From: an uncultured Caryophanales bacterium
Lineage (GTDB): Bacteria > Bacillota_I > Bacilli_A > RF39 > UBA660
Direction of reading: 5' to 3'
Length of the DNA stretch: 53,857 nt
Assembly (NCBI GenBank): GCA_946539445.1
Contig: CAMNHK010000007.1
Coordinates: 1 to 53,857, forward strand
A program made the translations under genes and the position numbers. A model generated the notes under the pieces. The model saw only the letters and a program-made list of their open reading frames with translations. It did no database searches and had not been told where the DNA came from. This document shows positions 1 to 53,857 of this stretch, in pieces. How positions within the stretch are numbered: position 1 is the stretch's first letter; each line of letters starts with the position of its first letter.

Positions 1-305
1 TGCAAGAAAAAGTACAGTTAGTTCTTGTTATGTCAAGAAAAGCAGATTTATATATTTTAGATGAACCATTAGGTGGAGTAGATCCAGCAACCAGAGATTA
101 TATACTAGATACCATACTTTCTAATTTTAATGAAAATGCTAGCGTTATTATTTCAACACATTTAATATCGGATATTGAAAGAATACTAGACGAGGTAATT
201 TTTATAGATAAAGGTAAAGTTGTTTTACAAAGTGATGCTGATAAACTTAGAAACAAAGAAAAATCATCTATTGATGAAATCTTTAGGAGGATGTTTAAAT
301 GTTAG
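1..305 (+). CDS. ABC transporter ATP-binding protein, 3' part only
   Basis: This is the C-terminal part of an ABC ATPase that powers the membrane protein encoded next. The frame is open from base 3, so the gene enters from outside the window and the ATG at 30 is internal. Visible parts are the end of the signature helix, a Walker B segment (LYILDEP), the D-loop (GGVD) and the switch histidine in STHLI. Walker A and the Q-loop lie upstream of the window. The stop overlaps the start of the permease gene, which points to translational coupling. Family identity is secure, but the substrate is unknown; the pair looks like the small exporters found in Firmicutes. Confidence 0.9.
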   Translation, partial: QEKVQLVLVMSRKADLYILDEPLGGVDPATRDYILDTILSNFNENASVIISTHLISDIERILDEVIFIDKGKVVLQSDADKLRNKEKSSIDEIFRRMFKC

Positions 306-1093
306 GTAAATTATTAAAATATGATTTAAAATATATGATTAAAAATATGTCTGTATTTTATATATTATCAATATTTTTTGCTATCACTACTAGAATATTA
401 TTTGAAGCAGAGCAATCCGTTATAATGAAAATAATAGGACAAATAAGTGTAGGTTGTATGTTTGCTATGCTTGCTAATACATTAATTAATACTATGATGA
501 GAAGTTGGATTAGATTTAGCAGTTCATTATATAAGGATGAATCATATTTAACACATACCTTACCAGTTACTAAAAATGATATATACAATTCAAAACTTAT
601 CCAATCCTTTATTTTTTTCTTGATAGGTTTTATTGTAATCATAATAAGTTTATTTATAGCGTATTATTCAAAAGAAAATTGGCAAGCAATAACGAATATT
701 ATAAAAAATATTACAATAGGATTAAATATGAATACAATATTTTTTGTAACAATGTTTTTATTGGTTGTATTCTTAGAAATATTTAATGCCATACAATGTG
801 GCTTTTATGGTATTATTTTAGGAAATAAAAAGAATAATGGAAAAACAGGATATTCTGTATTATTTGGATTTATTCTATATTTAGTATCTCAAGCCATGGT
901 TTTAACATTAATATTTATATATGGACTGTTTGATTCATCAGTAATGGGATTGTTTCAAACAGTAACAGTAAGTATAGATGCTGATGCATTTAAGATATTA
1001 TTAGTTTTAGCATCTCTATTATATGTAATCATAATATACTGTATGAGTATCTTATGTAAAAGAACTCTTAATAAAGGAGTAAATGTGGAATAG
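299..1093 (+). CDS. ABC transporter permease (ABC-2-like membrane protein)
   Basis: A 264-residue membrane protein with about six hydrophobic segments and a short basic N-terminus typical of ABC-2-type permeases. AGGAGG at 285-290 sits 8 bases before the ATG, and the start overlaps the end of the ATPase gene. Together they should form one exporter in the cytoplasmic membrane. No substrate can be read from the sequence. The next gene encodes a secreted surface protein, but 75 bases and a -10-like TATAAT at 1143-1148 separate them, so it may be transcribed on its own. Confidence 0.85.
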   Translation: MLGKLLKYDLKYMIKNMSVFYILSIFFAITTRILFEAEQSVIMKIIGQISVGCMFAMLANTLINTMMRSWIRFSSSLYKDESYLTHTLPVTKNDIYNSKLIQSFIFFLIGFIVIIISLFIAYYSKENWQAITNIIKNITIGLNMNTIFFVTMFLLVVFLEIFNAIQCGFYGIILGNKKNNGKTGYSVLFGFILYLVSQAMVLTLIFIYGLFDSSVMGLFQTVTVSIDADAFKILLVLASLLYVIIIYCMSILCKRTLNKGVNVE

Positions 1094-1168
1094 TTAAATG
1101 AATAAAAATAATAAATTCTATTGCCATTATCGAAAAAAACATTATAATAAGAATCAAGGAGGAAGATT

Positions 1169-2353
1169 ATGGAAAAAATAATGAAAATTAGTAAAACTTT
1201 ATTCATCATGATTTTATGTTTTTCCCTATTTGGTCTAACAAACGTTTATGCAGAAGAAGTAACACCAATAAGTGATAGAGAATATACCATAACAATTGAT
1301 CCAAATGGAGGAATTCCTGGTCCAGAATTTAAGGACAAAATTGTTTTACTAGAAGATGAAAACTATCCAGTAGGTGGAGCAAATGAAAACTTTCTTAAAG
1401 CACCAGAAGGGAAAGGATTTGCAGGAATTGAAATTATTAATAAAGATGGAGAAGTAGAAGGTATAGCCGACGGAGTATTACTTTGGGGAGCAGATTTCTG
1501 TGATGGCGAAACATTAAGATTTCACTGGGGAGAAATCGTAAATAATGTAGAGATTACATTAGAAAATCCAGAAATTGGATCAGAAACTACTACTCCAATG
1601 AATGAATATGGTTATTATGAAACAGATTCACAAACGAACAAACCTAAAGTAACTGTAAATCCAGACTATGGAATGGAAATACAATATCTAGAATGGGTGG
1701 AAAAAGATTCTTATAATGAAGAAAATGACTATTTTGAAGATCCTTTTATAGGAACATTTGAAATTGGACAAAAGTATTATGCTCTTGTAGATTTATATTG
1801 TAATAGTCTTGAATATTCCCTTAGCGACTCATTAAATATAACAATAAAGGGAGCAAGTGCAAATATTTATAAAATTATGTCCTATTCAACAGGTGCATCA
1901 ATCGTCTTAGAAATAGAACTAGAAGATCCAACAACATATAAAGTAATAGAAGGAGCCAATCAAGAAGTCCAAGTTGGAGAAGAAGCAGAATTCGAAATTG
2001 ATGCGGATTATAGCTTATTCAAAGATGGTGGAGAAGTCTATGTAGACGATACTTTAATAGAAGAAGAAAAAGACTATACGTCCAAAGCAGGAAGCACCAT
2101 TATTACATTAACAGAAGACTATATGAATACTTTGTCAGAAGGTACTCATACATTAAAAGTTGTATTTAATGATGATAAAACTGCGACAACTTTATTCAAT
2201 ATTGTAAATGCAAATTCCAATATTGAAATTATCCCACCTCATACTGGAATTAAAACACTAGATAAGAAAGAAAGTACTTTATTCTATACTTTATTAGCAA
2301 CAATTCTAGGATTAATTGGAATCAGTTTAATAACGAAAAAACAAACAAATTAA
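1169..2353 (+). CDS. Secreted surface protein with PPxTG-type sorting signal
   Basis: A 394-residue exported protein. The N-terminus is a signal peptide: basic residues, a hydrophobic run (FIMILCFSLFGL) and a likely cleavage near VYA-EE. The acidic body is probably beta-rich; its first part (ITIDPNGG...) recalls the flagellin-fold or InlB B-type repeats of Firmicute surface proteins, although I see no clear tandem repeats. The C-terminus has PPHTG, a hydrophobic stretch and a basic tail (KKQTN), the layout of a sortase substrate. PPHTG fits the (S/P)PxTG class known from Clostridioides SrtB better than LPxTG. AAGGAGG at 1157-1163 supports the start. No sortase gene lies in the window. Confidence 0.85.
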   Translation: MEKIMKISKTLFIMILCFSLFGLTNVYAEEVTPISDREYTITIDPNGGIPGPEFKDKIVLLEDENYPVGGANENFLKAPEGKGFAGIEIINKDGEVEGIADGVLLWGADFCDGETLRFHWGEIVNNVEITLENPEIGSETTTPMNEYGYYETDSQTNKPKVTVNPDYGMEIQYLEWVEKDSYNEENDYFEDPFIGTFEIGQKYYALVDLYCNSLEYSLSDSLNITIKGASANIYKIMSYSTGASIVLEIELEDPTTYKVIEGANQEVQVGEEAEFEIDADYSLFKDGGEVYVDDTLIEEEKDYTSKAGSTIITLTEDYMNTLSEGTHTLKVVFNDDKTATTLFNIVNANSNIEIIPPHTGIKTLDKKESTLFYTLLATILGLIGISLITKKQTN

Positions 2354-2376
2354 AAGACTCAATAGAGTCTTTTTTT
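2352..2376 (+). terminator. Intrinsic terminator after the surface protein
   Basis: AAAAGACTC (2352-2360), loop AATA, GAGTCTTTT (2365-2373), then more T. It begins in the stop codon of the surface protein. Confidence 0.9.
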
Positions 2377-2456
2377 ATGATATAAAAAAGAAAAGAGAAT
2401 TCAATAGATAATAATGATAAAATATGATAAAATTTTAATAGAAAGAAGAAGATACC

Positions 2457-3029
2457 ATGAAAAAGCAATATTATCATGTGGTAACAGATCATCCAATGAA
2501 ATTAGGACAAGTAATTGAGTTTGATAATCAACATCATAGTGGAGTCTATAATCGAGTTCATGCTTTAAAAGAAAAAGTAAATGACATATATCAAAATCCA
2601 AGTAATTATAAAAATATTGAGTTGGATCACCATTTAAAAGTTGCCCTAAGAGAATTAGCCTTGGAAGAAGTAAGAAGTAAAAAGTATCCAAACTATCCTT
2701 CGAGACTATCATGCCTATACGTTTCAAATAGCTTAGAAGAAGCCGAAAAATGGTATAATTTATTTATAGAACTAGGAAGACCAACTTACTCAATAGTAAA
2801 AGTAGAAATTGAGGGAAATGAATTTATTGGAGACGCTGAAAATTGTTTTGATGGTACAATTGATAAAGAAAAAAATCTAGAATTAGCAGAGAATTATTGG
2901 AAATTAAAAACAAATTTTAAAGGAAAAAAACCAATAAAGGAAATACTAGTAAATGGAAAAATAAAAGTAATAGAAATTATGAAAGAAAACAAAAAAGGAG
3001 AAGAAGTATGGGAAAGAAAAGCATTATAA
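2457..3029 (+). CDS. Hypothetical cytosolic protein, possibly DUF2441-like
   Basis: A 190-residue soluble protein. The opening (YYHVVTDHPMKLGQVIEF) and a central stretch (SRLSCLYVSNSLEEAEKW) resemble DUF2441-type proteins of unknown function, which share a fold with some ADP-ribosyl-type enzymes; this is a weak match made by eye. No catalytic motif can be named. A -10-like TAAAAT with upstream TG lies at 2425-2433. The gene overlaps the next one by 22 bases, so the two are probably co-transcribed. It heads a run of small uncharacterised genes that ends at 6315. Confidence 0.75.
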   Translation: MKKQYYHVVTDHPMKLGQVIEFDNQHHSGVYNRVHALKEKVNDIYQNPSNYKNIELDHHLKVALRELALEEVRSKKYPNYPSRLSCLYVSNSLEEAEKWYNLFIELGRPTYSIVKVEIEGNEFIGDAENCFDGTIDKEKNLELAENYWKLKTNFKGKKPIKEILVNGKIKVIEIMKENKKGEEVWERKAL

Positions 3030-3706
3030 GTATTCTATTCATGACAGTCGGAATCATTTTGATTGCGACAGGTTTATATTTGAATCAACCATCCGAAAAT
3101 TTAAGTGCTAAGGAATATAAGGAAGAAGTTCCAAGAGAGTATAAAAATATTACGTATTCTATAACAAAAAGTGATTATTGCTCTTGTTTAACCTTCGGAG
3201 ATAATAACCATTTTTATGAATATGATTGTGATAGTGAACCAACCAATATGCCATTTACAGGAGAATACTATGATACCTATGGATATAGTAGTAAGAAAAA
3301 TAGTTTAGTCTTCAAAGGAAATGATATGACTCCAGTTGAAGCTGAGATAATAAATTGGGACAAAGATAGTCTACAAATAAAAGTACTAGGATCAAAACAA
3401 GATAAATCCTGTACGATAGATGGAGAAAACACATATCAATACTATGTAGGCCAAATAACAATAGCAGGTTCCCAAGTAAAAGACTATATTAGCGAAATAA
3501 ATATAGAAGACTTAGTAATAGAATACTGGAACGATTCTGGTAGGCAAACATGCAATAAACAAGAGGAAGAAAGATGTAATTCCGCCATCATCATTACAAC
3601 GGAAGAAATACTAGCCAGCATAAAAGAAGAGGAGAATTACCTCTTATCCTATTTTAGAGCCAACGATGGAACAATAGAATCCATCTTAATTACCAAAGAT
3701 AGTTAG
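3008..3706 (+). CDS. Hypothetical membrane-anchored extracellular protein
   Basis: A 232-residue protein with one N-terminal membrane segment (about residues 5-25, SIISILFMTVGIILIATGLY) and no lipobox cysteine, so it is probably anchored outside the membrane. The outer part is acidic and has six cysteines (CSC, C.., SC.., TC.., RC..), which could form disulfides. AAAAAGGAG just before the ATG supports the start, which lies inside the end of the preceding gene. I do not recognise the family. Confidence 0.75.
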   Translation: MGKKSIISILFMTVGIILIATGLYLNQPSENLSAKEYKEEVPREYKNITYSITKSDYCSCLTFGDNNHFYEYDCDSEPTNMPFTGEYYDTYGYSSKKNSLVFKGNDMTPVEAEIINWDKDSLQIKVLGSKQDKSCTIDGENTYQYYVGQITIAGSQVKDYISEINIEDLVIEYWNDSGRQTCNKQEEERCNSAIIITTEEILASIKEEENYLLSYFRANDGTIESILITKDS

Positions 3707-3717
3707 GAGTTAAAAAA

Positions 3718-3912
3718 ATGAAAAAAAGAAAACAAACCAAAGAAGCCAAAGACAATTCAAATGGTTTAGCTATAGGTATATGCTTAGGAATTAGCATAGG
3801 AACAGCTATAGGAGTAGCAACAGGAAATCTAGTTCTATGGACTTCCATTGGAATCAGTATTGGAGTATGTTTGGGAGTCATCCTTTCAAATGAAAAAGAT
3901 GACGAAAAATAA
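3718..3912 (+). CDS. Small glycine-zipper membrane protein
   Basis: A 64-residue protein with a charged N-terminus followed by two hydrophobic helices spaced by glycines (GICLGISIGTAIGVATG and SIGISIGVCLGV). This is the glycine-zipper pattern of small Firmicute membrane proteins that pack or oligomerise in the bilayer. The tail is acidic (NEKDDEK). TAGGAG lies 8 bases before the ATG, and the gene is 11 bases from its upstream neighbour. The function is unknown. Confidence 0.75.
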   Translation: MKKRKQTKEAKDNSNGLAIGICLGISIGTAIGVATGNLVLWTSIGISIGVCLGVILSNEKDDEK

Positions 3913-3933
3913 AAAAAAGAAAAGAGAAAGAAA

Positions 3934-4524
3934 ATGAATATAAAAATAAATCAAATAAACAATAAAAAAGAATATATAGACGAAGCCCTATATGTAGCAC
4001 AATTCAAAGAAAAAATAGTAAATAATCCGAATAAAAAAATTATTCCTTTAACAAAAGACTTAAAAATACGAGGCATTCTAATCGCTATAATTACCATATT
4101 AATAGCGTTAACTTGTTTTCCAAATTTTAGAGGAATGAATACCAATAATCTCACATCTTATATAATTCTAAATACCATCGCAACCGCATTTACTGTATTT
4201 GCATTAATTTGTTTCATAATCATTCTAATACGATACAAAAAAGTAAATAAAATAATCAAAGAAACGAGCCAAAAAGATTCCAATTCCGAACTCTATATAG
4301 ATGATAAAATAATTCGTCTAATCAATCATAATACTGGATTAACCATAGAAAATAAATGGGAAAACATGGATCTAGTCTTATTTTCCAAATACAGCATATC
4401 TTTTATTGATAGCAATCGTATGAATCCAGTAATATCCATTCCAATCAATTGTAAAGAAGAATGTATAAAGATACTAGAAAACTATTCTATTGATATTCCA
4501 GTTTTCGAGGAAAAAGAAAGATAA
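3934..4524 (+). CDS. Hypothetical two-helix membrane protein, YcxB-like
   Basis: A 196-residue protein. It has a cytosolic N-terminus of about 47 residues, two membrane helices (about 48-62 and 74-103) and a C-terminal soluble domain with the pattern IDDKIIRLIN...ENKWENMDLVLFSKYSISF...ISIPINC. That order recalls YcxB-like proteins, whose C-terminal domain follows two helices; the match is by eye only. It sits 21 bases after the glycine-zipper gene and 4 bases before the DNA repair gene, so it is probably in the same operon. Confidence 0.7.
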   Translation: MNIKINQINNKKEYIDEALYVAQFKEKIVNNPNKKIIPLTKDLKIRGILIAIITILIALTCFPNFRGMNTNNLTSYIILNTIATAFTVFALICFIIILIRYKKVNKIIKETSQKDSNSELYIDDKIIRLINHNTGLTIENKWENMDLVLFSKYSISFIDSNRMNPVISIPINCKEECIKILENYSIDIPVFEEKER

Positions 4525-4528
4525 AAAT

Positions 4529-5218
4529 ATGAAATATTTAAATGAAATGACTCTATTACAAGATCGTAAATATCGAGATTTTCAAGCTAAATTGATTCCC
4601 AATATAGACAAAAAAGCATTGATTGGAGTGCGGACTCCTGACCTAAGAAAACTAGCTAAGAAAATGATAAAAGAAGATTATCAAACGTTTACGAAGAAAT
4701 TGCCTCATCAATATTTCGATGAAAATCAACTTCACGCATTCCTAATATCAGAAATAAAAGACTATGAAGAATGCATAAAAGAGATAAATTTCTTCTTGCC
4801 ATATGTAGACAATTGGGCAACTTGTGATCAAATGTCGCCGACAATTTTTAAAAAACATAAAAAGGAATTGCTTAAAGAGATTAAACAATGGCTACAATCC
4901 AACGAAACTTATACCGTAAGGTTTGGGATAGGCATGCTAATGCATCACTACCTAGATAATGATTTCAAACCAGAATACTTGAAATGGGTATGTGGTATAT
5001 CTTCTAAAGAATACTATGTAAATATGATGAAAGCATGGTACTTCGCTACAGCACTGGCGAAACAATATGAACATGCAATTATCTATTTTGAAAAGAATAA
5101 ATTAGATAGCTGGACTCACAATAAAGCCATCCAAAAAGGATTAGAAAGTTACCGAATATCACAATTTCAAAAAGACTACTTAAAAACATTAAAAAGAAAA
5201 AATAGAAAGAGTATTTAA
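4529..5218 (+). CDS. DNA alkylation repair protein (AlkD-like HEAT-repeat protein)
   Basis: A 229-residue all-helical protein of the AlkD/AlkC family, glycosylases that remove bulky or positively charged alkylated bases using a HEAT-like repeat solenoid. The hallmark is GVRTPDLRKLAKKM near the N-terminus, followed by helices with YVDNWATCDQMS, RFGIGMLMHHYL and WYFATALAKQ, all typical of the family. The length fits. An upstream ATG at 4490 would overlap the previous gene and has no ribosome-binding site, so I start at 4529. It is the only gene with a clear function in the 2.4-6.3 kb cluster. Confidence 0.85.
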   Translation: MKYLNEMTLLQDRKYRDFQAKLIPNIDKKALIGVRTPDLRKLAKKMIKEDYQTFTKKLPHQYFDENQLHAFLISEIKDYEECIKEINFFLPYVDNWATCDQMSPTIFKKHKKELLKEIKQWLQSNETYTVRFGIGMLMHHYLDNDFKPEYLKWVCGISSKEYYVNMMKAWYFATALAKQYEHAIIYFEKNKLDSWTHNKAIQKGLESYRISQFQKDYLKTLKRKNRKSI

Positions 5219-5219
5219 T

Positions 5220-5678
5220 ATGAATATAAACATAAAACGGTATGATAATAAAAAAATAAGATTAGAGGATCTAGAAGGAAATCAATTTGAAGGGATCGCA
5301 ATCTATGACGGAAAAGAATATAATGAACTAGAATATGGTAGAAGAGAAGAAAGTCTTACGCTCTCTCAAAATATTTTTTATCGTTCTGAAATAAAAAAAG
5401 TAGTATGCATCAAAGAATATTCATCTTCCTATGGAAAATTAGAAGAAACAGTATTAGAAGCTGGAATAGATTTAATAGAAGAAGTACTAGATTCAGAAGA
5501 AGAGGATTCCGTCTATCGAATGCTATGTTGCCTAGAAGAAAAATATTTTTGTTTAGCAAAATCGGATCAAACCAAACTATATGACATATTAAATACAATA
5601 ATAAAATATTCCAATAAAAAAGAAATCAAAGAAAAAGCAAGATTATTAATAGAGAAAGGGAAACAATATGAAAGATAA
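5220..5678 (+). CDS. Hypothetical protein with small beta-barrel N-terminus
   Basis: A 152-residue acidic soluble protein. The first 60 residues (RYDNKKIRLEDLEGNQFEGIA...EIKKVVCI) have the rhythm of an Sm-like or SH3-like small beta-barrel seen in uncharacterised Firmicute proteins. The remainder is helical and rich in glutamate and lysine. It starts 1 base after the AlkD-like gene and overlaps the next by 11 bases, so it is part of the operon. The role is unknown. Confidence 0.7.
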   Translation: MNINIKRYDNKKIRLEDLEGNQFEGIAIYDGKEYNELEYGRREESLTLSQNIFYRSEIKKVVCIKEYSSSYGKLEETVLEAGIDLIEEVLDSEEEDSVYRMLCCLEEKYFCLAKSDQTKLYDILNTIIKYSNKKEIKEKARLLIEKGKQYER

Positions 5679-6315
5679 ACTAGGAATGCGAATAGGAGAA
5701 TCTGCCTTTAGTATTGGATATTTATTATTTGCATTCATCTCGGGAATTATATTTTTGCAAAGTAGAACACAAGATCTTGCCGTTCTATATGCATCTCTGG
5801 TGCTAATTCTAGCAGTAGGAGATTCTTTTCACTTAGTACCTAGAATTATAAAAAACATAAAAGGAAGTACCAAAAGAATAGAGTGGTGGATGAATTTAGG
5901 AAAAATCATAACTTCTATTACCATGACAATTTTTTATATAATTTTATTCTATATTTGGAAAAAACAATACGGAAAAGAAATATCAATTATAATTACATGC
6001 CTAATATGGATTCTTTCTCTAGCAAGAATAATACTATGTCTATTGCCACAAAACAATTGGTTTAAAGGTGGAAATAGAAAAATGTCAATGATTCGAAATG
6101 GTGTTTTTACTGTTATGGGAATTCTAGAAATAATTCTGTTTTTCTCATTAAAAAATAACTATGGAATCATAATGGCTATATCAATTTTCCTTAGTTTTCT
6201 ATTTTATTTACCAGTTACTTTCTATGCCAAAGATAAGCCTAAAATAGGGATGTTAATGATTCCCAAAACCATAATGTATATGATTATGATATCTCTTGGA
6301 TATCGGTTTTTATAA
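5668..6315 (+). CDS. Hypothetical polytopic membrane protein
   Basis: A 215-residue protein with about seven hydrophobic segments separated by short basic loops (RIIKNIKGSTKR, LLPQNNWFKGGNRK). It overlaps the preceding gene by 11 bases and is the last gene of the cluster before a strong terminator. No signature of a transporter or enzyme family is visible. Confidence 0.75.
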   Translation: MKDKLGMRIGESAFSIGYLLFAFISGIIFLQSRTQDLAVLYASLVLILAVGDSFHLVPRIIKNIKGSTKRIEWWMNLGKIITSITMTIFYIILFYIWKKQYGKEISIIITCLIWILSLARIILCLLPQNNWFKGGNRKMSMIRNGVFTVMGILEIILFFSLKNNYGIIMAISIFLSFLFYLPVTFYAKDKPKIGMLMIPKTIMYMIMISLGYRFL

Positions 6316-6317
6316 GG

Positions 6318-6345
6318 AAAACACTTTTATAAAAAGTGTTTTTTA
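6318..6345 (+). terminator. Intrinsic terminator
   Basis: AAAACACTTTT (6318-6328), loop ATA, AAAAGTGTTTT (6332-6342), further T. It ends the 2.4-6.3 kb cluster. Confidence 0.9.
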
Positions 6346-6377
6346 TTATAAATAAACAGATAATCAACAGAAAAAAA

Positions 6378-6388
6378 TATGATATAAT
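6378..6388 (+). promoter_or_regulatory. Extended -10 promoter of the CDF exporter
   Basis: TATG at 6378-6381 followed by A and TATAAT at 6383-6388, 24 bases before the start codon. No good -35 is seen, as expected for an extended -10. Confidence 0.7.
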
Positions 6389-6411
6389 AAGAGAGTAAAG
6401 TAGGAGGAAAT

Positions 6412-7296
6412 ATGAAAACAGAAAAAAACATCTTAATAGCCTTTTTATTAAATATTACATTTTCCATATTAGAATTACTAGGAGGAATATTTACCAATTC
6501 CGTAGCAATCCTATCAGACTCTGTGCATGATTTGGGAGATGCACTATCCATTGGAATATCATACTTATTAGAGAGAAAAAGTAAAAAGCATGCTGATAAT
6601 AAATATACCTATGGTTATGGAAGATATTCAGTTCTTGGAGGAGTAATCACTACAACTATCCTTCTAGTAGGATCCTTATTAGTCATTATAAGTGCCATAA
6701 AACGTTTATTTAATCCTACAGAAGTAAATTATCAAGGAATGATTGTTTTCGCCGTAATTGGGGTTATTTTAAACTTTTTAGCGGCTTATGTTACAAAAGA
6801 TGGAGATTCTATCAATCAAAAATCCGTAAATCTACATATGTTAGAAGATGTATTAGGTTGGATCGTAGTATTAGTGGGTGCCATAATCATGAATTTTACA
6901 GATATCAAAATATTAGATCCAATAATGAGTATAGGAGTATCCATTTATATCTTAATTCACTCGATCCGAAACTTTAAAGAAGTACTAGATCTATTTTTAG
7001 AAAAAACTCCTAAAGATATAGAAATAGAAGAAGTAAAAAAACATCTATTAGAAATAGAAGGAGTAGAAGATATTCACCATATTCATATATGGAGTATGGA
7101 CGGTATTCATAATTATGCTACTATGCATATTGTAACCAAAGAAAAAGATAGTAAAGAAATAAAAAGAAAAATAAGAGAAGAATTATTAGAACATCAAATA
7201 GGACACGCTATCTTAGAAACAGAAGAAGAAGTATGTGAAGAAACCGAATGTCATATAGAAGAAGATACAAGCTTTACAATGCATCATCATCATTAA
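6412..7296 (+). CDS. Cation diffusion facilitator (zinc/divalent metal exporter)
   Basis: A 294-residue CDF-family antiporter that expels Zn2+ or a similar ion in exchange for protons. It has six membrane helices and a C-terminal cytosolic metal-sensing domain. The transport site is the HD-HD type: H39 and D43 in SDSVHDLGD (helix 2) with H142 and D146 in LHMLEDVLG (helix 5), typical of zinc-transporting CzcD/ZnT members. The C-terminal domain contains EDIHHIHIWSMDG, a usual family segment. The extreme end is cysteine- and histidine-rich (VCEETECH, HHHH) and may bind metal. TAGGAGG precedes the start. Confidence 0.93.
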   Translation: MKTEKNILIAFLLNITFSILELLGGIFTNSVAILSDSVHDLGDALSIGISYLLERKSKKHADNKYTYGYGRYSVLGGVITTTILLVGSLLVIISAIKRLFNPTEVNYQGMIVFAVIGVILNFLAAYVTKDGDSINQKSVNLHMLEDVLGWIVVLVGAIIMNFTDIKILDPIMSIGVSIYILIHSIRNFKEVLDLFLEKTPKDIEIEEVKKHLLEIEGVEDIHHIHIWSMDGIHNYATMHIVTKEKDSKEIKRKIREELLEHQIGHAILETEEEVCEETECHIEEDTSFTMHHHH

Positions 7297-7324
7297 AAAA
7301 ATAGATGAGATTTCATCTATTTTT
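7297..7324. terminator. Bidirectional terminator between convergent genes
   Basis: AAAAATAGATGA (7297-7308), loop GATT, TCATCTATTTTT (7313-7324). It works in both directions; the stop codon of the minus-strand gene lies in the stem. Confidence 0.9.
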
Positions 7325-7586
7325 GTTGTGAAGATAAATATTGAATGATTTCTTCCATGGATTTCCCATAAGCTAAGGAATAAACTGCAATAGAAGCATA
7401 ATCGTCTCTTTGCAATGGAATATTTTCATCAATCCATATTTGATATTTAGCAATACTAAAACTTCCATCCCAACCCCACAATTCTTCCTTAGCTTTTAAT
7501 TCATCATACAAAGCAGGGTAATTAATTCGTATGAATTCTCTTAAAGCGGTCAATGTCTTCACTTGTTTATCAAATATATTATCCAT
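7317..7586 (-). CDS. Hypothetical 89-residue protein
   Basis: A small acidic soluble protein starting MDNIFDKQVKTLTALREF. The start at 7586 is chosen because AGGAGTGAT lies just upstream on the minus strand; the longer open frame to 7799 runs into the promoter and coding region of the divergent MEMO gene and has no support. Part of it (ALYDELKAKEELWGWDGSF) is tryptophan-rich and may be a small fold of its own. No family is recognised. It shares a terminator with the CDF gene. Confidence 0.7.
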   Translation of the reverse strand: MDNIFDKQVKTLTALREFIRINYPALYDELKAKEELWGWDGSFSIAKYQIWIDENIPLQRDDYASIAVYSLAYGKSMEEIIQYLSSQQK

Positions 7587-7640
7587 TCTATCACTCCTAC
7601 AATAGATACTATAACATATTAAAGAAATAAAAGATATATG

Positions 7641-7649
7641 TGATATAAT
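7641..7649 (+). promoter_or_regulatory. Extended -10 promoter of the MEMO-AMMECR1 gene
   Basis: TG at 7641-7642, A, then TATAAT at 7644-7649, 24 bases before the ATG, followed by AGGAGG. Confidence 0.7.
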
Positions 7650-7672
7650 AAAAAAGAATAGGAGGTTAGCGC

Positions 7673-9004
7673 ATGTCAATAATAGCAAGCTTTGCACTAC
7701 CACATCCACCTCTAATCGTAGCAGAAGTTGGAAGAGGAAGAGAAATAGAAATTCAAAAAACAATAGATTCTTATGAAAAAATAGCAAATGAAATTTCAAA
7801 ATTAAAACCAGAAACGATTATTATATCTTCCCCTCATACGCAATGTTTTAAAGATTACTTCTATATATCCAGCAAAGAAAGAATGACAGGATCTTTTCAA
7901 AACTTTGGAGCAAGTAGTGTATCATTTGATGAGAAAATAGATTTAGAACTAGCAACTGAAATAAAAAGAATTGCTCAAGAAAATAATTTTCCAGCAGGAT
8001 TCATCGAGAAAGAAATTATGTTAGATCATGGGACTATGGTACCTTTATACTTTATTCATAAAAAATTAAAAGAAGTAAAAATCATTGTGATTGGTTTATC
8101 GGCGTTGCCTCTAAAGGATCACTTTCAATTTGGTCAAATCATAAAAAAAGCTATTGATAACACAAATCGAAAAGTCATTTTTATAGCAAGTGGAGATTTA
8201 TCCCATAAACTGCAAGAATATGGTCCTTATGGATTTACCGAGGAAGGACCTATCTATGAAGAAAAAATCATCCATACCATGACAAAAGCAAATTTCGATG
8301 AACTGTTAGAATATGATGCAAAGTTATTATCGGATTGTGCAGAGTGTGGTCATCCATCTTTTACAATTATGTCTGGAGTATGGAATCATAAAAAAGTAAA
8401 GCCAACATTCTATTCTCATGAAGACAAAACAGGAGTAGGATATGGAATATGGTCTTATTATCCAGAAGATGAATATGTAAATCTTGCGAAAGAATCCATA
8501 GAATATTTTGTAAAAAAGCAAACACATCTACCGATTCCTAAATTCTTATCAAAAGAATTTTATGAGCAAAAAAGAGGAGTATTTGTCTCCATCCATAAAA
8601 GAGGAGAATTAAGAGGCTGTATTGGAACGATTCTACCAATAAGAAAGAATATAGCAGAAGAAATAATAGAAAATGCTATCTCCGCAGCCACAAAAGATCC
8701 AAGATTTCCAGAAATAAGAGAAGAAGAACTACCAGATTTAGAAATAAAAGTAGATATTTTAACAACACCAGAAAGAATTGAAAATATCGATCAATTAAAT
8801 CCTAAAAAATATGGTGTAATTGTCTCAAATTCTTGGAAAAAAGGATTATTACTACCAGATTTAGAAGGAATAGACAGAGCGGAAGAACAAATATCGATTG
8901 CAAGAAAAAAAGCTGGAATTACAGACTCAGAAACAATAAAATTAGAAAGGTTTGAAGTAATTCGTCATGAATCGCCTTTTCAAAAAAAGGAAGAAGTGAT
9001 ATAA
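7673..9004 (+). CDS. MEMO/LigB-like domain fused to AMMECR1 domain (AmmeMemoRadiSam A/B)
   Basis: A 443-residue two-domain protein. Residues 1-265 are a MEMO/LigB-type (class III extradiol dioxygenase-like) domain; candidate metal or active-site residues are H11 (ALPHPP), H55 (SPHTQ), H119 (LDHG), D175 and H178 (SGDLSH) and C222/C225 (DCAECGHPS). Residues 270-443 are an AMMECR1 domain with the family motif LRGCIG at 313-318. In other bacteria these two occur with a radical SAM protein as the AmmeMemoRadiSam system, of unknown reaction; no such partner is in this window. The ATG is preceded by AGGAGG. The fused form is known, so the call is firm even though the function is not. Confidence 0.92.
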   Translation: MSIIASFALPHPPLIVAEVGRGREIEIQKTIDSYEKIANEISKLKPETIIISSPHTQCFKDYFYISSKERMTGSFQNFGASSVSFDEKIDLELATEIKRIAQENNFPAGFIEKEIMLDHGTMVPLYFIHKKLKEVKIIVIGLSALPLKDHFQFGQIIKKAIDNTNRKVIFIASGDLSHKLQEYGPYGFTEEGPIYEEKIIHTMTKANFDELLEYDAKLLSDCAECGHPSFTIMSGVWNHKKVKPTFYSHEDKTGVGYGIWSYYPEDEYVNLAKESIEYFVKKQTHLPIPKFLSKEFYEQKRGVFVSIHKRGELRGCIGTILPIRKNIAEEIIENAISAATKDPRFPEIREEELPDLEIKVDILTTPERIENIDQLNPKKYGVIVSNSWKKGLLLPDLEGIDRAEEQISIARKKAGITDSETIKLERFEVIRHESPFQKKEEVI

Positions 9005-9028
9005 TCAAACAGAAATGTGGTGGTTGTA

Positions 9029-10174
9029 GTGAAAAAGAAAAAATGGATAATATTGCTTATTATAGGATTATTGGTAATAGGATTAGGAGTAGGCGGATAC
9101 CTATTTTATGATAGTAAAAAATTAAAAGTGAAGTATAAAAAAGAAAACATAATTAATATACATGAACCCTTTTACAATACCGATCCTATCAAAAAAATTA
9201 CAAATGGTTCTCTAATAACCAAAAAGAAATCAGTAAATACATCCAAATTAGGAAAACAAACAATAACATTAAAAATTAAAAATTATTTTAATAAAGTAAA
9301 AACAATTAAATATTCCCTAGAAATAGTAGATAAAGAAGAACCTGTAATTGTCTTTAATCCAACACTATCCATAGAAGAAGGAAATGAACTAGATTTAAAA
9401 TCCGGTGTTAGCGTTACGGACAATTCAGAAGAAGTAATTGATGTTTTAATAGAAGGAGAATATGATTTTAATACCCCAGGTACGTATAATCTTGTATATG
9501 TAGCAAAAGACTCTTCTGGTAATGAAAAAAGAGAAGCTTTTACCTTACAAGTAACCAAAAAAGTAGTAATAGAACAACCAAGAGAAGGATATGTATCACC
9601 AGATAGAGATTTTACAACATCAAATGGTCATCATGGAACCGTAAGAAATGGAATTACCTATATAGATGGAATCATGATTGCGAATAAAACATTTGCATTA
9701 CCATCGAGTTACAATCCAGGAGATATTCTAGGATATGTTTGGGAAGCGTTTCAACAAATGCAAGGAGCCGCCGCCCAAGAAGGAGTATACTTTGATATCG
9801 TAAGTGGGTTCCGTTCTTATACTTATCAAAAGAACTTATACAATCGATATGTTGCCCAGGATGGAAAAGTCGAAGCAGATACTTATTCTGCTCGCCCAGG
9901 ACACTCTGAACATCAAACAGGTCTAGCAATGGACATTGGTGCGATTGATCGAAACTACGGAAATCAACCGGGAGGAATCTGGTTAGCAACGAATGCTTGG
10001 AAATACGGATTTATTCTTCGTTATCCAAATGGTAAATCAGGAGAAACAGGATACATCTATGAACCATGGCATTTCCGTTATGTTGGAAAAGAACTGGCAG
10101 AAGCAGTTTATAATAATGGAGATTGGATTACACTTGAAACTTATTTTGGAATCAATAGTGAATATACATACTAA
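9029..10174 (+). CDS. D-alanyl-D-alanine carboxypeptidase, VanY/M15 family
   Basis: A 381-residue membrane-anchored peptidase that should trim the terminal D-Ala from peptidoglycan stem peptides outside the cell. Order: a basic N-terminus and one membrane helix, a linker, an Ig-like DUF5011-type domain (VSVTDNSEE...NTPGTYNLVYVAKDSSGN), then the M15 domain. Zinc ligands are H295 (SEHQTGLAMD), D302 in the same motif and H348 (EPWHFRYVG). A GTG start at 9029 is preferred because a GGTGG ribosome-binding site lies 5 bases upstream; an earlier GTG at 9017 would put that site inside the gene. It lies 24 bases after the MEMO gene with no terminator between, so co-transcription is likely. Confidence 0.92.
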   Translation: MKKKKWIILLIIGLLVIGLGVGGYLFYDSKKLKVKYKKENIINIHEPFYNTDPIKKITNGSLITKKKSVNTSKLGKQTITLKIKNYFNKVKTIKYSLEIVDKEEPVIVFNPTLSIEEGNELDLKSGVSVTDNSEEVIDVLIEGEYDFNTPGTYNLVYVAKDSSGNEKREAFTLQVTKKVVIEQPREGYVSPDRDFTTSNGHHGTVRNGITYIDGIMIANKTFALPSSYNPGDILGYVWEAFQQMQGAAAQEGVYFDIVSGFRSYTYQKNLYNRYVAQDGKVEADTYSARPGHSEHQTGLAMDIGAIDRNYGNQPGGIWLATNAWKYGFILRYPNGKSGETGYIYEPWHFRYVGKELAEAVYNNGDWITLETYFGINSEYTY

Positions 10175-10177
10175 AAA

Positions 10178-10201
10178 AAAAGACACCATCCGGTGTCTTT
10201 T
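10178..10201. terminator. Bidirectional terminator between convergent genes
   Basis: AAAAGACACC (10178-10187), loop ATCC, GGTGTCTTTT (10192-10201). It serves the carboxypeptidase gene and the convergent lipoprotein gene. Confidence 0.9.
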
Positions 10202-10898
10202 AGCATTCATAACCATCTACACATATCGTAAAAGTTGCTTGACTATTACCACGATAAATACCATCTAAAAAATCATCTTCACTATCATAAGTAAATACGG
10301 TAAGTACAATTTTAGAATGTATATCGGCACAACTATAACTACTTTGAAGCTTAATAGCCGTAAATAAAGTAGATTCATTATATTCATCATTTTCTATATG
10401 GGAATAAAAGCCTTTTCCTCGATTCGCATAATCATCATATAAATAATTCATCAAATATTCCCATTGATCCATCGCATTACTAGGATTCAAAATATTATAA
10501 GAAATAATTTCTCCATTTGCTAAAGTAAACTCTAAATGAAAGCCAATTTGAATAGGATGAATCGAATTATATTCTTGATACGTATTATAAAACTGATTTG
10601 CAAAACTATCCTGTAAATAGACTACATCCTCCCACGAAGGATATACTTGAAACAAGCCAATGTCTTCCTCAACATTTAACGTTTTATGTATATTAGACAA
10701 TCGAGTTAAGGTATTTCCTTGTAATTGATAAATACCAATAGGGGTAGTATTTAAATCCTCATAAACAGGTTCAATGGGAGTCTCAGGCACTTCTATTGTT
10801 TCCTCCTTTGTTTCCTCTGGAACCGGTTTTTCCTCTTTTATAAAAGAGCAACCACATAATAAAACACAAAGCAACAAAGCCATAATTAGTTTTTTCAT
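10200..10898 (-). CDS. Hypothetical lipoprotein
   Basis: A 232-residue exported lipoprotein. The N-terminus is a lipoprotein signal (MKKLIMALLLCVLLCGCS) with lipobox LCGC and lipidated C17. A low-complexity acidic, proline-rich linker (about 20-47) follows, then a folded domain starting near TPIGIYQLQGN and containing ENDEYNESTLFTAIKL and a terminal CVDGYEC. I do not recognise the domain. GAGAGGTG precedes the start on the minus strand and a TATAAT-like -10 lies at 10915-10920. Confidence 0.82.
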   Translation of the reverse strand: MKKLIMALLLCVLLCGCSFIKEEKPVPEETKEETIEVPETPIEPVYEDLNTTPIGIYQLQGNTLTRLSNIHKTLNVEEDIGLFQVYPSWEDVVYLQDSFANQFYNTYQEYNSIHPIQIGFHLEFTLANGEIISYNILNPSNAMDQWEYLMNYLYDDYANRGKGFYSHIENDEYNESTLFTAIKLQSSYSCADIHSKIVLTVFTYDSEDDFLDGIYRGNSQATFTICVDGYEC

Positions 10899-10961
10899 AA
10901 AACACCTCTCTTACATTATAGTATAAAAAATAGAAAATGTCCTAGAAGAAACCAAAAAATA

Positions 10962-10970
10962 TGATAGAAT
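10962..10970 (+). promoter_or_regulatory. Extended -10 promoter
   Basis: TG, A, then TAGAAT at 10965-10970, 17 bases before the start of the DUF5684-like gene. Confidence 0.6.
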
Positions 10971-10987
10971 AAGAATAGGGTGATACT

Positions 10988-11344
10988 ATGATAAAAACTA
11001 TTGTGATTGCATATTGCATTGTTTTATATTTATCCATTCCAGGATTTATAGGAAAAGCCGGCTATAATTGGCTTTTAGGATTTATACCATTCTTAAATTT
11101 TTACTTATTTATAAGAGTATTAAACATAAAACCAATCCTATTAATTCTAATTGGAATTTTACTAATTATTTCACCTTTTCGTTCTTTTATCGCAACCGCA
11201 ATGATTGTTTATTTACCATTTATGATAGGAGATTGCTACGAAACCAATCTAACGTATTCTTTTCTAGGACTCATAATGCCATTTTTCATATTTCCGTTTA
11301 TTGCCTATTTCCACGGATATTATTTATATGAGGGGGTAGAATAA
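10988..11344 (+). CDS. Small membrane protein, DUF5684-like
   Basis: A 118-residue protein with four hydrophobic segments. The motif GKAGYNWLLGFIPFLNFYLF resembles the DUF5684 core (K/AG..GW...IP..N.Y), found in small Firmicute membrane proteins often near signal peptidases. The match is by eye. The stop overlaps the start of the transglutaminase-like gene, so the two are co-translated and may act together at the membrane. Confidence 0.75.
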   Translation: MIKTIVIAYCIVLYLSIPGFIGKAGYNWLLGFIPFLNFYLFIRVLNIKPILLILIGILLIISPFRSFIATAMIVYLPFMIGDCYETNLTYSFLGLIMPFFIFPFIAYFHGYYLYEGVE

Positions 11345-12237
11345 TGAGATTTTTTAAAAAACATCGATTTTTAACCATAATTTTATTAGTATTTAGTTTC
11401 TTTCTATACGAAAATTTCACAAAAGCCGTAGACTATGATCGAAACACCGAAAAAGAATCCAACCATTTTGTAAATGAGTTATATAAAAGTGATGATTCCA
11501 TTTACAATAATTACTTATCCGAAGAAGATCAAAAAATGTATGACTTAATACTAAGTATGGCCAAAAACTATCAAATTAGGAAAGTAATTCCCTTAGAAGA
11601 ATATAATTGTGAAGATTATGTAGATTGTTCTGATTTTATTGATACTGCCAATAGTGCACTTTACGTCGATCATCCAGAACTTATGAATTATGCAGGATAT
11701 CGATGGAGATATCATAATCATATACTAACGCTTTCGTTGCAATATTCCTATCATTTACCAATCAAAGATACAATTGGACTTCTACGAACGGAAAAGATAA
11801 TAGCAAATATTGAAGAAAAAACAAAAAATATGACCGATCAAGAAAAAATATTATATGTTTATAATTGGATGGGAGAAAATAATACCTATGATAATATATT
11901 TACCTATCTATCAAAAAATCAATCCATCTATAACGTGTTTGTAAAGAAAAATGCTGTATGTGCAGGTTTTGCCAAAGCAAGCCAAATTATATTTCAAAAA
12001 ATTGGTATCGAATCTTATGTAATACAAGGAAGTTCTAATGTAGAACACATGTGGAATATTGTGAAATATGAAGATAAATACTATTATTTTGATTCTACCA
12101 TAGCGGTATCCGTTAAAAATAAAAACAGTTTACATTACTACGATGGTCTAAAACAATCTGAAATGAATTACTATACCGTAAAATTCCCAGATTGGTACCC
12201 AAAAGTAGAAAAAACAAATATGTTTGAAATCCAATAA
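11344..12237 (+). CDS. Membrane-anchored transglutaminase-like protein
   Basis: A 297-residue protein with one N-terminal membrane helix (about 9-22) and an extracellular transglutaminase/papain-like domain. The catalytic triad is visible: C206 in NAVCAGFAKA, H235 in VEHMWNIV and D250 in YYYFDSTIA. Bacterial members of this superfamily act as proteases or protein crosslinkers; the substrate is unknown. It overlaps the DUF5684-like gene by 1 base. It is the first of three transglutaminase-like proteins in the window (others at 26467 and 31760). Confidence 0.88.
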   Translation: MRFFKKHRFLTIILLVFSFFLYENFTKAVDYDRNTEKESNHFVNELYKSDDSIYNNYLSEEDQKMYDLILSMAKNYQIRKVIPLEEYNCEDYVDCSDFIDTANSALYVDHPELMNYAGYRWRYHNHILTLSLQYSYHLPIKDTIGLLRTEKIIANIEEKTKNMTDQEKILYVYNWMGENNTYDNIFTYLSKNQSIYNVFVKKNAVCAGFAKASQIIFQKIGIESYVIQGSSNVEHMWNIVKYEDKYYYFDSTIAVSVKNKNSLHYYDGLKQSEMNYYTVKFPDWYPKVEKTNMFEIQ

Positions 12238-12263
12238 AAAAGAACGAATTTCGTTCTTTTATT
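12237..12263. terminator. Bidirectional terminator
   Basis: A palindrome AAAAGAACGAA/TTCGTTCTTTT lies between the convergent transglutaminase-like and glycosyltransferase genes. It begins at the stop codon of the plus-strand gene and covers the minus-strand stop. Confidence 0.85.
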
Positions 12264-13710
12264 TTTTAAATATTTCTTCGTAAGGAGCATAAAAAGAATC
12301 CGTATAATGGTAAGAAATTTCTTTTCCTTTATTTTCATAGATCTTTTTAGCATATTCTAGCAAAGTAGAATGATTATCATCCTCAAATGCCTCGAAAGGA
12401 ATAATAAAGCCATTTTCTCCATCCTTTACCCCTAGTTCATAAAAAGCATCCAGAGGCGTACCAATCACTTTCGTTTGTAAAGAAAGAGCCTCAATCATAG
12501 AATAGGGCATTGCTTCCGTATCACTTAATAAAACAAAATAATCACTATCTTCGACATAAGGATATACATTATAGATTCTAGATCGATAGATTAAACCATT
12601 ATGATTCGTATTTTCTTGATAATCCGTAAACACATTCCAAGTATAAGGAATATCCAATTCATCGAAGCAAGCCGCTAGTTTTTCAATTCGATCAAAACGT
12701 TTACAAGAATCATATCGTTGAGCGGATACCAATCGTAAATGAGGTTTTACAAATTGAGGATCTAATTGAAAAGGATTTAAAATAGCCTTTACAGTTGTAA
12801 AAGGAAAGAATTTTTGACTCTTTTTTCTAGCAATATCCGAAACAGCAATATATTCGGAATAAATATCATCATAAAATATGTCATAACTATCCGAGAAATC
12901 CTCCATTAATCCATGGATAAATAAAAAATTTTTTTCTAAGTAAAATATATTTTTAGGATAATAAATATGGGAGTACGTACAAAGAAGTCTATCACACACA
13001 TAATTATCATAATAATTACGCTTCACACAATGAAAATAGTTCTCTAACATCTTCAAAGTTGGTTCCCATATTTCATCATAAAGTAGGGTAATATCATATT
13101 GCTTGCCAAAACAACGACTAATATTTAACACCCAACTGACATAACCATTAAATACGCAATTACACCCATCAGCAATATAAAGAATGTTTTTATAATAGTG
13201 CTGATTTTTAACATCTATATAATAATTCTTATCTCTAGATAAATAGGCACAAACAGGGCGATGATAATAAATAACATCTCCAATAGAAGAGCGTTTTCGA
13301 AATATTTTTGCAATGGAATCATTTAGAGAGGGAGAATAAGGTAATTCTAAGGTTTTTATGAGCTTCTTAGTACGAAAAATATAACTCCAAATAGTATCAA
13401 AGACAAATGGAATGTTCTTTGCAAGCTCCTTTTCATTATGATTGATTTTATGTTCTTTTGAATCCCGATATTTATATAAAATATCATAGTTAAGAAAACA
13501 GCAATCAAAATCTTCTTCAATCTTTTCATAGATTTTTTCAAAATAATGTTCATCAACCATATCAACATCTCGCATAAAAGCAACATACTTGGTATGAACT
13601 TTATGTAAGATAGATAATAAATTTTTACCGTTACAGGGGATAACTTTAATCGAACCATAGGATATTTTTTTTCTTTGTTTTGTCAATAAAATAAATGTAA
13701 TTGTTCCCAT
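12259..13710 (-). CDS. Glycosyltransferase with C-terminal GT4-like domain
   Basis: A 483-residue protein that appears to hold two glycosyltransferase-like parts. Residues 1-170 have the look of a GT-A/GT2 remnant (ITFILLTKQ, YVAFMRDVDMVDEHYFEKI with a DVD in the usual DxD position). Residues 170-483 resemble a GT4/GT-B enzyme: RLVSAQRYDSCKRFDRIEKL binds the sugar nucleotide in this family, and DTEAMPYSMIEALSLQTKVIGTPL carries the conserved E-x7-E region. It likely builds a cell-surface glycan or teichoic acid glycosylation. GAGGTGG lies before the start. The next glycosyltransferase (27695) is distant, so there is no cluster here. Confidence 0.82.
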   Translation of the reverse strand: MGTITFILLTKQRKKISYGSIKVIPCNGKNLLSILHKVHTKYVAFMRDVDMVDEHYFEKIYEKIEEDFDCCFLNYDILYKYRDSKEHKINHNEKELAKNIPFVFDTIWSYIFRTKKLIKTLELPYSPSLNDSIAKIFRKRSSIGDVIYYHRPVCAYLSRDKNYYIDVKNQHYYKNILYIADGCNCVFNGYVSWVLNISRCFGKQYDITLLYDEIWEPTLKMLENYFHCVKRNYYDNYVCDRLLCTYSHIYYPKNIFYLEKNFLFIHGLMEDFSDSYDIFYDDIYSEYIAVSDIARKKSQKFFPFTTVKAILNPFQLDPQFVKPHLRLVSAQRYDSCKRFDRIEKLAACFDELDIPYTWNVFTDYQENTNHNGLIYRSRIYNVYPYVEDSDYFVLLSDTEAMPYSMIEALSLQTKVIGTPLDAFYELGVKDGENGFIIPFEAFEDDNHSTLLEYAKKIYENKGKEISYHYTDSFYAPYEEIFKK

Positions 13711-13768
13711 AAAACCACCTCTATAATAAAGTATAGCATAGTTTTGGAATCAAAAGAATAAAAAGAAA

Positions 13769-13797
13769 TTGACAAGAAAAAAAGAAAGTTTTAAAAT
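13769..13797 (+). promoter_or_regulatory. Promoter of the aspS leader
   Basis: TTGACA (13769-13774), a 17-base spacer, TAAAAT (13792-13797). This is a near-consensus sigma-A promoter; transcription should begin near 13804, at the 5' end of the T-box. Confidence 0.85.
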
Positions 13798-13804
13798 ATA
13801 CGTA

Positions 13805-14020
13805 GAAACGTTGATTAAGAGGAGTACTTTTATCCAATTTTCAAGAGAGCACATGGTTGGTGAAAATGTGTAAAGAAGATAATAGGAAGACACTTAAGAG
13901 TTGATTAAGAAATTAATCCGGTTAATACCGTTATCAATAAAGTGACTATGAAAATAGTAATGTGGGTGGTACCGCGGATTCAACAGTTATTCGTCCCTTT
14001 TGGGAAATAACTGTTTTTTT
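13805..14020 (+). promoter_or_regulatory. T-box riboswitch of aspS (tRNA-Asp sensing)
   Basis: A T-box leader that reads the charging state of tRNA-Asp. The conserved T-box TGGTACCGCGG is at 13967-13977 and a terminator follows at 13982-14020. In Stem I the base pairs TTAAG (13815-13819) with CTTAA (13893-13897). The internal loop just above holds AGGAGTA on the 5' side and GGAAGACA on the 3' side, which places GAC (Asp codon) at 13889-13891 as the specifier, followed by a purine. Uncharged tRNA-Asp should bind both the specifier and the T-box and favour the antiterminator, so aspS is made when aspartyl-tRNA is short. The T-box is certain; the specifier is a strong inference from position. 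Confidence 0.93.
13982..14020 (+). terminator. T-box leader terminator
   Basis: AACAGTTATT (13982-13991) pairs with AATAACTGTT (14006-14015) around an inner CCC/GGG stem, followed by a T-tract to 14020. It competes with the antiterminator containing the T-box. Confidence 0.92.
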
Positions 14021-14039
14021 ATGAGAAAGAAGGATGTAT

Positions 14040-15773
14040 ATGGAAAAACTAAAATATTACACAAAAGAAAACATAGGAGAAAAAGTATCCATAAATGGTT
14101 GGGTATCACGAGTTCGTAATTTAGGAGGATTAGTATTTATTGATTTAAGAAATCGCACGGGAATTATGCAAGTAGTAGTAAGACCAGAAAATGAGTACTA
14201 TGATTTAGCTTCTTCCCTAAAAAGTGAATATGTCATTCATGTAGAAGGAACCATTGTAGAAAGAGAAAGTAAAAATGCCAATATGGCAACAGGAGATATC
14301 GAAGTAGAAACAGAAAAATTAGAATTAATCAATAAATCAAAAGATATTCCTTTTATGATTACAAATGATACAACCGCATTAGAAGATACTCGTCTAAAAT
14401 ATCGTTATTTAGATTTAAGAAGAGAATATTTAAAAGAAAACTTTGTAATAAGAAATAAAATAACATTTGCTACTAGAAAATTCTTTAATGAATTAGATTT
14501 TTTGGAAGTAGAAACCCCAGTATTATGCAAAAGTACACCGGAAGGAGCCAGAGATTATCTAGTCCCAAGTAGAGTCAACAAAGGAAAATTTTATGCCTTA
14601 CCACAATCTCCTCAAATCTATAAACAATTATTAATGGTATCTGGATTTGAACGCTATTTTCAAATAGCCAAATGTTTCCGTGATGAGGATTTACGGGCAG
14701 ACCGTCAACCAGAATTCACGCAAATTGACGTAGAAATGTCATTTGTAGACGAAGAAGAAGTAATGAAGGTAGGAGAACAACTAGTAGCTAGAATCTTCAA
14801 AGAAGTAAAAGGAATCGATATACCACTACCTCTAATGAAAATGAAATATGATGACGCCATCAATCGTTATGGTTCTGATAAACCAGACTTAAGATTTGGA
14901 ATGGAAATTGAAGATATATCAAGTATCTTTAAAAATACAGAATTTTCCGTATTCAAAACCATCTTAGAAGAGAACGGAATCATCAATGCCATCGTTGTAA
15001 AAAACGCTGCTGAAAAATACTCTCGTAAAGATTTAGATAAGTTAACAGACTTTGTAAAAACCTATAAAGCACCAGGACTTGCTTATTTAAAATTCCAAGA
15101 AGAAGTTAGTGGTTCTATTGCCAAAGTAGTAAAAGAGGAAGAATTAAAGGAATTAAAAGAAAACTTAAAGATTGAAACAGGTGACTTAGTTTTAATTATC
15201 AGTGGCAAAAAAGAAATAGTAAAAACTTCTTTAGGAGCCTTACGTTGTAAAATAGCAAGAGACTTAAACTTAATCAAACAAGGAGACTATAAATTATTAT
15301 GGGTAGTAGATTTCCCATCTTTTGAATGGAGTGAAGAAGAAAATCGTTACATGGCATGTCACCATCCATTTACCAGTCCAAAAGATGAAGATGTAGATAA
15401 ACTACTAACGGATAAAGCTCACTGTTACAGTAAAGCCTATGACATCGTTATTAATGGTTATGAAGCTGGTGGTGGATCCATCCGTATCCACGATGAAAAA
15501 GTCCAAGAAACTATGTTTAAAGCTCTTGAATTAACAGAAAAAGATATCGAAGAAAAATTTGGTTTCTTTGTCGACGCATTAAAATATGGTTGTCCACCTC
15601 ATGGAGGATTTGCCATGGGATTAGACCGTTTAACAATGTTATTAGCCGAAACGGAAAACATTCGGGATGTAATAGCATTTCCTAAAACAGCATCCGCATC
15701 AGACTTAATGTGTGATTGTCCTAGTAGCGTCGATGAAAAACAATTAAAAGAACTCGGTTTAAAAATCAATTAA
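14040..15773 (+). CDS. aspS: Aspartate-tRNA ligase
   Basis: A 577-residue bacterial-type aspartyl-tRNA synthetase, class II. Order: OB-fold anticodon-binding domain (GWVSRVRNLGGLVFIDLRN), catalytic core with motif 2 (RYFQIAKCFRDEDLRADRQPEFTQ; the arginine and glutamate bind ATP), the GAD insertion typical of bacterial enzymes (about 280-420) and motif 3 (GLDRLTMLL). The 577-residue length fits the family. The ATG at 14040 is used rather than 14034 because AGAAGGA (14028-14034) needs about 5 bases of spacing. Expression is controlled by the T-box directly upstream. Confidence 0.97.
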   Translation: MEKLKYYTKENIGEKVSINGWVSRVRNLGGLVFIDLRNRTGIMQVVVRPENEYYDLASSLKSEYVIHVEGTIVERESKNANMATGDIEVETEKLELINKSKDIPFMITNDTTALEDTRLKYRYLDLRREYLKENFVIRNKITFATRKFFNELDFLEVETPVLCKSTPEGARDYLVPSRVNKGKFYALPQSPQIYKQLLMVSGFERYFQIAKCFRDEDLRADRQPEFTQIDVEMSFVDEEEVMKVGEQLVARIFKEVKGIDIPLPLMKMKYDDAINRYGSDKPDLRFGMEIEDISSIFKNTEFSVFKTILEENGIINAIVVKNAAEKYSRKDLDKLTDFVKTYKAPGLAYLKFQEEVSGSIAKVVKEEELKELKENLKIETGDLVLIISGKKEIVKTSLGALRCKIARDLNLIKQGDYKLLWVVDFPSFEWSEEENRYMACHHPFTSPKDEDVDKLLTDKAHCYSKAYDIVINGYEAGGGSIRIHDEKVQETMFKALELTEKDIEEKFGFFVDALKYGCPPHGGFAMGLDRLTMLLAETENIRDVIAFPKTASASDLMCDCPSSVDEKQLKELGLKIN

Positions 15774-15796
15774 AAGAACAGAAATGTTCTTTTTTG
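15772..15796 (+). terminator. Intrinsic terminator of aspS
   Basis: AAAAGAACA (15772-15780), loop GAAA, TGTTCTTTT (15785-15793), then T. It starts in the aspS stop codon. Confidence 0.9.
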
Positions 15797-15821
15797 TTAT
15801 AATATTAGAGGAGATGATAAT

Positions 15822-16619
15822 ATGTATTCCATCAAAAGAAAAGAAGATTATGATAAAATAAAAAAATATCATAGAGCGAAAGATATGTTAAATATACAAA
15901 TCTATTTTCCAGGACTAAGCCCAGTCGATGATCTAGCCATCATTACAGATGCCGAAGACTATGAAAAACATAAAGAAGAATTAAAGGAACTAACGCATAT
16001 CCGAAATGGAAATCCAATAACCGAGCCATGTATGGAGTCAATTCCCGTAAAAGAAGAGAATCCAAATGTCTTAGAAGTCCTAGAAAAAATAAAAGATAAG
16101 AATAAAAATGGAGTTGTCATATTATTCGATTTAAATACAGTAAAAACCGAAAGATATGAAAGAGAAGCCGGAATTAGTGTAGGAGTATCTCTTGGTAACC
16201 GGATACTAATTGATGCCGTTGGCAAAGGATTTGACGGAAGAGAAGTGTTAAAGGGAATTAGTTGCCACGAAAGGTACAACATTCCTTGGACCGATATCCG
16301 AAAAATAACAATCGATAATTTTAAGAATTATCGGACATATCGAATATCAGCAAAAGAGTATCCAGCCAGTAGAGAAGAGCGAATTGAGTATCTTAAATCA
16401 TGTGGTTTAGAGGAAGAAACAATACAAGAATTCATCCCAAAGAATTATCAAGATATTCCTGATTTCATATGGCTAAGTATTATAAAAAATATTATAAAAG
16501 TATTAGAAAAAGAAGAAGATTTGTTAAGAAGTGCTGGATTCTATGAATTTAATTTAAGTGGTCATACCGAAGGAAAATACTTTGCTCCATGGCAAATGGT
16601 AGACGATAAAAGAATGTAA
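15822..16619 (+). CDS. Hypothetical protein
   Basis: A 265-residue soluble protein that I do not recognise. It has no signal peptide or membrane helix. Distinctive stretches are VVILFDLNTVKTERYEREAG, ISVGVSLGNRILIDAVGKGFDGREVLKG and CHERYNIPWTDI, which read like a globular alpha/beta domain. Several lineages use such a FDLNT..E..E pattern to bind nucleotides, but nothing here allows a claim. It has a single-gene unit: TATAATA-like bases in 15797-15810, GAGGAG before the start and its own terminator. Confidence 0.72.
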   Translation: MYSIKRKEDYDKIKKYHRAKDMLNIQIYFPGLSPVDDLAIITDAEDYEKHKEELKELTHIRNGNPITEPCMESIPVKEENPNVLEVLEKIKDKNKNGVVILFDLNTVKTERYEREAGISVGVSLGNRILIDAVGKGFDGREVLKGISCHERYNIPWTDIRKITIDNFKNYRTYRISAKEYPASREERIEYLKSCGLEEETIQEFIPKNYQDIPDFIWLSIIKNIIKVLEKEEDLLRSAGFYEFNLSGHTEGKYFAPWQMVDDKRM

Positions 16620-16620
16620 A

Positions 16621-16645
16621 AAAAAAGTAGAAATTCTACTTTTTT
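16621..16645. terminator. Bidirectional terminator
   Basis: AAAAAAGTAG (16621-16630), loop AAATT, CTACTTTTTT (16636-16645). It lies between the convergent genes ending at 16619 and 16645. Confidence 0.85.
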
Positions 16646-17571
16646 TATTTTATTTTAATAAGTTGTTTTTCATGTAATTCATAACCTTCGGTCATATGAA
16701 AATTATTTAAATACAAATCTCGATAACATAAAAACAAAATATCATAAAGAGATATATCGAAAGTCGAATAATGATCAATTAAAAGTAAAAAGTCATCATC
16801 CCGAAGAATCATCCGAGGAAATGTATAAATTACTTGATAATCTTCCTCTGTTAAAATATTTTGCAGTGTTTTTATATCACTTTCAGAATCAATAAATAGA
16901 AACTTAATCGGTTCTTCTTTAGAAGATAAATATTGTTCTATAGCTCGATAATTACCCTCAGCATACGTTCTCTTACGCATCAATTCATTTCGAACAGCAA
17001 TCCCATAAGAAGCATAATCATACTCTTCAAAAAAACTCAAAAGGGTCTCATGTAGTCCAAAAACACAAGCCGATTTATGAAAAGGAGTAGGAACAATAGG
17101 AACTTTTGTATGAAAATCATCCAAATCTAAAATTTTAACTTCCCCAGCATTCGTCATAACATTATTTAATTTATAATCCATTGGATAAATACCATGAGAA
17201 GTTAATTCTTTACTATTCCGTACATATTCCTTTGCGAGGCGCATTTTCACATCATATGGTTGATGCATTAATTGAAATAATAAATCTCCATCATAACAAG
17301 GAAAAGATAATCCAGCAAATTTATGATCCATATATATTTTGTCCTGCCAAACATCGGTATATTGCAGATTTCTACCTCGATGTTTTAAACGATCTAAACG
17401 GGCTTGGCAAAAGCGAAGAGCAGGATTTTCAACCATTTTTCCATAAGGATCATATAACTGAGTATGATAGATTTTAAAAGCAGTATTAGCGTCTTTACGA
17501 TAGACCGTGCCAAATAGACCAGAACCCAAGCATTCCATAGATTGTAAATCTTCTTTTGAAATAGAAATCAT
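16645..17571 (-). CDS. Protein-kinase-like protein
   Basis: A 308-residue protein with a bacterial kinase fold. Visible parts are a glycine-rich loop (LGSGLFGTVY, residues 15-24), a VAIK-like lysine (K33 in AFKIY), a catalytic-loop motif (MDYKLNN, D132, K134 and N137) and a DFG-like metal site (ILDLDD, D149). These essential residues are present, so it could be active on a protein, aminoglycoside or lipid-linked substrate. The region after about 210 is not a known kinase lobe. The minus-strand GGAGG-type site and a TATAAT box at 17597-17602 support the start. A strict Ser/Thr kinase call is not justified. Confidence 0.72.
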   Translation of the reverse strand: MISISKEDLQSMECLGSGLFGTVYRKDANTAFKIYHTQLYDPYGKMVENPALRFCQARLDRLKHRGRNLQYTDVWQDKIYMDHKFAGLSFPCYDGDLLFQLMHQPYDVKMRLAKEYVRNSKELTSHGIYPMDYKLNNVMTNAGEVKILDLDDFHTKVPIVPTPFHKSACVFGLHETLLSFFEEYDYASYGIAVRNELMRKRTYAEGNYRAIEQYLSSKEEPIKFLFIDSESDIKTLQNILTEEDYQVIYTFPRMILRDDDFLLLIDHYSTFDISLYDILFLCYRDLYLNNFHMTEGYELHEKQLIKIK

Positions 17572-17632
17572 ACAAACTCCTCCAAATGTACTGCTTATTA
17601 TAACACTTTCAAAGAAAATAAAAAAGGAATAA

Positions 17633-17661
17633 TTGTCAAGAAAAGAAGAATATGATAGAAT
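17633..17661 (+). promoter_or_regulatory. Promoter of the PAP2 phosphatase
   Basis: TTGTCA (17633-17638), a 17-base spacer, TAGAAT (17656-17661) with TG before the -10. Confidence 0.75.
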
Positions 17662-17685
17662 GAAAAAGAATAGTGAGGGAATAAT

Positions 17686-18342
17686 ATGAGAAAACTAAAA
17701 AAACACTGGAAAGAAGCCGCTATTTTATTATTAGTAGCAATCGTATATACTTTGTTAGTAAAGTGGGTAGATGTAGGAGCAATTGGTCCTGGAAAAACAA
17801 AAGTAGGATGGCAAATACTAAATGGATTTTTCCATAATTTAATTGGAAAAAATATGTTTTTCTATCAACTAACGAAATATTTAGGAGTAATTCCATTTCT
17901 AATCGTAGCATTCTATGGATTAATAGGAGTAAAACAATTAATAGAGAAGAAAAGTCTAAAGAAAGTCGATAAAAGAATTATAGCATTAGGAGTATTCTAC
18001 GTAATCGTAGGTCTAGTATATATTTTCTTTGAAAAAGTTGTTATTAATTGTAGACCTGTCATATTAGATGGTGTCATTGAACCATCCTATCCATCCAGCC
18101 ATACCATGCTAGCACTTTGTATATGCTTATCCTCTATCTTAATAAGTAAGTATTATATAAAAAATGAAAAAATAAGAAAAATAGTCGATTATGCAACCAT
18201 CGCCTTAATGATTATCTTAGTAGTTGGTAGAATCTTATCGGGAGTTCATTGGATTACCGATATCATAGGAGGAATCTTAATATCACTGGCTTTAGTATCC
18301 ATATATAGGGCGAGCATTCAGGAAGAAGAGGAAATCATTTAA
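17686..18342 (+). CDS. PAP2-family membrane phosphatase
   Basis: A 218-residue membrane protein of the phosphatidic acid phosphatase type 2 / bacA-like UPP-phosphatase superfamily, with about six helices. The three family motifs are present: KVVINCRP (K117, R123), PSSH (P136-H139) and R182...H188...D192 in GRILSGVHWITD. The first motif has a five-residue rather than the usual six-residue spacing. It likely dephosphorylates undecaprenyl pyrophosphate, a lipid phosphate or a related substrate outside the membrane, so a role in envelope lipid recycling fits, but the exact substrate is not shown. Confidence 0.88.
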   Translation: MRKLKKHWKEAAILLLVAIVYTLLVKWVDVGAIGPGKTKVGWQILNGFFHNLIGKNMFFYQLTKYLGVIPFLIVAFYGLIGVKQLIEKKSLKKVDKRIIALGVFYVIVGLVYIFFEKVVINCRPVILDGVIEPSYPSSHTMLALCICLSSILISKYYIKNEKIRKIVDYATIALMIILVVGRILSGVHWITDIIGGILISLALVSIYRASIQEEEEII

Positions 18343-18366
18343 AGAAGAAGAAATTCTTCTTTTTTC
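18341..18366 (+). terminator. Intrinsic terminator
   Basis: AAAGAAGAAG pairs with CTTCTTTTTT downstream, followed by T, just after the PAP2 stop codon. Confidence 0.85.
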
Positions 18367-18368
18367 TA

Positions 18369-18377
18369 TGGTATAAT
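18369..18377 (+). promoter_or_regulatory. Extended -10 upstream of the two-component operon
   Basis: TG, G, then TATAAT at 18372-18377, 52 bases before the regulator start. Transcripts starting here would run over the direct repeat at 18381-18397. Confidence 0.55.
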
Positions 18378-18380
18378 ATC

Positions 18381-18413
18381 TTTAATATTCATTTAATCTT
18401 TATAAGATAAAAT
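18381..18413 (+). promoter_or_regulatory. Candidate OmpR-type operator: TTTAAT-N5-TTTAAT plus -10
   Basis: TTTAAT at 18381-18386 and 18392-18397, five bases apart (one helical turn between repeats), then 10 bases and TAAAAT (18408-18413). The layout matches the second site at 20353-20385 and recalls the CiaR site (TTTAAG-N5-TTTAAG). It suggests autoregulation. A -10 here would leave a very short leader (about 10 bases). Confidence 0.5.
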
Positions 18414-18429
18414 GAATTTAGGTGGTCAT

Positions 18430-19125
18430 ATGAAAGTATTAATAATTGAAGATGAATACAATTTAGCAGACGTTATCGCAACACGTCTAAAGAAAGAAAA
18501 CTATCAAGTAAAGATAGAACAAGATGGCGAAGAGGGCTTATATGAAGCACTTAATGGGACCTATGACTTGATTCTATTAGATGTAATGTTACCTAGTAAA
18601 AATGGTTTTGAAATATTAAAAGAAATAAGAGAAGAAGAACCAGACTTACGAGTAATCATGCTAACAGCAAAATCCGAACTAGAAGATAAATTAAATGGTC
18701 TTCAAACAGGAGCTGACGACTATATTACCAAACCTTTTCACATGGAAGAATTAGTCGCAAGAGTAAACATACAGCTTAGAAAAAGCAATCAATCTCAACA
18801 GAAAGATTATTTAGAATTTGGAAACATTCAACTAAATATAAAGAATACAACCATTACTTGTACAACAACCGGCGAAGTAATGGAAATAGGAAAAAAAGAA
18901 TATGAACTATTAGAGTATTTTATGAATAATCAAAATCAAATAATATCCAAAGATCAAATCTATACAAAAATATGGGGAATGGACAATGAAATAGAATCCA
19001 ATAACTTAGAAGTATATCTATCGTTTATTCGTAAAAAATTACGACTAATAGGAGCCAATGTAACCATTAAAGTGAGTAGAGGATTAGGATATAAATTAGA
19101 GGTGAACGATGAAGAAACTAAATAA
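18430..19125 (+). CDS. OmpR/PhoB-family response regulator
   Basis: A 231-residue response regulator. The receiver domain carries the acidic cluster E7/D8/E9, phosphoacceptor D51 in LLDVMLP, T79 and K101 in ITKPF; the C-terminal part (about 127-225) is a winged helix of the OmpR type with the ..YLSFIRKKL...VSRGLGYKL wing. It should bind direct repeats as a dimer. I start at 18430 because AGGTGG (18420-18425) is well placed; the in-frame ATG at 18412 precedes that site. The kinase gene overlaps its 3' end by 17 bases. The architecture resembles CiaR, but orthology is not proven. Confidence 0.95.
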   Translation: MKVLIIEDEYNLADVIATRLKKENYQVKIEQDGEEGLYEALNGTYDLILLDVMLPSKNGFEILKEIREEEPDLRVIMLTAKSELEDKLNGLQTGADDYITKPFHMEELVARVNIQLRKSNQSQQKDYLEFGNIQLNIKNTTITCTTTGEVMEIGKKEYELLEYFMNNQNQIISKDQIYTKIWGMDNEIESNNLEVYLSFIRKKLRLIGANVTIKVSRGLGYKLEVNDEETK

Positions 19126-20332
19126 TAAAATCAAATATACTATATTTATTATCTTAACCATATCGATATCCATCATATTAAGCGTATTCTTTTCTATGAA
19201 TTACATAAAGTCCTATACAACGATTAAAAATCATTTAATAAGTATGTCATCGAAAGAAATGCCAATTCCCCCAAAAGAGCAAGATTCCTTTGCACCGGAT
19301 CATCCAGTAGAAGATAAAAATCCAAGATTTATGGATGCTAGTGTCTATACCGTGATAGTAAAGAATGATGAAATCTTACAAATCAACAGTCATACTCAAG
19401 AAGAAACCGTACCAAGTTCGATTTCAAAAGAAGCTAAAAGAATTCTAAAAGCAAAAAAAGAATCATGTATCTATATTGGAAATATAATATGGGAAAGATA
19501 TTCCTATCGATATGAAAAGAATGATCGAATTATTATTACAGATAATCAAAAAACCAATCAAGAGCTTCAGCAATCCTTGCTTATTTCCCTTTTCCTATTT
19601 GTTCTATTTGAATCTCTTGCCTACGGAATAAGTCATTTAATCGCTAGTTGGATCATCAAGCCAGTAGAAATAACCTTTAAAAAGCAAAAACAATTTATTG
19701 CAGATGCATCTCATGAATTAAAAACACCCCTAGCAGTCATCATGGCAAGTGCCGATGCTTTAGAAAATGATAAAAATAAAAAATGGTTAAAGAATATTCA
19801 AAGTGAATCGGAAAGAATGAATCAATTAATCAAAGATTTACTAGATCTAGCCAAACTAGAAAATGAAGAAGTAATCATTCTTCAAGAAAAACAAGATATC
19901 TCAAAGCTAGTAGAAAAAGCCGTCGTACCATTCGAAAGTTTAGCTTTTGAAAAAAACATTAAATTAGACTATGAAATACAAGAAAAAATAGAATGGCTAT
20001 GTAATGCTAGTGAAATCAAACAGTTAATCGCCATATTAATGGACAATGCGATTAAACATAGTATAGAAAATGGTCAAATAACTCTAACCGTAAAAAAAGA
20101 AAAAGAAGAATTAAAAATAGAAGTAATCAATGAAGGAGAACCAATTCCAAAAGAAGAAGAAGAAAAAATATTTGAACGCTTTTATCGGATTGATAAAGCA
20201 AGAAATAGAAAAGAAAATCGATATGGATTAGGCCTTGCAATTGCGAAAAACATAGTATTAAGACATAAAGGAGAAATAAAGGCTCATTCAAAAGATGGAA
20301 AAACAACTTTCAAAGTAAAATTAAAAAAATAA
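19109..20332 (+). CDS. Sensor histidine kinase
   Basis: A 407-residue membrane kinase that pairs with the regulator just upstream. Order: TM1 (about 8-30), an extracellular sensor region of about 120 residues, TM2 (about 155-182), then a HisKA domain with phosphoacceptor H202 in DASHELKTPL and a HATPase domain with the N-box (ILMDNAIKHS), F-box (ERFYRIDKARNR) and G2-type loop (RYGLGLAIAKNIV). AGGTGA lies before the ATG. The sensor domain is rich in proline and charged residues, and I cannot name its signal. Confidence 0.95.
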   Translation: MKKLNNKIKYTIFIILTISISIILSVFFSMNYIKSYTTIKNHLISMSSKEMPIPPKEQDSFAPDHPVEDKNPRFMDASVYTVIVKNDEILQINSHTQEETVPSSISKEAKRILKAKKESCIYIGNIIWERYSYRYEKNDRIIITDNQKTNQELQQSLLISLFLFVLFESLAYGISHLIASWIIKPVEITFKKQKQFIADASHELKTPLAVIMASADALENDKNKKWLKNIQSESERMNQLIKDLLDLAKLENEEVIILQEKQDISKLVEKAVVPFESLAFEKNIKLDYEIQEKIEWLCNASEIKQLIAILMDNAIKHSIENGQITLTVKKEKEELKIEVINEGEPIPKEEEEKIFERFYRIDKARNRKENRYGLGLAIAKNIVLRHKGEIKAHSKDGKTTFKVKLKK

Positions 20333-20352
20333 AAGCGAGTTTTTCGCTTTTT
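20331..20352 (+). terminator. Intrinsic terminator of the two-component operon
   Basis: AAAAGCGA (20331-20338), loop GTTTT, TCGCTTTT (20344-20351), then a T-tract. The T-tract merges into the first TTTAAT half-site of the next operator. Confidence 0.88.
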
Positions 20353-20385
20353 TTTAATTTTGATTTAAGTTTCGCCTCTTACAAT
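20353..20385 (+). promoter_or_regulatory. Second OmpR-type operator and promoter: TTTAAT-N5-TTTAAG plus TACAAT
   Basis: TTTAAT at 20353-20358 and TTTAAG at 20364-20369, five bases apart, then exactly 10 bases and TACAAT at 20380-20385. The spacing to the -10 is identical to that of the site at 18381-18413. It would place the activator next to the -35 region of a promoter starting RNA near 20392. Confidence 0.5.
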
Positions 20386-20391
20386 AAATAT

Positions 20392-20578
20392 AGAAAAGGA
20401 AGTGATAAAAAGAATCATAAAAAAAGAAAAACCAATAAAAAAATAATAAAATTAATATACATAATGATGCCTACTAAGAAAGGAGAGTAGATAAATAATA
20501 TTAATACTCTACAACAATTACACTCTATAAAAATATAAAGTCTCGAATAAAAGAAGAATTAATAATTCTTCTTTTTTA
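20392..20578 (+). ncRNA. Candidate regulator-controlled small RNA (about 190 nt)
   Basis: A stretch without a convincing gene between the predicted promoter at 20353-20385 and a strong terminator at 20549-20575. The best internal reading frame is an eight-codon ATG frame (20464-20490) that lacks a ribosome-binding site. A strong Shine-Dalgarno-like AAAGGAGAG is present at 20479-20487, but no start codon follows at a usable distance. A non-coding RNA is therefore the simplest reading. The target is unknown; alr lies directly downstream but has its own extended -10 and ribosome-binding site. Confidence 0.35.
20549..20578 (+). terminator. Strong intrinsic terminator
   Basis: AAAAGAAGAATT (20549-20560), loop AAT, AATTCTTCTTTT (20564-20575), then T. 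A 12-base-pair stem that belongs to no protein gene. Confidence 0.88.
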
Positions 20579-20587
20579 TGATATAAT
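20579..20587 (+). promoter_or_regulatory. Extended -10 promoter of alr
   Basis: TG, A, then TATAAT at 20582-20587, directly after the terminator, 15 bases before the alr start. Confidence 0.65.
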
Positions 20588-20602
20588 GAATTAGGTGATA
20601 AA

Positions 20603-21691
20603 ATGAGAAATACAATCTTAGAAGTGAATACAGAAAAATTTTTAAATAATATTGATAAAATAAGAGCTTTTAGTGGAAATAAAATGATTATGCCAATTAT
20701 CAAGGCCAATGCCTATGGTACCTATATAAATAAAAACTTAAGAATCTTAAATTTCTTTCAAATTGTAGCCGTAGCAGAAGTACAAGAGGCTGTAGAAATA
20801 AGAAAACTCGGATACTTAAAAGAAATATTTGTACTAAATCAACCTTCGATAGAAGAATTACAAGATATTTATAACTATCGGATAACAATTGGATTAAGTG
20901 AAAAAGAATTTTTAAAACAAGTGTATCTTCCCATCAAAGTACACCTAGAAATTGAAACAGGAATGAATCGTACAGGAATCAAATTAGAAAATTTAAAAGA
21001 ATTTATGGAAGATATAAAAACAAATCAAAACATAACAGTAGAAGGTATATATACCCATTTTTCTTCTGCGGATAATGATGATGAGTATACGAAAAAACAA
21101 ATCAATGTTTTTCAGAATGCAATCGATATAGTAAAGAAAGATTATAATCTAAGATATATTCATTGTAGTGCCTCCAATGGACTTCTTCGATTCCCAGAGA
21201 CAATATCCAATACCATTCGTCCCGGAATTATTATGTATGGATATGAATCTTTTAAAGGAGCCAAAGATATTATTCCAATAGAGCCAATAACCACTCTAAA
21301 AACAAGAATAACGTATTTAAAAGAAGTAGAAGAAGGCGAATCAATTAGTTATAATCGTAGATTTACAACAGACAAGCCAATGAAAATAGCAACCATTCCA
21401 ATCGGCTATGCAGATGGATTAAGAAGAGAATTAACCAATCAAGGAGAAGTGATTGTAAAAGGGGAAAAAAGGAAAATATTAGGATCAATTTGTATGGACA
21501 GTTGCATGATTGATGTTACTGGATTAGATGTCAAAGTAGGAGATCCTGTTACCATTTGGGATAATGAATTAATAACAGTAGAAGAGATAGCAGAAAAATG
21601 TAACACTATCAATTATGAAATATTATGTACCATATCACCACGAGTAGAACGCGTTTTTATGGAAGATAATAAAATCATTTATCGATTATAA
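20603..21691 (+). CDS. alr: Alanine racemase
   Basis: A 362-residue PLP enzyme that makes D-alanine for peptidoglycan and teichoic acid. The PLP lysine is K34 in PIIKANAYG, the second catalytic base Y250 in SYNRRF. Other family landmarks are EIETGMNRTGI, THFSSAD, IRPGI..YG and IPIGYADG, with the usual C-terminal beta domain (ILGSICMDSCMIDVT). The length is normal. AGGTGA before the ATG and the extended -10 at 20579 support the start. The 37 bases to the next gene contain no terminator, so a two-gene unit with DUF362 is likely. Confidence 0.95.
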   Translation: MRNTILEVNTEKFLNNIDKIRAFSGNKMIMPIIKANAYGTYINKNLRILNFFQIVAVAEVQEAVEIRKLGYLKEIFVLNQPSIEELQDIYNYRITIGLSEKEFLKQVYLPIKVHLEIETGMNRTGIKLENLKEFMEDIKTNQNITVEGIYTHFSSADNDDEYTKKQINVFQNAIDIVKKDYNLRYIHCSASNGLLRFPETISNTIRPGIIMYGYESFKGAKDIIPIEPITTLKTRITYLKEVEEGESISYNRRFTTDKPMKIATIPIGYADGLRRELTNQGEVIVKGEKRKILGSICMDSCMIDVTGLDVKVGDPVTIWDNELITVEEIAEKCNTINYEILCTISPRVERVFMEDNKIIYRL

Positions 21692-21728
21692 AAAAATTGA
21701 TAAAACAATAATAGAAAAGGAGAAAAAT

Positions 21729-22616
21729 ATGGAAAAATCAAAAGTATATTTCTGTAAAGAAATCACACCTGAAAATGTAATCAAAATGTACGAAATCTTA
21801 GAAGTAAAACTTCCAGGGAAAGTAGGAGTGAAAGTATCAACGGGGGAAGACGGAGCAAAAGGATATCTAAAAGCAGATTTAATTGGTCCATTAGTAAAAC
21901 AATTAAATGGAACAATTATTGAATGTAATACCGCGTATCCAGGAGAAAGAAACAATAAAGAAGATCACATGAAAGTAGCCGAAAAGCATGGATTTACATC
22001 CTTTGCTGATGTCGATATTATGGATGGCGAAGGAGAATTTAAAATCCCTGTCCATAATGGAAAACACTTAGAATATGACATCATAGGAGAAAACTTTAAA
22101 AACTATGATTCGATCTTAAATTTAGCTCATGGAAAAGGACATGCTATGGGAGGTTTTGGAGCCAATTTAAAGAATCAATCCATTGGAATTGCTTCTCGTA
22201 ACGGAAAAGCTTATATCCACAGTTGTGGTCAAACAGCAGACCCTAACTTATGTTGGAGTGCCAAATTTGAACAAAAAGATTTTATAGAATCTATGGCAGA
22301 GGCTGCAAAAGCAGTAGCAGATTACTGCAAAGAAAATGAAAAGCCAATCCTTTACATGACAATTGCCAATGCCATTTCTGTAGACTGTGATTGCGACTGT
22401 AATCAAGGAGACCCTGTAATGGGAGACATCGGAATCTTTGCTAGCTTAGATCCAGTTGCCAATGATCAAGCTTTTATTGATGCCATTTGGAATAGTACAG
22501 ATCCGGGACATACAAAAATGATAGCAAGAGTTGACCGTCAAGAAGGAAGACATATCACAGAATATGCCGAAGAATTAGGGCTTGGCTCAACCGATTACGA
22601 ATTAATAGAAATATAA
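21729..22616 (+). CDS. DUF362 protein (iron-sulfur-like)
   Basis: A 295-residue cytosolic protein of the DUF362 family. The pattern includes GVKVSTGEDGAKGYLKAD, AHGKGHAMGGFGANLKNQSIG and the cysteine cluster C220/C222/C224 in SVDCDCDC followed by GDIGIFASLDPVANDQA. Family members are thought to bind a metal or Fe-S cluster, but no reaction is established. Cysteines at 166 and 175 may join the site. AAAGGAG lies before the start. It follows alr without a terminator and ends in a strong hairpin. Confidence 0.88.
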   Translation: MEKSKVYFCKEITPENVIKMYEILEVKLPGKVGVKVSTGEDGAKGYLKADLIGPLVKQLNGTIIECNTAYPGERNNKEDHMKVAEKHGFTSFADVDIMDGEGEFKIPVHNGKHLEYDIIGENFKNYDSILNLAHGKGHAMGGFGANLKNQSIGIASRNGKAYIHSCGQTADPNLCWSAKFEQKDFIESMAEAAKAVADYCKENEKPILYMTIANAISVDCDCDCNQGDPVMGDIGIFASLDPVANDQAFIDAIWNSTDPGHTKMIARVDRQEGRHITEYAEELGLGSTDYELIEI

Positions 22617-22620
22617 GAAA

Positions 22621-22648
22621 AAAAGACTAGTTTATACTAGTCTTTTTT
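22621..22648. terminator. Bidirectional terminator between DUF362 and mgtE
   Basis: AAAAGACTAGT (22621-22631), loop TTAT, ACTAGTCTTTT (22636-22646). Convergent genes end on either side. Confidence 0.92.
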
Positions 22649-23993
22649 AAATACCTAAAAACATCCCTGCAATTTTAAAATATATAAGCAAAGAGCAGGC
22701 ATCTACAATAGTAGTGATAAAAGGGCTTGCCATAACTGCAGGATCAAAGCCAATTTTTTTTGCCAGAATTGGTAAAGAACATCCAACCAATTTAGCAAAT
22801 ATAATTGTTAGGCAAAGAGTAGAGCATACAACGATGGCAATATTCATACTAACATGATCCAAAATCATAAGTTTCAAAAAATTAGCAGCAGCTAAAGTAA
22901 TACCGCATAATACTGCAACACGAATTTCTTTCCAAATCACTTTAAAAGTATCTTTATACTCAATTTCATCCAAAGAAAGACTACGAATAACAGAAACACT
23001 GGCTTGACTTCCAGCATTTCCACCAGAATCCATAAGCATTGGAATAAAAGAAGTCAAAATAACATACGCCGCCAAAGCATCTTCAAAATGAGTAATAATA
23101 CTACCAGTAAAGGTTGCACTAATCATTAATAGTAACAGCCAAGGAATTCTCTTCTTCCAAGTTTCAAAAACACCGGTTCTCATATAAGGCTTATCCGTTG
23201 GAGTAATAGCGGCCATCTTTTCCATATCCTCAGTAGCTTCTTCCTCAATAATATCAACGATATCATCGATTGTAATAATTCCAACAAGTCTACCTTCCTG
23301 ATCAACAACCGGTAAGGAACTATAGTTATAATCTTGGAAGATATTAGCAACTTCCTCTTGATCCATTAAAGTCGTAATAGGGTGTTCACATTCTTCCATG
23401 ATATCATCTACTAAAGTATCTGGATCATTAATAAGTAAATCTTTGACGGAAACCGTTCCTAAAAGAGTTCTCTTATCATCCGTAACAAAACAATTATCAT
23501 ATGAAACAAAATCATCTTTTTGATCCCGAATTCTTTTAATAGACTGTTGAATCGTCAAGCCTTTCTTTAAATGAATATATTCCGTAGCCATCAAAGAACC
23601 AGCACTATTTTCTGGATACTTTAACAAAAAATTAATCGCATTTCTAGTTTCCTTAGATACACCACTAAGTAGTGAAGTAACCATAATAGCAGGCATTTCT
23701 TCAAATAAATCAGCCGCATCATCGGTATACATATCTTCGATAATTTGTTGGGACTCTTTCTTGGTCAAAGAATTAATCAAATTCTTTTGTTTATCTTCTT
23801 CCAAATTAACAAAAACATCCGTTGCCATATCTTTTGGAAGTAACCGGAAAACTTTAATTAATTTATCATCTTTCAATTCACTTAAGAAGGAAGCAATATC
23901 AACTTCGTTGAGTTCTTTTAATTCATTTTTTAAAGCTCCTATGTTTTTTTCTTCAATAAGTTTTTGCAATTTATCTTCTTCTGTAAAATCCAT
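22647..23993 (-). CDS. mgtE: Magnesium transporter MgtE
   Basis: A 448-residue magnesium channel. Order: N-terminal MgtE domain of helices (LIEEKNIGALKNELKEL... MPAIMVTSLLSGVSKETRN), two CBS domains (DNCFVTDDKRTLLGTVSVKDLL and LPVVDQEGRLVGIITIDDIVD), the connecting helix and a C-terminal membrane domain of five helices with GGNAGSQASVSVIRSLSLDEI. Acidic residues between the domains sense cytosolic Mg2+ in this family. The ATG at 23993 is used; a longer frame to 24059 has no ribosome-binding site. I looked for an M-box upstream and found none. Confidence 0.95.
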   Translation of the reverse strand: MDFTEEDKLQKLIEEKNIGALKNELKELNEVDIASFLSELKDDKLIKVFRLLPKDMATDVFVNLEEDKQKNLINSLTKKESQQIIEDMYTDDAADLFEEMPAIMVTSLLSGVSKETRNAINFLLKYPENSAGSLMATEYIHLKKGLTIQQSIKRIRDQKDDFVSYDNCFVTDDKRTLLGTVSVKDLLINDPDTLVDDIMEECEHPITTLMDQEEVANIFQDYNYSSLPVVDQEGRLVGIITIDDIVDIIEEEATEDMEKMAAITPTDKPYMRTGVFETWKKRIPWLLLLMISATFTGSIITHFEDALAAYVILTSFIPMLMDSGGNAGSQASVSVIRSLSLDEIEYKDTFKVIWKEIRVAVLCGITLAAANFLKLMILDHVSMNIAIVVCSTLCLTIIFAKLVGCSLPILAKKIGFDPAVMASPFITTIVDACSLLIYFKIAGMFLGI

Positions 23994-24103
23994 AAAACCA
24001 CTTCCATTCCTTTTTCTACCACAATCATAAAAGGATATCGTTGATAAGTCAAGAAACAAACGAAAAAATATTTCTAAAAAAAATATTCAAGGTATTATTT
24101 TTT

Positions 24104-24112
24104 TGATATACT
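24104..24112 (+). promoter_or_regulatory. Extended -10 promoter of the zincin gene
   Basis: TG, A, then TATACT at 24107-24112, 32 bases before the ATG. Confidence 0.55.
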
Positions 24113-24144
24113 GAAATTAAGAGTGTATCAAAGAAGGTGATAAG

Positions 24145-24951
24145 ATGGATCCAATTTATGCTTTATACAAGGAATATAAAGACAAACCATTAGATGATTA
24201 TTTTATAGAATCTGCCTTTCAACGAATGATGGAAAAAGAAACAGAATTAGTTCCATATATTAACGGTTTCAAGATAGAAAGTTTAACAAAAAGCACTTTA
24301 GGAGGCTATAATCCAGTAACAAAAATAGTTACAATAGACAAATCGAATATAGAAGAAAGTACAACAAAAAGAGAACAAGTAATCCAAACTTTAGAAGTTT
24401 TAAAACATGAAATAGAGCATGCCCGCAACATGAAAAAATATGCCGAAGGAAAAGAAGATATTGAATCTACCGTCATACGCTACGCCTTGAAAGATTATGA
24501 GATTATGCAAAGAATCCAATCGAAAAATAGAATTGATACATTAGAATTTTTAAGTTTATGTCATCATATAAAAGAAAATTATAATCGAAATCCATCGGAA
24601 AGATTAGCTAGAATTAAAGCATGGAAATATGTAGTAAATTTATTAAAAAATCAAAGGAGAACTCCTGATCTGTTAGTTGCGAGAACGAATCTGTTTTATG
24701 CTTACGCAAGAGGATATGAGGACAATCGCTATTATTTAGATGCTCCAACGATTCAGTTTCTTTTAAATACTAGACAATTTGAAGATTTATATCGATTAAG
24801 GAAAAGAATTGACTCCAAAGATTATAGTTTTGAAACAAGAATTACCTATGGGCTACCTATAACCAGTCAAGAATATGATAAAGCCATATTACAAAAAGTA
24901 AAATTACAAAAGAAAAAACGAGGTGATGAAGGAAATGAAAAAAGGATTTGA
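24145..24951 (+). CDS. Putative zinc metalloprotease-like protein (HEIEH motif)
   Basis: A 268-residue soluble protein of unknown family with a HExxH motif at H88-E89-I-E-H92 inside a helix (VLKHEIEHARN), the signature of zincins. The third zinc ligand is uncertain; glutamates around 104-108 (KEDIEST) are candidates. No signal peptide is seen, so it should act inside the cell. Its 3' end overlaps the first codons of the DUF1846 gene frame, and the two are certainly co-transcribed. The HEIEH is visible; catalytic activity is inferred. Confidence 0.7.
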   Translation: MDPIYALYKEYKDKPLDDYFIESAFQRMMEKETELVPYINGFKIESLTKSTLGGYNPVTKIVTIDKSNIEESTTKREQVIQTLEVLKHEIEHARNMKKYAEGKEDIESTVIRYALKDYEIMQRIQSKNRIDTLEFLSLCHHIKENYNRNPSERLARIKAWKYVVNLLKNQRRTPDLLVARTNLFYAYARGYEDNRYYLDAPTIQFLLNTRQFEDLYRLRKRIDSKDYSFETRITYGLPITSQEYDKAILQKVKLQKKKRGDEGNEKRI

Positions 24952-26398
24952 TAATGCCAAATATGTAAAAATACAAAGTGAAAAAATAAAAGAAAGATTC
25001 AAACTATTTGATAAACTATACCTAGAAGTAGGGGGAAAACTATTCGATGACTCTCATGCCGCTAGAATTCTTCCAGGATTTAAAAACGATGTAAAAATAA
25101 GCATGTTTAAAGAGTTAAAAAAAGATTTAGAAATAATTTTTTGCATTAATGCCGGAGACATTGAAAAAAATAAAACAAGAGGAGAATATGGAATAACGTA
25201 TGACTCTGAAATTTTAAACTTAATCAACAAATCTAAAAAATTAGGGTTTAGCGTAAATAGTGTCGTTGTTACACTATATAAAAATCAAGTAAGCGTAGAT
25301 AAATTTATTAAAAAACTAAATCGCAATGGAATTAAAACCTATATACATACCTTTACCAAAGGATATCCAACCGATGTTGATACCATAGTAAGTGAAGAAG
25401 GTTATGGAGCAAACCCATATATTGAAACGACGAAACCACTCATCTTAGTAAATGCTCCAGGCCCAGGAAGTGGGAAACTAGCAACTTGTCTTTCTCAAAT
25501 TTACCATGAAAATAAGCGAGGAATTCATGCGGGATACGCAAAATTTGAAACCTTTCCAGTCTGGAATCTTCCACTAAAACACCCCGTAAATTTAGCCTAT
25601 GAAGCCGCAACAGCGGACTTAAAAGATGTCAATATGATTGATCCATTTCATTTAGAAAAATATGGAACGATTGCGATAAACTACAATCGAGATATTGAAA
25701 CATTCCCAATCTTAAAAAATATATTGAATAAAGTATCTGAAAAAGATATTTATTATTCACCAACAGATATGGGAGTAAATATGGTAGGATTCTGTATTAC
25801 CGATAATGAAGTAGTAGAAGAAGCCTCTAAAAAAGAAATTGTTCGTCGTTATTACAATGAATTGAATAATTATAAAATGGGTCTATGCGACGAAGATACC
25901 TATAAAAAAATCAAATTATTAATGAACGAATTAAAAATAGATGAAAACTACTTAGATGTCATTGAGCCAGCCTTAAAGAAAAAGCAAAAAGAAAATGGTA
26001 CACCGGTAATTGCTTTAAAAATCAACAGAAAAATAATAACAGGAAAGCAAACAGATTTATTAACACCAGCCGGTACCGTTATTTTAAATGCCATTAAAGA
26101 TATTAGTAAAATACCGGATGATATCTATTTATTAGCACCAACTGTTCTAGAGCCAATTCTTAAATTAAAGAAAGAATTAGGAGGAGGAGATCGACTAAAT
26201 CTATCAGAAGTGCTTACAGCTTTAAGTATTTGTTCCGTAACCAATCCACTGGCTGCCAAAGCCTTATCCAATTTAGGAAAATTAAAAGGCTCAGAAGCTC
26301 ATTCAACCTATATAATTACAGGAAGCGATAAAAAAGCTTTAAAAGAATTAAAAATCAATTTTACTTGTGAAAATGAGTTTTTAGAAGAAGAACTATAG
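24935..26398 (+). CDS. DUF1846 family protein
   Basis: A 487-residue cytosolic protein of the DUF1846 family, large conserved proteins of Firmicutes with unknown reaction. Landmarks are GFDNAKYVKIQSEKI at the N-terminus, DDSHAARILPGF, ILVNAPGPGSGKLATCLSQ (P-loop-like), KYGTIAINYNRDIE.FP and TDMGVNMVGF. A nucleotide-binding role is likely from the GPGSGKL segment. GAGGTGAT (24920-24927) is 8 bases before the ATG at 24935; in-frame starts at 24923 and 24926 are too close to it. It overlaps the zincin gene by 17 bases. Confidence 0.9.
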   Translation: MKKGFDNAKYVKIQSEKIKERFKLFDKLYLEVGGKLFDDSHAARILPGFKNDVKISMFKELKKDLEIIFCINAGDIEKNKTRGEYGITYDSEILNLINKSKKLGFSVNSVVVTLYKNQVSVDKFIKKLNRNGIKTYIHTFTKGYPTDVDTIVSEEGYGANPYIETTKPLILVNAPGPGSGKLATCLSQIYHENKRGIHAGYAKFETFPVWNLPLKHPVNLAYEAATADLKDVNMIDPFHLEKYGTIAINYNRDIETFPILKNILNKVSEKDIYYSPTDMGVNMVGFCITDNEVVEEASKKEIVRRYYNELNNYKMGLCDEDTYKKIKLLMNELKIDENYLDVIEPALKKKQKENGTPVIALKINRKIITGKQTDLLTPAGTVILNAIKDISKIPDDIYLLAPTVLEPILKLKKELGGGDRLNLSEVLTALSICSVTNPLAAKALSNLGKLKGSEAHSTYIITGSDKKALKELKINFTCENEFLEEEL

Positions 26399-26409
26399 TT
26401 CTTCTTTTT
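26385..26409 (+). terminator. Intrinsic terminator containing the stop codon
   Basis: AAGAAGAAC (26385-26393), loop TATA, GTTCTTCTT (26398-26406), then T. The TAG stop (26396-26398) is in the loop and 3' arm. Confidence 0.88.
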
Positions 26410-26411
26410 CA

Positions 26412-26440
26412 TTGACGAAAAGGATAGATTTTGTTATAAT
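26412..26440 (+). promoter_or_regulatory. Promoter
   Basis: TTGACG (26412-26417), a 17-base spacer, TATAAT (26435-26440), with TG before the -10. The best-formed sigma-A promoter in this part of the window. Confidence 0.85.
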
Positions 26441-26466
26441 ACAGGCGATTTGAAAGAAGAGATCTT

Positions 26467-27285
26467 ATGAAAGTACGATACTATGATGAAACCCTCTACT
26501 TAAGAGGCGAAGAAGAAAGCTTAAAAAAAATAGCAGAAGAGCATTTAAAACATATAATAAGGCAAAAAGAAGAGGCAGAATACTATCAGGAAGCCATCGA
26601 GCAATATGACCATTTAATAAAGCAAATAGCTACCTATTTAAAAGAATTAAATTGTCGCTCATCTTTAGAATTATCCATTATGATATCCCATTTAATCAAT
26701 AAAGGATATCTATCCGAAAGAGGTACCTTTCAACCAATCGAAACTATACAAAATGAATTAAGCAATCGCCTAGGAATAAGTATTTTTTTTGGTCAAGGAT
26801 GTTGTCGCAATATCAGTAGTTTTTATTATGATATTATGAAAGAATTAGGATACCCAGTAAAAAAATTTTATTGCAGACAAGGGGGTTTTTTATTTCAAAA
26901 ACCGATTCATAAACCAGCAAATCACATGATAAACTTAATAGATTATAAGGACGTAACCTATGGCATTGACCTCTATAACGGAGAAAGATTATATCACTTC
27001 CAAAGTCCTTTAAAATTAAGCGAAATCTCATCAACCAGTGCCAAAGAAATAACCTATAAACCATATTATGACATGATTTTAGAAGACAAGAGTATTGAAG
27101 AAATAGAAGAAATGTTAGAGGGTTACGAAAAAGAATCTCAAAAAAGATGGATTTTACCATTAACTTATGAAGATGATATCAAAGCAGAAGCCAAAATAGC
27201 ATGTAATAAAGAAAAAGAATTATTTGAAGAAATAAGTCATCAAACCAAACAATATCGAAAAGAGATCGTGCATTCCTTAGAATAA
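26467..27285 (+). CDS. Cytosolic transglutaminase-like protein
   Basis: A 272-residue protein with a transglutaminase/papain-like core and no signal peptide. Candidate triad: C113 (GCCRNISSFYYDIM; C112 also possible), H153 (NHMINLIDY) and D168 (YGIDLYNG). The first 60 residues form a charged coiled coil. It is cytosolic by sequence, in contrast with the membrane-anchored copy at 11344, so it may act on an intracellular peptide or on a substrate exported elsewhere. It has its own promoter and a weak T-rich end. Confidence 0.75.
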   Translation: MKVRYYDETLYLRGEEESLKKIAEEHLKHIIRQKEEAEYYQEAIEQYDHLIKQIATYLKELNCRSSLELSIMISHLINKGYLSERGTFQPIETIQNELSNRLGISIFFGQGCCRNISSFYYDIMKELGYPVKKFYCRQGGFLFQKPIHKPANHMINLIDYKDVTYGIDLYNGERLYHFQSPLKLSEISSTSAKEITYKPYYDMILEDKSIEEIEEMLEGYEKESQKRWILPLTYEDDIKAEAKIACNKEKELFEEISHQTKQYRKEIVHSLE

Positions 27286-27370
27286 TAGTGTCAAATAATG
27301 AAAAGTTTTTCTCTTTTTATTTTTTATTAAAAGAAAATAATGTAGAATAAAAGTATAGGAGGAAAAAAGA

Positions 27371-27685
27371 ATGAAAGATTGTCCAGTATGCGGAAAAAAA
27401 TATGAAAAAGAATGTGAATGCGGATACGTAGAAGAAAATAATTTGGCTTCTATGTCTACCTATATAGCAGGAGGAGGAACTTCTGCACCAGAAGTAGAAT
27501 TTTTAAATATTATTTCTACTTATATGAAAAAAAGAGATTTTGAAGACATTACCGAAAAAATATTAAAAGCCGTTCACAATGAAATGCCAAACAAAGTATA
27601 TGCTATTAACTATTTAAAATCGATTCTAGATTTAAAAACAGAAGATCAAATAAAGAAAGCGATTGAAGAATTAGAAAAAGAATAA
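27371..27685 (+). CDS. Small zinc-ribbon protein
   Basis: A 104-residue protein. The N-terminus has CPVCGKKY..CECG (C4, C7, C15, C17), a compact zinc-ribbon or knuckle; the rest is helical (FLNIISTYMKKRDFEDITEKILKAVHN..). AGGAGG lies before the ATG. The zinc site suggests nucleic-acid or protein binding, but no partner can be named. Confidence 0.75.
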   Translation: MKDCPVCGKKYEKECECGYVEENNLASMSTYIAGGGTSAPEVEFLNIISTYMKKRDFEDITEKILKAVHNEMPNKVYAINYLKSILDLKTEDQIKKAIEELEKE

Positions 27686-27710
27686 AAGACAGCATCAACT
27701 GTCTTTTTTT
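27684..27710. terminator. Bidirectional terminator
   Basis: AAAAGACAG (27684-27692), loop CATCAA, CTGTCTTTT (27699-27707). The minus-strand stop lies in the loop. Confidence 0.85.
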
Positions 27711-28645
27711 ATTGATTCTAAGAATTCATCGAAAGAAAGAAAATCAGAGTAGGAAGTATTCTCACGGATATATTCCTCTTTTTTATTTTGAAGCATTTGC
27801 TGAACTCTAAAAGCATCAACAGCATAATTAGGATATTGTTCATACAAAAGAAGAATATCTTTTGACCAAGAAAGAATCAAAGAAACCTCTGGAAAAGAAG
27901 ATAACTCCATATAATAAAAATACATAGAGATTAAAACACTCATAGCCGTCGTAGTAATAAGAGAAATATCACAACCTCTATCAATTCCTTCTCGCATAGC
28001 CCATAGCATGTTAGAAGAATATCCCTCTAAACCATATAATTTGTATTCTCGATTATTCTTTCGAGTAATGGAATTAGGATTTTCATGATAGCAATACGTA
28101 ATTTCATTCAAATAAGAAAAATGAGGTTTATGAAATAAGATTAAACGTAAAAACCCATTATCTTCATTCGCTCGAGTAGGAGGGAAAAGCAAATGATTAT
28201 CAAGAAGAAATTTTCTATAAAATATTTTACCGTGTAACCACGTAAAACTCTTTTCCATCACAAGACACTTGCCATCTCTTTCATAATAGAAATTACTAAC
28301 AATTAAATCTTGCATGGGATTAGTTATTTGAGAATATAAATCCAAAACAGCATGATCTGTATAAAGATAATCGTCACTATCCAAAAACAAAAGATAATCC
28401 TGTTGCGTATGCAAAATACCTTGGTTCCTTGCTTCTCCTGGCCCAACATTTTTAGGAAGAGAAACTTCTTCTATATCAAAAAAAGGAGAATATTTTTTAA
28501 TAATAGATTGATAAGAATAATCAGAACCATCATTCACAATACAAACATGTAAATCCGCCACGTTCTTTTGTTTTTTTATAGAAGCTAAAGGAGTATCAAT
28601 AGTATCGATGGCATTATAAGCCGGAATAATAATATCGATTTTCAT
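27695..28645 (-). CDS. Family 2 glycosyltransferase
   Basis: A 316-residue GT2 enzyme. Key parts are DIIIPAYNAIDTI (first beta strand and nucleotide-binding site), VNDGSDY, LPKNVGPGEARNQGI and the DxD-like LFLDSDDYLY that coordinates the metal and UDP-sugar. No membrane helix is present in the chosen form. The open frame extends to 28789 but overlaps the divergent gene and its promoter; GGTGAT precedes the ATG at 28645. It should transfer a sugar to a surface polysaccharide or lipid. Confidence 0.88.
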   Translation of the reverse strand: MKIDIIIPAYNAIDTIDTPLASIKKQKNVADLHVCIVNDGSDYSYQSIIKKYSPFFDIEEVSLPKNVGPGEARNQGILHTQQDYLLFLDSDDYLYTDHAVLDLYSQITNPMQDLIVSNFYYERDGKCLVMEKSFTWLHGKIFYRKFLLDNHLLFPPTRANEDNGFLRLILFHKPHFSYLNEITYCYHENPNSITRKNNREYKLYGLEGYSSNMLWAMREGIDRGCDISLITTTAMSVLISMYFYYMELSSFPEVSLILSWSKDILLLYEQYPNYAVDAFRVQQMLQNKKEEYIRENTSYSDFLSFDEFLESIKKDS

Positions 28646-28706
28646 ATATATCACCATCTTCATTGTAACAAAGAAAAGAAATAAAAGAAACAAAATACAC
28701 GATTTA

Positions 28707-28715
28707 TGATAGAAT
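28707..28715 (+). promoter_or_regulatory. Extended -10 promoter
   Basis: TG, A, then TAGAAT at 28710-28715, followed by AAGGAGG before the ATG at 28742. Confidence 0.6.
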
Positions 28716-28741
28716 AGAACTAGAGACTTAAGGAGGCCAAT

Positions 28742-30040
28742 ATGAAAGAAGTAACAAAACAAGAAATCAATCAAGCATTCCTTCAACATAGTTTAATGTT
28801 TGGATATATGATTTATCATCCAAATGAAAAAATAGGAGATATATTAGTATCCATTAATGATAAAAAAGATATAACCAAATATAAAAATATTTATATTGCG
28901 ATGGAATGTATTCGCTACTTAGCCAATATCGATCCAAACTACTTTAAAACAATAAAAAATACAGATATTGCAGAAGAAGAGTGGAAAAGAGATTTATTTA
29001 AAACCCCAGCAGAATCTAAAAAATTCAGTTGGAAACAAATTCTTAAAAACATTCAAAAAACTTATCACGAATACAATAGTAAAGATATTTACTATAAAAT
29101 ATATGAAGAAGGAGAAGTATTAGAGTTCCACTTAGAAGAAGCAAAACCAATCCCTTTTCATATCACCATCGAAAAGAATCTCTTATTAAAAATAATAGGA
29201 AGAATCCTACATACAGAGTATTATTATACTTACAACAGTATTCAATGGGATACGAAAGAATTTCATTTAATATGCCTAAAAGATAAATGGAACATATCGT
29301 TAGAAAATGCCTATATTAAACTAAGAGTGGAAAACAAAACGTATCAAGAGCAAGACAAAGAGTTCCTAATGAATCTTATGAAATTGAAAACCAGTTACGA
29401 AATAAAAAAATATAAACTCTTACCAGAACAAATAGAAGCATATCAAACATTACTAAATAGAGAAGATAAAACCTATATTGATAAGATGATTCTAAAAATG
29501 TTTATCAATTACTATAGTTCTTGTATTATGCCAATCGCAAGTATTAAAACTTTCTTAAATATCGAAGAAATTAATTTAGTATATGCCTTTTATGATAATT
29601 TAGAAAAGACATTTCAAGAATTTATGGAAGAGTATCAAGCAATATTCCGTTCATTTCTCCATAAAGAAGATAAAACTAAATTTGGCCAAGAACAGTACAT
29701 GTTCTATATAGAAGATCCATTCCGAGTAATAACCAATGTCAAACCAATGATTTATCAGAAATACTATCAAGCAATCATTGAAATGGCACAGTACTATTTA
29801 TCCAATATATATAAAAAAGAAATATTTGAAATTGGAGAGAAAAAGTATAAGAAAAAAGACATCATAAAAGCCTTTCAAAAGGAAGAATGGTATATTAATC
29901 CGAACAAAAAGCCAATCATTAGAATAATAGAAAGTAAGAAGAAAAAAGATAAGATAAAATTTATAGAAAAAGATGAAATAGACTTAGAAGCATTAATGAA
30001 TTGGGTGGTTACAAACTCCATCAAGGAGAAAATAAAATGA
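28742..30040 (+). CDS. Hypothetical 432-residue protein
   Basis: A soluble, helix-rich, lysine- and glutamate-rich protein with many aromatic residues. Features include YHPNEKIGDILVSIN, FHLICLKDKWNISLENAYIKL and PIPFHITIEKNLLLKIIG. I do not recognise the family and see no catalytic motif. It has an AAGGAGG site, and its stop overlaps the start of the YccF gene (ATGA), so they are coupled. Confidence 0.72.
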   Translation: MKEVTKQEINQAFLQHSLMFGYMIYHPNEKIGDILVSINDKKDITKYKNIYIAMECIRYLANIDPNYFKTIKNTDIAEEEWKRDLFKTPAESKKFSWKQILKNIQKTYHEYNSKDIYYKIYEEGEVLEFHLEEAKPIPFHITIEKNLLLKIIGRILHTEYYYTYNSIQWDTKEFHLICLKDKWNISLENAYIKLRVENKTYQEQDKEFLMNLMKLKTSYEIKKYKLLPEQIEAYQTLLNREDKTYIDKMILKMFINYYSSCIMPIASIKTFLNIEEINLVYAFYDNLEKTFQEFMEEYQAIFRSFLHKEDKTKFGQEQYMFYIEDPFRVITNVKPMIYQKYYQAIIEMAQYYLSNIYKKEIFEIGEKKYKKKDIIKAFQKEEWYINPNKKPIIRIIESKKKKDKIKFIEKDEIDLEALMNWVVTNSIKEKIK

Positions 30041-30393
30041 GATTACTAGGAAATATTATATGGTTCTTATTGGGAGGATTTATCAGCGGAATAACATGGA
30101 TAATCGCCGGAATGATATGGTGCCTTTCCATCATAGGAATTCCTTATGGATTACAATGTTTTAAATTTGCCGAACTATCCTTTGCGCCATTTGGAAAAGA
30201 AATCGTAGATAGAGGAGGTCCTATTTCCTTTATCGTAAACATTCTATGGCTTTTCTTTGGGATACCAATGGCATTAGAAAACTTAGTGATAGGAATACTA
30301 TGGTGTCTAACGATAGTTGGAATTCCATTTGGAATGCAATTCTTTAAAATAGCCGCCTTAGCCATCGCCCCATTTGGGAAAACAATAAAGTAA
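30037..30393 (+). CDS. YccF family membrane protein
   Basis: A 118-residue protein made of two similar halves, each with the family pattern (GNIIWFLLGG..W..AG..W...I.GIP.G...FK.A..A..PFG). Both halves are visible, one near 1-55 and one near 66-118. YccF domain proteins are small membrane proteins of unknown role. The ATG at 30037 follows AAGGAGAAA; a longer upstream frame overlaps the previous gene and lacks its own site. It lies 12 bases before tdk. Confidence 0.88.
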   Translation: MRLLGNIIWFLLGGFISGITWIIAGMIWCLSIIGIPYGLQCFKFAELSFAPFGKEIVDRGGPISFIVNILWLFFGIPMALENLVIGILWCLTIVGIPFGMQFFKIAALAIAPFGKTIK

Positions 30394-30405
30394 AGGAGAA
30401 AGAAT

Positions 30406-30993
30406 ATGTCAAAATTATATTTTCGATATGGAACAATGAATTGTGGAAAGAGCTCATCCTTAATGCAAGTAGCCCATAATTACAATGAAAATGGAAAAAG
30501 AGTAGTCGTTATAAAATCCAGTATCGATACCAAAGCAGACGATCAATTAGAATCTAGAATTGGTTTAAAAAGAAAAGTAGATGTTTTAATTGGTCAGGAT
30601 AAATCATTTGAACCATACTATGAAGATTGGAATCAAGACGTAGCCTGTATATTAGTAGATGAAGCACAATTCTTAACCAAACAACAAGTAGAAGAATTAT
30701 GGATGGTATCCAAAATGTATGATATTCCAGTCATCTGCTATGGTCTAAGAACAGACTTTCAAGGAAATTTATTTGAAGGAAGTAAAAGATTACTAGAACT
30801 ATGCGATGAAATTGAAGAATTAGTAACCATTTGTCAGTGTGGAAAACGTGCTAAATTTAACGGACGATTTGTAAATGGAAAATTTGCCTTAGAAGGAGAA
30901 AGCATTCTAATAGATGGATCCAAACGAAACGTTGAATACAAACCAATGTGTGGAAAATGTTATATGAAAATGAAATATCCCAACAAGAACTAA
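30406..30993 (+). CDS. tdk: Thymidine kinase
   Basis: A 195-residue type II thymidine kinase that phosphorylates thymidine in the salvage pathway. The P-loop is G9TMNCGKS16, the Walker B/catalytic DE is D85-E86 (VDEAQF), and the structural zinc site is C143, C145, C182 and C185. The lasso region (FNGRF..LEGESILIDGSKRNVEY) is normal. AAAGGAG before the ATG supports the start. Downstream hairpin overlaps the stop codon. Confidence 0.95.
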   Translation: MSKLYFRYGTMNCGKSSSLMQVAHNYNENGKRVVVIKSSIDTKADDQLESRIGLKRKVDVLIGQDKSFEPYYEDWNQDVACILVDEAQFLTKQQVEELWMVSKMYDIPVICYGLRTDFQGNLFEGSKRLLELCDEIEELVTICQCGKRAKFNGRFVNGKFALEGESILIDGSKRNVEYKPMCGKCYMKMKYPNKN

Positions 30994-31007
30994 AATGTTC
31001 TTGTTTT
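30982..31007 (+). terminator. Intrinsic terminator containing the tdk stop
   Basis: AACAAGAAC (30982-30990), loop TAAAAT holding the TAA stop, GTTCTTGTT (30997-31005), T. Confidence 0.85.
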
Positions 31008-31028
31008 TATGTTTTTATAGATAGAATA

Positions 31029-31037
31029 TGATATAAT
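31029..31037 (+). promoter_or_regulatory. Extended -10 promoter of the LRR operon
   Basis: TG, A, then TATAAT at 31032-31037, 22 bases before the ATG. Confidence 0.7.
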
Positions 31038-31059
31038 GAAATCATAGGAGAATGATAAA

Positions 31060-31758
31060 ATGATTCAAATCAAAAACACCGTACTAAAAAACAATATTTG
31101 CTTTCAATTAGACAAAAAAAGCATGCCTATCACCGAAGAAGAAACTGCTAAAATAACAGACATAGTACTGGATCAAGAAGAGATAGAAGATACCATGGAA
31201 TTGTTTGATATCCGAGAATTAGAGTTTTTTCCAAACTTAGAATCATTAACATTACGAAACTTTGATTTAGATAATTATGACTTTACAACCTTCTTAAAGC
31301 TCGTACAATTAAGAGAGATAACCTTTGAAAATTGTGATTTTGAAAACTCCATTATCATCGCATCATTAAAAGTACAATCATTATCACTCAAAAACTGTAA
31401 TATTAAAGATTATAATTTTCTCTATGTAATGGACGAATTAAAAGAATGTACTGTTAATAAAGGAATCCTAGATATTCAAAAGCTCAATAATTTAGTAAAA
31501 TTAGAATATTTAGATACCTCCTACAGTAAAATAGAAGGAGACACAAAGGAATGGAAATTACCGGAATGTAGGGAATTATCCATCCATAATACAAACATAA
31601 TGGATTTAACCTTCACTTTAAATATGCCAAGAATTCAAAAAATAAGCATTTCCAAAAATCAATACGATGCCAACAAAAGCGTTATAGCTTTACTAAAGGA
31701 AAGAAATGTGAAATGTTTTAACGAACAAATTGTAGAATGGCAAGAGGAGGTACAGTAG
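31060..31758 (+). CDS. Leucine-rich-repeat-like protein
   Basis: A 232-residue protein with several LRR-like units (LEFFPNLESLTLRNFDLDNYDF, LVQLREITFENCDFENS, LKVQSLSLKNCNIKDYNF, LVKLEYLDTSYSKIEG), a solenoid usually used for protein binding. No signal peptide is seen. It ends 1 base before a larger transglutaminase-like gene and appears translationally coupled to it, which suggests a partner or an inhibitor/adaptor role. That link is inference. Confidence 0.78.
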   Translation: MIQIKNTVLKNNICFQLDKKSMPITEEETAKITDIVLDQEEIEDTMELFDIRELEFFPNLESLTLRNFDLDNYDFTTFLKLVQLREITFENCDFENSIIIASLKVQSLSLKNCNIKDYNFLYVMDELKECTVNKGILDIQKLNNLVKLEYLDTSYSKIEGDTKEWKLPECRELSIHNTNIMDLTFTLNMPRIQKISISKNQYDANKSVIALLKERNVKCFNEQIVEWQEEVQ

Positions 31759-31759
31759 A

Positions 31760-33790
31760 ATGCAACACTTTGATAAAACCTTTAAAGCCACTCCGAATGC
31801 TCCCTTAAATATTCACTGGATCAATGAATATTGTAAAAATTATCCAAAGGAAAAAATATTAGTAGAAGTGAATTCAACCATCGGATTAAACAGTAAAGAC
31901 TTAGAAGCATTAAATAACAATGTATGGATTCGAATTGCTGGTGCTTATGACGAAGATAGACAAAATCGCTATAAAAGAGAAAAATTTGGAAATGAAACCT
32001 GTGAAGAATACTATTATGAATCGGTTATCTATTCTAAACTAGAAACCATTCGCATTCTACAAGCGATAGAAGAAATGGAAAAAGGCCTATCTGCCAATTG
32101 GACCAATCTTCAAAAAATCGTCTACATATATGATTATTTAAAAAGACACATAACATATGATCCAAAATATGAACAAAAGCCTTCTAAAGAAGTACGAAGT
32201 TTAAGAGGATTAATTACCAAGCAAACTGTATGCGCAGGGTATTCTTTAATATTAAAAGAATTATTAGAACGCCAAAGAATTAAATGCCATTATGTAAGAG
32301 GTCACGGACACGCTTGGAATATCATAGAAGAAGGAGGAAAATTATATCCAGTTGATCTTACTTGGGAAAATTCCAAATTTCGATCTGGAGAATCAAAAAC
32401 TTATGATTATTTAGGAAAAGAGATTGAAGAATTTAATAAACATCATATTCCCGATGATAGAGAGCCAATGAATCATTATCAACATAAACTTTCAGTCTTC
32501 AACTCAACCATTATTCGACAAATGGACAGCATCCTAAATCGAGAAAGAGATTACCAAACGACAACTTATCACGCAACGAGAAAAGATAAAAGTGAATTTC
32601 AAATTGCCCAAGTTGGAACGAAAACGATTGAGGGAGTAAAATATTATCGTTATTACTATCAAGAAATATTACCAAACGGCAAAAAAGGAGATCCCAAGAT
32701 TTTCTATAGTGAAAGTAATATTAGTAATTATATTGATAAAAGAAAATTTGGTCATCCAGTAAATCCAGAATATGAGCATGCTATCACAGGCGTGTTATTC
32801 TCAAAAGAAAACATAGAAGATAGTGAAAAAAGAAATACTGGATATATTGGAAGAGTAACGAAAGAAGAAGATTTAAAACAAATATATAAAGACTATCATG
32901 ACATCCCAAAACCATTGGATAAAATCAAAAGATTTCATTATCCTACTAGAGTATTTCATAGAAAAGATGGAACCGTTTTCATTGCTCAAAGAACAATGGA
33001 AAACCCAAGTATCATTGGAGAAGATAGTGTTTATCAATATGATTTATTTGAAATCACAACAGAAAAAGGAAAAGAAGTCTTAAAGAAAAATGTAATATTT
33101 ACCGAAAAACCATTTTTAGGAGATTTCCGTTCGGGAATAGCCGATGACTATCTATCTAGATCAAGAATTGACCGTAAAATAAAAGAAGCCGGAGGATATA
33201 TGGGTTACTATGATCAACAGGGATTTAGAAACTACAACCCAAGACTGAACCAGTATTTTGATCGTTCAAAAAAAATAGAAGAAAAGCCAAGAATACAAAT
33301 ACCAACCTTTGAAGAATGCAAAGACTTAGTAACGAAATATGAAATAGATGCAAAAACCAATAAAGTCGTTAAAAAAGGAACCCATACCAATATTGATAAT
33401 AAAGACTTAGAAAAAAGAGCCTACTTTGCCAATCTATGGTTAAGTGCAGCCGGAGTCAAAGTTGCTTATCAAGAAGATCCTTGGGGATATCAATATGCAT
33501 TTAACGAACCAGCAGAAGAACTATACCGACAAATCTTAAACAAATTTCAAGAAGATATTGAAGAAAAAGGAACCATTGACACCGAAGAAATGTTTCATCA
33601 AGCAGGAAAGTCTTCCTACAAATATGCCCAAGAAATTATCTTACGTTTATGCAAAACCCCATCGCAAGTATATGCCATCAACGACTTATTTCACGAAGCC
33701 ATAGCACCGGATAAAATACAAACAAAAGATCCAGAAGCTCTATATGACTGGGCATACATTGGATCTAAAAGAGAAGAAAGGAATTATTAA
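31760..33790 (+). CDS. Large transglutaminase-like protein
   Basis: A 676-residue cytosolic protein. The transglutaminase/protease-like core is in the first third: C158 (KQTVCAGYSL), H184 (GHGHAWNII) and D199 (YPVDLTWENS). The C-terminal two thirds are unknown, with a helical end (SSYKYAQEIILRLCKTPSQVYAIND). It is the third transglutaminase-like protein of the window and the largest. Start is supported by GAGGAGGT upstream. Neighbours on both sides are 1-2 bases away, so the three genes 31060-35400 form one unit. Confidence 0.82.
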   Translation: MQHFDKTFKATPNAPLNIHWINEYCKNYPKEKILVEVNSTIGLNSKDLEALNNNVWIRIAGAYDEDRQNRYKREKFGNETCEEYYYESVIYSKLETIRILQAIEEMEKGLSANWTNLQKIVYIYDYLKRHITYDPKYEQKPSKEVRSLRGLITKQTVCAGYSLILKELLERQRIKCHYVRGHGHAWNIIEEGGKLYPVDLTWENSKFRSGESKTYDYLGKEIEEFNKHHIPDDREPMNHYQHKLSVFNSTIIRQMDSILNRERDYQTTTYHATRKDKSEFQIAQVGTKTIEGVKYYRYYYQEILPNGKKGDPKIFYSESNISNYIDKRKFGHPVNPEYEHAITGVLFSKENIEDSEKRNTGYIGRVTKEEDLKQIYKDYHDIPKPLDKIKRFHYPTRVFHRKDGTVFIAQRTMENPSIIGEDSVYQYDLFEITTEKGKEVLKKNVIFTEKPFLGDFRSGIADDYLSRSRIDRKIKEAGGYMGYYDQQGFRNYNPRLNQYFDRSKKIEEKPRIQIPTFEECKDLVTKYEIDAKTNKVVKKGTHTNIDNKDLEKRAYFANLWLSAAGVKVAYQEDPWGYQYAFNEPAEELYRQILNKFQEDIEEKGTIDTEEMFHQAGKSSYKYAQEIILRLCKTPSQVYAINDLFHEAIAPDKIQTKDPEALYDWAYIGSKREERNY

Positions 33791-33792
33791 AT

Positions 33793-35400
33793 ATGAAAAA
33801 TAAACAATTACTATCCATTTTAATTACAATCATCTATACAGGAATTACTTATTATATGTTTTATCCAGCAATCAATATCCATAGTTTAGAATTTTGGATG
33901 TATATCATAAGTATTATACTTGTATTTTCCATTGCTCAAATCCCAAATATGTTAGGAGAAATCGACTATTTATTTTCACGAAGAAAGAGAAAAAAATGTC
34001 CATACTCTGTAAAACCATTCCTAACAATTCCAACAATAATTATAGGAATTATATTGATTAATTTTATCTTATCACCAATCTTTAATGCCAAAGTCTACTA
34101 TAACAGAATTCAAGTAGAAGAGGGAAACTTTGAAGAAGAAGTAAAAGAAGTAGATTTCAATAAATTACCATTGCTAGATCGTAAATCCACGCTAAAAATT
34201 GGAGACAGAACCATGGGACAAATGAGTGAATTGGTCTCACAATTTGAGGTAAGTGATCAATATACACAAATCAATTATCAAAACGAAATTATCCGAGTAA
34301 CACCATTAGAATACAATGGACTAATTAAATGGTTTACCAATCGAAAAAATGGAATCAAAGCCTATATTACAGTAAATTCAACAACTGGATCTGCTCAACT
34401 AGTAAAAATAGAAAAAGGAATGAAATATGCACCATCTGCTTATTACAACGAAAACTTATACAGAAAACTACAAATGAGTTATCCAACCAAAATATTTGAT
34501 AGTGTAAATTTTGAAATCGATAATGAAGGACATCCCTATTGGATTGCTAGTTCTGTTCAATATAAAGGAGTAGGCTTAAGAAGGGAAGTAGAAGGAATTG
34601 TTATATTCGATCCAATTACCGGAAAAAGCAAATTCTACCATGTTGATGAAGTTCCAAGCTGGGTAGACCATGTATATGAAGCAGACTTAATTTTAGAGCA
34701 AGTAGCCGATTGGGGAAAATACAAAAATGGATATTGGAATTCAGTATTTACTCAAAAAGAAGTAGTAGAAACAACCACTGGATATAACTATTTGGCTCAA
34801 GACGATGACATCTATTTATACACGGGAATAACTTCCGTTATTAGTGATGAATCCAATATCGGATTTATCCTAACAAATATGCGTACGAAAGAAACAAAAT
34901 TCTATGGAGTGGCAGGAGCCGAAGAATATTCGGCAATGGACTCAGCAAAAGGTCAAGTCCAACAAATGAAGTACACATCCACCTTCCCATTATTAATAAA
35001 TCTAAATGGTAAGCCAACATACTTAGTATCTCTAAAAGATAATGCCGGACTAGTAAAAATGTATGGTTTTGTCGATGTAGTAGACTATCAAAAAGTAGTG
35101 GTAACCGATAGTTCCAAAGGAATTGAAAAAGCAGCAGAAGCTTATCTAAATGAAGTAGGAGAAGATACAGCAAAAGCAAAATATGAAAAACAAATCATAG
35201 TTTCAGAAATTAAAGACGTAATTATGGATGGAGATACCTATTACTATTTTAAAGATCAAGAAGGGCAAAAATATAAAGTATCCATAAAAGTTGGAAAAGA
35301 CACATTACCATTTTTAAAAGAAGGCGATACTCTAACCATTGCCTATCGCAAAGAGCAAGAAGTAATCAGTGTAACCGAAATTATATCAAATGGAAATTAA
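33793..35400 (+). CDS. Conserved membrane protein with large extracellular domain
   Basis: A 535-residue protein with three N-terminal membrane helices (about 7-25, 34-52, 76-96) and a long extracellular part. The outer region has repeated beta units (ITVNSTTGSAQLVKIEKGMKYAPSAYYNE..., VIFDPITGKSKFYHVDEVPSWVDHVYEAD, ILTNMRTKETKFYGVAGAEEYSAM) that recall PepSY-like modules. Similar large membrane proteins occur in Firmicutes without known function. It is the last gene of the LRR/transglutaminase unit. Confidence 0.78.
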   Translation: MKNKQLLSILITIIYTGITYYMFYPAINIHSLEFWMYIISIILVFSIAQIPNMLGEIDYLFSRRKRKKCPYSVKPFLTIPTIIIGIILINFILSPIFNAKVYYNRIQVEEGNFEEEVKEVDFNKLPLLDRKSTLKIGDRTMGQMSELVSQFEVSDQYTQINYQNEIIRVTPLEYNGLIKWFTNRKNGIKAYITVNSTTGSAQLVKIEKGMKYAPSAYYNENLYRKLQMSYPTKIFDSVNFEIDNEGHPYWIASSVQYKGVGLRREVEGIVIFDPITGKSKFYHVDEVPSWVDHVYEADLILEQVADWGKYKNGYWNSVFTQKEVVETTTGYNYLAQDDDIYLYTGITSVISDESNIGFILTNMRTKETKFYGVAGAEEYSAMDSAKGQVQQMKYTSTFPLLINLNGKPTYLVSLKDNAGLVKMYGFVDVVDYQKVVVTDSSKGIEKAAEAYLNEVGEDTAKAKYEKQIIVSEIKDVIMDGDTYYYFKDQEGQKYKVSIKVGKDTLPFLKEGDTLTIAYRKEQEVISVTEIISNGN

Positions 35401-35477
35401 AAGATACAAAATAGTAAAGAAAACTTGATAGAAAAAAGAAAAGAAAAAATGATACGATAAAAACAGGGAGTGAAAAA

Positions 35478-37715
35478 ATGATCAAGCTAAAAAACGTTTC
35501 AAAATACTACTACAGTAAAGGAGTAGTCGCAACTGGTTTTTCTCATATAAATTTAGAATTAAATATGGGGGAATTTGTTGCCATAACAGGAGAAAGTGGT
35601 TCTGGTAAAACAACTCTTCTAAACGTAATATCTGGCCTAGATACATACGAAGAAGGCGAGATGTACATCAATGGAGAAGAAACCAGTCACTATATTGCGA
35701 AAGACTTTGAAGATTATCGAAGAAAGAATATTGGCAATATTTATCAAAACTTTAACTTAGTAAATAGTTATACGGTATACCAAAATATAGCTCTTGTATT
35801 AATGTTAAATGGAGAAAAAAATATAAAGGAAAGAGTAATAGATTTAATCAAAAAAGTTGATCTATATAAATTCCGTAATACTAAGGTATCCAAACTATCA
35901 GGAGGACAAAAACAAAGAGTAGCCATTGCTAGAGCCTTAGCAAAAGATGTTCCTATTATCATAGCCGATGAACCAACTGGAAACTTAGACAAAAAAAGTG
36001 CCACGAGTGTACTAAAACTATTAAGTGAATTGTCCAAAGAAAAATTAGTCATTATTGTTACTCATAACTATGATCAAATTGAACCATATGTAACTAGAAA
36101 AATAACCATGCATGATGGAAGAATTCTAGAAGATGTAAAGGTAAAGGATTACGAAAAGGGAATCGAATGTGTTCCTGCTAAAACCAAAGGATTATCCATT
36201 GGCAATAAGATTCGATTAGGTCTTAGAAACACTTTTAACATCGTTCCAAAATTCTTATTACTATTAGTAGTTTATTTCTTTGTAGTAGCCGCTTTAATGG
36301 GAGAATATGCTATCTTCCAAAAAGAGGAAACAATTTCCAAAGAAGATGGTATCAATTTTGTTTTTGATACATCAGACTTAACCAGAATTGTAGTAAAAAA
36401 ACAAGATCATTCCGCATTTGATGATACAGAATTAGAGAATTTAAAAGAAAATTCGAAAGTTCGATACATCATTGAAAATGATATACTTCTAGATTCTGAA
36501 GATACTATAAGAGACAAAGAAATGAAATACTGGGTCAATTCAACTTCTCTTCCAATCGAAGTATTTGAAGGAGAATTAGACTATGGAAGAATGCCGGAAA
36601 ATGCTCATGAAGCTATTATGGTAATGAATAAAGATAGTTATTATTTCTATAACGGAAAAGAAGAAGCCATTAATAAAGACTTTTATTATTTGGATCAGAC
36701 AAATGCTGATAATTTTGACGAGAATTTAAAAGTTACCATTGTTGGATTACAATACAATAATGATTTAGATTATGGAAAAACAAAATTATACGTTGAAAAG
36801 GAAATGATTAACAAACTACAATATAAAATACATCAAAGATATAGTAAATTATATGTAAAATTTCAAGGCAAAAAGCATCCAGTATATAGTTATGCTACCA
36901 TGTATCAAATTACCCCTAACACTTCCGTTCCAATGGGAGAGGCATTTATTAGTGAAGATGCAGACTACCAATGTCCAAAATATAATTGTTTATGGAGCAC
37001 TGTCGAAGTAACCAATGAAAATTTATATTTCCAAGAAAGTAAATCATTCCTAGTAAGTAAGAAATACAATCGAAAAAACATTACAGAAATATTATATTTA
37101 CCAGGTTATAATAAAGATAATTATGATTATGAATATAATGGTAGAATTTATGTAAATGATATAGATTATCAATTATTATTTAATAAAGGAACCTATCAAA
37201 TCAGTGTATTTGCCAAAGATAAAGAAAAAATTGATCCATTAGTAAAAGAACTAAATAACAAGGGTTATCAAGCTCTAGCCATCAAAAACACATTAGTACA
37301 AGAAGAAATATTCCGCTATTTACGAATTCTTAAAATGATTTTAACAATTATCCTAGTAATAGCATTATTCTTTATATCGTACTTTATTATAAAAATTATA
37401 TTAAAGAGTAGAAATACGTATTTTTCCATTATCCGTATGTTAGGAGGAACAAAAGCTACAACAAGACAATTACTTACCATTGAATTATTTACCGTTGCCA
37501 ATTTAGCTTTTATACTGTTTGGAAGCCTAATTCTATTCAATCACTTAGGATGGATGGATGTTGGAATTCTAACGGATATTTATGATTATTTCACTCCAAA
37601 GACCTATTTAGCATTATATTTAATAATCATTGGCATGTCGATTATTAGTAGTATGAGATATTCTCGTAAACTATTTAAAGATAGTGTCATGGTTACTATA
37701 AGAGAGGAGGTCTAA
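35478..37715 (+). CDS. Fused ABC ATPase-permease (MacB/FtsX type), first of a pair
   Basis: A 745-residue protein. The N-terminal ABC domain has Walker A (GESGSGKTTL), signature LSGGQKQRVAIARAL, Walker B (IIIADEPTG) and the H-loop (VTHNYD). One membrane helix at about 260-280 is followed by a large extracellular domain and three C-terminal helices (about 615-640, 670-695, 715-735) in the FtsX style, with a MLGGTKATTRQLL elbow. Such proteins move substrates or force across the envelope, or sense antibiotics. It is 2 bases from the second copy, so they probably make a heterodimer. GGAG precedes the ATG. Confidence 0.9.
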   Translation: MIKLKNVSKYYYSKGVVATGFSHINLELNMGEFVAITGESGSGKTTLLNVISGLDTYEEGEMYINGEETSHYIAKDFEDYRRKNIGNIYQNFNLVNSYTVYQNIALVLMLNGEKNIKERVIDLIKKVDLYKFRNTKVSKLSGGQKQRVAIARALAKDVPIIIADEPTGNLDKKSATSVLKLLSELSKEKLVIIVTHNYDQIEPYVTRKITMHDGRILEDVKVKDYEKGIECVPAKTKGLSIGNKIRLGLRNTFNIVPKFLLLLVVYFFVVAALMGEYAIFQKEETISKEDGINFVFDTSDLTRIVVKKQDHSAFDDTELENLKENSKVRYIIENDILLDSEDTIRDKEMKYWVNSTSLPIEVFEGELDYGRMPENAHEAIMVMNKDSYYFYNGKEEAINKDFYYLDQTNADNFDENLKVTIVGLQYNNDLDYGKTKLYVEKEMINKLQYKIHQRYSKLYVKFQGKKHPVYSYATMYQITPNTSVPMGEAFISEDADYQCPKYNCLWSTVEVTNENLYFQESKSFLVSKKYNRKNITEILYLPGYNKDNYDYEYNGRIYVNDIDYQLLFNKGTYQISVFAKDKEKIDPLVKELNNKGYQALAIKNTLVQEEIFRYLRILKMILTIILVIALFFISYFIIKIILKSRNTYFSIIRMLGGTKATTRQLLTIELFTVANLAFILFGSLILFNHLGWMDVGILTDIYDYFTPKTYLALYLIIIGMSIISSMRYSRKLFKDSVMVTIREEV

Positions 37716-37717
37716 GT

Positions 37718-40153
37718 ATGATAAGAATAGAAAAAGTAAATAAATACTTTAACCGTTTCCGTAAAAATCAAAATCATGTCATCAATAACACAAGTCTAAC
37801 ATTAGAAGATACCGGACTAGTAGCATTACTTGGACCATCCGGTTCCGGAAAAACAACTCTCTTAAATGCCATCGGTGGATTAGATAAAATTAATAGTGGA
37901 AAAATATACATCAACAACAAAAAAATATCTGGACATAATATCCATAGAATTGATAAATTAAGAAATTTAAATATAGGATATATCTTTCAAGATTATAAAC
38001 TAGTAGACTATTTATCCGTCTATGATAATATTGCTTTATCTTTAAAAACAATTGGTATTAAAGATAAAAAAGAAATTGATAAAAGAGTAACCTACGTACT
38101 AGAATGTGTCGGAATGTACCGATATCGAAAAAGACCAGCTAGCATGTTATCAGGAGGAGAGAGGCAAAGAGTAGGGATTGCAAGAGCAATCGTAAAAAAT
38201 CCAAATATTATCATAGCCGATGAACCAACAGGAAATCTAGATAGTAAAAACTCATTAGAAATCATGAACATTATAAAGAAAATTAGTGAAGATCGATTAG
38301 TTATCTTAGTAACTCATGAAGTAAACTTGGCAAAATTCTATGCCTCTAGAATCATCGAAATTGAAGATGGAAAAGTAGTCAAAGACTATAAAAATGAACA
38401 AGAAGAAAACCTAGATTATGCAATTGATAATAATATCTATTTAAAAGACCTAGAAAAAGCAAATCATATCAAAGACTTAGGCATGGATATCTATCGAGAT
38501 AAAGATCAAGAATTAAATGTCGAAATCGTCTTAAAAGGAAATAATATCTTTATCAAAAGTAAGAATAATCAAAAAATTGAAGTAGTAGACGATAATACTT
38601 CCATTGAATTCATCAATGACCACTATAAAACAATGGCCAAAAAAGATTTAGAATCTATAAAATTTGATTTTAAAGATAAACTAAAAAATCCAGAAAAACT
38701 ACGTTATTCTTCTATTTTCAATCCAATTACCTTTATAACCAATGGATTTAAAAAAGTACTAGAATATTCTTTCCTTAAGAAAATATTACTAATTGGTTTC
38801 TTTTTATCCGGATTCTTTATTATGATGAGTACCTCTAGAATTGCAGCCAATTTAACCATCCATGATAAAGATTTTGTAGATACCAATAAAAACTATTTAA
38901 AACTTTACACCAATAAATTAAGTGTTGCCCAATACAATGAATATTCTATGCTAGACTCCGTAAACTATATTATACCTGGAGACAGTAAAGTGACATTCAC
39001 TGTAAAAGTAGATGATTATTATCAAACAACATACGTAAATGCCAATATTACAGGATCTCTATCAACCATTAACATGATACAAGAAAAAGATATCAAGTAT
39101 GGAAGAATGCCAGAAAACGCGAAAGAAATTGTAGTAGATGAAATGGTTATAAAAAAATCCATGGATAATATGATGAATACCAATAAAATGATGGGACTAT
39201 CTAAACCAAAAGATTTCTTAAATCGAATTGTCAAACTACCAAATCTTCCAGACTATAGAATAGTAGGAATCTCCGATATCGAAAGTCCTTCCATTTATAC
39301 TTATGATTCAGAATTTACAAATATTTTATATAACAATACCAAAGAAGAAGATATGTATTCAAACTGGGAAGATCAAGAAGCCAATTCCAATGAATTTCAA
39401 GATTACTTATTATTCACATCTAGAGTTGTATTAAAAGAAGGAAGATGGCCAGAAAATGACTATGAAACAATCGTTGACATTTCCAATAAAGAATCCATGA
39501 AATTAAACAAAGAAATATCAAAAAAAATAAATGGTCAAAAATTAATCGTAGTAGGTTATTATGATTCAGAAGAAGAAATTAACAAATATTTAGTCAACTT
39601 TAATATGATCAAAGTATTATTAATCAAGAATTCAAAAAATGCAATGATATATCCAAATAATAAGATTCAAGCATTACAAGACTTTAGAGAGCGAGAATAC
39701 AACATAGAAGACTCCTATGATGCTTCTAAAACAAAATATATGAAAGATAGAGAAGCTGGAACAAAAGTTGCGACTACATCCGCTCTAGTAGTACTAGCTA
39801 TATCTTTAATAGAAATAATCTTAATGTTACGCAGTTCCTTCCTATCAAGAATTAAAGAAGTAGGAATTTATCGTGCCATTGGATTAAAGAAAAAAGATAT
39901 TTATATTATGTTTAGCGGAGAAATAGTGGCAATCACATTATTCGCAAGCCTACCAGGAATCTTAATAAGTGCTTATATTTTCAAACAAATCAGTTTAATA
40001 AAATACTTGCAAAATGAATTTTTAGTAAATCCATTCCTTGTAATATCCGCATGTATCATAGTATTAGTATTTAATTTAATTTGTGGACTATTCCCAGTCT
40101 ATAACACACTTCGAAAAAGACCAGCTCAAATACTTGCTAGAACAGACATTTAG
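37718..40153 (+). CDS. Fused ABC ATPase-permease, second of the pair
   Basis: An 811-residue partner of the preceding protein with the same layout: Walker A (GPSGSGKTTL), signature LSGGERQRVGIARAI, Walker B (IIIADEPTG), then a regulatory stretch rich in charged residues (about 220-325), one helix, a large outer domain and three C-terminal helices with an IYRAIGLKKKDI FtsX elbow. The two are diverged rather than recent duplicates. The gene starts 2 bases after its neighbour. A hairpin follows. The substrate is unknown; LPS-free cell-wall or peptide transport is possible. Confidence 0.9.
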   Translation: MIRIEKVNKYFNRFRKNQNHVINNTSLTLEDTGLVALLGPSGSGKTTLLNAIGGLDKINSGKIYINNKKISGHNIHRIDKLRNLNIGYIFQDYKLVDYLSVYDNIALSLKTIGIKDKKEIDKRVTYVLECVGMYRYRKRPASMLSGGERQRVGIARAIVKNPNIIIADEPTGNLDSKNSLEIMNIIKKISEDRLVILVTHEVNLAKFYASRIIEIEDGKVVKDYKNEQEENLDYAIDNNIYLKDLEKANHIKDLGMDIYRDKDQELNVEIVLKGNNIFIKSKNNQKIEVVDDNTSIEFINDHYKTMAKKDLESIKFDFKDKLKNPEKLRYSSIFNPITFITNGFKKVLEYSFLKKILLIGFFLSGFFIMMSTSRIAANLTIHDKDFVDTNKNYLKLYTNKLSVAQYNEYSMLDSVNYIIPGDSKVTFTVKVDDYYQTTYVNANITGSLSTINMIQEKDIKYGRMPENAKEIVVDEMVIKKSMDNMMNTNKMMGLSKPKDFLNRIVKLPNLPDYRIVGISDIESPSIYTYDSEFTNILYNNTKEEDMYSNWEDQEANSNEFQDYLLFTSRVVLKEGRWPENDYETIVDISNKESMKLNKEISKKINGQKLIVVGYYDSEEEINKYLVNFNMIKVLLIKNSKNAMIYPNNKIQALQDFREREYNIEDSYDASKTKYMKDREAGTKVATTSALVVLAISLIEIILMLRSSFLSRIKEVGIYRAIGLKKKDIYIMFSGEIVAITLFASLPGILISAYIFKQISLIKYLQNEFLVNPFLVISACIIVLVFNLICGLFPVYNTLRKRPAQILARTDI

Positions 40154-40168
40154 TCTGTTCTTTTTTTT
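40139..40168 (+). terminator. Intrinsic terminator of the ABC pair
   Basis: AGAACAGAC (40139-40147), loop ATTTA holding part of the TAG stop, GTCTGTTCT (40153-40161), T-tract. Confidence 0.92.
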
Positions 40169-40175
40169 CATAACA

Positions 40176-40204
40176 TTGATATTTTACGAAGAATAGAGTA
40201 CAAT
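40176..40204 (+). promoter_or_regulatory. Promoter of the acyl-CoA-ligase-like gene
   Basis: TTGATA (40176-40181), 17 bases, TACAAT (40199-40204), 30 bases before the ATG. Confidence 0.75.
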
Positions 40205-40234
40205 AGAATAGATAAGTAAAATGGAGGAGAATAT

Positions 40235-41980
40235 ATGAGATTATTCAAAGACATATGGACAAAATTATTTAAAAAGCATCGTAATGAACCATGGTTAGAT
40301 TATTATTCTAGAGAAGAAAGAAGTATTAAATTTACTACGAAGTCCATTTACAATTATATGGTTGATGAAGTAGGGGAAGATAAAGACTTTATTGCCTTAA
40401 ACTATTTTGAAAATAGAATTAGTTACAATGAATTTTTTGAAAATATTAATATATGTGCTAGAGCTCTAAGAAGTTATGGAGTAAAAGAAGGAGATATCGT
40501 AACGATATGCATGCCCAATATGCCAGAAGCTATCTATGCCTTCTATGCCTGTAATAAAATAGGGGCAATTGCGGATATGGTTCACCCTTTGAGTAGTACA
40601 GAACAAATTAAGTTTTATTTAAAAGAAAGCAAAAGTAGATTCCTATTCCTAGTAGATTTTGACTACGAAAAATTTGAAAAAGTATTAGAAGAAACATTAG
40701 TATATAAAACAATATTGGTATCTCCAAAAGAAAGCATGCCACTAGGATTAAGTATTGGATATGCTCTAACACGAGGAATCAAAACCAAAAGACCTAGAAT
40801 GAATGATTCTGATTATATGTCATGGAAAGAGTTTATGGCAAAAGGAATTGCCTACAATAAAGAATATAAAGCAAATGTAAAAAAAGAAGATGTAGCCTTA
40901 ATATTACACAGTGGAGGAACAACGGGAACTCCGAAAGGAATCATGATATCAAACTACAGTTTTAATGCCTTAGCTCAACAATCAGGAGTCAACGTAATAG
41001 ATGTTCGTCCAAAAGACAAAATTGTTACCATTCTACCAATATTTCACGGGTTTGGATTAGGAGTATGTGTACACACCCCTCTATGTTTAAAAGTAGAGAC
41101 TATACTAATGCCAGAATATGAAGCCAACCGATTCTATAAAATATGGAAAAATGATCGCCCTCACGTTATTTTAGGAGTCCCAACCCTATGGGAAGGAATG
41201 ATGAGCAACAAAAAATTTGATAATGTTGATATGTCACAATTAAAATACATCGTGAGTGGAGGAGATTACTTATCAGTAGCAGCTGAAACAAAAATAAATG
41301 AATTTTTGCATAAACATGGAGCTCACGTAAACATCGCCAAAGGATACGGAATGACAGAATCTGTAGCAGCAACAGCCTATACCTTTCCAGGAACAAACGA
41401 ACCAGGAAGTATTGGAATTCCAATGGTTGGAAATAGTTACAAGATTTGTAATCCTGAAACCATGGAAGAATTAAAAATTGGGGAAGAAGGCGAAATCTGT
41501 GTCAATGGTCCAACCTTAATGACAGGATATTTAAACAATCCAAAAGAAACAAAACAAATGCTAAGAAAACACAAAGATGGAAAAATATGGTTGCATACAG
41601 GAGATATTGGATACATCTCCAGCAACGGAGTAGTATACTATACTCAAAGATTAAAAAGAATGATCGTAGTTTCAGGATTTAATGTATATCCAAGCATGAT
41701 AGAAGAAGTATTAGAAGGTCATGAGGCCGTAAAAAAAGCCTGTGTCATTGGAGTACCACATCCATATAAAATGCATGTACCAAAAGCATTTATCATACTA
41801 AATGATGGATATAAAGAAACAAGCAAACTAAAAAAGGAATTGAAAGAATTATGTAAAAATAAATTGGCTGTCTTTTCCGTTCCAAAAGAAATTGAAATTC
41901 GTAAAGAATTGCCAAAAACACTTTATAGCAAAATTGATTATAAAAAACTAGAAAAAGAAGAACAAGAAAAAGGAAAATAA
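40235..41980 (+). CDS. AMP-forming acyl-CoA synthetase-like enzyme (ANL superfamily)
   Basis: A 581-residue adenylate-forming enzyme. Motif A3 is HSGGTTGTPKG (225-235); other landmarks are KGYGMTES, GEICVNGPTLMTGYLN, WLHTGDIGYI and the hinge RLKRMIVVSGFNVYP, with a C-terminal lysine in KTLYSKIDYKKL near the usual catalytic position. It should activate a carboxylic acid, probably a fatty acid, as acyl-AMP and then a thioester. It is flanked by its own promoter and terminator, so no pathway partner can be inferred. GGAGGAG lies before the start. Confidence 0.92.
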   Translation: MRLFKDIWTKLFKKHRNEPWLDYYSREERSIKFTTKSIYNYMVDEVGEDKDFIALNYFENRISYNEFFENINICARALRSYGVKEGDIVTICMPNMPEAIYAFYACNKIGAIADMVHPLSSTEQIKFYLKESKSRFLFLVDFDYEKFEKVLEETLVYKTILVSPKESMPLGLSIGYALTRGIKTKRPRMNDSDYMSWKEFMAKGIAYNKEYKANVKKEDVALILHSGGTTGTPKGIMISNYSFNALAQQSGVNVIDVRPKDKIVTILPIFHGFGLGVCVHTPLCLKVETILMPEYEANRFYKIWKNDRPHVILGVPTLWEGMMSNKKFDNVDMSQLKYIVSGGDYLSVAAETKINEFLHKHGAHVNIAKGYGMTESVAATAYTFPGTNEPGSIGIPMVGNSYKICNPETMEELKIGEEGEICVNGPTLMTGYLNNPKETKQMLRKHKDGKIWLHTGDIGYISSNGVVYYTQRLKRMIVVSGFNVYPSMIEEVLEGHEAVKKACVIGVPHPYKMHVPKAFIILNDGYKETSKLKKELKELCKNKLAVFSVPKEIEIRKELPKTLYSKIDYKKLEKEEQEKGK

Positions 41981-41992
41981 TTTCCTTTTTTA
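41967..41992 (+). terminator. Intrinsic terminator containing the stop codon
   Basis: AAAAAGGAAA (41967-41976), loop ATAA holding the TAA stop, TTTCCTTTTT (41981-41990), T. Confidence 0.88.
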
Positions 41993-42100
41993 TTGTATAA
42001 TATAGTATATGCAACCGAAAATATACATAATTTCCAATTAAAATACATAGAAAGCAACCAGAAATTAATGTAAAATTTAAGTTACAAAAGAGGTGAAAAT

Positions 42101-43711
42101 ATGAAATTCGGAGACAAATTAATTCAATTGAGAAAAAAGAATGGACTATCTCAAGAAGAATTAGCCGAAAAACTAGGAGTTTCGAGACAAAGTGTTAGTA
42201 AATGGGAAAGCAATAACACATATCCAGAAACCGACAAAATAGTCCAAATCTGTAATTTATTTGATTGTTCAATGGATGATCTTATAAATGATAAAGTAGT
42301 AGATCTGGATCAAACACTACGGAAAAACAAAAATAACTTTAATGAAGCAATGGATTCATTCCTTGAGTTTGTCACAAAAACAGTAGAAATGTTTTCCAGT
42401 ATGACATTTTTAAGTGGGTTAAAATGTATTTTTGAATTATTCCTAATAGGTTTAGCATTATTCTTATCAGGAAAACTCATTTGTTTTTTAGCGGCTCATA
42501 TCGTTGCAAACTTATTTCAATTTTTAAATTATCAAACAGTAAAACAGATAGAAAACATTTTAATGAATATCCTATACTTAATTTGGTTTATTGGTTCAAT
42601 CATCGTAATGATTCATACCTTTAAAATTCGTTATTTAAATTATTTCATCAAAGAAAAGAAAGAAATAAAAGAGGATGAAAAAGGAGAAAGGGAAGAAAAA
42701 AATGAGAAAAAAGAAAAAAACGAACCACGAATAGTCATAAGAGATGAAAAAGATAAACCTTTTGCATTTTTAAAGATATTATCAAAAATCATGATTTTCT
42801 GTGTAAAAGTAGTTGTATCCTTTATGCTTTTAGGAATAACAATTGCGACAATCTGTATAGTAATTACTGGCGCCATATCAGCTGCCTTAATTCCTTATAA
42901 TATGATATTCTTAGGATCCACTTTAGCAATCATAGGATGCCTATTGTTCATGACAATCTTACTCATAATAGGAATCTATTTTATTATTCATAAAAATGTT
43001 AAATGGACAGCAATTTTAATAATGTTCTTCTCAGCTATCTTAGCATTAGGAATAGGGGCAGGAATTGGCTTTATTTCACTAAAAGATTTAACATTCATAG
43101 AAGAGAGTAAATTAGCAACCGAAGAAAAGTCATTAACAGTTAATTATGAAGACAATATGGTTATTGAAAGTGGTACAGGATTAAGTAGCATTTATTACTA
43201 CCATATCGATAATACAATTCCTGAAAACCAAATAAAGATAACAAAAGAAACCTACCCAAAAAACGAATTATATTACTATAATCATCACATGGATCAAATG
43301 AACGATATCGTAATCTATACAAGATTCAACGGCGAATACAAGGAAATCATTGAAGATATATTAAAAGATTTAAAAGAAAAAAAGATTTATATGGATTATG
43401 GAAATTATGATACCGATTATCCAATTACAATAACAGCCAATGAAAAAACGATCAACCAGTTAATTGAAAACGCCAAGAAATTATATTTGATAGAAGTAGT
43501 AGAAGAAAATGGAGAGAAAACAGTCTATTTCCGAGACTATAAAGTGTATTTCCCATACGGAGTTGAAGGATATTATGATGCTAGAAAAGACGAATTGCAT
43601 ATCGAAGAATATGAGGATGACTATAGTTGTATCCGCTCTATAACCGAAACCGAGTGGGGAGATAAAATAATCTTTTCTTGTAAATATCAAATAGAAGAAG
43701 ACGACGAATAG
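42101..43711 (+). CDS. Membrane protein with N-terminal XRE-type HTH
   Basis: A 536-residue one-component regulator-like protein. Residues 1-65 are a Cro/C1-type HTH (LIQLRKKNGLSQEELAEKLGVSRQSVSKWESNNTYPE). It is followed by two membrane segments (about 105-130, 150-170), a highly charged linker (about 185-215), three more helices (230-345) and a C-terminal extracellular domain with acidic, beta-rich sequence. The layout resembles membrane-bound HTH regulators of Firmicutes that couple an outside signal to transcription. Ribosome-binding site GAGGTG and a -10-like TAAAAT at 42071-42076 support the start. Confidence 0.85.
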   Translation: MKFGDKLIQLRKKNGLSQEELAEKLGVSRQSVSKWESNNTYPETDKIVQICNLFDCSMDDLINDKVVDLDQTLRKNKNNFNEAMDSFLEFVTKTVEMFSSMTFLSGLKCIFELFLIGLALFLSGKLICFLAAHIVANLFQFLNYQTVKQIENILMNILYLIWFIGSIIVMIHTFKIRYLNYFIKEKKEIKEDEKGEREEKNEKKEKNEPRIVIRDEKDKPFAFLKILSKIMIFCVKVVVSFMLLGITIATICIVITGAISAALIPYNMIFLGSTLAIIGCLLFMTILLIIGIYFIIHKNVKWTAILIMFFSAILALGIGAGIGFISLKDLTFIEESKLATEEKSLTVNYEDNMVIESGTGLSSIYYYHIDNTIPENQIKITKETYPKNELYYYNHHMDQMNDIVIYTRFNGEYKEIIEDILKDLKEKKIYMDYGNYDTDYPITITANEKTINQLIENAKKLYLIEVVEENGEKTVYFRDYKVYFPYGVEGYYDARKDELHIEEYEDDYSCIRSITETEWGDKIIFSCKYQIEEDDE

Positions 43712-43722
43712 CGTCTTTTTTT
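43698..43722. terminator. Terminator between convergent genes
   Basis: AAGACG (43698-43703), loop ACGAATAG with the TAG stop of the HTH gene, CGTCTT (43712-43717), T-tract. Confidence 0.75.
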
Positions 43723-44440
43723 ATAGAATAAAAATAATAAAAAGAAATCCAATAAGAAAATAGAAGAAAAAAGAGAAAAATGGTAGAGAGTTCAAAGCTT
43801 CCGGTAAAAGTTCCAAGAAAGAAATAGATAGCATAATTCCGGCAGTAAAGATTAAAACATAACTAAAAAAAAGGGGAGATAGATTGGTTAAAAATAATGA
43901 AGCAAAAATCGCACCAAATAATTCTGCAAACCCAGCCAAAGAAGTATAAAAAAAGGAACGTCTTCTACTACCTGTTGCATAAAAAATAGGAATTGCTATG
44001 GAAAAACCTTCTGGAATATTATGACAAGCAATTGCCAAAGAAAGTGAAAAGCCTAAACGAATATTGGACGAAGAAGTAAGATACGTAATAATACCCTCTG
44101 GAATGTTATGAATCATTAATCCGATCATTGAAAGAATTCCAATTCGATACAAAGAAGGAGTAGAAGAAAAAAAACGAGATAGAAAAAAGGAAAGAAAAAA
44201 ACCAATCAAGAAAAACAAAAGAAGGAAAAACCATTTTCCTTGAAACATACGAAAGTACGAAAAACCTTCCGGAATCAAATCAAATAAAGAAATAGAAATC
44301 ATAACTCCAGCCGAAAATGATAGGACAGCACCAATCACCTTTTTAGGATGATCACTCCCCAAAAAAGTAAGAAGATAACCAACTAGAGTAGAGCAACTAG
44401 CAATAAAAGAAAGAAAAAAAGGAGATAATAATAGATTCAT
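43721..44440 (-). CDS. ZIP family divalent metal transporter
   Basis: A 239-residue importer with about eight helices. Both halves of the binuclear metal site are visible: HNIPEG with H111, N112, E115 and HNIPEG with H140, N141, E144. It should bring Zn2+, Fe2+ or Mn2+ into the cell, the opposite direction to the CDF protein at 6412. The minus-strand leader has no strong ribosome-binding site, so the start is less sure than the family. Possible names such as zupT are not proven. Confidence 0.9.
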   Translation of the reverse strand: MNLLLSPFFLSFIASCSTLVGYLLTFLGSDHPKKVIGAVLSFSAGVMISISLFDLIPEGFSYFRMFQGKWFFLLLFFLIGFFLSFFLSRFFSSTPSLYRIGILSMIGLMIHNIPEGIITYLTSSSNIRLGFSLSLAIACHNIPEGFSIAIPIFYATGSRRRSFFYTSLAGFAELFGAIFASLFLTNLSPLFFSYVLIFTAGIMLSISFLELLPEALNSLPFFSFFFYFLIGFLFIIFIL

Positions 44441-44471
44441 ACTAAATGATATTCATAAAAAGAAAGAAATA

Positions 44472-44480
44472 TGATATAAT
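44472..44480 (+). promoter_or_regulatory. Extended -10 promoter of queH
   Basis: TG, A, then TATAAT at 44475-44480, 23 bases before the ATG at 44504. Confidence 0.7.
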
Positions 44481-44503
44481 CTAGGAGATTGAGAGGGGAT
44501 CAT

Positions 44504-45109
44504 ATGAATTATGATTATGAAATGGAGCAACAAATAAAAAACATCCAAGAAGGATCCAAACTATTATTACACGCTTGTTGTGCACCATGTTCCAGTTCTG
44601 TTTTAGAGAGATTAGCAAACTACTTTGAAATAACAATCTTTTACTACAATCCAAATATTACCGATAAAGAAGAATATGATAAAAGAATTGCTGAAATAAA
44701 GCGTCTTATTTCAATTGTAAATTCAAAATATAAAATCTCCTTCCTAGAAGGAAACTATGAACCAGATAAATTTTGGGAAATTGCGAAAGGGTTAGAAAAA
44801 GAACCAGAAAGAGGAAAACGTTGCTACAAATGCTATCACTTGCGTTTAGAAGAAACCGCTAAAATAGCCGAAGAAAAGAGTTTCCCATATTTTTGTACAA
44901 CCTTAACATTATCCCCTCATAAAAATAGTAATTGGATAAATGAAATAGGAGAAAACTTAGACAAAACATATCAAACTACCTATCTATATTCGGATTTTAA
45001 AAAGAAAAACGGATACAAAAGAAGTATTGAATTATCGAAAGAATATCAATTATATAGACAAGATTATTGTGGATGCATTTATTCCAAAAGAGATAAAAGA
45101 GAAGAATAG
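44504..45109 (+). CDS. queH: Epoxyqueuosine reductase QueH
   Basis: A 201-residue non-cobalamin epoxyqueuosine reductase that completes queuosine synthesis in tRNAs with GUN anticodons. The Fe-S and metal site is visible: HACCAPCSS (H23, C25, C26, C29), KRCYKCYHLRL (C107, C110) and YCGC (C189, C191). The length fits the family. A TTG at 44489 is in frame, but AGAGGGGAT lies between it and the ATG at 44504, so I start there. A hairpin follows the stop. Confidence 0.93.
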   Translation: MNYDYEMEQQIKNIQEGSKLLLHACCAPCSSSVLERLANYFEITIFYYNPNITDKEEYDKRIAEIKRLISIVNSKYKISFLEGNYEPDKFWEIAKGLEKEPERGKRCYKCYHLRLEETAKIAEEKSFPYFCTTLTLSPHKNSNWINEIGENLDKTYQTTYLYSDFKKKNGYKRSIELSKEYQLYRQDYCGCIYSKRDKREE

Positions 45110-45125
45110 AATTTCTTCTTTTTTT
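45100..45125 (+). terminator. Intrinsic terminator containing the queH stop
   Basis: AGAAGAA (45100-45106), loop with the TAG stop, TTCTTCT (45113-45119), T. Confidence 0.78.
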
Positions 45126-45134
45126 CATAAAAAC

Positions 45135-45163
45135 TTTACAGAAAACATAGAGTAGATTATAAT
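45135..45163 (+). promoter_or_regulatory. Promoter of murC
   Basis: TTTACA (45135-45140), a 17-base spacer, TATAAT (45158-45163), 24 bases before the ATG. Confidence 0.85.
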
Positions 45164-45186
45164 TTACTATAAGGGAAGTGTAAAAA

Positions 45187-46509
45187 ATGAAGTATTATTG
45201 TATAGGAATTAAAGGAACAGGGATGTCAACTCTTGCCCAAATATTACATGATTTAGGAAATCAAGTATCCGGTTATGATGACGCAACTGCCTACAAATTC
45301 ACACAAGCAGGATTGGAAAAAAGAAATATACCAATTTACTATGATCAAAATCATTCAATTGATCCAGATACTATCGTAACTTATAGTGTTGCCTTTAAAG
45401 AAGATCATAAAGAAATACAAAGAGTAAAAGCCTTAGGATTAAAAGTAGTAAAATATAATGAAATAATGGGTACAGTTATTAACTTGTTCCGTTCCATTGG
45501 AGTAAGTGGAACACACGGAAAAACAACCACATCGTCCTTAATTAAGCATATTTTGCAACAAAATGGTGGATGCAATTACTTTATCGGAGCAGGTGACGGT
45601 TATGCATCTCCAGACAATGATTATTTCGTTGTAGAAAGTGATGAATTTAATCGACATTTCACAGCATATCACCCAATGTATTCCATTATTACTAATATTG
45701 AAGAAGAACATATGGAATGTTATCGTGATATAGATGACATTCGAAATACATTTGAAATATTTGCCAATCAAACATCCAAATTAGTAGTAGCAAATGGAGA
45801 TAATGCTGAAGTCAAAAAAATCAATTATAAAACACCGGTGTTATTCTATGGATTTGGATTCAATAATGATGTAGTCATTAAAAATTTAAAACTATTAGAA
45901 GAAGGTTCAAGATTCGATATTTACATCAAAGAAGAATTATATGGAAGTTTTGAAGTAGCATTATATGGAAAACATATGGTATCAGATGTATGTGCAGCAA
46001 TTCTATTATGTAAAGAGTTAGGAATTCCAAAAGAAAAGATATACAACGCTCTAGCAACCTTCAAAAATGCCAAAAGAAGATTTGCGATTGAAAAAATAAG
46101 AAATACCATTATCGTAGACGATTATGCACACCATCCAACTGAAATAAAAGCAACGTTGGAAGCTGTGCGTCAAAAATATCCAAATAAGCGCCTAGTAGTA
46201 GTATTTAAACCAAATACCTATTCTAGAACAAAAGACTTCAAAAACGAGTTTATAGATGCCTTAAAAATAGCCGATCGAGTATTCTTAACAGAAATTGATA
46301 GTAATCGAGAAAAACAAGAAGAATACCCAGGTGTTACATCCCATATGATTATTGATGAAATGGAAAATGCCGATATAATTAGTGAAGAAACCATTGATAA
46401 ATTAGCAGATGAATTAAATTCCGTTATTTGTTTTATGAGTTGCGCCTATGTTGACAACTTAATAAATGCTTTAAAAACATACATTGCGAATACTCCAAAA
46501 GAAGAATGA
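45187..46509 (+). CDS. murC: UDP-N-acetylmuramate-L-alanine ligase
   Basis: A 440-residue Mur ligase that adds L-Ala to UDP-MurNAc, the first peptide step of peptidoglycan synthesis. The N-terminal glycine motif is GIKGTGMSTLA (7-17), the ATP loop GTHGKTTT (108-115, K112), and the middle domain carries the usual E(V/F).. and H..EH.. pattern (NIEEEHMECY). The C-terminal domain includes VDDYAHHPTEI and FKPNTYSRT. Together with alr, it shows that the organism makes a wall. Confidence 0.95.
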   Translation: MKYYCIGIKGTGMSTLAQILHDLGNQVSGYDDATAYKFTQAGLEKRNIPIYYDQNHSIDPDTIVTYSVAFKEDHKEIQRVKALGLKVVKYNEIMGTVINLFRSIGVSGTHGKTTTSSLIKHILQQNGGCNYFIGAGDGYASPDNDYFVVESDEFNRHFTAYHPMYSIITNIEEEHMECYRDIDDIRNTFEIFANQTSKLVVANGDNAEVKKINYKTPVLFYGFGFNNDVVIKNLKLLEEGSRFDIYIKEELYGSFEVALYGKHMVSDVCAAILLCKELGIPKEKIYNALATFKNAKRRFAIEKIRNTIIVDDYAHHPTEIKATLEAVRQKYPNKRLVVVFKPNTYSRTKDFKNEFIDALKIADRVFLTEIDSNREKQEEYPGVTSHMIIDEMENADIISEETIDKLADELNSVICFMSCAYVDNLINALKTYIANTPKEE

Positions 46510-46524
46510 GAATTCTTCTTTTTT
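46499..46524 (+). terminator. Intrinsic terminator of murC
   Basis: AAGAAGAAT (46499-46507), loop with the TGA stop, ATTCTTCTT (46512-46520), T-tract. Confidence 0.85.
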
Positions 46525-46587
46525 TATTTACATGAAGTTGCACCAAAATATTATTTATGATAAACTGAATAAGGTTGAGGTGAAGAT

Positions 46588-48009
46588 ATGTCATCAGAAA
46601 GAAAAAGAAAAAGTTGGAAAAGAATAGCCAAACATAAAATATTTCGTAAAAGAAATATCATCAGTTTATTAAGCATCATTCTCACATCCATAACAGGAAT
46701 CATTATGCTATCGACTAACTGGATTCCAAAAAATTATGCAACCAATATTTGGATAACATTACTCGCATTAAATATAATAGGAATAATAAGTATTAATGTT
46801 CATAAAAAAGCATTCATAAAAGGAATAGGAGGATTTCTATTAGGAGGATCCATTCTCTTATCTCTGATTCCATACTCCTATATAATTACGACCAATCAGT
46901 TTTTTCAAACAGTTTCCAAGCAACAAGCATCCTATGACAAAACTACCTACTGCCTTATCAAAAGCATCGATAATCCAATAAAAGAAGATGCCTTAACGGG
47001 TGAAGTCATTACCTATAAAGATATTTTCAATAAAAGTGGAGTCATGAAAAAACTAAATAAAAAATATCCCTTAAAAGACAAAGAATATCCCACAATTGAA
47101 AATGTAATGGAACAGTTAAAACAAGATAAAGCCATCGCATTAATGGACTATTCTCTATATGAAGCATTAATCGCCTCTAATGAAGTCTATCATAGCGCTG
47201 AATATGAAATTCTATACAAATTTGATGTCTATACAAAAAAAGAAAAAGAAAACAGTAATAATAAAGACAAATATAATATATATTTAGAAACAATAAATCC
47301 AGCTGGTTTAATCGATTTTAACTGGGTTATATCTCTTAACCATAAAACGAAGAAAGCCTTGATAACTATTATTCCAACCAATCTAAATCTTCCAATATAT
47401 GAAAAGCAAAACAAAAAAGATTGGATTGGATATCAAAAAACTTATGGACCAAGTATCCCTAAAAAATCCATCGAACAAGCTTTTGAAATTAATCTAGATT
47501 ACACAATATCAATAAATACAAATGACTTAGTATCCTATATCAATTCATATAATGGAATAGAGTATTGTGCTGAAAACGAATATAAAACAACAACACCGGC
47601 CGTATTAAACCTATATGAATCCACCACAGAGGTACTAACAATTTCCGCATCCTGTGAAAACTATAATGGTTTAGAAACCATCGCTATTTTAAGAGAACAA
47701 GAAGAAGATTCTACTATCCAAATCATTCAAAGTATATTAGATCAAATAAAAAAGACACGAATTCTTTCATATAAAGATAATCTAGATCGTTGGAACCAAT
47801 TAGCAGAAATGAATCTTCCAAAAAGTTCCGGAGAAAAAATTATAAAAGATATAGTAGAAAATACAAACTGGGAAATAAACGTTCAAACAATAGAAGCAAA
47901 TAAAACAAAGCAAAAAATCTTTCAAACAAATATTGAAAGAGCAGGTTTAGAGATAGCAGAAAACAAAAGAGAACAAATAAGAAATGAAATAAATAAGGTA
48001 TTGGAATAA
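46588..48009 (+). CDS. LytR-CpsA-Psr-like protein, probably catalytically degenerate
   Basis: A 473-residue membrane protein with three helices (about 24-45, 50-68, 78-98) and an outer domain. Residues 105-225 have a solute-binding-like stretch found in some LCP proteins, and 228-345 align by eye with the LCP core: IDFNWVISLNHKTKKALITIIPTNLNLPI corresponds to SDxxxLxxVNPKTKKxxLxSxPRDxxV, and LDYTISINTNDLVSYINSYNGI to DYYVKVNFxxFVKLVDALGGV. The arginines and the aspartate after proline that bind the pyrophosphate are replaced (PTN instead of PRD; L-I before D). LCP enzymes attach teichoic acid or glycans to peptidoglycan; this copy is probably not active as such. Confidence 0.72.
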   Translation: MSSERKRKSWKRIAKHKIFRKRNIISLLSIILTSITGIIMLSTNWIPKNYATNIWITLLALNIIGIISINVHKKAFIKGIGGFLLGGSILLSLIPYSYIITTNQFFQTVSKQQASYDKTTYCLIKSIDNPIKEDALTGEVITYKDIFNKSGVMKKLNKKYPLKDKEYPTIENVMEQLKQDKAIALMDYSLYEALIASNEVYHSAEYEILYKFDVYTKKEKENSNNKDKYNIYLETINPAGLIDFNWVISLNHKTKKALITIIPTNLNLPIYEKQNKKDWIGYQKTYGPSIPKKSIEQAFEINLDYTISINTNDLVSYINSYNGIEYCAENEYKTTTPAVLNLYESTTEVLTISASCENYNGLETIAILREQEEDSTIQIIQSILDQIKKTRILSYKDNLDRWNQLAEMNLPKSSGEKIIKDIVENTNWEINVQTIEANKTKQKIFQTNIERAGLEIAENKREQIRNEINKVLE

Positions 48010-48023
48010 TTCAATACCTTTTA
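47995..48023 (+). terminator. Intrinsic terminator containing the stop codon
   Basis: AAGGTATTG (47995-48003), loop with the TAA stop, CAATACCTT (48012-48020), T. Confidence 0.8.
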
Positions 48024-48025
48024 TC

Positions 48026-48054
48026 TTGCGCAAAAAAGGAAAATGTGATAAATT
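48026..48054 (+). promoter_or_regulatory. Promoter of the tRNA gene
   Basis: TTGCGC (48026-48031), a 17-base spacer, TAAATT (48049-48054) with TG before the -10. Confidence 0.65.
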
Positions 48055-48073
48055 ATTAATGTACATTTGAAAT

Positions 48074-48150
48074 GGCCTGTTGGTGAAGTGGCTTAACACA
48101 TTACCCTCTCAAGGTAACATTCACGGATTCGAATTCCGTACAGGCTACCA
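48074..48150 (+). tRNA. tRNA-Glu, anticodon CUC
   Basis: A 77-base tRNA with CCA encoded. Acceptor GGCCTGT pairs with ACAGGCT; anticodon stem TTACC (48101-48105) pairs with GGTAA (48113-48117); loop CTCTCAA gives anticodon CTC at 48108-48110, reading GAG. T-arm ACGGA/TCCGT encloses TTCGAAT. The sequence closely follows the Bacillus tRNA-Glu pattern. It stands alone between terminators. A CUC tRNA-Glu is unusual in an AT-rich genome, where GAA is the main codon and a UUC tRNA normally covers both. Confidence 0.93.
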
Positions 48151-48159
48151 ATTAAAAAT

Positions 48160-48185
48160 AACTAGATAGAAATATCTAGTTTTAT
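48160..48185 (+). terminator. Terminator after the tRNA
   Basis: AACTAGATA (48160-48168), loop GAAA, TATCTAGTT (48173-48181), then T. Confidence 0.85.
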
Positions 48186-48206
48186 TATAAAAAGATAGGA
48201 GAGGCA

Positions 48207-48749
48207 ATGAAAAGAATCATGGGCGAAGAAAATTTATCAAAGCAAACTATGATCAATTTACTGATAATCATATTATTAGTAAGTGGTATTTTTGGCTTTC
48301 TCTATGAAGAAATCTTCTATTTCATAGACCTAGGATATCTCGTAAAAAGAGGATCCACTTATGGTCCATGGATTCCGATTTATGCCTTTGGCGGATTAAT
48401 CGTTACCTTACTAGCATATCGCTATCATGAAAAACCATTATTCATCTTAATCCTAAGCATCCTTACCACAACAATCATAGAATATGCAACTGGCTATATA
48501 TTAGATCATTATTTTCATACGAGGCTCTGGGATTACAATCAAGAAATATGGAATTATGGGAATATCAATGGCTATATTTGTCTTCGATCTATCACCTTTT
48601 TTGGAATATCATGCTTATTCTTAATATATGGAATAATACCTTTCATTTTAAAATGGATAAAGAAACAAAATGAGAAAAATCTAACAATACTATGCTACAC
48701 AGGACTAACCTTATTCTTGTTAGATATCCTTTTATATCATTTACTATAA
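48207..48749 (+). CDS. Putative ABC transporter permease (CmpB-like, PF06541 type)
   Basis: A 180-residue membrane protein with about five helices. The features RRGSTYGPWIPIYAFGG-like (here KRGSTYGPWIPIYAFGG) and ATGYILDHYFHTRLWDYNQEIWNYGNINGYICLRSI fit the family annotated as putative ABC transporter permease, whose transport role has not been shown. GATAGGAGAGG lies before the start, and no ATPase is nearby. Confidence 0.85.
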   Translation: MKRIMGEENLSKQTMINLLIIILLVSGIFGFLYEEIFYFIDLGYLVKRGSTYGPWIPIYAFGGLIVTLLAYRYHEKPLFILILSILTTTIIEYATGYILDHYFHTRLWDYNQEIWNYGNINGYICLRSITFFGISCLFLIYGIIPFILKWIKKQNEKNLTILCYTGLTLFLLDILLYHLL

Positions 48750-48772
48750 AGAGATACTATCTCTTTTTTTTG
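48748..48772 (+). terminator. Intrinsic terminator
   Basis: AAAGAGA (48748-48754), loop TACTA, TCTCTTT (48760-48766), long T-tract. Confidence 0.85.
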
Positions 48773-48818
48773 TATGAAAAAGTAAAAGAATACACATACT
48801 ATAAAGGGAGGAAAAAAT

Positions 48819-49010
48819 ATGACAGAAAAAGAATTATTATATGTAGAAGATGCTATAGAACATGAAAAAAATATAGCAGTATGGCTACAAGATACCATAA
48901 CAAAAATATCAGATAAAAATATTCAATCTACTTTAGAGCAGCAGTTAAAAACACATCAAAAACAAGAAAAAGATTTAAAAAAATGCTTGGAGGGATACGA
49001 AAATGAATGA
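48819..49010 (+). CDS. Small helical protein, companion of the CotF-like protein
   Basis: A 63-residue helical protein (MTEKELLYVEDAIEHEKNIAVW..), with a coiled-coil pattern in the second half. The N-terminal part recalls ferritin-like or CotF-type helices (EDAIEHEKNIAVWLQD). GGGAGG is upstream. It overlaps the next gene by 8 bases, which indicates a functional pair. No exact role is known. Confidence 0.72.
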   Translation: MTEKELLYVEDAIEHEKNIAVWLQDTITKISDKNIQSTLEQQLKTHQKQEKDLKKCLEGYENE

Positions 49011-49245
49011 GCAAGATTACTTGAATCAAAACTTATTATTATTAAAAAGTACCGTAGAAGTCTATGTCCACGGAACATTAGAAAGTTCCCATCCGAAAGT
49101 TAGAAATCTATTAAAAAAATGTTTAGAGGAAACAATGACAATGCAAGCCAATACTTATGATGAAATGGTACAAAAAGGATATTACAAAGTAGAAAACACA
49201 TCCATTAAAAACATTCAAAAAGCAATTCAAAAAACAAATGCTTAA
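49003..49245 (+). CDS. CotF-like small protein (spore coat family)
   Basis: An 80-residue protein resembling the coat F family: LLLLKSTVEVYVHGTLESSHPKVRNLLKKCLEETMTMQANTYDEMVQKGYY matches the helices and the ending QxxxYxxMxxxGxY of CotF-like proteins. In spore formers such proteins coat spores, but relatives also occur in non-spore-forming Firmicutes. It overlaps the preceding gene and ends in a hairpin. The presence supports a Bacilli/Clostridia origin; it does not prove sporulation. Confidence 0.78.
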   Translation: MNEQDYLNQNLLLLKSTVEVYVHGTLESSHPKVRNLLKKCLEETMTMQANTYDEMVQKGYYKVENTSIKNIQKAIQKTNA

Positions 49246-49273
49246 AAGAACAAACTCTATTTGTTCTTTTCTT
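49244..49273 (+). terminator. Intrinsic terminator of the CotF-like pair
   Basis: AAAAGAACAAA (49244-49254), loop CTCTA, TTTGTTCTTTT (49260-49270), T. Confidence 0.9.
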
Positions 49274-49280
49274 TTTTTTA

Positions 49281-49289
49281 TGATATAGT
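49281..49289 (+). promoter_or_regulatory. Extended -10 promoter
   Basis: TG, A, then TATAGT at 49284-49289, 20 bases before the ATG. Confidence 0.5.
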
Positions 49290-49309
49290 AATAGAGTAGA
49301 GGTGATAAG

Positions 49310-49555
49310 ATGAATAATGCAATCGATCAAATCATTCAATCCGAAATGGATAAACTAAAAGAGGAAGACTTCCAATCAGAAAGAGTAACGGAATTAGTAG
49401 AGAACCAAAATGAAATCATGCAAAGAGAATTAGAACATCGTAAAAAGCTATTAGATGTATTGAGTAGAGTAAAAAGAATGGGAATCAATATAGAATTTAA
49501 CGAAGAAATGTCTACCGATGATTTGGAAGATTTATTGAAAAAAATAAAAGTATAA
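49310..49555 (+). CDS. Small coiled-coil protein
   Basis: An 81-residue acidic, helical protein, with a heptad-like middle (VTELVENQNEIMQRELEHRKKLLDVLSRVKRM). No family is recognised. GAGGTGAT precedes the ATG and a small hairpin (AAGAAG at 49554-49559 with CTTCTT at 49566-49571) follows the stop. It is a single-gene unit. Confidence 0.7.
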   Translation: MNNAIDQIIQSEMDKLKEEDFQSERVTELVENQNEIMQRELEHRKKLLDVLSRVKRMGINIEFNEEMSTDDLEDLLKKIKV

Positions 49556-49576
49556 GAAGCTCACACTTCTTTTTAT
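49554..49576 (+). terminator. Weak intrinsic terminator
   Basis: AAGAAG (49554-49559), loop CTCACA, CTTCTT (49566-49571), T-rich tail. Confidence 0.6.
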
Positions 49577-49582
49577 TTTGTA

Positions 49583-49611
49583 TTGAAAAAAAATTAAAAA
49601 TAGAGTAAAAT
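49583..49611 (+). promoter_or_regulatory. Promoter
   Basis: TTGAAA (49583-49588), 17 bases, TAAAAT (49606-49611), 23 bases before the ATG at 49634. Confidence 0.75.
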
Positions 49612-49633
49612 TCATTTAGGATAGGTGATTAGG

Positions 49634-50683
49634 ATGAACGAAACAAATAATAATCAAATCAATACCAATGAAACTCCTGTATTAACACCAATGGCAGGAG
49701 TAACGGTTGCTCCCGCACAAGCAGAACCAGTAAATGCATCAAGTGTACAAAATGCAACGCAAGTGTATCAACCAACCGTAGCCCAACAAACGACTCCTGT
49801 CCCAGAAGCGGCAGCACCCCAACAACCGGTTATGATAACGCCAGAGCCTGCACCAGTAGAGGAAGTACCAACAACCACAACACCAATAGAAACACCACCA
49901 CAGACTCCTCAACAACCAATAACCGAAGCACCTAAGAAGGAAAAGAAAAAAGCTAATATTACTCCTATTTTGTTTATTATCATAATAGCATTAGTAGGAT
50001 ATATATTTTACTCATCACAAGACCATAGAAATCAAATTAACAACTTAAAATATAACTGTACTCCTATTACATCCAGTAAAGAAGAAATACAACTGGATTT
50101 GAATTCTACTTTAGTGAAAGACTTATATAGTAAAGTATACACCAACATCCGAGAAGATTTAGCAGAACCAGAATTTAATAATAGTATGAAATTATATTTA
50201 GCGTATCGTCAAATTCCAGAAAAAGATTTATATACAACAAATTGTAATTTATTTAATTCTACTGCTATGGAACCATATACCTGTGAAGTATCAACTACCT
50301 TTGTTCCAAGAGCATTTAAAGTAGAAAAACTAGAATTAGAACTTAAAAAACTATTTGGAGAAAAAACCAATATTCCACTTGATAATATTCGCTTAGGAAG
50401 AAACAATTGTATTGGAGGATTCCAATACATTCCCGATCGAGGAGAATTTGTAGAAGGATATTGTAATCAAAAAACAGCAACTTCATTTAAAGCAACCAAA
50501 AAATTAGTAGAAGCGGTATCAAATAGAAATACTATAATTTTAAAAGAAGAAGTAAAATATCACGAAAATGAAAAAATGAATTTACCAGAATACTTAAAAA
50601 GTGGAACCTATCATTATACATTCCGCTTAGATATGAACTACAATTACGTTTTGGTAAGCAAAACATACGAAAACAAATACTAG
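49634..50683 (+). CDS. Single-pass membrane protein with proline/threonine-rich tail
   Basis: A 349-residue protein. The first 100 residues are a low-complexity region rich in Pro, Thr, Gln, Ala and Val (repeated VPTTTT, PQQP, PETP-like blocks) ending in a basic stretch (KKEKKKAN). One membrane helix (about 103-120, ITPILFIIIIALVGYIFY) follows, then an outer domain with six cysteines. An in-frame GTG at 49625 exists, but AGGTGAT (49623-49629) fits the ATG at 49634. The orientation is cytosolic N-terminus, as in several Firmicute sensor or scaffold proteins. Family unknown. Confidence 0.78.
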   Translation: MNETNNNQINTNETPVLTPMAGVTVAPAQAEPVNASSVQNATQVYQPTVAQQTTPVPEAAAPQQPVMITPEPAPVEEVPTTTTPIETPPQTPQQPITEAPKKEKKKANITPILFIIIIALVGYIFYSSQDHRNQINNLKYNCTPITSSKEEIQLDLNSTLVKDLYSKVYTNIREDLAEPEFNNSMKLYLAYRQIPEKDLYTTNCNLFNSTAMEPYTCEVSTTFVPRAFKVEKLELELKKLFGEKTNIPLDNIRLGRNNCIGGFQYIPDRGEFVEGYCNQKTATSFKATKKLVEAVSNRNTIILKEEVKYHENEKMNLPEYLKSGTYHYTFRLDMNYNYVLVSKTYENKY

Positions 50684-50693
50684 GAGGAAATCT

Positions 50694-51218
50694 ATGGATA
50701 TTAAAACCATTGTAACAGGATATTTAGATGAAAACTGTTATCTATTAATCAAAAATGGAACATGCTTAGTAGTAGATCCAGGAGATGAATACAACAAAAT
50801 TAAAGAGGCAATTGGAGATAACAAAGTACTTGGTGTATTAATAACCCATTCACACTTTGATCACATTGGAGCTCTTAGAAATTTTTTAACGAAAAGAAGC
50901 ATTAAAATTTTTAAAAGAAGTAATTTAGAGGAAAAAGAATATAGTATTGGAGACTTTACTTTCAAATGCATTCATACACCTGGTCATTCAAAAGATTCAG
51001 TAAGCTTCTATTTTGAAGAAGACAATTGTATGTTCGTAGGAGATTTCCTATTTAGAGAAAGTGCAGGAAGAACCGACCTACCAGGTGGAAGTGAAGAAGA
51101 ATTAAAAGAAAGTATTCAGAAAATAAAAGAATATGACAATCAAATCATCTTATACCCTGGACATAATGAAAGAACCATTCTTGGATATGAAAAAGAAAAT
51201 AACCCATTTTTAAAATGA
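50694..51218 (+). CDS. Metallo-beta-lactamase fold hydrolase (glyoxalase II-like)
   Basis: A 174-residue MBL-fold enzyme. Metal ligands are H52, H54, D56, H57 in THSHFDHIG, H98 in HTPGHS, D117 in FVGDFLF and H157 in LYPGHNERT, an intact binuclear site. Size and motifs fit the small glyoxalase II-like hydrolases that cleave thioesters such as lactoylglutathione, but the thiol carrier here is unknown. AGGAGG lies before the ATG. It starts 10 bases after the previous gene and ends in a long hairpin, so they may form a unit. Confidence 0.92.
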   Translation: MDIKTIVTGYLDENCYLLIKNGTCLVVDPGDEYNKIKEAIGDNKVLGVLITHSHFDHIGALRNFLTKRSIKIFKRSNLEEKEYSIGDFTFKCIHTPGHSKDSVSFYFEEDNCMFVGDFLFRESAGRTDLPGGSEEELKESIQKIKEYDNQIILYPGHNERTILGYEKENNPFLK

Positions 51219-51233
51219 TTATTTTCTTTTCTT
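51191..51233 (+). terminator. Long terminator overlapping the MBL gene end
   Basis: AAAAGAAAATAA (51191-51202) pairs with TTATTTTCTTTT (51219-51230); the inner CATTTT/AAAATG can also pair. The stop TGA lies at 51216-51218 inside the hairpin. Confidence 0.75.
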
Positions 51234-51278
51234 TTACAATAAAATATGATATCATAATAAGCCATAAAGAGGTGGCTT

Positions 51279-51581
51279 ATGAAAATATGGGCAAAAGTAT
51301 GGATTAAAGATAAAAACAAAGACGTAGAAGTCTTAGCAAAAGCTTTAACCAATTATTTATATGAATATGGACCAATTCAAAATATTACTCGTAAATATAA
51401 CATTGCTCCAGAAGATCGTGCAGCTTTGGACCAAAATACAGCCAATCGAATTGCTGGACTATTAATGCTATATCTATCAAAAGATTATAAAAGAATCAAT
51501 GATATAGCAAATAAATATAATATAAAATCATCTTATAAAGGAGAAATTACTCCTGAAATAGAAGGATATATTGAAAAATAA
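51279..51581 (+). CDS. Hypothetical small protein
   Basis: A 100-residue protein, basic and helical (IWAKVWIKDKNKDVEVLAKALTNYLYEYGP..). The repeated NITRKYNI / IANKYNI pattern is notable: a short YN-containing unit occurs twice. The gene has GAGGTGG upstream and a hairpin downstream. No family is recognised. Confidence 0.72.
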   Translation: MKIWAKVWIKDKNKDVEVLAKALTNYLYEYGPIQNITRKYNIAPEDRAALDQNTANRIAGLLMLYLSKDYKRINDIANKYNIKSSYKGEITPEIEGYIEK

Positions 51582-51607
51582 AAAAGGATTTTCATAATCC
51601 TTTTTTT
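51581..51607. terminator. Bidirectional terminator
   Basis: AAAAAGGATT (51581-51590), loop TTCAT, AATCCTTTTT (51596-51605). The minus-strand mini-gene ends at 51606, so it also serves that gene. Confidence 0.85.
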
Positions 51608-51692
51608 ATATAAAGAATAAGGCACTAAAGAAACCTAAAACTGTCGCAATCAACATTATAATGGCAATAATTTTGATTAATTTATCACTCAC
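51606..51692 (-). CDS. Overlooked 28-residue membrane protein, DUF4044-like
   Basis: A 28-codon gene on the minus strand, with a GTG start at 51692. A strong GAGGTGAT ribosome-binding site sits 3-4 bases upstream of the GTG and a hairpin terminator follows the stop. The protein begins MSDKLIKIIAIIMLIATVLG, one membrane helix with a basic start. The KIIAIIMLIA pattern and the single helix fit the DUF4044 family of tiny Firmicute membrane proteins of unknown function. The call rests on ribosome-binding site, terminator and the family pattern; it is too short for standard gene finders. Confidence 0.72.
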   Translation of the reverse strand: MSDKLIKIIAIIMLIATVLGFFSALFFI

Positions 51693-51797
51693 AATATCAC
51701 CTCACGATAACATTATAAGATAATTGTAGAAAAAAGTAAAATGCTTTTCTACTATCTTCTAACAGAAATCGAATATATATTAATAGGTGAGAAGAGA

Positions 51798-52388
51798 ATG
51801 AGGATATTAAAACAAAACAAATTATTAAGTCTATTAGCAGGAATAACCATATTAGTATGGATAATAAGTATATTTCTCCCTGCAATACTACCACAAGAAA
51901 GTAAAAAAATCATATCTCAAAATATAGAAAGAATGGTAGGGGAATATCAAAATAATCAAATCAGTACTTTCAAAAACTATCGACAAGAAGGACTGAAAGA
52001 TATAGAAATAACTAGTATTCTTTGGATATTTGGAATTTCAATCATAGGATTACCCATTGAAATATTCGTATACAATACAAAAGTACTATTATTAGGAATG
52101 GAACTCTCATCTTATATAAGGAATTGGAAAGTAGGGGGAGTTCTCTTTGGAGTGCTCTATTTTATTCCAAAAATAATTAAAATAGGACTATGGTTTTTAT
52201 TAGAATTATATGCTTCCTATTATTCTATTTCATTAATAAAGAATATATTTTTAAAGAAAAATATAGATATTAAAAAAGCTACCACACGATATACAAAACT
52301 CCTATTTATATTAACAATAATACTATGGATAACTTTAACACTAGAGATATGGATATTACCTAAACTAATTAGAATTTTTTTATCATAA
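51798..52388 (+). CDS. SpoIIM-like membrane protein
   Basis: A 196-residue membrane protein with about five helices. SILWIFGISIIGLPIEIFVYNTKVLLLGMELSSYIRNWKVGGVLFGVLYFIPKI matches the conserved core of stage II sporulation protein M (PF01944 type), which in spore formers helps engulf the forespore with SpoIID and SpoIIP. Those partners are not here. AGGTGAGAAG precedes the ATG at 51798; the longer frame to 51741 has no support. In non-sporulating relatives the family probably acts in septal peptidoglycan or membrane organisation. Confidence 0.82.
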   Translation: MRILKQNKLLSLLAGITILVWIISIFLPAILPQESKKIISQNIERMVGEYQNNQISTFKNYRQEGLKDIEITSILWIFGISIIGLPIEIFVYNTKVLLLGMELSSYIRNWKVGGVLFGVLYFIPKIIKIGLWFLLELYASYYSISLIKNIFLKKNIDIKKATTRYTKLLFILTIILWITLTLEIWILPKLIRIFLS

Positions 52389-52413
52389 AAAAGAAAAAAG
52401 TGTCAATTTACAC

Positions 52414-52442
52414 TTGATATTTTACATTGAAAGAAATATAAT
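52414..52442 (+). promoter_or_regulatory. Promoter with nearby repeats
   Basis: TTGATA (52414-52419), a 17-base spacer, TATAAT (52437-52442). Direct repeats TTTACA lie at 52408-52413 and 52421-52426, around the -35, and AAGTGT...ACACTT (52398-52415) overlaps it. Confidence 0.7.
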
Positions 52443-52463
52443 TATGTTAGGAGGGTAAAAAAC

Positions 52464-53231
52464 ATGAAAGAATTGAATGTTGTACTAACAGAATTAGGAA
52501 TTAGCAAGGTGCGTTTAGCAAAATATCTAGGTGTATCTAGACAGATGCTTTATAATTATTTAGGAATTGAAGATATCAATAATTGGCCTAAAGAAAAAGC
52601 AGCTAAATTATTAAGTTTATTAAACATCGAAGATATGAGTGAAATCAATAATATTAAAATTACAGGAGAATATATTATTGAAGTAGAAAATCGCCTTAAT
52701 GAAGGAGTAAAAGATTCTTCCAATAAAGAAGTAATTGCAGATTTAAAAGGATTTAATAAAAAAGAACAAGAATTGCTATCCGACATCATTAACCTTTTAA
52801 AAGAAAAGTTAGCCAATGACAAAACCAAAAATACATATAATACCTATGTATATTTATATCAATTCTTACAATCAATGGAAACAACCGATGAATTAAAATA
52901 TATTTTAGCTTATATGTCTAAATCTCTAGGATTTACAGATCCAATGGAGTTTAACTTTAACAAAGACAAACAATTTATTTTTGAAAGTATTATGTTTAGT
53001 GCAATGACTCTATACAACAATGGAGGAGCATCTAAAAACAAACTAGGCGAATCTCACAAACGTTTTGTTCAAAATATTGAGCAAAAGAAAGAAGAAAAAT
53101 TATCTCGTACACAAGAGTTAAATACCGTAAAGATTCAAGCCTTAAAAGAATTAGGATATACAGAAATCAGTGAGGATAATGCCAAAGAAGTATTTGAAAA
53201 AATAGCCGAAATTCAATCTAGAAAAGTATAA
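52464..53231 (+). CDS. HTH DNA-binding protein
   Basis: A 255-residue soluble protein. The N-terminus is a helix-turn-helix (LTELGISKVRLAKYLGVSRQMLYNYLG), followed by a helical region rich in charged residues (KEVIADLKGFNKKEQELLSDIINLLKEKL) and a longer C-terminal domain with many helices. It is probably a transcription factor that controls its own promoter. TAGGAGGG precedes the ATG and a hairpin follows. The C-terminal part is not a known ligand-binding domain to me. Confidence 0.78.
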   Translation: MKELNVVLTELGISKVRLAKYLGVSRQMLYNYLGIEDINNWPKEKAAKLLSLLNIEDMSEINNIKITGEYIIEVENRLNEGVKDSSNKEVIADLKGFNKKEQELLSDIINLLKEKLANDKTKNTYNTYVYLYQFLQSMETTDELKYILAYMSKSLGFTDPMEFNFNKDKQFIFESIMFSAMTLYNNGGASKNKLGESHKRFVQNIEQKKEEKLSRTQELNTVKIQALKELGYTEISEDNAKEVFEKIAEIQSRKV

Positions 53232-53260
53232 AAAATATATAAATCTTTATATATTTTTTT
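53230..53260 (+). terminator. Intrinsic terminator
   Basis: An AT-only hairpin, AAAAAATATATAA against TTATATATTTTTT, with a T-tract, directly after the HTH gene. Confidence 0.75.
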
Positions 53261-53274
53261 AATAAGAGGAAGTT

Positions 53275-53787
53275 ATGAAAAAAAAGAGAAAGCACAAAAT
53301 TACATTAATTGAGATTTTAGCACTCATATTAATCACTAGTATTATCCTAATAATAGCAATACCAGAGATAATATCTGCAACACATAAAAGAATAACATCA
53401 GCCACATTTGAAACAACCTTAGAAAAACATGGATTTACAGTAACAACAGAAAATACTTACACAAACTCAGAGTGGGGTTATACACAAAGTGCCGATGCCA
53501 TCAGTCCAGATAAAAAATTTCATATGAAATATTATCAATTTAGCACACCAAGTAAAGCCAAAGCCTTTTATAAAGATCGTATAAAAATCATAAAAGTCAA
53601 AGAAGAAATAAAGCCAGAGATAGAGAAGAGTAGGGAGAGAATAGGAATAGAGTCCTATAAACAAACAACCGATACAACCTATCATAAAGTGCTAAGATAT
53701 GGAACAACAATTATTTGGTTAGAAGATTCTAAAAAAGAAAATGAACGTTTAATAGAAAAAATATTCGAAGAATTACAAGATCAGTAA
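53275..53787 (+). CDS. Pilin-like membrane protein
   Basis: A 170-residue protein. After a basic start (MKKKRKHK) comes ITLIEILALILITSIILIIAIPEII, which resembles the type IV prepilin N-terminus (FTLIEL...AIP) with the conserved glutamate E13 five residues into the hydrophobic stretch, but without the usual glycine or alanine just before the phenylalanine. The outer domain (about 32-170) is soluble, with WGYTQS and a lysine-rich helix. It may be a pseudopilin or an N-anchored protein that resembles one. GAGGAAG precedes the ATG. A hairpin overlaps the stop. Confidence 0.75.
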   Translation: MKKKRKHKITLIEILALILITSIILIIAIPEIISATHKRITSATFETTLEKHGFTVTTENTYTNSEWGYTQSADAISPDKKFHMKYYQFSTPSKAKAFYKDRIKIIKVKEEIKPEIEKSRERIGIESYKQTTDTTYHKVLRYGTTIIWLEDSKKENERLIEKIFEELQDQ

Positions 53788-53796
53788 TTCTTTTTT
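53768..53796 (+). terminator. Intrinsic terminator containing the stop codon
   Basis: AAGAATTAC (53768-53776), loop AAGATCA, GTAATTCTT (53784-53792), T. The TAA stop lies in the 3' arm. Confidence 0.85.
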
Positions 53797-53806
53797 ATGA
53801 ATTATA

Positions 53807-53835
53807 TTTTCACAAAAGAGATTCTATAGTATAAT
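53807..53835 (+). promoter_or_regulatory. Promoter of a gene beyond the window
   Basis: TTTTCA (53807-53812), 17 bases, TATAAT (53830-53835). The gene it drives lies past 53857. Confidence 0.55.
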
Positions 53836-53857
53836 AAGAATAGATAAAGATAGAAAA

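Follow-up and report, generated by a model that had tools for sequence, protein, structure and literature searches.

The window analysed here is a 53,857-nt stretch of an assembly in contigs (77% complete, 1.37 Mb) that we label G000, its relatives being G001, G003 and so on. The genes around the two-component system stand in the order PAP2-regulator-kinase-RNA-alr-DUF362, where the RNA is a predicted transcript without a gene in the interval 20333-20602, which separates the histidine kinase gene and alr (Table 1). The response regulator gene likely starts at ATG 18430, which is preceded by the Shine-Dalgarno (SD) sequence AGGTGG, and TAAAAT is found at 18408-18413, 10 nt 3' of the first operator. 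The open reading frame (ORF) list puts the regulator start at 18412, an ATG that lies partly within the -10 box predicted for the operator promoter. On the far side of the interval, alr has its own extended -10 element, TATAAT, at 20582-20587. The sole Rfam match in the window is a T-box (RF00230, 13802-14001, 133 bits) upstream of aspS; searching the window at gathering score gave no match for the unit that we describe below.

Table 1. Coordinates of genes, regulatory elements and RNA segments at the locus (positions of the window)
Feature	Position	Strand	Remarks
First operator TTTAATATTCATTTAAT	18381..18397	+	5' of response regulator gene
Response regulator, OmpR/PhoB-type	18430..19125	+	Pfam Response_reg + Trans_reg_C
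Sensor histidine kinase	19109..20332	+	Pfam HisKA + HATPase_c
Terminator of regulator-kinase operon	20331..20351	+
Second operator TTTAATTTTGATTTAAG	20353..20369	+	direct repeat, TTTAAT-N5-TTTAAG
-10 box TACAAT	20380-20385	+	exactly 10 nt from second operator
Predicted geneless RNA, ~187 nt	20392..20578	+	homologous units in relatives
SD1 AAAAGGAAG	20394..20402	+	predicted 5' end (+3 to +11), no ATG after
Conserved A/T leader stretch AATAAAATTAATATACATAA	20445..20464	+	leader similarity to G014
SD2 AAAGGAGAG	20479..20487	+	no start codon; position matches small-gene SD of sister species
C/U-containing segment TACTCTACAACAATTACACTCT	20505..20526	+	weakly similar to geneless RNA of G001 (PAP2-DUF362)
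Intrinsic terminator of unit	20549..20578	+	hairpin + U-tract
alr	20603-21691 (20582..21691 with promoter)	+

Operators and promoter geometry

Both operators match the strict motif TTTAATNTTNATTTAA, which was found twice in the window against 0.08 expected; none of 100 shuffles reached two. The whole 1.37-Mb assembly holds three copies (backwards control, none), two of which flank the two-component system while the third precedes a glycosyltransferase gene. Across the genus, the kinase is present in 17 of 39 genomes, and 12 of these 17 carry the exact operator about 700 bp 5' of the kinase, where the regulator gene has its promoter. An operator directly after the kinase occurs in 11 species (this genome, G003, G034, G014, G027, G001, G013, G017, G023, G010 and the MAG RGIG4822), with an SD sequence 22-26 nt 3' of it in every one except RGIG4822. 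Searching for a combined operator, SD and TGAT pattern recovered the post-kinase site in 9 of 39 genomes (backwards control, one match in 39 genomes) and yielded three other loci, namely two ordinary genes and a second geneless unit in G001. A stricter, 46-nt promoter pattern proved too stringent for use and was dropped. In the window, the T-run of the kinase terminator extends into the first half-site of the second operator (20331-20369). Terminator and operator are fused elsewhere as well, the half-site lying within the 3' arm of the hairpin in G017, G003, G034, G014, G027 and G001.

The hexamer at N10 after the second repeat reads TA...T in 31 of 39 operator sites of the genus, against 0-6 at other offsets. 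The -10 box behind the second operator has exactly this spacing and places the predicted RNA start 7 nt further on, at 20392, the same start that the original prediction had assigned to this operator and its promoter. A generic sigma-70 scan did not list the promoter, as activator-type promoters that have no -35 box are expected to escape such a scan.

This layout recalls that of the CiaR-dependent csRNAs of the streptococcal CiaRH regulon (PMC3091779, PMC8186281), in which small RNAs with CiaR-type promoters are driven by a two-component system (PMC3091779). The csRNA prediction rule reads TTTAAG-N5-TTTAAG-N10-TATAAT, where the TATAAT tolerates up to two mismatches and a terminator must follow within 250 nt, and the csRNAs measure 51-202 nt (PMC3091779). 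The window unit likewise pairs a two-component regulator with a TTTAA-N5-TTTAA direct repeat and a -10 box at N10 (one mismatch), is intergenic, has its terminator within 250 nt and, at ~187 nt, falls inside the csRNA size range. In contrast to the csRNAs, its first repeat ends in T and not in the critical G, a position at which mismatched candidate sites were discarded in csRNA prediction (PMC3091779), and the RNA is A-rich, unstructured and provided with SD sequences, with no anti-SD (CCUCC-type) stretch. The lineage also differs from that of the CiaR streptococci, and the likeness of the OmpR/PhoB-type regulator to CiaR is one of promoter layout. Judged by two of the criteria tested, the G in repeat one and an anti-SD stretch, the unit is not a csRNA, but its promoter is csRNA-like.

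The predicted RNA and its leader

A transcript starting at 20392 would reach the U-tract of a second intrinsic terminator, and its predicted length agrees with the approximately 190 nt originally proposed. The hairpin, previously described as 12 bp at 20549-20575, consists of a perfect inverted repeat of 13 nt (20549-20561/20563-20575; -9.6 kcal/mol, z -3.4) followed by T6 with the A-U closing pairs counted. It was missed by a generic terminator scan because the scan requires three G-C pairs and the hairpin has two. As the kinase gene has a terminator of its own, this second terminator would have nothing to stop unless transcription starts in between. The earlier view that the interval holds no convincing gene was borne out: no ORF of at least 40 aa begins within 20333-20602 on the + strand, and the longest ORF in the unit, about 29 codons from a GTG, has poor SD spacing.

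Two SD sequences characterize the leader. SD1 lies near the 5' end, which is itself predicted, and has no ATG after it, with a GTG close by; the start codon after SD1 varies among species. SD2 begins 85 nt after SD1, with no ATG, GTG or TTG within 11 nt, and is the only strong SD lacking a start codon in the noncoding DNA of the window, where 18 SD-like sites have a start codon and the other four without one are plain AAAGGA. The original prediction suggested that this SD2 could act as an anti-target or a decoy. An anti-target role is not sustained, as the site corresponds to the second SD of a leader that precedes a small membrane-protein gene in six sister species.

The leader is also the most conserved part of the RNA. 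When the window leader (20392-20465) was compared with G014, G017 and G034, 0, 1 and 3 of 400 dinucleotide shuffles were as good, respectively, and the similarity to G014 exceeded all 400 shuffles whether SD1 was included or excluded. This homology holds although the kinases are just 45-49% identical, and the three matches are meaningful because the position next to the kinase agrees. Plain DNA similarity of the interval against 59 genomes was set aside, consisting mostly of chance matches to AT-rich or terminator sequence. The covariation that had been sought across relatives did not appear: RNAalifold on ten aligned leaders returned no consensus pair and no covariation. In the 3' part, the C/U segment of G000 is weakly similar to the geneless RNA between PAP2 and DUF362 of G001 (16 of 500 shuffles as good), and the other pairs with G000 are weak; a 3' motif shared among geneless RNAs is retained as a lead only.

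Leaders with and without a gene in related species

In six species that form one clade (G003, G034, G014, G027, G001 and G013), the leader enters a small membrane-protein operon, and SD1 and SD2 lie 75-83 nt apart. By sequence reading, the small protein carries a single predicted membrane segment, its tail is rich in Pro and Asn, and a beta-helix-like protein comes next in most. In five others (this genome, G017, G023, G010 and RGIG4822 among the post-kinase sites) the leader is followed by a terminator and no gene. The original prediction had named a conserved coding signal among relatives as a finding that would speak against it; that objection half applies, since sister species do have a gene just after the leader and here that gene is absent. 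The window leader resembles those of small membrane-protein operons (the six species above, contig C27 of G000, and G028) in its operator, its -10 box and the ~75-83 nt to SD2, and it further shares SD1 at the 5' end and sequence homology with the post-kinase small-gene leaders. It differs from them in that its SD2 has no start codon or gene and the terminator comes next.

A small-gene operon under an operator of its own is retained on contig C27 of this genome. In small-gene leaders elsewhere, that of C27 and two of G028 among them, an SD without a start codon precedes the SD of the gene, so gene-free SDs recur among these leaders. Two of them, L238 (G000 contig C27) and L254 (G028 contig C12), open with a short 5' hairpin (GTGAAAG..CTTTCAC and TGTGAAA..TTTCACA, respectively) ahead of the start-less SD. 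We rejected the idea that the operon had moved from the window locus to C27 and left its leader behind, the C27 and window leaders not being similar.

Two more geneless operator-driven units of ~180 nt immediately follow PAP2, one in G001 and one in G061. Since PAP2 and DUF362 flank both the window block and the G001 unit, the latter may correspond in position to the window unit. In both units (L150 at G001:C2:117380, - strand; L175/L196 at G061:C57:3411), complementary arms enclose pyrimidine-rich stretches, and each unit has a terminator; at the threshold applied, G061 yielded no match to the kinase.

On a tree built from the joined regulator and kinase, which leaves several forks open and contains two long-branched rows, the gene-bearing state occupies a single clade (one change, support 86/96) and the geneless state four separate branches around it (four changes). 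The spread of the geneless state over four branches argues against a simple recent loss and falls short of proving that this state is ancestral. Most species of the gene-bearing clade have tandem operators after the kinase, the first of which yields a short unit that offers no usable start codon, an arrangement that would fit capture of a gene behind an older unit. The only close geneless pair, G023 and G010, differs by about 10 changes in 180 nt against a fourfold-site rate of about 5% (21/394), with operator, SD2 and terminator stem unchanged. This is near the fourfold-site rate, and so no strong constraint is visible in this one pair, which has diverged little.

Interpretation of the unit and its regulon

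Because related species retain the unit at the same place, it probably represents a real regulator-controlled noncoding RNA beside the two-component system. We regard a geneless unit driven by the regulator, yielding a noncoding RNA with an SD1-stabilised leader, as the best reading of these sequence comparisons, with a probability of roughly 0.58; our confidence figures refer to readings that overlap and need not sum to one. The active response regulator would bind the TTTAAT-N5-TTTAAG repeat and activate the promoter that has its -10 box 10 nt further 3', and through the first operator it would raise its own gene as well. The RNA would start near 20392 and end near 20578, short of alr, its first ~95 nt forming a conserved, unstructured, A-rich leader with an SD at the 5' end and a second ~80 nt on, neither with a usable start. 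Most likely, a 30S subunit would bind the 5' SD and shield the RNA from 5' exonuclease, in the manner of the STAB-SD, the 5' mRNA stabiliser of cry3A (PMC4113751). Unlike the cry3A element, the leader here is attached to no gene, and 30S binding and stabilisation are predictions. A broader version, which we consider doubtful, would make the unit one of a genus-wide family of regulator-driven RNAs in which gene-free SDs are working parts that bind 30S subunits or titrate the anti-SD, and which can capture genes and so become their leaders. If true, these stable RNAs would bind or titrate while the envelope two-component system is switched on.

Two other readings are serious, if less likely, alternatives. 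The RNA could act in trans, as a functionally csRNA-like sRNA that pairs with mRNA start regions, perhaps through 20505-20526. Its promoter layout, size, intergenic place and terminator fit the csRNA rule, the geneless operator-driven RNAs beside PAP2 in G001 and G061 contain pyrimidine-rich stretches, and operators of the same type precede htrA and htpX in the genus. Yet a duplex scan over 47 start regions placed the window RNA and three other loci at the level of shuffled RNA, the RNA has no anti-SD sequence and no conserved structure, the leader and not the pairing segment is most conserved, and the htrA gene of this genome is without an operator. From the CiaR-like plan of the original prediction, the regulator-type promoter layout, the separate terminator, the lack of a gene and the post-kinase position in 11 species are supported, and csRNA-like action is not, given the missing anti-SD stretch, the shuffle-level duplexes and the lack of consensus structure or covariation. 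Alternatively, a small membrane-protein operon may have been lost here, leaving a functionless leader and a terminator. Repeated loss would then be needed, the geneless state falling on four branches and the gene state in one clade; moreover, the operator, both SDs (SD1 and SD2) and the terminator have stayed intact, and the dissimilar C27 leader leaves a recent move unsupported. This reading does account for the homology to sister gene leaders up to SD2, with SD2 at the matching place, for the separate small-gene operon, with an operator of its own, on contig C27, and for the near-neutral divergence of G023 and G010.

It is unlikely that the unit serves as an attenuated alr leader, the operator adding a regulated promoter and the weak terminator passing some transcripts: alr has its own promoter, the next gene differs in other species, and no alternative antiterminator structure was seen, even though alr is cell-wall related and starts 25 nt past the U-tract of a hairpin with only two G-C pairs. 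That the unit encodes a tiny peptide seems very unlikely. Several relatives have an ATG with 2-9 codons after SD1, and a GTG with about 29 codons is open here; against this, the ATG is lost in the window, length and residues vary among relatives, and certain relatives have no start at all.

The preferred reading, a regulator-driven noncoding RNA with a stabilised leader, would have wider bearing. The same geometry, apparent autoregulation and predicted geneless transcript in uncultured gut Bacilli suggest that such an arrangement extends beyond a single family or arose repeatedly, and leaders with and without a gene at one site offer a natural series for testing the role of the SD leader. An operator of this type is found before htrA in G061, G020, G008, G013, G003 and G001 and before htpX in G034 and G027; htrA of this genome has none. 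The occurrence of such sites before htrA in several genus members parallels the CiaR regulon, htrA being tied to CiaR in streptococci (PMC10197876). Because some of the htrA genes with the operator occur where this kinase is missing, another regulator may own part of these sites, a hint of a second regulator with the same recognition site. The operators before htrA in question, partly in kinase-less genomes, are those of L138, L141, L118, L184 and L190. A literature search for a two-component system with a CotH/VTC/DUF4956 operon found none. By sequence reading (L122-L130, on the 3' side of the kinase), the genus regulon takes in Pro/Asn-rich small membrane proteins, beta-helix proteins, a VTC-like/DUF4956-like operon, and glycosyltransferase-GtrA-like and ABC transporter genes, a set of envelope type.

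Follow-up and report, generated by a model that had tools for sequence, protein, structure and literature searches.

Among the classes named for polymorphic toxin systems are toxins of the Tox-TGase type and immunity proteins of the Imm-LRR type (PMC3482391; Zhang et al. 2012). In the passages of that paper considered here, Imm-LRR is given next to T5SS toxins and a pairing of TG with LRR is absent. The locus described below resembles such polymorphic toxin systems in that a transglutaminase-fold (TG) domain with intact catalytic residues adjoins an LRR gene, and also through the sister clade of this TG protein, which is borne by T7SS-type proteins. It differs from them in that the TG protein lacks an export domain, the LRR gene lies upstream, and the enzyme has a long C-terminal extension which no T7-like member shows at full length. 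EAT14, a toxin of contractile injection systems, likewise has a TG-like domain and acts in the cytosol of E. coli, killing the cells when expressed inside them (PMC11297309). As described in the parts of PMC11297309 considered here, it has an N-terminal DUF4157 carrier and no LRR partner is mentioned. The closest structure to the TG domain is that of Streptococcus pyogenes TglA (PDB: 9crn), a protein of 379 residues without the length of the extension; a literature search, which covered few subscription papers, found no paper on this structure.

Internalins are secreted surface proteins. The LRR protein of the locus shares a cap and repeats with Listeria internalin A (PDB: 2omv), and yet, in contrast to Listeria-type internalins, it has no signal peptide.

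Layout of the locus and the membrane gene

The window, i.e., the whole stretch of 53,857 nucleotides that was analysed, comes from an uncultured Caryophanales bacterium, and the features of interest are collected in Table 1. The three tight same-strand open reading frames on which the earlier note had remarked are real, with gaps of 1 and 2 bases. Such spacing is not unusual in the window, where further same-strand neighbours also overlap or lie 1–2 bases apart. The extended -10 element placed at 31029 is likewise present, as TGATATAAT, 22 bases ahead of the first ATG of the LRR gene; it is unlisted by the -35/-10 scan because a good -35 is absent. The terminator scan found 1 site versus 2.1 expected from shuffles, and the assignment of the hairpin therefore rests on its position and not on number.

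Table 1. Features of the LRR-TG locus (positions in the window)
Feature	Position	Strand	Description or basis
Terminator-like hairpin and T-run, end of upstream thymidine kinase (TK) gene	30982-31005	+	Terminator scan; lies just past the TK stop
Extended -10 promoter element TGATATAAT	31029-31037	+	Read directly from the sequence
LRR gene	31060-31758	+	232 aa; small internalin-type LRR protein, proposed inhibitor/immunity partner of TG
TG (transglutaminase-fold) gene	31760-33790	+	676 aa; residues 1-245 beta-alpha cap and TG core, 246-676 extension
Duplicated part of the extension	32537-33295	+	Residues ~260-390 and 388-512; hhalign of the halves
Helical C-terminal region	33287-33787	+	Residues ~510-676; model
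Membrane-protein gene	33793-35400	+	535 aa; outside the LRR-TG module

The earlier note took all three genes for one unit, a reading which it tied to conservation of the gene order among relatives. As a conserved unit the trio does not hold up: the order is broken in most relatives, and apart from the window only the sister genome G022 showed it, with a contig break intervening. The membrane gene was found in 31 of 59 relatives (10/21 genera), where the pair is nearly always absent, while most pair carriers are without an adjoining membrane gene. In two genomes (G033 and G001) a long distance separates the membrane gene from the pair, and in one further pair carrier (G016) no membrane gene was found. 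The membrane gene is thus a class-wide neighbour that follows the pair here by chance and lies outside the module.

These data bear directly on the proposal that the LRR protein, the TG enzyme and the membrane protein act together in a complete envelope pathway. The tight spacing in the window and the shared order in G022 are compatible with it, as is G578, where ~2.4 kb separate the pair from a membrane gene on the opposite strand. Against these stand the membrane genes without a pair, the pairs without a membrane gene, and the lack of any signal peptide or membrane helix in either protein of the pair, which leaves an envelope link unsupported. The gene order largely refutes the proposal and, together with the missing export signals, led us to reject it as very improbable. 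The membrane protein itself gave no Pfam PepSY match at E<=1, contrary to the PepSY-like outside ascribed to it, and no NCBIfam match or convincing PDB sequence match. Of the three helices claimed for it, the hydrophobic stretches at residues ~26–57 and ~71–102 are clear and the first (~5–23) is weaker.

The LRR protein and the TG enzyme

The product of the first gene is an LRR protein, as had been recognised from the sequence: it scores 36.4 bits with Pfam LRR_4 (cut-off 27) and combines LRR_4 repeats with an internalin-type cap. An LRR profile (A5) matched internalin A (PDB: 2omv) at 8e-40. A sequence scan detected neither a signal peptide nor a transmembrane helix (top 19-residue hydropathy 0.86).

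The product of the second gene scores 19.7 bits with Pfam Transglut_core (PF01841), below the cut-off of 23, whereas four T7-like TG relatives score 24.9–28.3 bits. Its description as transglutaminase-like nevertheless holds, the fold being backed by a structural model and by 9crn. The model of the TG domain (pLDDT 85.3) matches 9crn (Z 12.7) and 4xz7 (Z 9.7); the best match, over residues 4–249, is to 9crn, with 188 residues aligned at an rmsd of 4.9. Moreover, 9crn was the sole match of the TG profile among PDB sequences (E value 4e-21). Based on the model, the enzyme domain adopts the transglutaminase fold. The catalytic triad consists of C158, H184, and D199, and the Cys-His-Asp triad is retained in 38/41 rows of an alignment of TG relatives. 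The sequence scan revealed no signal peptide, leader or membrane helix in the TG protein, which begins at the TG cap and lacks the N-terminal trafficking domain of T7SS polymorphic toxins.

The extension that follows the core (~430 residues) contains an internal duplication, as its two halves align with each other in hhalign (probability 95.4, E value 1.7e-8). Its model has a pLDDT of 84.2 and a pTM of 0.57. No close PDB match was found, and neither Foldseek nor VIA-align returned anything above Z 3.3, which is not proof of a new fold. The helical C-terminal region also occurs without a TG domain in two other loci (L159 and L167).

Pairing of LRR and TG genes across genomes

A partnership between the LRR protein and the enzyme, also suggested earlier, was borne out by the genome searches. 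An LRR relative lies <=4 kb from TG in 26/35 TG-subfamily places among 386 family genomes (35 TG rows at E<=1e-40, next row 1.8e-26), and the two genes form a conserved two-gene module. Some of the genomes searched had also gone into the making of the profiles (A4 and A5), so that their rows match by construction; in genomes outside profile building, an LRR gene is nearby in only 3/8 TG places. Reciprocally, TG adjoins 21/24 LRR places at E<=1e-40, a count biased towards TG because A5 was made from LRR genes near TG. A less biased count used A2, an LRR profile from the window's genus alone, and found an LRR gene near 26/31 readable TG-domain loci outside that genus; here L132, a non-genus locus with its upstream side cut, was excluded, and L157 was scored as a miss because A2 did not pick up its LRR gene (E value 1e-3). 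Among ordinary TG loci used as controls, 0/25 had an LRR gene beside them, after two of the 27 scanned had been dropped as belonging to the pair-type subfamily (L019, with LRR, and L008, without). At most 7 candidates were scored per genome in the TG and LRR searches, and misses are possible.

The 9/35 TG places without an LRR gene within 4 kb count against the module reading. Several proteins with an intact triad stand without LRR (L158, L164, L150, and L151), and the LRR is therefore not always needed nearby. Conversely, LRR relatives without a TG neighbour make up 3/24 at E<=1e-40 and 14/40 at E<=1e-20 (40 of 61 LRR rows, E<=7.6e-21). Several solitary LRR relatives occupy a fixed place next to pyruvate formate-lyase-like genes, named by eye.

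Type II toxin-antitoxin modules consist of two co-directed genes, usually with the antitoxin first. The solo pairs match this layout, the LRR gene being directly upstream of TG in 25/25 and mostly overlapping it. LRR and TG distances are correlated (r 0.87 in 34 pairs; 0/2000 permutations as high), a result in which binding is not separable from co-inheritance. The 34 pairs, used for both gene order and correlation, were picked for having a nearby LRR gene, with L157 added by eye.

The pair is carried by 6/39 genomes of the genus, and the TG subfamily by 32/386 of the family, at differing genomic places. Between the window's genome (G000) and G022, identity is 54.7% for LRR and 60.7% for TG; of seven flanking genes compared, six are less diverged (71–93%) and the seventh, an HTH gene, is at 53.8%. 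The corresponding dN/dS values are a rough guide only, dS being over 1 throughout. Such patchy spread, varied location and divergence faster than most neighbours would suit an anti-phage (abortive infection) system, in which the LRR protein would recognise a phage protein and then set the TG enzyme free. Neither protein, however, had a match at E<=1 in PADLOC (2023 library), which speaks against a known defence system, and no defence genes were recognised among the pair's neighbours. Full-length relatives are absent from phage records, plasmid records and viral contigs. Three short matches to the TG core occur in phage records and one in a plasmid record, with none in viral contigs, and the idea of a phage or plasmid element gene was dropped on this ground. 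We consider the anti-phage reading improbable. Our literature search, with its coverage of few subscription papers, found no paper on this LRR-TG pair.

T7SS-linked relatives and a possible function

A sister clade of nine rows, with branch support of 100/100, has the same TG domain, and several of its members adjoin T7SS genes. These include an EssC-type ATPase (L161, L153), DUF4176 (L160, L161), and WXG100 (L154); EssC and TG share a contig in G522, G633, and G063. The LRR gene is downstream of TG in all 9 rows, which is where immunity genes sit, and thus occupies the immunity position. Four T7-like proteins give a match to IreB (PF06135) after the TG domain, one above the cut-off (29.5 bits, cut-off 25) and three below it. 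EssC above cut-off is absent from three solo-pair genomes, and the solo pair therefore seems independent of T7SS. In the window's genome EssC is on another contig (G000:C11:28929-32801), and no secretion gene was among the window neighbours examined.

We tentatively favour, at somewhat short of an even chance, a self-contained cytosolic enzyme-inhibitor (toxin-antitoxin-like) module, a non-secreted form of a T7SS toxin-immunity pair, in which the LRR protein probably holds the TG enzyme in check. The observations behind it are the pair with its gene order, the triad, the modelled fold of the enzyme domain, the missing export signals and the T7SS-linked relatives; the named Tox-TGase and Imm-LRR classes, the toxicity of EAT14 and the divergence of the pair beyond most of its neighbours also speak for it. 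Within this enzyme-inhibitor model we infer binding, inhibition, toxicity, trigger and target. The LRR protein would be made first and bind the TG-fold cysteine enzyme, which would remain silent in the cytosol. Loss, degradation or titration of the LRR protein might then free the enzyme to modify or cleave cell proteins, and growth would stop. The solo module would be the non-secreted version of the pair which the sister clade carries on T7SS carriers with the LRR in the immunity position. It is possible, if doubtful, that the pair is a new intracellular toxin-antitoxin or suicide module, consisting of a TG enzyme with a so far unmatched duplicated C-terminal domain and an LRR antitoxin, whose enzyme-inhibitor pair recurs in T7SS toxin-immunity loci. 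With its 676 aa the enzyme would be unusually long for a toxin-antitoxin toxin, which counts against a toxin reading, as does the lack of a PADLOC match.

The main rival is a regulated cytosolic protein-modifying enzyme, no toxin, with the LRR protein as its substrate-recruiting or activating subunit. LRR solenoids are general binding scaffolds, and at one WXG100-bearing locus (L180) LRR and TG are naturally fused in a single chain, an arrangement more in keeping with an adaptor than with immunity. Subfamilies fixed at one place, some without the catalytic Cys, also suggest a house function: three pairs have lost this residue and retained the LRR, and two of them (L143 and L149), in two genera, adjoin ruvA/ruvB-like genes and look like a stable host use. 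Both parts of the L180 chain, however, come from lineages more distant than those of the pair (TG E value 4e-19), and in the T7-like loci the LRR protein, itself without an export feature, is encoded downstream of a large secreted-type protein, which would be odd for a target recruiter. We regard this adaptor role as unlikely, though it deserves more weight than a defence function.

If the enzyme-inhibitor model is true, it would provide a tractable system of one enzyme, one small partner and natural inactive variants, in a host family of Bacilli represented here chiefly by metagenome assemblies. It would also assign LRR proteins a specific task within the bacterial cell, and would link secreted toxin-immunity pairs to resident cytosolic modules via one conserved enzyme and its inhibitor.

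Composition of the module

The three open reading frames that the earlier note had joined into one envelope-linked pathway are all present in the window, with gaps of 1 and 2 bases and an extended -10 element at 31029; gene spacing of 1-2 bases is common elsewhere in the window. The identification of the first product as a leucine-rich repeat (LRR) protein is solid, and the second was correctly called transglutaminase-like (TG), although its Pfam score falls under the Pfam cut-off. The term "PepSY-like" for the membrane protein is unsupported, and gene order in relatives limits the proposed three-gene unit to the LRR and TG genes.

For this comparison, each of the three proteins was searched in 59 relatives. 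The membrane protein is present in 31 genomes and 10 of 21 genera. Searches of 35 relatives from the window's genus gave five (G022, G033, G016, G001, and G028) in which a full-length-type TG gene, whole or broken, adjoins an LRR gene; with the window included, the pair is carried by 6 of 39 genus genomes. The order in G022 is that of the window, the membrane gene being divided between two contig ends (C76 and C45). In G016 the pair occupies the same place, before an AMP-binding gene, and no membrane gene was found anywhere in the genome, while in G017 the membrane gene stands at that place, before the AMP-binding gene, without the pair. Both G033 and G001 contain the pair and the membrane gene, but separately. 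Of the 66 context sources examined, window counted, just three contain the membrane gene: the window, G022, and G578, in the last about 2.4 kb from the pair and on the opposite strand. Because the membrane gene is mostly independent of the pair across relatives, the conserved module is LRR plus TG. The ABC-ATPase/FtsX genes of the window are also found in G022, and are absent at this place from G016, G017, and G003.

Features of the window, and of one related locus, by nucleotide or residue position
Feature	Position	Length	Description
LRR gene	31060-31758 (+)	232 aa	short internalin-type solenoid
TG gene	31760-33790 (+)	676 aa	
TG protein, N-terminal part	residues 1-245		beta-alpha cap and papain-like core; C158, H184, D199
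TG protein, extension	residues 246-676		duplicated beta-rich unit and helical end; duplication by hhalign, 95.4%
Membrane gene	33793-35400 (+)	535 aa	
ABC-ATPase/FtsX fusion genes	35478-40153		two adjoining genes
Second, ordinary TG protein	11344-12237	297 aa	Transglut_core, 32.7 bits; without LRR partner
Locus L180	5222-6727	501 aa	natural LRR plus TG single chain; WXG100 genes nearby

The model of TG residues 1-245 (pLDDT 85.3, pTM 0.69) is closest in the PDB to S. pyogenes TglA (9crn; Z 12.7, rmsd 4.9, 188 residues aligned), which is also the sole PDB sequence match of the TG profile. Of 41 rows, 38 keep the Cys-His-Asp triad; the exceptions are L143, L149, and L145. The extension, modelled by itself (pLDDT 84.2, pTM 0.57), has no PDB match above Z 3.3. 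Its helical C-terminal region was found without a TG domain at L159 and L167. On a 19-residue hydropathy scale, no segment of the LRR or the TG protein exceeds 0.94.

Strength of the pairing

Profiles of the TG cap-plus-core (A4, 29 rows) and of the LRR protein (A5) were run over 386 family genomes. The TG subfamily is sharply bounded, with 35 places in 32 genomes at E<=1e-40 and the next place at 1.8e-26. An LRR place lies within 4 kb in 26 of the 35, where about 0.03 would be expected by chance (own arithmetic); reciprocally, 24 LRR places reach E<=1e-40, and 21 of them adjoin a TG place. For the eight TG places outside the A4 building set, an LRR was present in three. Because the A5 profile itself draws on LRR genes close to TG, the count with A2, the first LRR profile, drawn from the window's genus alone, is fairer: outside that genus, an A2 match is close by in 26 of 31 readable TG-domain loci. 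In a control set of 25 loci with ordinary TG proteins, no LRR match was present. LRR and TG distances are correlated (r 0.87, 34 pairs).

Relatives beside type VII secretion genes

Nine TG domains, in host proteins of 434-2025 aa, form a clade with support of 100/100. An EssC-like FtsK/FHA ATPase adjoins L161 and L153, DUF4176 proteins lie beside L160 and L161, and a WXG100 protein beside L154; in G522 and G633, EssC and TG are on one contig. T7SS neighbours at L152, L162, L181, and L183 were not supported at profile level. The proteins of L161, L154, L162, and L160 carry tandem repeats of about 50 residues after the TG domain, with a weak to moderate match to IreB (PF06135).

In T7SS loci, the gene after a toxin is usually its immunity gene. 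The LRR gene is downstream in all nine rows of this clade and upstream in all 25 solo pairs, i.e., pairs without a T7SS carrier. L150 and L151 branch among the solo pairs and have TG without LRR; L151 also adjoins EssC-like and WXG100 genes. An EssC gene is present in the window's genome, elsewhere than the pair, and no EssC was found above the cut-off in the solo-pair genomes G398, G454, and G582 (88-94% complete). For want of an export domain and of secretion genes among the neighbours examined, the window TG protein does not qualify as a T7SS polymorphic toxin, but may act like one.

Proposed working of the pair

No paper on the LRR-TG pair was found in the literature searched, which was covered in part. 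Tox-TGase and Imm-LRR appear as named classes in PMC3482391, and PMC11297309 describes a TG-like toxin that kills E. coli from inside.

Several observations speak against the toxin-antitoxin-like reading set out below: TG genes occur without an LRR within 4 kb (9 of 35 subfamily places), LRR genes occur without TG, inactive pairs are retained at fixed places, and L180 encodes both in a single chain. Together they make an adaptor role for the LRR a candidate. Small LRR genes without TG were seen in several genera (L171-L173, L176, and L184) beside pyruvate formate-lyase/activase-like genes, named by eye. In two genera, TG paralogues that lack the Cys and His of the catalytic triad retain the LRR gene (L143 and L149, in G398:C12 and G491:C23) and adjoin ruvA/ruvB-like genes, also named by eye; these are possible regulators.

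The solo pair retains the LRR, here encoded first, and an enzyme with the active triad, and has no export domain. We read this arrangement as resembling a toxin-antitoxin system, with putative toxin and antitoxin roles, in which the enzyme would be held by a bound inhibitor; binding, inhibition, toxicity, a trigger, and a target are inferred.
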